Below are positions 1 to 24,830 of a stretch of DNA of 24,830 nucleotides, piece by piece. The DNA comes from a virus. The notes under the pieces were generated by a model. It saw nothing but the letters and a program-made list of their open reading frames with translations, was not told the DNA's origin and ran no database searches. Both the position numbers and the translations under genes were made by a program. The DNA lies in the IMG/VR virus record IMGVR_UViG_3300008266_000526, positions 1-24,830 of that record, one strand, 5' to 3'. Positions within the stretch are counted from its first letter, which is position 1. Every line of letters starts with the position of its first letter.

Positions 1-768
1 TGTTAAGGTTGCACCCGTGCTATTATACACCTCACGCACTACCGTGAGAGCTTGATCAATTGTTGTGGGGAAAGTGGCAAGCGTGCCATCGCCCTTTATG
101 TATTGCGCTCCAGTACCAGCCGCCGTAACGGCAAGAGTGCCGTTGCTAGTGAGAGGGGAATTGCTAACCGTAAAAGCGGCTGGCATAGTTAATCCAACAC
201 TTGTAAGTCCCGTGTCCGTGTCCGTACCGTTTACCCATGCCGTACCGTTGTACTTCAGCACTTGGTTAGTAGTAGGTGAAGTAATGGTGACATCGCCTAA
301 TTGCCCTAGGTTATAATCTCCCTCTGTTGCAACTACCGCACCAGTCCTTCCGAACACACTTGTTACGGGAGCGGTGTCGTAGTCATTCCATGATGCTTGT
401 AAGGTAGAGCCGTCTTGCTTGGTTAGGGTAAGTGTCTTGGTTGTCGTACCGCTAACGGAGGCAGCAGTCAAGCTCCTATTATATGCCGTGTCCCAAGTCG
501 CTTGTTCAGCATCGCTTGGCAAACTATATCCACTTGCATATGTTACCGCTAGAGTGCCACTTTGTGTCAAAGGGCTATTGGCTACGGAGAAACCCGTAGG
601 CATAGTCAAACCAACAGAGGTGAGATTTGTAGCCGCTCCACTAGCACTATAATCTAAATTTATATAGATTGGGCTTACATCTCCGCCACCAATAGTCACT
701 TCGGTTACATCATAGGTAACCTTTATGACTGGTTGGGTTGAGGTGTATGTTACTTTAATTAATATCAC
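1..768 (-). CDS. Tail fibre / receptor-binding appendage protein (3' end outside window)
   Basis: The minus-strand frame is open from the left edge to 768, giving at least 256 residues with no stop. The start I favour is GTG at 768, overlapping the upstream TGA as GTGA. The protein is rich in Thr, Ser, Gly and Val and carries two 28-residue repeats that begin LTSVGLTMP (541-624 and 124-207; 22 of 28 residues identical). Between them is the tail-appendage motif SVFGRTGAVVA followed by GDYN, at about 310-363, then a QVLKYNGTAWVN segment. These modules are common in fibre and spike proteins of siphoviruses and suggest a trimeric shaft that reaches host receptors. The gene lies directly after the baseplate-type protein, as expected for the last tail gene. 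The C-terminal receptor-binding part, and any chaperone or variable region, lies beyond the window. Confidence 0.75.
   Translation of the reverse strand, partial: MILIKVTYTSTQPVIKVTYDVTEVTIGGGDVSPIYINLDYSASGAATNLTSVGLTMPTGFSVANSPLTQSGTLAVTYASGYSLPSDAEQATWDTAYNRSLTAASVSGTTTKTLTLTKQDGSTLQASWNDYDTAPVTSVFGRTGAVVATEGDYNLGQLGDVTITSPTTNQVLKYNGTAWVNGTDTDTGLTSVGLTMPAAFTVSNSPLTSNGTLAVTAAGTGAQYIKGDGTLATFPTTIDQALTVVREVYNSTGATLT
124..207 (-). repeat. Fibre repeat unit, copy 2 (28 codons)
   Basis: This is the second 84-nt in-frame unit, reading LTSVGLTMPAAF and ending GTLAVT. It is followed by a GxxxQYIKGDGTL segment, another sequence type common in phage tail appendages. Six of 28 residues differ from copy 1. 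Confidence 0.7.
541..624 (-). repeat. Fibre repeat unit, copy 1 (28 codons)
   Basis: This is an 84-nt in-frame unit of the tail fibre gene, reading LTSVGLTMPTGF and ending GTLAVT. The second unit has the same length, 84 nt, and sits 417 nt further along the gene. Differences are spread across the unit, which suggests an old duplication rather than a recent one. Confidence 0.7.
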
Positions 769-1103
769 GATGTTACTTGTGTTTGTACTTCAACGTATCC
801 TTGCATCCAAGTGTATTTGTTTGAGGATATTGTCACCTCAAGTTCGTAAGTATATTCACCAGCGGTGTAACCAGCAGTAGTAGTTGGAGTCAAAGTAACT
901 TTTCGGGTGTAGTTATTGATTTGAACAAAGTCGGCATTTAGCCACTCTATCATAACCGTACCACTCGTATTCTTCGCTTGTAATTTAAAGGAATATGTTG
1001 AAACATCAATAGGCGTTTCTTCACATTGATCCTCATAGAAAGAATAGGAGATGACATAAGTATCGCCCTTCTTTATTGGCTTCATATTAAGTTCTCCAAT
1101 CAT
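765..1103 (-). CDS. Baseplate / tail-appendage protein, BppU N-terminus-like
   Basis: The 112-residue protein has no membrane segment and a predicted all-beta pattern. It opens with KKGDTYVISYSF and continues with alternating hydrophobic/polar strands (FKLQAKN, TVMIEWL, YTYELEVTI), ending GYVEVQTQV. This resembles the N-terminal beta-sandwich of baseplate upper proteins and fibre-anchoring proteins, which fix receptor-binding fibres to the tail tip. That role is an inference from fold pattern and from its place directly before the fibre gene. The start is uncertain. ATG at 1103 overlaps the upstream TGA (ATGA), while ATG at 1085 is preceded by GGAG eight bases upstream and would give 106 residues. 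The stop overlaps the fibre gene's GTG start. Confidence 0.7.
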   Translation of the reverse strand: MIGELNMKPIKKGDTYVISYSFYEDQCEETPIDVSTYSFKLQAKNTSGTVMIEWLNADFVQINNYTRKVTLTPTTTAGYTAGEYTYELEVTISSNKYTWMQGYVEVQTQVTS

Positions 1104-1321
1104 ATTCTATCAGCTTTATCTTTTAATTGTAATTTTATCTCATTGAGGGCTTGCATGATTTCCTTGAATTGCTCTACGGTTTCATCTTCCTTTTTCTCTA
1201 GGGTTTTAAGCCTAAGATCATGCTCTCTAAATTTTACCTTCATATCGGTATAAATCTTGATCCCAATACCGGCTAAACCGATCGTTTGAAAACCTATGAC
1301 TACCCAAAAATTCGATTCCAT
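1100..1321 (-). CDS. Small protein with N-terminal membrane segment and coiled coil (possible holin or lysis accessory)
   Basis: The 73-residue protein has one hydrophobic segment at about residues 5-23 (FWVVIGFQTIGLAGIGI). A charged heptad-like region follows at 27-70 (KFREHDLRLKTLEKKEDETVEQF and onward), predicted as a coiled coil. One membrane helix plus a coiled coil recalls XhlA-type lysis accessory proteins, although in XhlA the coiled coil comes first. A tail-tip or lysis role is possible from the position between tail genes; neither is proven. The stop overlaps the next gene as ATGA. The upstream 22 bp are AT-rich with no clear Shine-Dalgarno sequence. Confidence 0.7.
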   Translation of the reverse strand: MESNFWVVIGFQTIGLAGIGIKIYTDMKVKFREHDLRLKTLEKKEDETVEQFKEIMQALNEIKLQLKDKADRI

Positions 1322-1343
1322 TTGTCTAAAATTACATAATTTT

Positions 1344-1967
1344 TTATAATGTTAAATATGCCGCTTTTACCGTCTTGCCATTAAAGGATGTACCAATATT
1401 AATCTCAAAAACCCCAGCACTTGGGCTTGTGACCGTATAGTTATAGTACCAAACGCCTTCAATACCTACCGCAACTAATTTATATGTCGCAGTATCTCTA
1501 CCAGTGATCTTTCCACTTGAGACGGTATAGCTATCAACACTCGTTATTTCAGTTAGAGGCCCAGAGCCTTGTAAAGTGAATGAATAACTAGCATAATTGC
1601 CAATTGTTGACTCAATAGCTAAATCTTGAATAATGCAATTAAACTTGTAAACCTTGTAATTCCCTTGTGGATCAATGATGTCTAAATAACCAATAAATTC
1701 TGAATCTGTACCCTCAATAAAACCATCAAAAAATGTAAATGGTTGCATATTGCTTTGTGCAAGTTTTATAAGCCCATTTCCGCTTACACTAAAACTTTGT
1801 CTATTTGGCAAATATTCACGAAATACTCCATTTGTTCTTGGAGCAAGTTCAAGAAAATCCCTAGTAATACTTAATGTAGCATTTCTAGTACAAGCAAATG
1901 GGTAAACATTACCACTTGCATTGGTGACCGCTATGACTAAACCTTCAGATTTTATTGCATCCGCCAT
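1344..1967 (-). CDS. Tail protein resembling a TP901-1-type tail tube protein
   Basis: The 207-residue protein begins MADAIKSEGLVIAV. At residues 27-65 it has the pattern ATLSITRDFLELA, then a short RTNG turn, then REYLPNRQSFSVSGNGLI. That order (substrate-like strand, serine/threonine/proline turn, then RxYxxxRxxFSVSxxGL) resembles the core of TP901-1-like major tail proteins. The C-terminal 60 residues form a further beta-rich segment that looks like an added Ig-like or decorating domain. The gene sits after the tail-tip gene, not in the usual tube position, which the 143-aa protein at 6886-7317 occupies. It may therefore be a tail-tip ring or a minor tail subunit. Family resemblance is moderate; exact role is inferred. 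Confidence 0.72.
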   Translation of the reverse strand: MADAIKSEGLVIAVTNASGNVYPFACTRNATLSITRDFLELAPRTNGVFREYLPNRQSFSVSGNGLIKLAQSNMQPFTFFDGFIEGTDSEFIGYLDIIDPQGNYKVYKFNCIIQDLAIESTIGNYASYSFTLQGSGPLTEITSVDSYTVSSGKITGRDTATYKLVAVGIEGVWYYNYTVTSPSAGVFEINIGTSFNGKTVKAAYLTL

Positions 1968-1968
1968 A

Positions 1969-4425
1969 TTAATTTGTTAAATATCTGTCAACATAAGTAT
2001 CAAAAGTTTGTGCGGTGCTAGATGTATAGCTAAAACTTATACTACCACCAGTTAAATCAAGTGAATAAATATTCGTATCAATCCAAACACTCAATATGTC
2101 ACCATTCGCTAATGATACGCCATTTGTACTCAAATCTACGTTAAAATATTCTGGGTTGTTATTTATGTAAACTTGTGCAGTATTTATCGCTGATCCGTTT
2201 TTGTATAGTTTAAACTCAACCGGGCTTGTACCTGAGCTTGTGATAGCTCCAGATACATTACACGCAATATTTACGGTTATTGTAGATGCCGCATTATAAG
2301 TTATGTTTGTAGTGCCTCCAAGTGTAAAATCAGCTGCACTAATAATTGTCCAAGGGACATAATTTGTTGAGCTATAAGACCCAGTGGTTACATCAGCTTG
2401 AAAGTTCTTTGTAACATTTGTACCGGGGTCTTTTGTGCTATCATAAACCTCAATCAATGTTGCAGACCAAGTTGCCGCATCAAAATCAATTTCACGCATA
2501 TTTAAGACATAATATATCTTATTGGGGTCATCATCAACAAATATAAATGTGTTGATAAGACCTATTGGGTCTGTATTGTTATTGAATTTAAGGCCAAAAC
2601 AATTGACATCTATCTTATTGCGATTATACCTATTATGCTCCCAAATAGGAATCAATGCTTGTTGCAAAAACGGATATCTTTCATCAATATATCTATATCT
2701 AAACCATTCTGCATTTGTAAAAGTTAATTGATCTGACTCAAATAAGCTACCCTTAAAATTATAGCTGACATTATCTTCTAAATAAGTTGTAGTGGTATAT
2801 TCGTTTCTTAGGGTTGCAGATTTTTCATAGTAAACTTCATGTCCGGTAATATTTGACCTTCTGTCATCTATATTAAATATGGGTATTGTTTCACAAGAGA
2901 AATTCTTAACCTCTATTTGGTTATCTACATACCCGTCTCTCAATAATCCCCAAAATTGCATTTTAAATTTTCCAGCGTAAGGTATTGGTTCAGATGTAAC
3001 AGAAATAGTCTGCCAATCTGTTGCATATATATCTTTCACTGGATCATAAATTATTCTCAATTGCGCAGTAGGATAATCAAGAGAAGCATTATCAGCAACC
3101 CATTTACCATCTTTATTTAACCAATAATCACCAGATGATGTCTCAAGAAATAAAGCTCCGATAATTATATCTTTATCGCCAGAATTAGCAACACCATCGT
3201 TTATATAATCTTGCAATTCACTAGCCGATGGTGTGAAATCTTTATATCTTACATCAAAAGTTAATTTTATTGTATCTAATAATTTTACATAACAATATTC
3301 AGATTCTATCCATGAATATTCATTATCTCTTAATCTAAAAAATGCTTTTCTTTCACTTAAAATTGTATCTATATATACTTCACTAACTCTATAAGTTCCA
3401 GTATTTGCAACTGGTGCTAATAATGTGCCGTAATAAAAATTCCAATTATCTAAAGAATATAATTTTAAAGATGCGTTTGAGCTTATTAATGTACCTCTTG
3501 TAAAAGATGAATTAGGCACACATTCAGCAAACATTTCATAGTTTTTCTGAATTGTGTCACGCTTTGTACGTCTGTTGATATAACGCAACATTTCTGGAGT
3601 GATTTGTTGCATATTTTCTCCTACTCCAACATTGGCATCATATCTTCTATTTGCAGTCGCTCTACCACCTCCTACTTGATTCCTAAATCCTCTTAAATTC
3701 TCATTAGTGGGTATATAAAGATCTTCTAGCCTCAAGAAGTACCATTGCCCTTTGTATTGAAACATGGTCTGATTAAAAGAGCTATTAATCTTATTTAGCA
3801 CCTCTAATTTGCTATCATATTGTTTAGGCTCTTGTACAAATGTTCTTGTATCAAAATAGCACTGATCTAAACACATATCTGTGTTTGTGCTATTCATTGA
3901 TGTATGATACAAGCTATTGTAAACCCTTGATTGTACAAGGTTTTGAGGAGACTCTTGCAAGCAATATCCAATTGCGGTCCAAGGTGTTATTTTACCTACA
4001 ACCTCCGCTCCATTGTTGCTAAACTGCTTATCTTCAAGCTGACCAATTCCCTCTGTTGCAGTCAGTGTAAGCACATGGTTTGTACCTATCCAAGTCTCTT
4101 GAAAATTATCTTGTAAAATAAATCCATACCAATATGGGCTAAATGACCCGAAGCTAAATATAACTTCTATGTCATTGTCATTATCTGTAAGAAAGCTATC
4201 CATCGTAACCGATGAATCGCTTGCTATTATATTAATTGTTGCTTGTTGTGGCCTATAAGGCTTAAATAAATCTTCAGATGTATTATATTCTGAAAGTGTA
4301 AATGGCTTTGCTGCTGGAATCAAATATGTTACTGCCCCAGCCCATCCTTCAAATAAAAATTGAACGGTACAAGTATCGCCTTGTGCATTCTTAAACTCTA
4401 ATCTATATTTTTCACTTCTAGCCAA
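1969..4425 (-). CDS. Large tail-tip / distal tail protein
   Basis: The 818-residue protein directly follows the tape measure, the usual site for distal tail and tail-hub genes. The first 240 residues are beta-rich with many aromatic residues (FEGWAGAVTYLIPAAKPF, WIGTNHVLTLTATEG) and resemble tail-hub or distal-tail domains. The middle (about 300-520) contains a lectin-like beta-sandwich. The last 110 residues (from about 700) are Thr/Ser/Asn-rich beta sequence like appendage-binding or carbohydrate-binding modules. It probably closes the tail tube and carries peripheral domains. The start is TTG at 4425, eight bases inside the tape-measure gene. An in-frame TAA lies just upstream and no internal ATG occurs before residue 75, so TTG is the best choice. 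Domain assignments are by pattern only. Confidence 0.8.
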   Translation of the reverse strand: MARSEKYRLEFKNAQGDTCTVQFLFEGWAGAVTYLIPAAKPFTLSEYNTSEDLFKPYRPQQATINIIASDSSVTMDSFLTDNDNDIEVIFSFGSFSPYWYGFILQDNFQETWIGTNHVLTLTATEGIGQLEDKQFSNNGAEVVGKITPWTAIGYCLQESPQNLVQSRVYNSLYHTSMNSTNTDMCLDQCYFDTRTFVQEPKQYDSKLEVLNKINSSFNQTMFQYKGQWYFLRLEDLYIPTNENLRGFRNQVGGGRATANRRYDANVGVGENMQQITPEMLRYINRRTKRDTIQKNYEMFAECVPNSSFTRGTLISSNASLKLYSLDNWNFYYGTLLAPVANTGTYRVSEVYIDTILSERKAFFRLRDNEYSWIESEYCYVKLLDTIKLTFDVRYKDFTPSASELQDYINDGVANSGDKDIIIGALFLETSSGDYWLNKDGKWVADNASLDYPTAQLRIIYDPVKDIYATDWQTISVTSEPIPYAGKFKMQFWGLLRDGYVDNQIEVKNFSCETIPIFNIDDRRSNITGHEVYYEKSATLRNEYTTTTYLEDNVSYNFKGSLFESDQLTFTNAEWFRYRYIDERYPFLQQALIPIWEHNRYNRNKIDVNCFGLKFNNNTDPIGLINTFIFVDDDPNKIYYVLNMREIDFDAATWSATLIEVYDSTKDPGTNVTKNFQADVTTGSYSSTNYVPWTIISAADFTLGGTTNITYNAASTITVNIACNVSGAITSSGTSPVEFKLYKNGSAINTAQVYINNNPEYFNVDLSTNGVSLANGDILSVWIDTNIYSLDLTGGSISFSYTSSTAQTFDTYVDRYLTN

Positions 4426-6256
4426 TTCTATTTATATTAGTGTTTGTTCTATTTAAAGCACCTACTAAATCAGAACCTCTCAAACTTAAACTTACCGCTC
4501 CAGTCATTGCTAATCCGCCAGCATTTACACCACCAAAATTTACTGCTTGTGATCTATTTATTCCAATTCCAGCACCTCTACCAACTCCACCGCCACCAGT
4601 TGCAGAATCCAATACTTTCATAGTTGCACTATACCCACCTCTAGTTATAGCATCAGCAGCCGCAATTGCAATACTTGTTGCAATAATTCTTGAAAGAATT
4701 GCCGCTAATTGTTGCAATACAACTTTACCAAATTCTTTCCAACTAAATTTACCTTGTTCAAGAATAGTGTCAAAAACATAACTTAATGGAGCAGCAATTA
4801 AGTTTTCAACTGTATCTTTTACTTGAATTCCCAGTTTTAAAGTTTGTTCTTGTATATTTTTATAACTATCAAGTACTTCTTTTTTAATTACTTCACCTAT
4901 TTTTGGGCCTTTAAAATTCTTTAAACTTTCTTGAAAATCAGCTCTAAAACCTCTAATCTTTTTATCTAATTCAAGAATTTCTTTTCTTTCTTGTTTTTGT
5001 TTATTTAAATTATCAATAACATCTTGTAAAGGCTTACCTTGGGCGTATTCACTAAAAGTTTCTGCCCTTAACTTTTTTTGTTCTTCTCTTTGTTTCTTTA
5101 AACCTTCAATAAATTTCTTAAATCTATCTGCATTATCCTTTTCAGCTATTCCTTCTGTCTTTGCTCTTGCTTTAGCTGCTTCTTCTGCAGCTTTTTGTTG
5201 AGCTTTTAAAGCCTCTGTTTGTGTTTTAATTATTCCAGTATTTGTGGCAATTTTTAAATCTACATCAGTTAATATTTTATTTAAAAATTGAAATGCCTCG
5301 CCACTTTGTTCTATTTGATCAATTGATTCTAATTGAATAGCTAAAAAAGGAGCATAACCTTTAAGTATTCCTTTTAATGCTTTAGGAATATCACCTAAAA
5401 AATCTTGTTTTTGTAATGAGGCAAGTTGAGTAAGAGCATTAGTTGTTTCTTTTTCAATTGCCTTTATTAATGCTTGTCTAGTACCATCAAGAATTATATT
5501 TTCTTTCTTGATAGCTGCTAATTGTTTTAATGTTTGTAGGTTATCACCATTTATGGTTTTTTCTTTATCTAATGCCTCAATCACATCTGGCATTACATTT
5601 TTTAAACCTTCGTAAGCTCCTAGCCTATTTGATTGAGAAGATTTTGAGTTTTCTAGTACAGAAATTAAATTATCTATACTTTTTGCTTCAGCAATTCCAG
5701 CAGCAGTTGAAGCTATTTGTGCCTTTTCATATTGTTCGGTTGCTATTTTAGTTTTACTAACTAAACCAAATATTTGACCGAGAGCGTTACTTAAAGACCC
5801 ATATTCTTGTACTAAACCAGTAATGGCTGAAGTAAGAACACCAAAGCCAAATGCAAGTCCTGCTGGGCCAGCAATAGAGTTTAAGATTGCTCCTAGTGCT
5901 TTACCAGCTCCGCCAGTTGTTTGTTTTAATGCAACAAATTGATCGACAAGAAGAGGTAAGTTATTCTGAATTGCAATAAAACCAAATGGTAAATCCCTTG
6001 CAACTTGACCCAAAGCAAATAAAGCATTTTGTCCTTGTTGTGCGCCTTTTGCAACACCGGTGAATCCAACCTTGCTTAAATTTGTTAAGCTGCCCTGTAA
6101 TTCTTGTACATAGGCATTTGCTTTGGCTAAAGCATCCCCAGTAAGGTTTTTTAAATTAGCTTTTACTGAATTTAATTCGGCTTCAACTTGGCTAATTGAT
6201 TTTTCAAATTTAGATATATCCGCACCTAACCGAAATATAAAATCTTCATTAGCCAT
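4418..6256 (-). CDS. Tape measure protein
   Basis: This 612-residue protein sets tail length and is packed in the tail tube before ejection. Support comes from its position straight after the two tail chaperone frames and from its composition. The N-terminus is helical and charged (MANEDFIFRLGADISKFEKS), followed by long predicted helices. Hydrophobic glycine/alanine-rich segments lie at about 120-170 (GAILNSIAGPAGLAFGFGV) and again near 505-545. A Lys/Glu/Gln-rich coiled-coil stretch runs through about 355-450. Using the known rough scale of 0.15 nm per residue, the tail would be about 90 nm, short for a siphovirus; this is an estimate only. The start ATG overlaps the end of the upstream gpT-like frame by eight bases. 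Confidence 0.9.
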   Translation of the reverse strand: MANEDFIFRLGADISKFEKSISQVEAELNSVKANLKNLTGDALAKANAYVQELQGSLTNLSKVGFTGVAKGAQQGQNALFALGQVARDLPFGFIAIQNNLPLLVDQFVALKQTTGGAGKALGAILNSIAGPAGLAFGFGVLTSAITGLVQEYGSLSNALGQIFGLVSKTKIATEQYEKAQIASTAAGIAEAKSIDNLISVLENSKSSQSNRLGAYEGLKNVMPDVIEALDKEKTINGDNLQTLKQLAAIKKENIILDGTRQALIKAIEKETTNALTQLASLQKQDFLGDIPKALKGILKGYAPFLAIQLESIDQIEQSGEAFQFLNKILTDVDLKIATNTGIIKTQTEALKAQQKAAEEAAKARAKTEGIAEKDNADRFKKFIEGLKKQREEQKKLRAETFSEYAQGKPLQDVIDNLNKQKQERKEILELDKKIRGFRADFQESLKNFKGPKIGEVIKKEVLDSYKNIQEQTLKLGIQVKDTVENLIAAPLSYVFDTILEQGKFSWKEFGKVVLQQLAAILSRIIATSIAIAAADAITRGGYSATMKVLDSATGGGGVGRGAGIGINRSQAVNFGGVNAGGLAMTGAVSLSLRGSDLVGALNRTNTNINRIG

Positions 6257-6548
6257 TACCTAACCTTTTAAATATTTGTCTATATTCCTCCTCATCAATT
6301 TTGACTTCTACCTCATCTCCGGGTAGTTGCCAAAGTGCCTCTGGTGTTTTTGGAGCGGTCTTTGGATCACCCATCAACCGCACCATTGTAAACATTAACA
6401 TTCTCGTTTGTTTATATTCATCAACCCTTTTATCTTCATGGCCTTTAACCATCAATGATAATTCTCTTGGACTGATGCCATAAAACTCACGAGGTATAAT
6501 TTTTAGCTCACCAAATGCAAAGGCCTCTATTTCTTCCCACGAGAGTTC
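6249..6548 (-). CDS. Tail assembly chaperone gpT-like extension, made by -1 frameshift
   Basis: This is the second frame of the tail chaperone pair. It has no good start of its own: the first in-frame start-like codon (TTG, about 6455) would discard a conserved-looking segment. The frame is open back to the slippery site at 6548-6554. Reading from the -1 shift gives ELSWEEIEAFAFGELK, then PREFYGISPRELSLMVKG, about 99 residues. PREF/PREL helices are typical of gpT-type extensions, which bind the tape measure and recruit the tail tube protein during tail assembly. The frameshifted G-T product would be about 211 residues. The stop lies eight bases inside the tape-measure gene, as in many siphoviruses. 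Confidence 0.8.
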   Translation of the reverse strand, partial: ELSWEEIEAFAFGELKIIPREFYGISPRELSLMVKGHEDKRVDEYKQTRMLMFTMVRLMGDPKTAPKTPEALWQLPGDEVEVKIDEEEYRQIFKRLGNG

Positions 6549-6883
6549 TTTTTTTTTGTTTGATCATCAGTGCCTTTTTTTATAAAATCACTTTCTGACC
6601 AAACTTTGATTGCTTTCGCAATCTCGCTATCTTCTTGATCGTTGAGTAAAGTTTGCTCTACCCATTCAACAATGTCAGCGAATTTGTATTTTGGATCAAC
6701 TTCTTTTACGATACAATTGTTAAAATAACCGCTATAAATAATGTGACTTATTGTGATCTCATTAAGAACAGAGCTATCTAAATTCTTATCGTTTTGGAAT
6801 TTTTCTTGTAAATACCTAAAAGAAGCCATCCCAAATTTTAGTCCAATAGTTTCTTCGTTAATAGTAATAGTAGTATAGTTCAT
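6527..6883 (-). CDS. Tail assembly chaperone (gpG-like)
   Basis: The 118-residue acidic protein lies between the major tail protein and the tape measure, the standard place for the gpG chaperone. It begins MNYTTITINEETIGLKFGMAS, followed by a helical core (FRYLQEKFQ, IIYSGYFNNC, FADIVEWVEQTL). The C-terminus is lysine-rich (KKKNSRGKK) because it crosses the A-rich slippery site. Known gpG proteins coat the tape measure and are absent from the mature virion. Most ribosomes should make this short form and a few per cent the G-T fusion, by analogy with lambda. The start follows the tail protein's TAA by two bases. Confidence 0.85.
   Translation of the reverse strand: MNYTTITINEETIGLKFGMASFRYLQEKFQNDKNLDSSVLNEITISHIIYSGYFNNCIVKEVDPKYKFADIVEWVEQTLLNDQEDSEIAKAIKVWSESDFIKKGTDDQTKKKNSRGKK
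6548..6554 (-). promoter_or_regulatory. Programmed -1 ribosomal frameshift site (A AAA AAG)
   Basis: In the 118-aa chaperone frame the codons read ACA AAA AAA AAG AAC. This contains the heptamer A AAA AAG within a run of nine A followed by G. It is the same slippery heptamer used in E. coli dnaX. A -1 shift here joins the gpG-like frame exactly onto the open gpT-like frame, whereas the unshifted ribosome stops 21 bases later. I did not identify a clear downstream stem-loop by eye. Confidence 0.8.
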
Positions 6884-6885
6884 AA

Positions 6886-7317
6886 TTATGCAGTTACATC
6901 AATTGTTCCAGTTGATGCGATTGTTCCAGAAAAGTTTACAAATTCAGTTGTAGCTTGATTCATTGTCAAAGATGTGATATAACCAGCAAATTGATGGTAA
7001 TAAGCAGCGCCAGCAGATGAACCGCTCACAACTGGGTTTTGTACTCTTACGGTTACAAGTGTCTTATTCGCAAATGCTGAAAGCAAAGAGCTATAAGAAA
7101 CTTGAGAAACGCTTGGAGCAGTTTCGCAAATTGCATCGAAATCCAAACTCATTTGAGGCTCGCCTACCGCAGTAAGAACGCCGCAATTTGTTTGATCGGT
7201 GGTAGAATCGACCGTAGAGTTTACGGAAGAAGTACGCAAACAAACGAGGTTTTTATATGATGAGCCACCAGCCACATCAATCTCGATGTTTTGTAAAGAA
7301 CCTTGAACTTGTGCCAT
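6886..7317 (-). CDS. Major tail (tube) protein
   Basis: The 143-residue protein, starting MAQVQGSLQNIEIDVAGGSS, is almost entirely beta-strand-like with a Gly/Ser/Thr-rich composition and lacks membrane segments. It carries the pattern expected of siphovirus tail tube subunits: an early substrate-like strand (KNLVCLRTSSVNSTVDSTTD), then GEPQMSLDFDAIC, and a C-terminal strand ending NFSGTIASTGTIDVTA. It lies between the tail-completion gene and the tail chaperones, the canonical order. Tube subunits polymerise as hexameric rings around the tape measure. Codon choice and GC content are somewhat higher than in the flanking genes, in line with strong expression. Confidence 0.85.
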   Translation of the reverse strand: MAQVQGSLQNIEIDVAGGSSYKNLVCLRTSSVNSTVDSTTDQTNCGVLTAVGEPQMSLDFDAICETAPSVSQVSYSSLLSAFANKTLVTVRVQNPVVSGSSAGAAYYHQFAGYITSLTMNQATTEFVNFSGTIASTGTIDVTA

Positions 7318-7324
7318 TGTTTGT

Positions 7325-7756
7325 TTATTTTTGGTTTACTAAATTACGAATTGTTAATATCTTTCTACTTATATAATTATCTCCCTCCCACAAAGGTAAG
7401 TAAGTTGACAATGTCCTAGCCATTGGGAAAACCTCAAAGTCGGCATCATCAAACCCATCGACTTGTGTATCTGGGATCAAAATATTTAAAATTTGGTTGG
7501 CAATATTATCAACTTGCCCCATGTTGTTATTCTTATTTTGCTCACTATATACCTCAATTGTTACCTCTACAATATTACTAAATGAATTATTTGTATTGTC
7601 AGCAACCTCGGTTATGTTGGTAATGATCGCATATTGCTCTGGAGGTGTTACAAATGGCGATTGCCCATAAACGGGAACATTCCTACTATTGTAAGTAATG
7701 TTACCATTCAAGGCATTGACATATATTGTCCTCACATTATTTGAGCAATCCTTCAT
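7325..7756 (-). CDS. Tail completion / tail terminator protein
   Basis: The 143-residue protein is placed between the gp10-like gene and the major tail protein, where tail terminator proteins (lambda gpU, SPP1 gp17, HK97 gp10-neighbour type) are encoded. The sequence shows an N-terminal helix-strand part with PVYGQSPFVTPPEQYAIITN, then a long strand (NIVEVTIEVYSEQNKNNN), then a helix QVDNIANQILNIL. A strand followed by a D/N-rich turn and an amphipathic helix is typical of the terminator fold, which caps the tube at its head-proximal end. Assignment is by position and secondary-structure pattern. The start ATG overlaps the upstream stop. Confidence 0.72.
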   Translation of the reverse strand: MKDCSNNVRTIYVNALNGNITYNSRNVPVYGQSPFVTPPEQYAIITNITEVADNTNNSFSNIVEVTIEVYSEQNKNNNMGQVDNIANQILNILIPDTQVDGFDDADFEVFPMARTLSTYLPLWEGDNYISRKILTIRNLVNQK

Positions 7757-8214
7757 TATTTGTTCTTATATTTTCTTATAAACTCTCTTACTCTCTTTTG
7801 ATATATCGGCCAATAAGCCAAAATGCTTGGTCGCATATATGGCCTAGGAGGTAAATTAACTTGCTTTATGCCTCTACCTCTAAACAACCCAGCCAATTTT
7901 GCCCATGCGTTGTTTTCTGGTGTTATGAACCTATTTCCAGTACCAAACTCAATATATGCAGCATAATCGGTTTGAGCCACGAATTGATAGCTCAAAAACT
8001 GATCTTTCTTAAATGATATTGAGTTTAGCAATCTACCCGTATCAACAGCCCCTTGACTAGATACTAAATTCTTGGCACTCCTTACCATATCTTCACCAGT
8101 GGCGGCCAACTCACGATCCATAGTAGCGCTCACCTCATCAACGGTTTGCTTGTACTTGGTTAAGATTCTATTGAATCTAGCATCATTTACCTCTAATTTA
8201 AACCCACTTGGCAT
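7756..8214 (-). CDS. HK97 gp10-like head-tail / tail-completion protein
   Basis: The 152-residue protein shows the signatures of the HK97 gp10 family: a helical N-terminus, then AVDTGRLLNSISF, then TDYAAYIEFGTGNRF, then LPPRPYMRPSI near the C-terminus, ending basic (REFIRKYKNK). VDTGxLxxSI, YAxYxEFGTG and PPRPFxRP are the three hallmark segments. The family acts at the head-tail interface of siphoviruses. The gene overlaps its upstream neighbour by one base and its downstream neighbour by one base, which indicates tight translational coupling. Confidence 0.88.
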   Translation of the reverse strand: MPSGFKLEVNDARFNRILTKYKQTVDEVSATMDRELAATGEDMVRSAKNLVSSQGAVDTGRLLNSISFKKDQFLSYQFVAQTDYAAYIEFGTGNRFITPENNAWAKLAGLFRGRGIKQVNLPPRPYMRPSILAYWPIYQKRVREFIRKYKNK

Positions 8215-8774
8215 TAAAATACTACTTTTTTATATTGATGATAGTTCAATCCATCCCAATTTGCATATTGGCTCAAAAGTGAGCTTTTATCAGCATTCAT
8301 CTTTTTACCCCTATTCTCAAATTGCCATGATGTCAAAGCTAGTATATCATTTGCCAAATCCTCTGGAATCGCACTATAACCGCATTGATATTGCACGTTG
8401 TAAGTACCGGGCGTATATAACCACAATTTACCTCCAATGATCTCGTAATCCTCGTTTTTGATCAATGTACTATATGTGTTGATTCCAGTTTTTTTAGTTA
8501 CGCTATCTACACAAACAAGCGGCCCGTAAGGCAGATCAACGATCCAAACTTGCGGTGCAATGCCAGTCAATGAGATATTTGCTTTCAATAGTTTATTTAC
8601 AAGAGCAATGCCACTTATCTTTTCCAAATGTACCCTAGATGCACTTATCAAATCTTTTATCAATCCATCCTCAAAATCATAGTCAATTTTCATCCAACTT
8701 TTTGCATCCGGTAGGGATACTGGCTCTACAACTCCGTCAGCTATTGTAGTTATCCCGTTTATATATATCGCCAT
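8214..8774 (-). CDS. Head-tail connector (gp6 / phiE125 gp8-like)
   Basis: The 186-residue protein has the pattern of gp6-like head-tail connectors (adaptors). It has a short N-terminal strand, then VSLPDAKSWMKIDYDFEDGLIKDLI, an early helix with acidic turn. Next come the helix SASRVHLEKISGIAL, a strand block with LPYGPLVCVDSVT, then YEIIGGKLWLY, NVQYQCGY and a closing helix (IPEDLANDILALTSWQFENRG). The segments Px(A)K.WLKID...ED and YxxGYxxxPxxL are characteristic. The connector forms a ring under the portal. It starts nine bases after the GT4 gene stop, so the glycosyltransferase pair sits between capsid and connector. Confidence 0.85.
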   Translation of the reverse strand: MAIYINGITTIADGVVEPVSLPDAKSWMKIDYDFEDGLIKDLISASRVHLEKISGIALVNKLLKANISLTGIAPQVWIVDLPYGPLVCVDSVTKKTGINTYSTLIKNEDYEIIGGKLWLYTPGTYNVQYQCGYSAIPEDLANDILALTSWQFENRGKKMNADKSSLLSQYANWDGLNYHQYKKVVF

Positions 8775-8782
8775 TTTTACTA

Positions 8783-9748
8783 TTATTTAAAATACATTTC
8801 TCTGACCCATTTTTCAAACTCATCGAGTGCTTTGCTCGGATCATGATCTCTGGATCGACTTTTCGCTTTTCTTGAGGCTTCCTCGTAGGCTTTTTTGTCA
8901 TCCAACTTATTAATTGCGTTAATCCAGCTTTTAATGTCATTCCGATCTTTTATGTAAATTCCAGCACTACCGCAATTCTCCTTTAAGCCTTCAGCCATAC
9001 TACAAATAACGGGTATCCCACTGCACATTGCCTCGGTTGCCGTTCTTCCCCAGCTCTCGTACTCACTAGGCATCAGCAAAATCCTTGTTTGCCTATAATA
9101 CTGCAATATTTCGCTCGTATTTGGCACATATTTGATGTTTTGAAGGTTTCCCTTAACTTGCTCATCATAGCTGCCTAAAACGCCTAAAAACCGCTTATTT
9201 GGCATTGCCTCGGCTATCTTTTCAAATATCTTTCCGCCTTTGTTCTCGTTGGTGTTAATAAGAGTGATATATTCGTTCTTCCACGGGTCAATGCCTAAGT
9301 CATAAATGCGATAGTCAACGGGAGGCGTTAGTATAAAGTTAGGCCATTCGTAATTCAATTTTTGTTTTAGCCAAAAAGAATTATACACAATGTGTTGATT
9401 GGCGTTTGCGTTTACAATTTCTGGGTATAAATGGCTATTATGAATAAGATGAAAGACTGGTTTTTTATATAATTGAGCCGCCCCAATTGTCCATCTTGTA
9501 TAATCTAAATGTGTAAAAACTACATGACTCCATCGCATCAGTGAGTCAATTACATTCTCTTGTGGAGGAAAAACATCAATGCCATCAAAGACATAATTAT
9601 TTTTAATCTTATAATGATTGGCTTGATGCAATAAGACCTTAATTTGATGCCCTTTTGCTTGTAAATCCTTCAGTATCCAGTGTAACATATATTCAGCACC
9701 GCAGTTGTGACGGGGTGGATATAAGTGAATGGAGGCTAGTATATTCAT
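8783..9748 (-). CDS. Glycosyltransferase, GT4-like (GT-B fold)
   Basis: The 321-residue protein transfers sugar from a nucleotide-sugar donor. The N-terminal domain starts MNILASIHLYPPRHNCGAEY, matching the acceptor-side Rossmann segment with the PPxxGGxE-like loop of GT4 enzymes. The C-terminal donor domain shows NTNENKGG (165-172), then PSEYESWGRTATEAMCSG (227-244) with the E-x7-E motif at E231 and E239, and IPVICS. No signal peptide or membrane segment is seen, so it should act in the cytoplasm. It overlaps the GT25-like gene by four bases (ATGA), so the two are co-translated. Lying inside the head-tail gene order, its likely target is a virion protein or host surface glycan. Target and donor sugar are unknown. 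Confidence 0.88.
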   Translation of the reverse strand: MNILASIHLYPPRHNCGAEYMLHWILKDLQAKGHQIKVLLHQANHYKIKNNYVFDGIDVFPPQENVIDSLMRWSHVVFTHLDYTRWTIGAAQLYKKPVFHLIHNSHLYPEIVNANANQHIVYNSFWLKQKLNYEWPNFILTPPVDYRIYDLGIDPWKNEYITLINTNENKGGKIFEKIAEAMPNKRFLGVLGSYDEQVKGNLQNIKYVPNTSEILQYYRQTRILLMPSEYESWGRTATEAMCSGIPVICSMAEGLKENCGSAGIYIKDRNDIKSWINAINKLDDKKAYEEASRKAKSRSRDHDPSKALDEFEKWVREMYFK

Positions 9749-10305
9749 ATAAGTTTATTTGCTGATCCGTCAAATATATTGGTATAATCCGCAACATGAT
9801 CCCATAGTGTAGAGTAATGTGGTTTTTGCCAAGCCATCATTGGCGAAATTATAAAACTTTTATGTCTAGATTGTATATTTTTCAATAACCAATCATCAAA
9901 CATAATTGATATATCATCGTATGATTCGCATAATTTTTTCGGATTGTTATATAAAACGGCATGAGTAGTCCAACAACCATTTACGTTAAATAGATTGTCA
10001 CTATATCTAGAATACTCGCCAATTATATTTGCTCCTAAATAACAAAGCTCCCAATCACTTGGAAGTTGGCTAAGTGCGCTTTCAAAATGCGCATATTCTT
10101 TTATAAGCACATCATCTTCAAACATAGGCAAAATGCCTTCGTGTTCGCTCATGATTTGCTTCATGCTCTTATTAAAACTATGCTTAGGATTTACATCTTT
10201 AATAGCATAGTATGGCACTGGTTCGTATCCTAATTTGGAAACTTCTCGCATTGCGCTACCAAGTCTTCCAAGTTCATTCTCTGTTGTAAGTATATAAGCA
10301 TTCAT
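9745..10305 (-). CDS. Glycosyltransferase, GT25 / LgtB-like
   Basis: The 186-residue protein resembles family 25 glycosyltransferases. It has an N-terminal MNAYILTTENELGR followed by a Rossmann-like region, the metal-binding motif FEDDVLI (FEDD at 62-65), then WELCYLGAN, TTHAVLYNN and the C-terminal HYSTLWDH. GT25 members move galactose or glucose to lipooligosaccharide or to collagen-type acceptors. It is near the usual minimum size for the family but appears intact. Its start codon lies five bases after the T-tract of the terminator that follows the capsid gene. It is translationally coupled to the GT4-like gene. Substrate is unknown; the location favours a virion glycosylation role, an inference. 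Confidence 0.82.
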   Translation of the reverse strand: MNAYILTTENELGRLGSAMREVSKLGYEPVPYYAIKDVNPKHSFNKSMKQIMSEHEGILPMFEDDVLIKEYAHFESALSQLPSDWELCYLGANIIGEYSRYSDNLFNVNGCWTTHAVLYNNPKKLCESYDDISIMFDDWLLKNIQSRHKSFIISPMMAWQKPHYSTLWDHVADYTNIFDGSANKLI

Positions 10306-10309
10306 AAGT

Positions 10310-10340
10310 AAAAAAAAGGAGGCTTACGGGCCTCCCTTTT
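10310..10340 (-). terminator. Intrinsic terminator after the major capsid gene
   Basis: On the minus strand, GGAGGC (10335-10330) pairs with GCCTCC (10323-10318) across the 6-nt loop CCGTAA. The stem is extended by AAAA/TTTT pairs past one bulged G, and is followed by eight T (10317-10310). It starts 20 bases after the capsid stop codon. It overlaps the leader of the GT25-like gene, so downstream genes must rely on read-through or on a promoter I could not find. Confidence 0.85.
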
Positions 10341-10359
10341 GTTTTTATGTATGGGCAAA

Positions 10360-11535
10360 TTAGATAGCACCGTACAAGCAAGCAGTAGGCTGGAAACTCA
10401 TCAAGTCGCAACGAGCTTCGCAACGGAAAGTGATCAAGTTCTTCACGAAGTCATCTTGGTCAAATTCTGTGCTTCTTACTGCAAGACCGCTTTGTTGAGC
10501 GATAGCAAACTTAGTTGTATCGAGAACATAAGCCTTAGATGCAGTTACCAAAGAATGAGGAATAACTGGGATACCCATGATTCTCACGTTACCTTGAGGA
10601 TCGATAGTGATACCACCGGGTACAGAGTAAGAACCGTTAGTAGGCAAAGTTTTCATTACGTTAGCCCAACCTTGGTGTGTAGTCAAGATCAAGTTTGCAT
10701 TCCAGTTCAAAGCTCCCAATTGAGCAACATAATCTACGAACTTCTCGGCAGTGTTTGCACCACTAGAAGAACCAGCAGTTGCAGATGCAGCGAGATCGTT
10801 CAAGTAATATGTATCTTCTGCTCTTTGGAAATCTTCGATCAAAGATTGTTGCAAGTAAGCATTCAAGAAAGGAAGATCATCAACCATTTGGCGAGATACC
10901 TTTACATAACCAGCGATGAATTGCAACACCTTGTTTACAACGGTTACATCGTAATCAATTTGCGCTTTTCCAGAACCTTCAGTTTGCTTACCGAAAGAAC
11001 CTTCACCAACTGGGATGTTTCCTTTAGGGAAAGATACTGAACCGGTAGAAACTGGGATGATGTTGAATACGCTTCTCAAGTGTGGGTTAACGAAAGAACG
11101 CAACGCTGGAGAATTGATGTAAGAAGTGTAAGGAGAACCAGTCAAGTTGACTGCTTCAGTCATAACACCTACGGCTTTAAGATCAAGTTCAAAATTGAAA
11201 CCTTTACCGTTTGTTCTTGCAGCTTCTTTGATTGAATCGTAACCTTTTACGATAGCTTCGCCGATTGCAGACTTAATTTCAGAGATATGCTCGTTGTAAG
11301 ATTGTGCAACTTTCTTCTCTTCTTTTGCAGACAATTTACCAAAAGCAGCTTTAGCAGAAAGAATTTCTTCTCTTGCTTCCATCAAATTTTTGTTGTTCTT
11401 AGCAACTTGCTCGTTGATCTCCTCAACTTTGCTTTCGAACATCTTAGCAGCCTTCTCAGTTGCAGCAGCAACTTCGGCTTTTTGTTCAGCGAGTTTAGCT
11501 TCCAAAGCTGACTCAAATGATTTTAGATCGCTCAT
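10360..11535 (-). CDS. Major capsid protein (HK97 fold)
   Basis: The 391-residue protein has two parts. Residues 1 to about 110 are helical and rich in Ala, Glu and Lys (LEAKLAEQKAEVAAATEKAA), matching the delta or scaffold domain that is removed by the prohead protease. The remainder shows HK97-capsid features: VNPHLRSVFNIIPVSTGSVS (N-arm), FPKGNIPVGEG, AGYVKVSRQMVDDLPFLN (spine-helix region), then QSLIEDFQRAEDTYYLN, NWNANLILTTHQGWANVMK and RIMGIPVIPH, and a C-terminal F(R)CEARCDLMSFQPTA strand. It follows the protease gene and is followed by a strong terminator. GC content is higher than in its neighbours, consistent with high expression. Whether capsid cross-linking occurs cannot be judged. 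Confidence 0.93.
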   Translation of the reverse strand: MSDLKSFESALEAKLAEQKAEVAAATEKAAKMFESKVEEINEQVAKNNKNLMEAREEILSAKAAFGKLSAKEEKKVAQSYNEHISEIKSAIGEAIVKGYDSIKEAARTNGKGFNFELDLKAVGVMTEAVNLTGSPYTSYINSPALRSFVNPHLRSVFNIIPVSTGSVSFPKGNIPVGEGSFGKQTEGSGKAQIDYDVTVVNKVLQFIAGYVKVSRQMVDDLPFLNAYLQQSLIEDFQRAEDTYYLNDLAASATAGSSSGANTAEKFVDYVAQLGALNWNANLILTTHQGWANVMKTLPTNGSYSVPGGITIDPQGNVRIMGIPVIPHSLVTASKAYVLDTTKFAIAQQSGLAVRSTEFDQDDFVKNLITFRCEARCDLMSFQPTACLYGAI

Positions 11536-11545
11536 TTTTCTTTTT

Positions 11546-12682
11546 TTAGAATTTGTTAATAATATTTATCAATGAATCAACCGAGATAGAATCTTCTTTT
11601 TGCTGCAAAGGTGTCTCATCGACTGCCTCTGTGCTACTCATTCTCTCTACCATTTCGGCCAATTGTTTTACTTTTAACATACAAAGATCAATGGTCTCAT
11701 CGGTTACATCGCTATTGCGTATGAACTTCTCAAAAGACTTAATTTGATCTTGCAATTGCTCTATTGTGTACATATTTTTCATACCAATCAATGGAGTTGC
11801 TTCGTTAGCACCCCAAGCGGTTAGGCTTGATCCTTCAAATAGCATCACCTCATGTATTTGGTTGCCATTCTCGGCTTTTTGCTCACGAAGTGTTTTGAAT
11901 CCGATTGAATGCTCGGCAATAAGCCCACTCTCAATCATTTTTATGTAATCCTTTCCAAGTGTATGCGTGCCAACTTTACTTTCATAGTAAAGTCCGTATT
12001 CATCCTCTTTCAATACTTGAATCTTACCAAGTGGTTTACTTGGATCGTGATTTAATAGATGCTTAATTCTGCCTTTTCCTTCCGGCCCCCAATCTTGGAT
12101 TGAGCGCTTGAATGCACCGGGCATCATTATATCGCCATCACTATCAACATTGCCAAAAGCGGAAAAATAACCGCTTACAATGCCTTGCTTAGTGTCCACA
12201 TCTTTAACCTCAAGGTTAAACGATTTGTAATTATATATCATGCTCTTTTGATTGTCTATTTGTGCTAATTTACGAATTGCCCAATTAATGCCAGCATCAC
12301 CGCCCCAAGCATCCCACATCAAACCGCCGCAGCCTTCTTCATAAGGGACATCTTTGTGTTGTTGATGTCTTTTAAATGATGCCATGCGAGCGATCGTATC
12401 TCTCGAAATGGCAGATTTTGATGACAATTGCCTAGCTCTTGCCCAGCCCACGGGTGTACCACAAGTACTACCATTCTCCTCTTTCCATTTTAATGCCCTT
12501 TTTGCGTTATTACTTGCGGCCTCTGGGTAGTCATTATATGTCTCCTCTTTAAGCTCAAGTGATTTCTCATCTTCTTGGGCTAAATAAGCCGCATAGGCAC
12601 GCTCTGCACTATCTCGGCTAGTGTACATACATTCACCGTCTCCGATCCTATATTTGCCGTTTGAACAAGCGTAAATGGGCAT
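11546..12682 (-). CDS. Prohead protease (S78 / HK97 gp4 family) with N-terminal extension
   Basis: The 378-residue protein processes the prohead by cutting the capsid delta domain. The catalytic part starts near residue 150. It shows GYFSAFGNVDSDGDIMMPGA (171-190), HLLNHDPSKPLG with the presumed catalytic His at 212, GLIAEHSIGF with Ser at 259, and LFEGS with acidic E283. These match the His-Ser-Glu arrangement of family S78. Residues 1-145 are extra: a cysteine-containing N-terminus (IYACSNGKYRIGDGEC), then YPEAASNNAKRALKWKEENG and a helical CGTPVGWARARQLSS, followed by an ISRDTIARMASFKRH and W-rich GLMWDAWGGDAG. That part resembles a conserved module found in other phage head proteins. The protein is about twice the size of the HK97 enzyme. 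The C-terminal 80 residues form an acidic helical tail that could act as scaffold. Confidence 0.9.
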   Translation of the reverse strand: MPIYACSNGKYRIGDGECMYTSRDSAERAYAAYLAQEDEKSLELKEETYNDYPEAASNNAKRALKWKEENGSTCGTPVGWARARQLSSKSAISRDTIARMASFKRHQQHKDVPYEEGCGGLMWDAWGGDAGINWAIRKLAQIDNQKSMIYNYKSFNLEVKDVDTKQGIVSGYFSAFGNVDSDGDIMMPGAFKRSIQDWGPEGKGRIKHLLNHDPSKPLGKIQVLKEDEYGLYYESKVGTHTLGKDYIKMIESGLIAEHSIGFKTLREQKAENGNQIHEVMLFEGSSLTAWGANEATPLIGMKNMYTIEQLQDQIKSFEKFIRNSDVTDETIDLCMLKVKQLAEMVERMSSTEAVDETPLQQKEDSISVDSLINIINKF

Positions 12683-12683
12683 A

Positions 12684-13538
12684 TTAAAATATTCTTGCTT
12701 CGTTAAGTTTTGGTTTTAGTATCAAGTTGCCATTGCGATCCCTTCTTGGAATAAATGCAACGGTGCATCGGCAGTTTATAGTAAATCCGGGAGGAGCATT
12801 GATGTCACCGGGTTGCATTGCCGCAACTGGCTCACCATCTTTGCCACTCTCATCGAAAGTCTCATCAAATCTTACAATTCTACCATCTAACTCTACATGG
12901 TCGAATTGATCTCTTGGAATACGGCGTGTCCTATTGTCTCTTGCGCTGATCCATTGCTTGTCAACATAAAAGTCATGCGCATCAGCACCCATCATAGATG
13001 CCATGTTGCTTGACCGCATCACTTCCGTTCTTACAATGCGCCTTGCACGAAAAGCAGCATAAGCAATTTGCTCATCACTCTTTATAATTCGTACAATCTC
13101 ATCAACACTCAATCCTTCCTCAATTCCTTTTTGTACTATTGACAATAACTTGCGTTTTGTTGTGCTTGTGATGTCGCTAACCAAAACAAATCCTTGAGCC
13201 ATCAAGAACTCCATCATCTGATCAGTCCATTCACGATTGAATCCAAAAGTCATCGCTTTGCGATTGGCTTCTATCTTCAATGCACGATATACACTATTGC
13301 CAAAAAGTACCGCTGCTTCCTTATATAACGATTCAAAGACCTTTATCAATTCCTTGCTCCACAAATCAAGACCAAGTGAAGATTGCGCCGCACCTAGTCC
13401 ATCTCTTTTTATCCTATTACCAAAGTTATTAAATTGTTTGGTAATGCTATTTTTTATCTGTTCATAGTACTTACTATCGAGTTGCCTACGCAACCTCTCC
13501 ACATTCCGATAGTATTCCCCTCTTTGCTTGGCGTTCAT
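12684..13538 (-). CDS. Head morphogenesis protein, Mu gpF (SPP1 gp7)-like
   Basis: The 284-residue protein has the core of the phage Mu F family. It shows RARRIVRTEVMRSSNMASMMGA in the helical core, then KQWISARDNRTRRIPRDQFD, then HVELDGRIVRFDETF, and ends with the family signature APPGFTINCRCTVAF. The N-terminal 160 residues are helical and basic. MuF proteins are minor capsid proteins made next to the portal; in some phages they carry effector C-termini. None is present here, as the protein stops about 22 residues after the signature. The gene starts 14 bases after the portal stop and ends one base before the protease start. Confidence 0.9.
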   Translation of the reverse strand: MNAKQRGEYYRNVERLRRQLDSKYYEQIKNSITKQFNNFGNRIKRDGLGAAQSSLGLDLWSKELIKVFESLYKEAAVLFGNSVYRALKIEANRKAMTFGFNREWTDQMMEFLMAQGFVLVSDITSTTKRKLLSIVQKGIEEGLSVDEIVRIIKSDEQIAYAAFRARRIVRTEVMRSSNMASMMGADAHDFYVDKQWISARDNRTRRIPRDQFDHVELDGRIVRFDETFDESGKDGEPVAAMQPGDINAPPGFTINCRCTVAFIPRRDRNGNLILKPKLNEARIF

Positions 13539-13552
13539 CTAGTAGCCTTTGT

Positions 13553-15067
13553 TTATATGCTATCCTCAATGATGTCATCATCCTCCTCTCTACTGCGCAG
13601 TTGCGCTCGCTCTTCAGCTTGGGATACTTCTTCATCACGCTCTGCATTATCTCCTCGTCTGTTGTTTGCGATGTTATCCATGTCATCTCCCATGTCATCT
13701 TCCATATCGTTTTCTGATGGCGGTATTGTCAAGTCCATTACGGCTTGCTCAATTGGTATCAAGCCTTGGTTGATGTATGCGTACTCAAATGCACCCTCAC
13801 GCTCTTGATAGTTCATCGCTACTCTCTTCTCATCAAATGTCAACCAGTTCGCATCACGAAGTGACCGAACCATACGCTCCATGTCTTGTTGCATCTCTGG
13901 TAACGCCGTAATATCAAAGTCAATAAATACATCCTCGCCATATCTAGGCACAAGAAATTTATTAAGCTCGTCACGAAGTTGGCAGCACATGGGTATGATC
14001 GTATTTGTGATCAAGTCACGCATTGCGTTTTGGTAGTTGTTGTAGCTAGATGTATCAACATCGAAAAGCACGGCTGGAAGGCCAAACACCCTACACCATT
14101 GGTGCATTGAGAGTCTTAGCGTATTCACTAGCTCCATGTCAACACTAGAAAGTCCAAAATTCATATAGTCCCAAGGTGTTTGTAGCACTGCAACTCTTCC
14201 CTTGTTGTCCACACCATTTATGTACTCGTTCACCGCTCTTTTGATGCTCTCTGCTTGCTCAATTGTGAAATTAGGCACGATATTACCCAATGGGCGAGGA
14301 GTTATTGCTCCTTTTGCGCCTCCATTGCCCGTCATCGTTGCAGAGGCATCGGCGGCGTTGTTACTCATGCGTAAAGTCTTGTAGGCCGCACGAAGAGGCG
14401 ACAATCCACGCAAATGCGTTCTCAAAGTCACATCAAAGTCGGGATTCCAACTCTTCCACATCATTACTTGCTCTTTAGGCAAGTCTACTCCACCCCCAAT
14501 CTGTAATTTGTAACCCAAGATATTGTAAACATCGTTTGGGTCTGGGTATATCTCAAGGTATTGGGTAGGGAGTATATTAAGCTCCGAGAATCTACCGCCA
14601 AGTTTACCGTCATTACCATAAACATTGCCTTCTCCTGAAAGGTATCTGTAACCAAATAAATTTTCAAAAAACTGATCTTGCGCTTGATAGCTATTTGGGC
14701 GCTCTAGCAAATTTGCAAGAGGGCTGCCCATGATAATATTTTCACTATATGCATTTTTACGCTCCATGATCGCTCTCTCATAAGCGCCATTATTGGCTAT
14801 GCCTTTTGAAAGTTGCTTGTAACGCAAAAGTGATGTTCTCGCTTTTTCACCGGGGTTTAGTTTATAAACATACCAAGGTATGGATGCACTCTTTCTCGCA
14901 AGAAAACTCACGATAGAATAAACATCCGCATTGCCCAAGTATCCCTCATTGACATAAGAAAGCCCCGTATAATTTTGTATCGCCGTAGTGTTCATGCCAA
15001 CCATGTTCACCACATTCGTTGGATAAGGATTGATGCCTTTTTTCTTAAAGATGTCGAGTAATCCCAT
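13553..15067 (-). CDS. Portal protein (HK97 family)
   Basis: With ATG at 15067 the protein is 504 residues and starts MGLLDIFKKKG, the usual start for this family. A TTG seven codons upstream is possible but lies inside the terminase gene end. Characteristic parts are YSIVSFLARKSASIPWYVYK (N-terminal portal helix-strand), NLLERPNSYQAQDQFFENLFG, ERPN-type loop, then IYPDPNDVYNILGYKL, HLRGLSPLRAAYKTLRMSN and the clip/stem part with FGLPAVLFDVDTSSYNNYQ and LVPRYGEDVFIDFDITALPE. The last 60 residues are very acidic and repetitive (MEDDMGDDMDN, EEDDDIIED). The dodecameric portal forms the DNA entry channel. The gene lies between terminase and MuF, as expected. Confidence 0.92.
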   Translation of the reverse strand: MGLLDIFKKKGINPYPTNVVNMVGMNTTAIQNYTGLSYVNEGYLGNADVYSIVSFLARKSASIPWYVYKLNPGEKARTSLLRYKQLSKGIANNGAYERAIMERKNAYSENIIMGSPLANLLERPNSYQAQDQFFENLFGYRYLSGEGNVYGNDGKLGGRFSELNILPTQYLEIYPDPNDVYNILGYKLQIGGGVDLPKEQVMMWKSWNPDFDVTLRTHLRGLSPLRAAYKTLRMSNNAADASATMTGNGGAKGAITPRPLGNIVPNFTIEQAESIKRAVNEYINGVDNKGRVAVLQTPWDYMNFGLSSVDMELVNTLRLSMHQWCRVFGLPAVLFDVDTSSYNNYQNAMRDLITNTIIPMCCQLRDELNKFLVPRYGEDVFIDFDITALPEMQQDMERMVRSLRDANWLTFDEKRVAMNYQEREGAFEYAYINQGLIPIEQAVMDLTIPPSENDMEDDMGDDMDNIANNRRGDNAERDEEVSQAEERAQLRSREEDDDIIEDSI

Positions 15068-15072
15068 TTTTT

Positions 15073-16215
15073 TTATATTGCACCCCAAGTCACACTTGGG
15101 ATTGTTAATTTACTAAATATTGCATATCTCATCGCATCGCAAGCGTGGTCACTGAACTTTACCGGTTGATCTAGCTTGTTACCATTGCGATCCGTTTTCC
15201 AACGATAGTTTTTTACTTCTTTCAATAAATTTACGGAATCTTGATGAATGAATAACGGCGTAGCCTTGACGGTACGGATGCCTTCCGTTACATCTTTATT
15301 TGCTGGCTTTGCGTTTAGTCCTTGTCTTACCAATTCTTCAATCGTTTTAGGCTCTGCGGCATCACAATACAACTCATCGTATTTGTCAATGCCCAAAGAT
15401 AATATTTTTTCCACCAAATCATTGGTGGTGAGTTTTGTGTCATAGATCAACTCCTTAACATACACCGCATTTTCATGGAATACGCACTTAATAAGAGAGC
15501 TTGGTACATTGAACCCAAAGTCCAAACCATATACCGTCTCACCTTCGGGCATTGTATCCGTAGTTTTCCAATGCGAGTATATCAAGTCTTGGCTAAGTCC
15601 CCTCTGACCCAAACCATAAATTTGCCAGTAGTTGGGATCGGCATCTTTGAGTCGCTCCAACTCTTCCACTAATTCCTTAGCGAGAAACGGATTGTCTCTA
15701 AAAGTAGTGACATGAAAGTCGGCATCATCTCTTGGAATCACATCATCGTAAATCCATGAGGCAATGTCCGATGGATTGTAGTCTATTACTATCTTACCTT
15801 CCGTTCTCATGATCAATTGCATCCATGCTTCGTAGGATAGTTCATTGGCCTCGTTACAAAACAAGTAGCTTCTAGCCCTACCTCGTATCTTTTGAGGCTG
15901 ATCGGCCGATACAAACTCAATCATATTACCATTCAAAGCATAGGTTTGCTCGGTTTTGTTGTGATTGTCCTCGGAGTATATACCAAGTCGGCTTAAAATG
16001 TCAATAAAGTCTCTTAATACCGAACCTTTGATGCTTGGGAGTGATTGTCTTACGATCGTTAAAGTCTTACCATTCTCCCTTAGTAGTTTTATGATGAACC
16101 AAATGAGAATATTGTAGGTTTTACCGCTACGAGACCCACCTTGCATCACCGTTATCCGCTTTTTTGAGTCTTGCAATATTTCAAAGACCACATTAGTTTG
16201 AAGTTTAGCGTTCAT
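15073..16215 (-). CDS. terL: Terminase large subunit (PBSX XtmB-like)
   Basis: The 380-residue protein (ATG at 16215; a GTG at 16275 would add 20 residues) is the packaging motor. The ATPase domain has VMQGGSRSGKT (Walker A, GGSRSGKT at 26-33), the adenine-binding/arginine region KIRGRARSYLFCNEANELS (Walker B with NE), and VIDYNPSD coupling motif. The nuclease domain has GLDFGFNVPSSLIK, then ELYCDAAEPKTIEELV and SDHACDAMRYAIF, matching the three acidic clusters of the RNase H-like headful nuclease. I prefer the ATG because the short N-terminus before KKRITVMQGG is typical of relatives. Upstream is a 200-bp gap with repeats. Downstream it nearly abuts the portal gene. Confidence 0.92.
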   Translation of the reverse strand: MNAKLQTNVVFEILQDSKKRITVMQGGSRSGKTYNILIWFIIKLLRENGKTLTIVRQSLPSIKGSVLRDFIDILSRLGIYSEDNHNKTEQTYALNGNMIEFVSADQPQKIRGRARSYLFCNEANELSYEAWMQLIMRTEGKIVIDYNPSDIASWIYDDVIPRDDADFHVTTFRDNPFLAKELVEELERLKDADPNYWQIYGLGQRGLSQDLIYSHWKTTDTMPEGETVYGLDFGFNVPSSLIKCVFHENAVYVKELIYDTKLTTNDLVEKILSLGIDKYDELYCDAAEPKTIEELVRQGLNAKPANKDVTEGIRTVKATPLFIHQDSVNLLKEVKNYRWKTDRNGNKLDQPVKFSDHACDAMRYAIFSKLTIPSVTWGAI

Positions 16216-16330
16216 ATAGTATAAAGTTTGTATAGACAAGGTTTTAGGGGGTATCAAAAATTTGGAGTTACCCACCCGCCTACGAAAAGTAATTTCTTTA
16301 AGTACCCCCCATTAAGTACGGCCCTTTTCC

Positions 16331-16427
16331 GCATGACATCTTGTCGAACGCATTAGAACTATTTAACATATGACAAATAACTAGTATTATGTTAAATAGA
16401 AAAGCATGACACAAAGTCAATTTGTCG
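16331..16427. repeat. Two GCATGACA...TTGTCG modules flanking the inverted repeat
   Basis: GCATGACA occurs at 16331-16338 and again at 16404-16411. Each is followed by TTGTCG, after 2 nt in the first copy and after 10 nt in the second (16341-16346 and 16422-16427). The second copy runs into the last codons of the terminase small gene. The two modules bracket the 12-bp inverted repeat, giving a symmetric composite element of about 100 bp. A packaging recognition role is a guess from position. Confidence 0.5.
16359..16399. repeat. 12-bp perfect inverted repeat in the terminase gap
   Basis: CTATTTAACATA (16359-16370) and TATGTTAAATAG (16388-16399) form perfect 12-bp arms around a 17-nt loop. There is no GC-rich stem or T-tract, so a terminator is unlikely. 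It sits in the 200 bp between the small and large terminase genes. It could be a protein-binding site, an RNA processing hairpin, or part of a packaging start site. Confidence 0.7.
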
Positions 16428-16746
16428 CCGCCTCTAGCACTTCCACATTTGGCTTGATCACCTCCACTTGGACTTGGTTCAGATTGCCTTCGATCTTGTT
16501 CTCGATCTTCTGGGTAGGCATACCAACAAAGTAGTTGAAGTATATCTGTAAAGCCTTCTCATTGCCATCGCCTAGCTTCTTCTCCAGTACTCTAAAAGCT
16601 AGATCAGACATAGGCCAGAGCTTCTCCATGAGTTGCTCTTCGGTCATCTTGCGTGGTCTACCAGAGTTGGGTCTCGGCCCGCCTTTCTTTTTCTTTTCGG
16701 CCCTTTGCTCGATCAGTGTATTTAATTGACTTTCAGTAATTGGCAT
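16417..16746 (-). CDS. Putative terminase small subunit
   Basis: The 109-residue protein lies just before the large terminase gene. It contains KKKGGPRPNSGRPRKMTEEQ, a basic Gly/Arg/Pro-rich N-terminal segment common in phage DNA-packaging and homeodomain-like proteins. A helical region follows: LAFRVLEKKLGDGNEKALQIYFNY. The C-terminal part is KIENKIEGNLNQVQVEVI, a beta-type oligomer segment. This resembles small terminase subunits in Bacteroidota phages, which bind the packaging site and hand DNA to TerL. No clear HTH helix pair can be singled out by eye. Position and the GRPRK segment are the main support. Confidence 0.68.
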   Translation of the reverse strand: MPITESQLNTLIEQRAEKKKKGGPRPNSGRPRKMTEEQLMEKLWPMSDLAFRVLEKKLGDGNEKALQIYFNYFVGMPTQKIENKIEGNLNQVQVEVIKPNVEVLEAATN

Positions 16747-16779
16747 CGGTATCGAATTGGTTTAATAAATGATTTTGTT

Positions 16780-16995
16780 TTACTCCGCACCTTTTTCTTT
16801 CTGCTCCACTTGCACTGGTTCAAGGTTGTGCGTATGTCCTTTGTCATCAGTGATTTGTCGCTCGTATAAACGCAACGTAGCCCATCCGTCAGGTGCTTTC
16901 AAACCATCGAGATAGGCTACAAAATCGGCAACAAAGAAATTAAAATAAAGACTCCCGTCTTTGCCTTTCTTAATATAGAATCCTTTCCTTTTCAA
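16780..16995 (-). CDS. Small hypothetical protein before the terminase genes
   Basis: The 71-residue protein starts at TTG 16995 (KRKGFYIKKGKDG follows). No ATG lies in frame, and an in-frame TAG closes the frame 21 bases upstream. It contains SLYFNFFVADFVAYLDGL and WATLRLYERQI and ends in a charged tail (VEQKEKGAE). I do not recognise a family. The gene is first in the leftward virion operon and is divergent from the plus-strand 77-aa gene, so it could be a regulator or a small DNA-binding protein. The predicted beta-helix content gives no decision. Confidence 0.6.
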   Translation of the reverse strand: MKRKGFYIKKGKDGSLYFNFFVADFVAYLDGLKAPDGWATLRLYERQITDDKGHTHNLEPVQVEQKEKGAE

Positions 16996-17036
16996 TAATA
17001 CAAAATAAGACTACCTATTTATACCTAATGACGACA

Positions 17037-17053
17037 ATTCACAATATGTGAAT
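17037..17053. promoter_or_regulatory. Operator-like inverted repeat ATTCACA-N3-TGTGAAT
   Basis: Two perfect 7-bp arms (17037-17043 and 17047-17053) around ATA. It lies between the divergent starts of the 71-aa gene (16995, minus) and the 77-aa gene (17130, plus), 45 bp upstream of the plus-strand -7 box. A site for a dimeric regulator acting on one or both genes is plausible. Confidence 0.5.
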
Positions 17054-17077
17054 AAAAAAATATTTGCCAATATATTT

Positions 17078-17105
17078 TTTGTTTAGACAAAAGTTTATAT
17101 ATTTG
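17078..17105 (+). promoter_or_regulatory. Bacteroidota-type promoter of the plus-strand genes
   Basis: TTTG (17078-17081) is followed after 16 nt by TATATTTG (17098-17105), an exact match to the -7 consensus TAnnTTTG. The spacing is slightly short compared with the usual 17-23. Transcription would begin near 17112, leaving a leader of only about 18 nt before ATG at 17130, with no Shine-Dalgarno sequence. The TTG of the -33 box is the first part of the 14-bp repeat TTGTTTAGACAAAA (17079-17092), so a protein bound there would block the promoter. Confidence 0.65.
17079..17092 (+). repeat. 14-bp near-palindrome TTGTTTAGACAAAA, copy 1
   Basis: The copy here has the form TTTTGT-TTAG-ACAAAA (17077-17092), an inverted repeat of six pairs around TTAG. 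It covers the -33 element of the plus-strand promoter. An identical 14-mer is at 18152-18165, about 1.07 kb away, beside the repeat array of the DnaA-like gene. Confidence 0.65.
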
Positions 17106-17129
17106 CTCTACAAACAAACCACAACTATT

Positions 17130-17363
17130 ATGAAAAAGATCAGAATTGAAAAATTAAATTACTTCTCAAGTTTACAAAACAACCAAGATTACAACTCAAA
17201 AGTTTTGTATTACAAAAACAATAAATTATACATCGCTCATGTATTCGTTGATTTTTTCAATAGATCAATTTACGAATCAAAGCAACCAAAAGAAGGTAAA
17301 GTTTTACATGGTTTAATGTCAGAACTCAATGACTGGGCAACCAAAAGGAATTTTATATTTTAA
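17130..17363 (+). CDS. Small hypothetical protein, only plus-strand gene of this size
   Basis: The 77-residue product starts at ATG 17130 (MKKIRIEKLNYFSS), which I prefer over the upstream ATG at 17064. That one lies before the promoter's -33 box, and its 22 extra residues would cover the promoter. The protein is rich in Lys, Asn, Tyr and Phe, predicted pI is basic, and it has no membrane segment. It includes KVLYYKNNKLYIAHVFVDFF and an amphipathic helix LMSELNDWATKRNF at the C-terminus. I recognise no family. Opposite orientation, its own promoter and position between the replication and virion blocks suggest a regulatory or early host-takeover role, an inference. Confidence 0.68.
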   Translation: MKKIRIEKLNYFSSLQNNQDYNSKVLYYKNNKLYIAHVFVDFFNRSIYESKQPKEGKVLHGLMSELNDWATKRNFIF

Positions 17364-17370
17364 CCCAACC

Positions 17371-17386
17371 GGGGGCGCAAGCCCCC
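17371..17386 (+). terminator. GC-rich hairpin with GCAA tetraloop downstream of the 77-aa gene
   Basis: GGGGGC (17371-17376), loop GCAA and GCCCCC (17381-17386) form a very stable hairpin eight bases after the stop codon. The GCAA loop is a GNRA tetraloop. No T-tract follows on either strand (plus: ACTTTAAACC), so it may be an mRNA-stabilising or processing hairpin rather than a true terminator. The next plus-strand ORF starts 19 bases further on. Confidence 0.6.
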
Positions 17387-17404
17387 ACTTTAAACCAACA
17401 CAAC

Positions 17405-17509
17405 ATGAAACGCTCAATCTTCTCAAACCCCGATTTCATCAATTTGCTCATCGTTTTAAGCATCGCAGCCATCCTAATTGGTATGCTCCAAGACCCACAA
17501 TCGCTTTAA
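17405..17509 (+). CDS. 34-aa single-pass membrane peptide
   Basis: The ORF reads MKRSIFSNPDFINLLIVLSI, then AAILIGMLQDPQSL, and stops. It has a basic N-terminus and one hydrophobic segment of about 16 residues (12-27) with Ile, Leu, Val and Ala, consistent with a short membrane-inserted peptide. It follows the GC hairpin by 18 bases and is co-oriented with the 77-aa gene. Similar tiny membrane proteins are common phage early genes, but no function can be assigned. The alternative is a chance ORF; the clear positive-then-hydrophobic arrangement favours a real one. Confidence 0.5.
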   Translation: MKRSIFSNPDFINLLIVLSIAAILIGMLQDPQSL

Positions 17510-17514
17510 ACGCA

Positions 17515-17541
17515 TTTTAAGGCACATTCCTTGCCCTAAAA
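17515..17541. terminator. Hairpin between convergent genes (possible bidirectional terminator)
   Basis: TTTTA-A-GGCA (17515-17524) pairs with TGCC-C-TAAAA (17532-17541): five A/T pairs, one A/C mismatch and four G/C-rich pairs, with a 7-nt loop. The T-run and A-run in the stem arms could serve both strands. It lies between the end of the plus-strand 34-aa ORF (17509) and the end of the DnaA-like gene (17555), where convergent transcription must stop. No extra T-tract follows. Confidence 0.5.
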
Positions 17542-17554
17542 TCCAAAAGTAATA

Positions 17555-17956
17555 TCAACCCATTACTTCCTCCACGATACGGCAATTAAAGCGCTCTATA
17601 AGCATTTTACACAACTCTTGGTGGTTCACCTCAAAGGGTATGTATAAATTGACCCTTTTATCCATGTGGTATTTCTCCTTGATATAGGCCTTGATCCGCT
17701 CAATCCTACCAAGTACAATAGCATCTTCGATATAGATCAAGTTATTGATCAGCTCTACCGAGTACAATATCGTGGTATGGTGAACCTTTACAACCTCTTG
17801 TATCTCCTTGAGTGTCGCCCCATAGTAAGTCTTGGCAAAGTAGTAAAACAACTGGCGAGTAAAGACCAGCTCCTTGTACCTATTCTTACCAAGTACTCTA
17901 TCCTTCTCTTGTTTGTTAACTACGCAAATAGCATCTAGCAAATCATTCAAATTCAT
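17555..17956 (-). CDS. DnaA domain IV-like DNA-binding protein (putative replication initiator or regulator)
   Basis: With ATG at 17956 the protein has 133 residues. The central part (about 25-72) resembles DnaA domain IV: ELVFTRQLFYYFAKTYYGAT, then LKEIQEVVKVHHTTILYSVE. In DnaA, the helix-turn-helix ends in the signature DHTTV; here it is HHTTI at 59-63. No AAA+ ATPase part precedes it, so it is a stand-alone DNA-binding domain. The C-terminus (KRVNLYIPFEVNHQEL onward) is unlike DnaA. A longer 154-residue frame begins at TTG 18019, but its start has repetitive coding. The gene follows an iteron-like repeat array and the promoter at 18091-18122, which suggests that its product binds there. 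This link is inferred. Confidence 0.72.
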   Translation of the reverse strand: MNLNDLLDAICVVNKQEKDRVLGKNRYKELVFTRQLFYYFAKTYYGATLKEIQEVVKVHHTTILYSVELINNLIYIEDAIVLGRIERIKAYIKEKYHMDKRVNLYIPFEVNHQELCKMLIERFNCRIVEEVMG

Positions 17957-17960
17957 AATA

Positions 17961-17999
17961 TGACATTTTTGACATTTTCCCATTTTCCCCCTTTTCCTA
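17961..17999. repeat. Short tandem repeats upstream of the DnaA-like start
   Basis: On the minus strand the leader shows GGGAAAAT twice in direct contact and then GTCAAAAAT and GTCAT, with AGGAAAAG before them. The unit length is 8-9 bases. It precedes the ATG at 17956 by only a few bases. TGACA/TGTCA also occurs several times in the terminase gap, so these could be sites for one protein, or merely A-rich leader sequence. Confidence 0.4.
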
Positions 18000-18045
18000 T
18001 ATACCACACTATACAACAAAAACTACTTTTTCAAGAGGGTATTCG

Positions 18046-18061
18046 TTTTTTTTTAAAAAAA
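18046..18061. other. T9A7 tract beside the repeat array (candidate unwinding element)
   Basis: Nine T (18046-18054) are followed by seven A (18055-18061), directly bordering the first ATCGATTACA repeat. A long A/T-only tract next to iteron-like repeats is the usual layout of a replication-origin unwinding region. It is not a terminator, as there is no GC stem. Function is inferred. Confidence 0.4.
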
Positions 18062-18151
18062 TCGATTACATCGACTACAAGACTGATAATCAAATATATA
18101 TCGAGTACAAATCGATTACAAATGGTGTACATTTTAACAAAATGGACTACA
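18061..18151. repeat. Six-copy 10-bp repeat array, ATCGAnTACA-type (iterons or operators)
   Basis: Copies on the plus strand: ATCGATTACA (18061), ATCGACTACA (18070), ATCGAGTACA (18100), ATCGATTACA (18111), ATGGTGTACA (18122) and ATGGACTACA (18142). Distances between starts are 9, 30, 11, 11 and 20, close to multiples of the DNA helical turn, so all would face the same side. Read on the minus strand they are TGTAATCGAT-like, sharing TGT with DnaA boxes. The array spans the promoter at 18091-18122, ends beside the 14-bp near-palindrome at 18152, and lies between the primase-helicase and DnaA-like genes. Confidence 0.7.
18091..18122 (-). promoter_or_regulatory. Bacteroidota-type promoter of the DnaA-like gene
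   Basis: On the minus strand TTTG (18122-18119) is followed after exactly 20 nt by TATATTTG (18098-18091). Both match the Bacteroidota consensus TTTG / TAnnTTTG. Transcription should begin near 18084, giving a leader of about 128 nt. Two repeat copies fill the spacer, one touches the -33 box, and two lie just downstream of the start, an arrangement expected for autoregulation. Confidence 0.72.
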
Positions 18152-18165
18152 TTGTTTAGACAAAA
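18152..18165 (+). repeat. 14-bp near-palindrome TTGTTTAGACAAAA, copy 2
   Basis: It is identical to the 14-mer at 17079-17092. It directly abuts repeat copy six (ATGGACTACA, 18142-18151), upstream of the minus-strand promoter. It probably binds the same factor as copy 1. Confidence 0.6.
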
Positions 18166-18176
18166 ACTTCTCTACA

Positions 18177-20687
18177 CTAAAATAAATCATTAGACTCTTT
18201 TGGTTCAAAATAAATTTTATAACATTTTTTATTAGAATTTCCCCGATCTCGGAATGTTTCGTAATCGATTTTTAATAGCCCACATGACTCTTCAACCCCC
18301 TTGGTAAACCTCTTGAGCGAGTAATCTTTCTTATCAAAACCGCCAAAACTTAAAAAATCATTGTACAATCTTTCCAGTGTTATGGTTAGTCCACTCTCCT
18401 CTTTTAACCCCATAAAATACTCCAAAAACTCCTCACCGAATTGCACCTTGATTTGCTTTCTTATGATCTTATCGCTAGGTGGCACATCCGTTACGCCGTT
18501 CTCTAAGTAATCCATGACCGAGTGAAACATTAAATTATAAAACCTATTCCACTCATCTTTGTCCCAATCTTCAAATAATTTATGCCCAAACTCATCCTCC
18601 GGTGTGCGTTGTGGCGAGAAGTATCCGCTAAATTCAAACACTTTTTGCCTTCTTTTGGCGTGATTCCCGGCATTTGGTATGGTGTAATTGGTAGTGAATA
18701 TAACCTTTGGTGAGTCTTTATAATGTATCCGCAACTCATCCTTGTTCTTTTTCTCTACGGTTATACCCTCTGTGATGATGCTATAAAACCCCTCAAAGTC
18801 CACATTACGCCTCGTATCTTCTATTGCCAATAGCCTAGTATCCAAGTCAACTCTCTGAAACGCAAAGTTCTTATCTACCTTAAAGTTCTTACCATCCACC
18901 ACCACAAGGTTGTTGATATACCCCAATGCCTTGTTAAATATACCTTTTCCAGTGCCTCCTCCTTTTTGCTCGTTCTCGGTCTCTTCGCATAGGATTACTG
19001 CAAATGGTCTGGCTGGGTCTTTGTACTTATGTAGTAGGTAGCCAATTAAACTTATGGCATACATGATTCGATCCGGGTCAAAGTCGCATATCCTTTCTAT
19101 AAACTTATAATACTCTACGTTCTCGTAAGCAAAGTCATTCTCTATATATATATGGTGATCGATAACTTGTGACTTCCAAATAACAGAGGATATGCTACCA
19201 TATTCAAGTAACTCAACAGAATCCTTGGTAATCTTCACTACCCCATTCTTAAATGGTATGTATGCCTCATCTCTTGTGTCTGATAGAAACTGCAAATTAG
19301 CTCTCTCAAAAAACTCAAAGAAGTTATCGGAGAAGTATTGGTTCGCTCCTTTATAGATTGTCTCCATCAGCGTCTGTGGATCAAGGCCAGCATCAAAACT
19401 GGAAGGCAACCTATTGATATAATTCTTTATAAACTTCTTGATTTGCTCTGTCGAACTCTCCTCTACCATGCCATCCAGTACTCGCACAAGCCTATAAATA
19501 ATCGAGTTCGGTTCGTAGAAATACAACTTAAACCCTCCCTTGTCATTTAAAAACCTTTCTAGCTTATCGAGCTTAATTACGGCCTCTACTCTACCTCTTT
19601 TCTCTACCGAGTCCCAAAACTCACGGATATTATCACCCCACTCAAGCTCTAGCTTATCAATGATCTCTGTTGCCTCATCCACGCTTTTATCATACTTCTT
19701 TACAAGCATGGTAATTTGTTCACTCTTTGGTACACCATTGCGCCTTTTCTCAAATACATCACGCTCTAACTTATCTCCAAAATACGATTTCCTTTCACCA
19801 TACCCAGCCTCTAAAAGCGCAACCGCACTTTTTTTGTAGTTTCCTCCATGCTCCAAGATGGTAAAGACGGCGCTAGGCGAATAGCCTTTTTGTACTTGAA
19901 ATGGCGTATTCGTTGAGAATACGGAAAATAATCCCATTTCGGTATTATAACTCCCACTATGTTCACTAGTACCTCCCGGTCGCAAGAAGAAAATTCTAGC
20001 GCCTCCATTCTTAACCTTTTTCCAACCGTTGCGCTCCATGAGTTCGACAAAGTCGCATCTTTTGTTAAAGTCATCAAATGGCGAGAGTCCGTATTCTTTA
20101 GGAGAAGGGCGGTTATGGGCTTCAATGATTTCCTCATCAATAACTTCGTTGAATGAACGCATAATAGTGAGTAGCTCTTCCCGCTCCTCGATTGATATGA
20201 CATGGATGCCATCTTGCAGCACTTCGTAGCCCGTTGTAGGCGGAGCAACCACGTAGCCAGCCTCACCCCTTGTCTCAATGATGGTGTAGTGCTTGTTATG
20301 CGGATTTGTTGCAATTTCCGCAACACTTGCGTGTCTTTGTGCAAGTTTCGCATTCCCTTCCACAACTTCGCATCGATAGTACAAGTGATACCCTCCGCTT
20401 TTTGTTCGTACGATATGCAGCCTATTGTAAATTGGTGGGGGTATTCTTTGTTTGATAGCTTCCCAAAGTTCATAAGTTTGATATTTAGTGTCTATATCAA
20501 TAACCTCAAGGCCTCCACTAATCGCACCGCAAATGATCGCTATTCCTTTTGCCCGACTATCAGACAATTGCCGCTCAAGCTCCTCCGCCGTAATCTTCTC
20601 CGTTTGAAATCTCTTCCAAGGATAGATGGCTTGCTTGTTGTCATTGATAGCAATAGTGTTGATGCCTAAGTCCAAGTATTTAGTCAT
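18177..20687 (-). CDS. Primase-polymerase / SF3-type helicase fusion
   Basis: The 836-residue protein joins two replication activities. Residues 1-180 look like a PrimPol domain: GIAIICGAISGGLEVIDID (catalytic D64 and D66 in VIDID), then TKSGGYHLYY with H101, then ETRGEAGYVVAPP. About 370-470 is a linker resembling the D5 N-terminal region. The C-terminal helicase has GGGTGKGI (Walker A, 577-583), LLAIEDT (Walker B, 619-625) and VIFTTNY (sensor, 662-668), as in phage and viral SF3/D5-like helicases. Such proteins prime and unwind phage DNA. It ends at 18177, next to the repeat array that could be the origin. The stop is TAG. Two in-frame-shadow ORFs on the same strand are not genes. Confidence 0.92.
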   Translation of the reverse strand: MTKYLDLGINTIAINDNKQAIYPWKRFQTEKITAEELERQLSDSRAKGIAIICGAISGGLEVIDIDTKYQTYELWEAIKQRIPPPIYNRLHIVRTKSGGYHLYYRCEVVEGNAKLAQRHASVAEIATNPHNKHYTIIETRGEAGYVVAPPTTGYEVLQDGIHVISIEEREELLTIMRSFNEVIDEEIIEAHNRPSPKEYGLSPFDDFNKRCDFVELMERNGWKKVKNGGARIFFLRPGGTSEHSGSYNTEMGLFSVFSTNTPFQVQKGYSPSAVFTILEHGGNYKKSAVALLEAGYGERKSYFGDKLERDVFEKRRNGVPKSEQITMLVKKYDKSVDEATEIIDKLELEWGDNIREFWDSVEKRGRVEAVIKLDKLERFLNDKGGFKLYFYEPNSIIYRLVRVLDGMVEESSTEQIKKFIKNYINRLPSSFDAGLDPQTLMETIYKGANQYFSDNFFEFFERANLQFLSDTRDEAYIPFKNGVVKITKDSVELLEYGSISSVIWKSQVIDHHIYIENDFAYENVEYYKFIERICDFDPDRIMYAISLIGYLLHKYKDPARPFAVILCEETENEQKGGGTGKGIFNKALGYINNLVVVDGKNFKVDKNFAFQRVDLDTRLLAIEDTRRNVDFEGFYSIITEGITVEKKNKDELRIHYKDSPKVIFTTNYTIPNAGNHAKRRQKVFEFSGYFSPQRTPEDEFGHKLFEDWDKDEWNRFYNLMFHSVMDYLENGVTDVPPSDKIIRKQIKVQFGEEFLEYFMGLKEESGLTITLERLYNDFLSFGGFDKKDYSLKRFTKGVEESCGLLKIDYETFRDRGNSNKKCYKIYFEPKESNDLF

Positions 20688-20695
20688 ACATTATT

Positions 20696-20968
20696 TTAAA
20701 TCCCTTTGTAACAAAATATATCTACATCTTCAACGGCTCTTACAACCTTAGCAAATACGCCATGTTTATTTAGCTCGGCGATACGCTTCTCTTGCAATGG
20801 TGCGATTATGCCTTTCTCCGTTTTCACTTCTAAAAACATCACCGTGCCTTTGCGAATGCACATCAAGTCGGGTATGCCGTTGCAATTGGTCTGGATGAGC
20901 TTAATTACAGACCATCCGCTTTTCATTAGTCTTTCTTTAATCTTCTTTTGCAGTTCACTTTCTCTCAT
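20696..20968 (-). CDS. VRR-NUC domain nuclease
   Basis: The 90-residue protein is a compact stand-alone VRR-NUC nuclease of the PD-(D/E)XK group. It has ESELQKKIKERL with an N-terminal acidic residue, then NCNGIPDLMCIRKG (D34), then MFLEVKTEKG (E47, K49), then LQEKRIAELNKHGV (Q59). These are the expected catalytic and structural residues. Such phage enzymes cleave branched DNA or act in recombination. It overlaps the upstream gene by four bases (ATGA) and is followed nine bases later by the primase-helicase, which suggests a joint role at replication forks. Confidence 0.9.
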   Translation of the reverse strand: MRESELQKKIKERLMKSGWSVIKLIQTNCNGIPDLMCIRKGTVMFLEVKTEKGIIAPLQEKRIAELNKHGVFAKVVRAVEDVDIFCYKGI

Positions 20969-21387
20969 ATAATATTTATTGTTTTGTCCATAAAATCAAT
21001 ATGTACTTGCGTTGGCATCATCACTCCACTTTCGGCCTCTACATCAAATACAACATTCCAATCTTTCTCGGTCAAGGTGTTGACATGAATGAGTCCCTCT
21101 TGGAAATCGCCAGTCTCGTACATTTGATTATCTTCCGTGAGTCTAGCAATGTCTTTTGCGCGTAAGTCATCGGTCATAAGTCTAAAAATGATGATGAGGT
21201 GTAAGGCGGTAAATTTACTCCGAATTGCGGAAATTCCTTCTATGGATGTTTCTACATTTGCCTCCCAAAATATCTTTTTGGAGGTTTTATCATCCCAAAA
21301 ATCTATTTCCGTTTGGGCTGGAAGTCCGAGGCGATAAGCGAGATTCTCCGCATCAATAGTGAATCCCGTTGAGATAAACTTGTACAT
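20965..21387 (-). CDS. Hypothetical protein in the replication module
   Basis: The 140-residue acidic protein is predicted to be mixed alpha/beta, with no membrane segment. Helical part: EGISAIRSKFTALHLIIIFRLMTDDLRAKDIARL. C-terminal part: strand-rich WNVVFDVEAESGVMMPTQVHIDFMDK. I do not recognise a family. It is coupled to the VRR-NUC gene by an ATGA overlap and lies after a short gap that holds a possible membrane ORF. A replication accessory role is likely from context only. Confidence 0.72.
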   Translation of the reverse strand: MYKFISTGFTIDAENLAYRLGLPAQTEIDFWDDKTSKKIFWEANVETSIEGISAIRSKFTALHLIIIFRLMTDDLRAKDIARLTEDNQMYETGDFQEGLIHVNTLTEKDWNVVFDVEAESGVMMPTQVHIDFMDKTINII

Positions 21388-21523
21388 TGTTGATGAGTTT
21401 TTTGATTAAATATTTAAGGGTCAAAAAAAGTATTACACAGAGTGTGAATGGTACAACAAATACCGCCCAATAGGCCAGCCAAAGGCTAATTTTTAATAGT
21501 GCTATCATAATTTTATATTTCAT
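21353..21523 (-). CDS. 56-aa single-pass membrane protein (small ORF)
   Basis: The ORF starts at ATG 21523, 11 bases inside the helicase gene end, and continues to TGA at 21353, overlapping the 140-aa gene start by 35 bases. It reads MKYKIMIALLKISLWLAYWA, then VFVVPFTLCVILFLTLKYLI, then KKLINNVQVYLNGIHY. One or two hydrophobic helices (about 5-40) with a lysine pair after them suggest an inner-membrane protein. It fills an otherwise gene-free 125-bp gap. The length of its overlap with the next gene is the main reason for doubt. Confidence 0.5.
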   Translation of the reverse strand: MKYKIMIALLKISLWLAYWAVFVVPFTLCVILFLTLKYLIKKLINNVQVYLNGIHY

Positions 21524-22604
21524 AATCCTTACGAAAGTGATTCAAAGTGTAGTCCTTCTTATTCATAACGGCTTTGTAAATTTTATCCTCTATGCCATTA
21601 ACGCTAAATATCCAGTAAATCTGACTAGCCTCTACTCTATCCTTGGTCTGCATCCTAGCTCGGCTTTGCCAATAAGAAGTAGCCGAGAAGTCAATATTAT
21701 AAAATACAAGTGCATCTGCCGAGCTTAAATTAATACCCTCACGCCCCGATACAATTTGCGATACAAACACCGCATCTTGGCCAGCCTCATTAAACTTCGC
21801 AGCATCAAGCTCAATGCGCTTGCCAAATGTCCAAACAAGTGCGGCGTATTCCGCTTGAAATTTGTAAAAGATAGCGATCTTTTTACCAGCAAATTTGTCT
21901 CTTATAAACTCCGCCTTGGTATAGTCGAAAGCCTTTGCCACTCGCTCCGGTTCATCTATTATCACCGTACCACTATATATTTGGTGTAGCTTGTTCATGA
22001 GCTTTACGGCGGTGTCACCCATAACCGTTGCACCTTCGCTATTGGTGACCAATTTGTCACGCTTGAGCTTGTCGGCGAACTTATAAGTGCTTTCTTCCAT
22101 TTTAACGTAGTATATATTCTCTTCTACGAGGCCTTCAAAGCCGGCCTCTTCTTGTGTGAATGTGAACATAATAGGTTTTAAATCTTCCATAATTAATTTG
22201 TCATCCGCTTGGCTATAATCATTGATTTGCCTATTAAAAACATACTTATGAGTGATGTTTACATAGTGCTTTGCCCATTGGTAAAAGTTCTTAAATGCTT
22301 TGTATGGCGAATAGCTGCTGATCCAAAGCTGATGATAAATCTGAGAATATGATTCGGGGGTAGGCGTACCACTCAAGTAAATGATGGGCGTATGCGCACA
22401 AATACGCTTTAGCTCAATAGCTCTTTTGCTTGGCCTTGGGAATGCTCCGCATCCATGCGCCTCATCTACGATCACACAATCCCAACCGTACTCAACGGTC
22501 ATGGTCTTGCCCGTTCTTACCTCCATTGCTAGATAAGCAATCTTGTGGTATTTAAGCGCCTTTGCGGCTTTGTCGCTGATCTCTATTTGGTAGTCTCTTA
22601 ACAT
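21513..22604 (-). CDS. SF2 DEAD/DEAH helicase (SNF2-like), motif I-II spacer missing
   Basis: The 363-residue protein has a motif I of AMEVRTGKTMT (GKT at 32-34), DEAH at 47-50 (VIVDEAHGCGAF), motif III LSGTPTPESYSQIYHQLW, and the C-terminal half with FYKF, VFVSQIVSGREGINLSSADALVFYN (motif V) and SYWQSRARMQTKDR (motif VI). The spacing between motif I and DEAH is only 12 residues. Phage relatives I know have about 50 more, covering motif Ia. The DNA junction reads in frame with no stop, so the gene may be intact but altered, or the deletion may be an assembly artefact. It overlaps the upstream gene by seven bases (ATGTTAA). Confidence 0.85.
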   Translation of the reverse strand: MLRDYQIEISDKAAKALKYHKIAYLAMEVRTGKTMTVEYGWDCVIVDEAHGCGAFPRPSKRAIELKRICAHTPIIYLSGTPTPESYSQIYHQLWISSYSPYKAFKNFYQWAKHYVNITHKYVFNRQINDYSQADDKLIMEDLKPIMFTFTQEEAGFEGLVEENIYYVKMEESTYKFADKLKRDKLVTNSEGATVMGDTAVKLMNKLHQIYSGTVIIDEPERVAKAFDYTKAEFIRDKFAGKKIAIFYKFQAEYAALVWTFGKRIELDAAKFNEAGQDAVFVSQIVSGREGINLSSADALVFYNIDFSATSYWQSRARMQTKDRVEASQIYWIFSVNGIEDKIYKAVMNKKDYTLNHFRKDYEI

Positions 22605-22813
22605 GGTTTTAGTTTTTCTCCAGTAGTAGGGTTGCCATAAACTTTTATGTCATTTTGATCGATCGTGCGAAGTTCACCAGTGTGATAAAATCTAACTATG
22701 AATTGTGGGTTGCTATGTATAGAGCCAGCTATCATAAATAGTGCAACACCATAGCCGAGTGGCGTTTCAACATCGAATGGGTTCATAATCTCGTGAATGG
22801 TTTGATAGATCAT
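22598..22813 (-). CDS. Small hypothetical protein upstream of the helicase
   Basis: With ATG at 22813 (ATGA overlap with the upstream stop) the protein has 71 residues. A TTG five codons upstream is possible. It begins MIYQTIHEIMNPFDVETPLG, then has YGVALFMIAGSIHSNPQFIV and a C-terminal VYGNPTTGEKLKPC. The central strand pattern and NPxF... segment look like a compact beta-barrel, similar in feel to small proteins next to phage helicases, but no family is recognised. The region upstream is A-rich. Confidence 0.68.
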   Translation of the reverse strand: MIYQTIHEIMNPFDVETPLGYGVALFMIAGSIHSNPQFIVRFYHTGELRTIDQNDIKVYGNPTTGEKLKPC

Positions 22814-23019
22814 AAATTTTTTTTCCAATCTGGGTTTTCGCCCTTGTCATTAAATGGTTTGTATTCTATGCGTGGGTAGTATTTATTAAACTCGCTTTTC
22901 TCTATCCAGTTCCCTCTGTGTTTAAAATACCACTCACCTTGGCTCAAACGCCATAATACTAGCTTTCTCTCTTGAGAAAGGCGTATGTATTCCTCAATCT
23001 TGTATGTTGTCTTTGTCAT
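22810..23019 (-). CDS. Small hypothetical protein
   Basis: The best start is ATG 23019 (MTKTTYKIEEYIRLSQERKL), preceded by AAGGA four bases upstream. It gives 69 residues and overlaps the upstream gene by 26 bases. An upstream start at 23106 would overlap by 113 bases and is unlikely. The protein is basic, with Trp/Tyr-rich WRLSQGEWYFKHRGNWIEKS and a C-terminal YKPFNDKGENPDWKKNL. It has no membrane segment and no recognised domain. Confidence 0.6.
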   Translation of the reverse strand: MTKTTYKIEEYIRLSQERKLVLWRLSQGEWYFKHRGNWIEKSEFNKYYPRIEYKPFNDKGENPDWKKNL

Positions 23020-23332
23020 AGTATCCTTGTTCAGAGAGTTTAAAATGTAAGTCATCCCAACTTTGTTGGATTTGCTCTTTGAGCTTTTCAACATATAGTG
23101 TGGCATCCATCAGCTCATCTTGCAAATGATTGAGCCAGTCAAATGTATTTAGATCGTTTCGCTCAAGGTTTGTTTTGTATTTGGCATATCCAACCTTTGA
23201 TCTTTCATAATATTTATTGATCACACTATCCACGATTTTATCTCTAGGCGGCTCATAACACTCAATACAAACCTCTTTGTCATCGGTCTTAAAAAGTACC
23301 ATGACATCACTATTACATTTATTGCATTTCAT
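22994..23332 (-). CDS. Zinc-ribbon MazG-like / phage nucleotide hydrolase-like protein
   Basis: The 112-residue protein has an N-terminal zinc ribbon with C3, C6, C22 and C25 (CNKC...CIEC). The helical part carries KYYERSKVGYAKYKTNLERN, then WLNHLQDELMDATLYVEKLKEQI. The ELMDA segment resembles the acidic helix of MazG-type nucleotide pyrophosphohydrolases, as in phage proteins that tune nucleotide pools. Only one acidic helix is clearly seen, so enzyme activity is uncertain. The start overlaps the nuclease stop by 14 bases (MKCN on the end of NEMQ). Confidence 0.7.
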   Translation of the reverse strand: MKCNKCNSDVMVLFKTDDKEVCIECYEPPRDKIVDSVINKYYERSKVGYAKYKTNLERNDLNTFDWLNHLQDELMDATLYVEKLKEQIQQSWDDLHFKLSEQGYYDKDNIQD

Positions 23333-24074
23333 TTCTCTTATGTTTTATTTGATAAGATAAGTTGCGTGGCTTTACATCTTCATTCATAAACTTCCAAAGC
23401 TCATAGGTGCTTTTAAATAGCTTATAATCTTTTTTAAGATCGGTGAGCGAGCGTTGTATAAGTTGCCATCCGATGCCTTGTATTGCACCGCCTTTGCCAG
23501 TTGTACGGGTTTTGGCATTGAGCCAAAGGATGCCTACTCCATCCACTTGCACTTTCATTGTCTTTAATAGCTCATGGTATGCTGCGAGTTGTAGCCAATA
23601 GGAGGGATAAATATTATTGGAGGTTTTAATGTCAACAAGTAGTACTTGGCCATTTAGGTTTATGACTCTATCAAGAGTTCCGGCATAGCCCAGCTTTTTG
23701 CTGACTATGTTTACTTCCATCATATCAACACTTGGATTGTATGTTTTCGTGAAGTCAACATAACGCTCAAACATTGACCATTCTAGCATCTTAAATGACG
23801 GCAAACCGCTTTTGCCTAAGAATTGCACCTCTTCACCGCTATCATAACGCTCGGTAAGCTCGTGAACGGTTGAGCCTCTACGCCCAGCCTCATCTCTGAT
23901 TTGATCTGCATCTCCTCCGACTTCTTTGATCCATTTAAAATAGCTAGCGTCTTTTGGAAATGCTTCAAGTACCGTAGTCACGCTTGGTACATAAGTGCCT
24001 TGATCTGTGAGGTAAAATCGTGAGTCAGTAAACTCAATACGATTCTTTGGAAGGTCAATTGTGAAGTTTAGCAT
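23319..24074 (-). CDS. PD-(D/E)XK exonuclease (RecB/Cas4-like)
   Basis: With ATG at 24074 the protein has 251 residues (MLNFTIDLPKNRIEF); a start at 24128 would add 18 residues, would touch the tRNA-like element and lacks support. Catalytic features: N-terminal H71 (GSTVHELTE), YAGTLD with D135, LLVDIKTS with D148 and K150, and YWLQLAAYHEL with Q162 and Y166. This is the order of motifs in RecB-family nucleases and phage recombination exonucleases. Together with the adjacent SSB-like protein it suggests a two-part recombination system. A possible promoter (TTTG at 24129, TAATTTTA at 24108) lies upstream; the match is partial. Confidence 0.85.
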   Translation of the reverse strand: MLNFTIDLPKNRIEFTDSRFYLTDQGTYVPSVTTVLEAFPKDASYFKWIKEVGGDADQIRDEAGRRGSTVHELTERYDSGEEVQFLGKSGLPSFKMLEWSMFERYVDFTKTYNPSVDMMEVNIVSKKLGYAGTLDRVINLNGQVLLVDIKTSNNIYPSYWLQLAAYHELLKTMKVQVDGVGILWLNAKTRTTGKGGAIQGIGWQLIQRSLTDLKKDYKLFKSTYELWKFMNEDVKPRNLSYQIKHKRNEMQ

Positions 24075-24100
24075 TGTAGTTGTTTTTTTATAGTGATAGT

Positions 24101-24129
24101 TAAAATTATAATTTCGCTTTACGCTCAAA
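24101..24129 (-). promoter_or_regulatory. Weak Bacteroidota-type promoter candidate before the nuclease
   Basis: TTTG (24129-24126) is followed after 17 nt by TAATTTTA (24108-24101), one mismatch from TAnnTTTG. Transcription would begin near 24094, about 20 nt before the ATG at 24074. It supports the shorter nuclease start but the match is modest. Confidence 0.3.
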
Positions 24130-24130
24130 C

Positions 24131-24184
24131 ATGATCTCTACATGGGGATCGAACCCATCTCTTGCGAACCAACATCGGTAGAGA
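24131..24184 (-). ncRNA. tRNA-like element with T-arm and acceptor-like stem, not a standard tRNA
   Basis: On the minus strand TCTCTAC (24184-24178) pairs with GTAGAGA (24141-24135), and between them ATGGG-TTCGATC-CCCAT (24158-24142) forms a perfect T-arm with the loop TTCGATC. Only 19 nt (24177-24159) lie where the D and anticodon arms would be. Upstream GGTTGAGTGGCTC (24197-24185) resembles the D-arm of type II tRNAs, but no anticodon stem-loop can be built by eye. It lies in the gap between the SSB-like and nuclease genes. It could be a tRNA remnant, a 3'-tRNA attachment sequence or a small tRNA mimic. Confidence 0.5.
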
Positions 24185-24205
24185 GAGCCACTCAACCATG
24201 AACCA

Positions 24206-24787
24206 TTAAAATGGTGTGTCATCCTCGTTTACATCTTGGAGGGATGGCTTTACTTTTGTCAAGATAGAGTTTTTGACATAATTCTCCAAATATTCCATCC
24301 GATCGGTGTCATCCCAAGTCTCAACGCCTTTGACTTTTATCTTTTTAAGTTGAGGCATTTCTCCGGGATTGTCTTTTGTCCAAAAATGCTTGATGGGTTT
24401 GCCATTTTGATTGAGGAATATTACGCTTGACTTTTTTTCTCCGTCAATATTTAGCTTGGGTGTAAGCGTTACATTTTGTGATAGATCAACATTTGGCAAT
24501 GCTTTGAGAAAGCTAACTGCGTAACCGCTTGAGTATTTTAACTCAAGAAAGTGAGTATTTGAGTCATCTTTTACCGATACAACCCAAAACTTGCCATACT
24601 CGGACTCTTTTGTTTTAACATCGGTAATTTTACCAGTAAGTGAGTCATAAAACTCCTCATGTACCTCACGGCCAAGTTTATTTACTCTGCTTACGCTTTT
24701 CTCGGTTGCTTGCTTAAATTGGCGGACTAGCTTACCATTTGAGATAGATAAAAATACTCCGCTTGCTTGGTTTGATTGTAAACCCAT
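24206..24787 (-). CDS. SSB-like single-stranded DNA-binding protein
   Basis: The 193-residue protein begins MGLQSNQASGVFLSISNGKL. It is beta-rich in the middle (FWVVSVKDDSNTHFLELKYS, VTLTPKLNIDGEKKSSVIFL), consistent with an OB fold. It ends with EDDTPF after an acidic DVNEDD, close to the DDDIPF tip of bacterial SSB that recruits partner proteins. The C-terminal tail is therefore probably the protein-interaction end, while the OB-fold part would coat single strands at replication forks. It is the first gene of the visible replication cluster. Overall sequence is unlike classic SSB, so identification is by the tail and position. Confidence 0.75.
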   Translation of the reverse strand: MGLQSNQASGVFLSISNGKLVRQFKQATEKSVSRVNKLGREVHEEFYDSLTGKITDVKTKESEYGKFWVVSVKDDSNTHFLELKYSSGYAVSFLKALPNVDLSQNVTLTPKLNIDGEKKSSVIFLNQNGKPIKHFWTKDNPGEMPQLKKIKVKGVETWDDTDRMEYLENYVKNSILTKVKPSLQDVNEDDTPF

Positions 24788-24830
24788 AATTCTAGTTTTT
24801 ATTGTTTTGTAAATGATTGACTCTTCTTTG

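Follow-up and report, generated by a model that had tools for sequence, protein, structure and literature searches.

Phased repeats beside a PrimPol–SF3 gene as a probable replication origin of tailed Bacteroidota phages

Introduction

In the viral DNA analyzed here (the window, meaning the whole stretch of 24,830 nucleotides), a cluster of short repeats lies between a PrimPol–SF3 helicase gene on one side and a gene for a DnaA domain IV-only protein on the other. The question raised by this locus is what the repeats do and which neighbor, if either, reads them. A first-pass annotation had favored the DnaA-like protein, which was proposed to bind the repeats as iterons of an origin, as operators, or as both. 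Our comparison of the locus with its relatives suggests that the array is probably the replication origin of a tailed Bacteroidota phage, read by the adjoining PrimPol–SF3 protein. The features on which the argument turns are the following.

17555–17956, minus strand: adjacent gene for a DnaA domain IV-only protein of 134 aa (PF08299 Bac_DnaA_C, 4e-10)
17961–17987, plus strand: tentative degenerate inverted units TATGACAT, TTTTGACAT, and TTTTCCCAT in a 9-bp register, with the direct repeat TGACATTTT present twice
17988–18061, minus strand: T-tract and AT-rich stretch, the proposed melting region (T9A7 of the plus strand at 18046–18061; the T-tract after unit 6 is kept in relatives)
18061–18070, minus strand: unit 6, TGTAATCGAT, second of the tight pair, beside the T-tract
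18070–18079, minus strand: unit 5, TGTAGTCGAT, first of the tight pair (9-bp pair in nearly all relatives)
18084–18100, minus strand: core, TTGATTATCA (consensus TAAnnTnnTTGATWATCA from column counts over 49 distinct cores), resembling the IHF consensus, a probable bend site
18100–18109, minus strand: unit 4, TGTACTCGAT
18111–18120, minus strand: unit 3, TGTAATCGAT
18122–18131, minus strand: unit 2, TGTACACCAT (position kept in relatives)
18142–18151, minus strand: unit 1, TGTAGTCCAT
18177–20687, minus strand: PrimPol–SF3 helicase gene, 836 aa, the proposed initiator (Pfam Prim-Pol, 1.4e-13; Walker A GGGTGKG)
18210–18473, minus strand: PrimPol C-terminal winged-helix domain (CTD), the proposed repeat reader (AlphaFold2 model; covariation with the units)

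The repeat array in the window

The six units are TGTANTCGAT or close variants of it and lie on the minus strand within 110 bp. Their starts and spacings (9, 30, 11, 11, and 20) are as the first-pass annotation gave them, as is the T9A7 tract. Exact copies of TGTANTCGAT occur four times in the window, every one within the array and on the minus strand, and the combination of five copies with at most one mismatch and six with at most two was matched in 0 of 400 dinucleotide shuffles. The proposal that the units share one helix face is also supported: taken at 10.5 bp, the vector length is 0.82, for which random spacing gives a P of about 0.015, and the spacings are largely kept in relatives. 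Several direct repeats in helical phase, with AT-rich DNA alongside, are the general marks of an iteron origin, and the array shows them. The first unit lies no more than about 35 bp from the PrimPol stop, which places the array 3′ of the primase gene as in PICI origins, and this distance is also short in relatives.

The flanking genes were largely assigned as before. The PF08299 match bears out the next gene as DnaA domain IV-like, while for the previous gene, described as a PrimPol–helicase, the Prim-Pol part is upheld by its Pfam match and the SF3 label comes from family models rather than from structure. Because all genes of the window share one strand, GC skew is uninformative. Searches of PDB sequences with the PrimPol and DnaA-like proteins gave no match, nor did an Rfam search, and a terminator scan found no terminator. 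Elsewhere in the window, two glycosyltransferase-looking genes (8783–10305) sit within the head/tail cluster, and two separate genes (6886–7317 and 1344–1967) both match phrog_1407, a family of major tail proteins.

A conserved architecture with changing letters

The intergenic region, used as a DNA query against cultured phages, and the DnaA-like protein, used in tblastn, both returned no match, and relatives were therefore taken from IMG/VR and GTDB genomes. Searches with PrimPol gave about 100 IMG/VR loci, some on repeated contigs, and eight loci in bacterial genomes. Scanning related genomes for the repeat was a check set beforehand, and its outcome is divided: the architecture is kept, whereas the letters are not. 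More than 50 distinct relatives share one layout of up to four units of 9–10 bp, the core, two units 9 bp apart, the T-tract, and AT-rich DNA, and in IMG/VR relatives with enough downstream sequence, the PrimPol stop is directly followed by the array. In the two relatives whose DnaA-like proteins are 92% and 79% identical to that of the window, every unit position is kept, while in the 79% relative the letters have shifted from TGTAATCGAT towards TGTAGTCCAT and TGTAGGGCAT. Elsewhere, the types found include GTAGTCCAT, GTACGCGAT, GTACACGAT, TAACATCAT, GTAACCGAT, GTGCGCGAT, GTTCCACTT, and GTACCRCTT, and in all at least 11 unit types occupy one scaffold.

The geometry of this scaffold is nearly fixed. 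Spacings are mostly 20, 11, and 11, then 30–32, 42, or 53 across the core, and then 9, with the core spacers differing by about one helical turn. The 49 distinct cores have TAAnnTnnTTGATWATCA in common, which on the opposite strand is near the IHF consensus, with no mismatch in 20 of the 49 and at most one in 39; the window core has one. This resemblance suggests that the core is probably bent by an IHF/HU-type protein. In one locus (L040), whose PrimPol stop is at 4689, a tandem duplication farther downstream takes in the right part of the core and units 5 and 6 (TAATCAGTCTTGTAGTCCATGTAGTCCATTT twice). Inspection by eye near the PrimPol-like genes of Polaribacter phage Leef_1, MW202828, and MT835542 revealed no comparable array. 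In the cultured Bacteroides phage BT-TP2 (L122), GTAACC/GGTTAC repeats flank an AT-rich stretch at about 5045–5150, some 0.5 kb downstream of a primase-like gene, and these may represent a laboratory-accessible relative of this origin type.

An inverted half beyond the AT-rich stretch

In most clades, the unit reappears in inverted orientation beyond the AT-rich stretch, in two or three copies spaced 8–9 bp apart that end about 86–88, 93–97, and 101–104 bp from the start of unit 6. The best matches there have on average 1.20 mismatches to the inverted unit, compared with 2.45 to the direct unit and 2.56 to shuffled ones. The AT-rich stretch is thus enclosed by two iteron sets in most clades. 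A clear inverted half is found neither in the window nor in the L035–L043 clade, while the 79% relative of the window has a clear inverted copy. On the far side of the window, TGACAT twice and TCCCAT follow one another in a 9-bp register at 17961–17987, but no inverted unit scores above the cut, and this set is degenerate at best.

A prophage locus of Niabella aurantiaca (L115) carries the whole cassette mirrored relative to PrimPol, which indicates that the layout is independent of the direction of transcription. Its inverted arms of 22 nt are 91% complementary and lie 62 bp apart, and a similarly long inverted repeat of the pRN type is found in L014 (23-nt arms, 57 bp); the window lacks an extended repeat of this kind, with arms of about 21 bp enclosing about 58 bp. 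In L014, the single-strand hairpin score is z = −3.6 where the inverted units pair. A hairpin reading was also tried for the window and was rejected (z = −0.7 for its AT-rich part).

Units covary with the PrimPol C-terminal domain

Across 63 unique loci, which are related and whose pairs are therefore not independent, we compared unit distance with protein distance. The units correlate strongly with the PrimPol CTD (rho = 0.78) and the SF3 core (0.74), less with the PrimPol NTD (0.52), and only slightly with the N domain (0.22) and the DnaA helix-turn-helix (HTH; 0.21) of the DnaA-like protein. The Mantel P is 0.001 for both proteins, and the argument is therefore carried by effect sizes and partial correlations: the partial rho is 0.76 for the CTD given the DnaA-like protein, −0.20 for the DnaA-like protein given the CTD, and 0.33 for the CTD given SF3. 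Among the closest pairs, the CTD is still ahead (0.78 versus 0.44). The main caveat to these values is that the CTD coding region adjoins the array, and linkage alone gives some correlation.

Individual comparisons separate the two proteins further. Between L032 and the L014 group, SF3 differs by 2% and the DnaA HTH by 5–11%, while the CTD differs by 24–27% and the units have changed. L019 and L014 are identical in DNA over the CTD and the array, while the DnaA-like gene has diverged and encodes another recognition helix. Similarly, L031 and L035–L043 have similar units and CTDs with about half of the DnaA-like N domain different. In two prophages (L113 and L116), some 5 kb of DNA on each side of the array yielded no DnaA_C gene, and in L029 the DnaA-like gene is about 7.6 kb from the array. 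Taken together, these patterns argue that the units are most likely read by PrimPol through its CTD rather than by the DnaA-like protein.

The domain content of PrimPol fits such a role. DUF5906 is found in six of seven aligned PrimPol relatives and the NCBIfam P4-family primase_Cterm in three of the seven. The AlphaFold2 model of the CTD has pLDDT >90 across the domain and the order helix-strand-helix-helix-hairpin, with weak Foldseek matches to the winged helices of Fur, TFE-alpha, and Orc1, and the domain is accordingly modeled as a winged helix. With a primase domain, an SF3 helicase, and this predicted winged helix at the C-terminus of one protein, PrimPol has the composition of a P4 alpha-like initiator.

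We consider it unlikely that the DnaA-like protein binds the units, whether as origin binder, as autorepressor of its own promoter, or in both roles. Almost all IMG/VR relatives have its gene beside the array, PF08299 is found in 25 of 25 aligned relatives, and its model superimposes on the DNA-binding domain of Mycobacterium tuberculosis DnaA (3pvp) with a TM score of 0.92 (target length) at 1.3 Å, predicting a true domain IV fold; moreover, the units often start with TGT. However, the units track neither this protein nor its recognition helix, as seen above. The E. coli DnaA residues that contact bases are 432–435 and 438–439 (PMC5043019), and the alignment shows the family to be nearly constant there: the DHTTV motif hardly varies while the units change, although in the window protein H replaces the D of DHTT. 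Furthermore, the protein consists of domain IV without the AAA+ domain III of a full DnaA, and the repeats are not the DnaA boxes (TTATNCACA) of an oriC, as the units differ from these and vary by clade.

The DnaA box TTATCCACA is absent from the window. Five of 67 loci (L012, L033, L067, L068, and L087; shuffle mean 0.1) have exact copies of it between the array and the DnaA-like gene, where either the DnaA-like protein or host DnaA may bind them. In L013, tandem repeats with several open frames and GPPGPG-like stretches lie downstream of the DnaA-like gene at about 7700–8200. Judged by its lack of covariation with the units, the DnaA-like protein is most likely a partner or bystander of the origin, possibly a partner through, for example, mimicry of host DnaA or its own regulation.

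The proposed autoregulatory promoter is not generally conserved. TTTG-N20-TATATTTG, a Bacteroidota-type match that spans units in the window, recurs in the nearest relatives, whose protein identities are 100% and 92%, and may work in this clade, but a check of five further relatives did not find it. The −7 box shares bases with the conserved core, which persists also where the promoter is absent, and the promoter does not account for the conservation of the array.

Proposed mechanism and remaining alternatives

Of the earlier suggestion of an origin with iterons, we retain the origin, given the architecture, the inverted half in relatives, and the position 3′ of the primase–helicase gene, and replace the binder. 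In the proposed mechanism, the PrimPol–SF3 protein would use its C-terminal winged helix to bind the phased units, and the TTGATWATCA core, probably bent by host IHF/HU, would fold the DNA so that the four outer units meet the inner pair. This pair, 9 bp apart beside the T-tract, would load an SF3 helicase ring onto the AT-rich DNA, and a second ring would be loaded from the inverted units of the far side, a function for which the degenerate set of the window is a candidate. The duplex would then melt at the AT-rich stretch, and the PrimPol domain would prime both forks. Each phage clade would have its own pair of unit and winged helix.

It is quite improbable that the array serves solely as a transcriptional operator of the downstream genes and not as an origin. 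It lies between genes, in front of one of them, and phased repeats occur in operators too, but this reading has against it the covariation of the units with the PrimPol winged helix, the inverted far half, the mirror orientation of the L115 cassette, and a scan for sigma-70-type promoters that gave about what chance gives (3 matches versus 2.1 expected). Repeats surround an IHF-like site in lambda cosB as they do here, and a TerS gene lies about 1.3 kb from the array, yet a cosB- or pac-like packaging site read by the small terminase is very improbable, as TerS tracks the units weakly (rho = 0.38 versus 0.79 for the CTD at the same loci) and the array follows PrimPol and has its inverted half around AT-rich DNA.

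Comparison with known systems

An origin read by the PrimPol–SF3 protein would find its closest bacterial counterpart in the PICI/SaPI (Pri-Rep-ori) type. PICI origins have two iteron sets flanking an AT-rich stretch directly 3′ of the primase/initiator gene, a layout called unique to PICIs (PMC6092414). The position recurs here and so, in most clades, do the two sets around AT-rich DNA. Unlike these phage-inducible satellites, the phages here are autonomous and tailed, encoding head, terminase, and tail proteins of their own (in the window, portal and protease genes as well), and they differ further in the PrimPol (AEP) primase, the asymmetric side of six units, the IHF-like core, and the DnaA domain IV gene. 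Our reading would thus extend the layout to autonomous phages.

P4 alpha reads origin repeats through a winged helix, according to the passages cited from PMC4234260. It resembles the present protein in joining a primase and SF3 helicase to a C-terminal winged helix, and relatives here have primase_Cterm matches, whereas the P4 primase is Toprim-type and the unit layouts are not alike. With bacterial oriC, the locus shares repeats and an AT-rich unwinding region, an IHF-like site, and a nearby DnaA domain IV gene; in contrast, the units here are not DnaA boxes and do not covary with the DnaA-like protein, which lacks AAA+. Phage DnaA domain IV-only proteins would thereby be set apart from iteron recognition.

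The most extended parallel is with the Sulfolobus plasmid pRN1. In the passages cited here, its origin is mapped 3′ of a PrimPol–SF3–winged helix gene, as a 21-bp stem and 58-nt loop with no iterons (PMC4234260), every tested 3-bp deletion in the loop abolished transformation while base substitution was tolerated (PMC3869888), and the initiator is said to bind "not yet identified sequence motifs." A rolling-circle or hairpin role has been argued for the stem-loop. A loop that 3-bp deletions destroy and base changes spare behaves as a spacer whose length or phase matters. In pRN1 (L125, 5084–5183), we observe that each stem arm consists of TGTCCATAG followed by TGTCCAACT and a T-run, and the lag of 9 recurs in the arms of pHEN7 (L126; TGTCACCAC/TGTCACAAC) and pRN2 (L127; ATCGGACCG/ATAGGACAG). 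These 9-bp-spaced arm repeats of the pRN family, of TGTCCA, TGTCAC, and GGAC types, go unmentioned in the cited passages of the pRN1 papers. Among lags 7–13, 9 is the best in six of six arms (shuffle P = 0.031, 0.003, 0.005, and 0.054, and not significant in the stems of pDL10 and pSSVx).

The plasmid pRN1 with its initiator ORF904 and the phages share an AEP primase–SF3–winged helix gene followed by an origin, in the phages a probable one, with two units spaced 9 bp apart and a T-run; a mirror copy across about 58 bp completes the pattern in pRN1, and inverted units at near-fixed distances do so in most phage clades. They differ in that pRN1 is an archaeal plasmid with a perfect stem, in which the outer four units and the TTGATWATCA core are neither reported in the cited passages nor seen. 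The equation rests on geometry, because the winged helices do not align significantly (hhalign, pRN1 C-terminus versus phage CTD). It is possible, though we lean slightly against it, that bacteria and archaea share one origin design, inverted pairs of 9-bp-spaced, fast-changing iterons round about 60 bp of melting DNA with a co-diversifying winged helix, and that the pRN1 "stem-loop" is two iteron pairs. If so, the lethality of loop deletions and the tolerance of base changes would be explained, and the question of which sequence motifs the pRN1 initiator binds would have a concrete answer. The phage loci would also provide a large natural series of matched initiator domains and origins. Such a series could reveal a winged-helix recognition code and allow the incompatibility of phage origins to be predicted.
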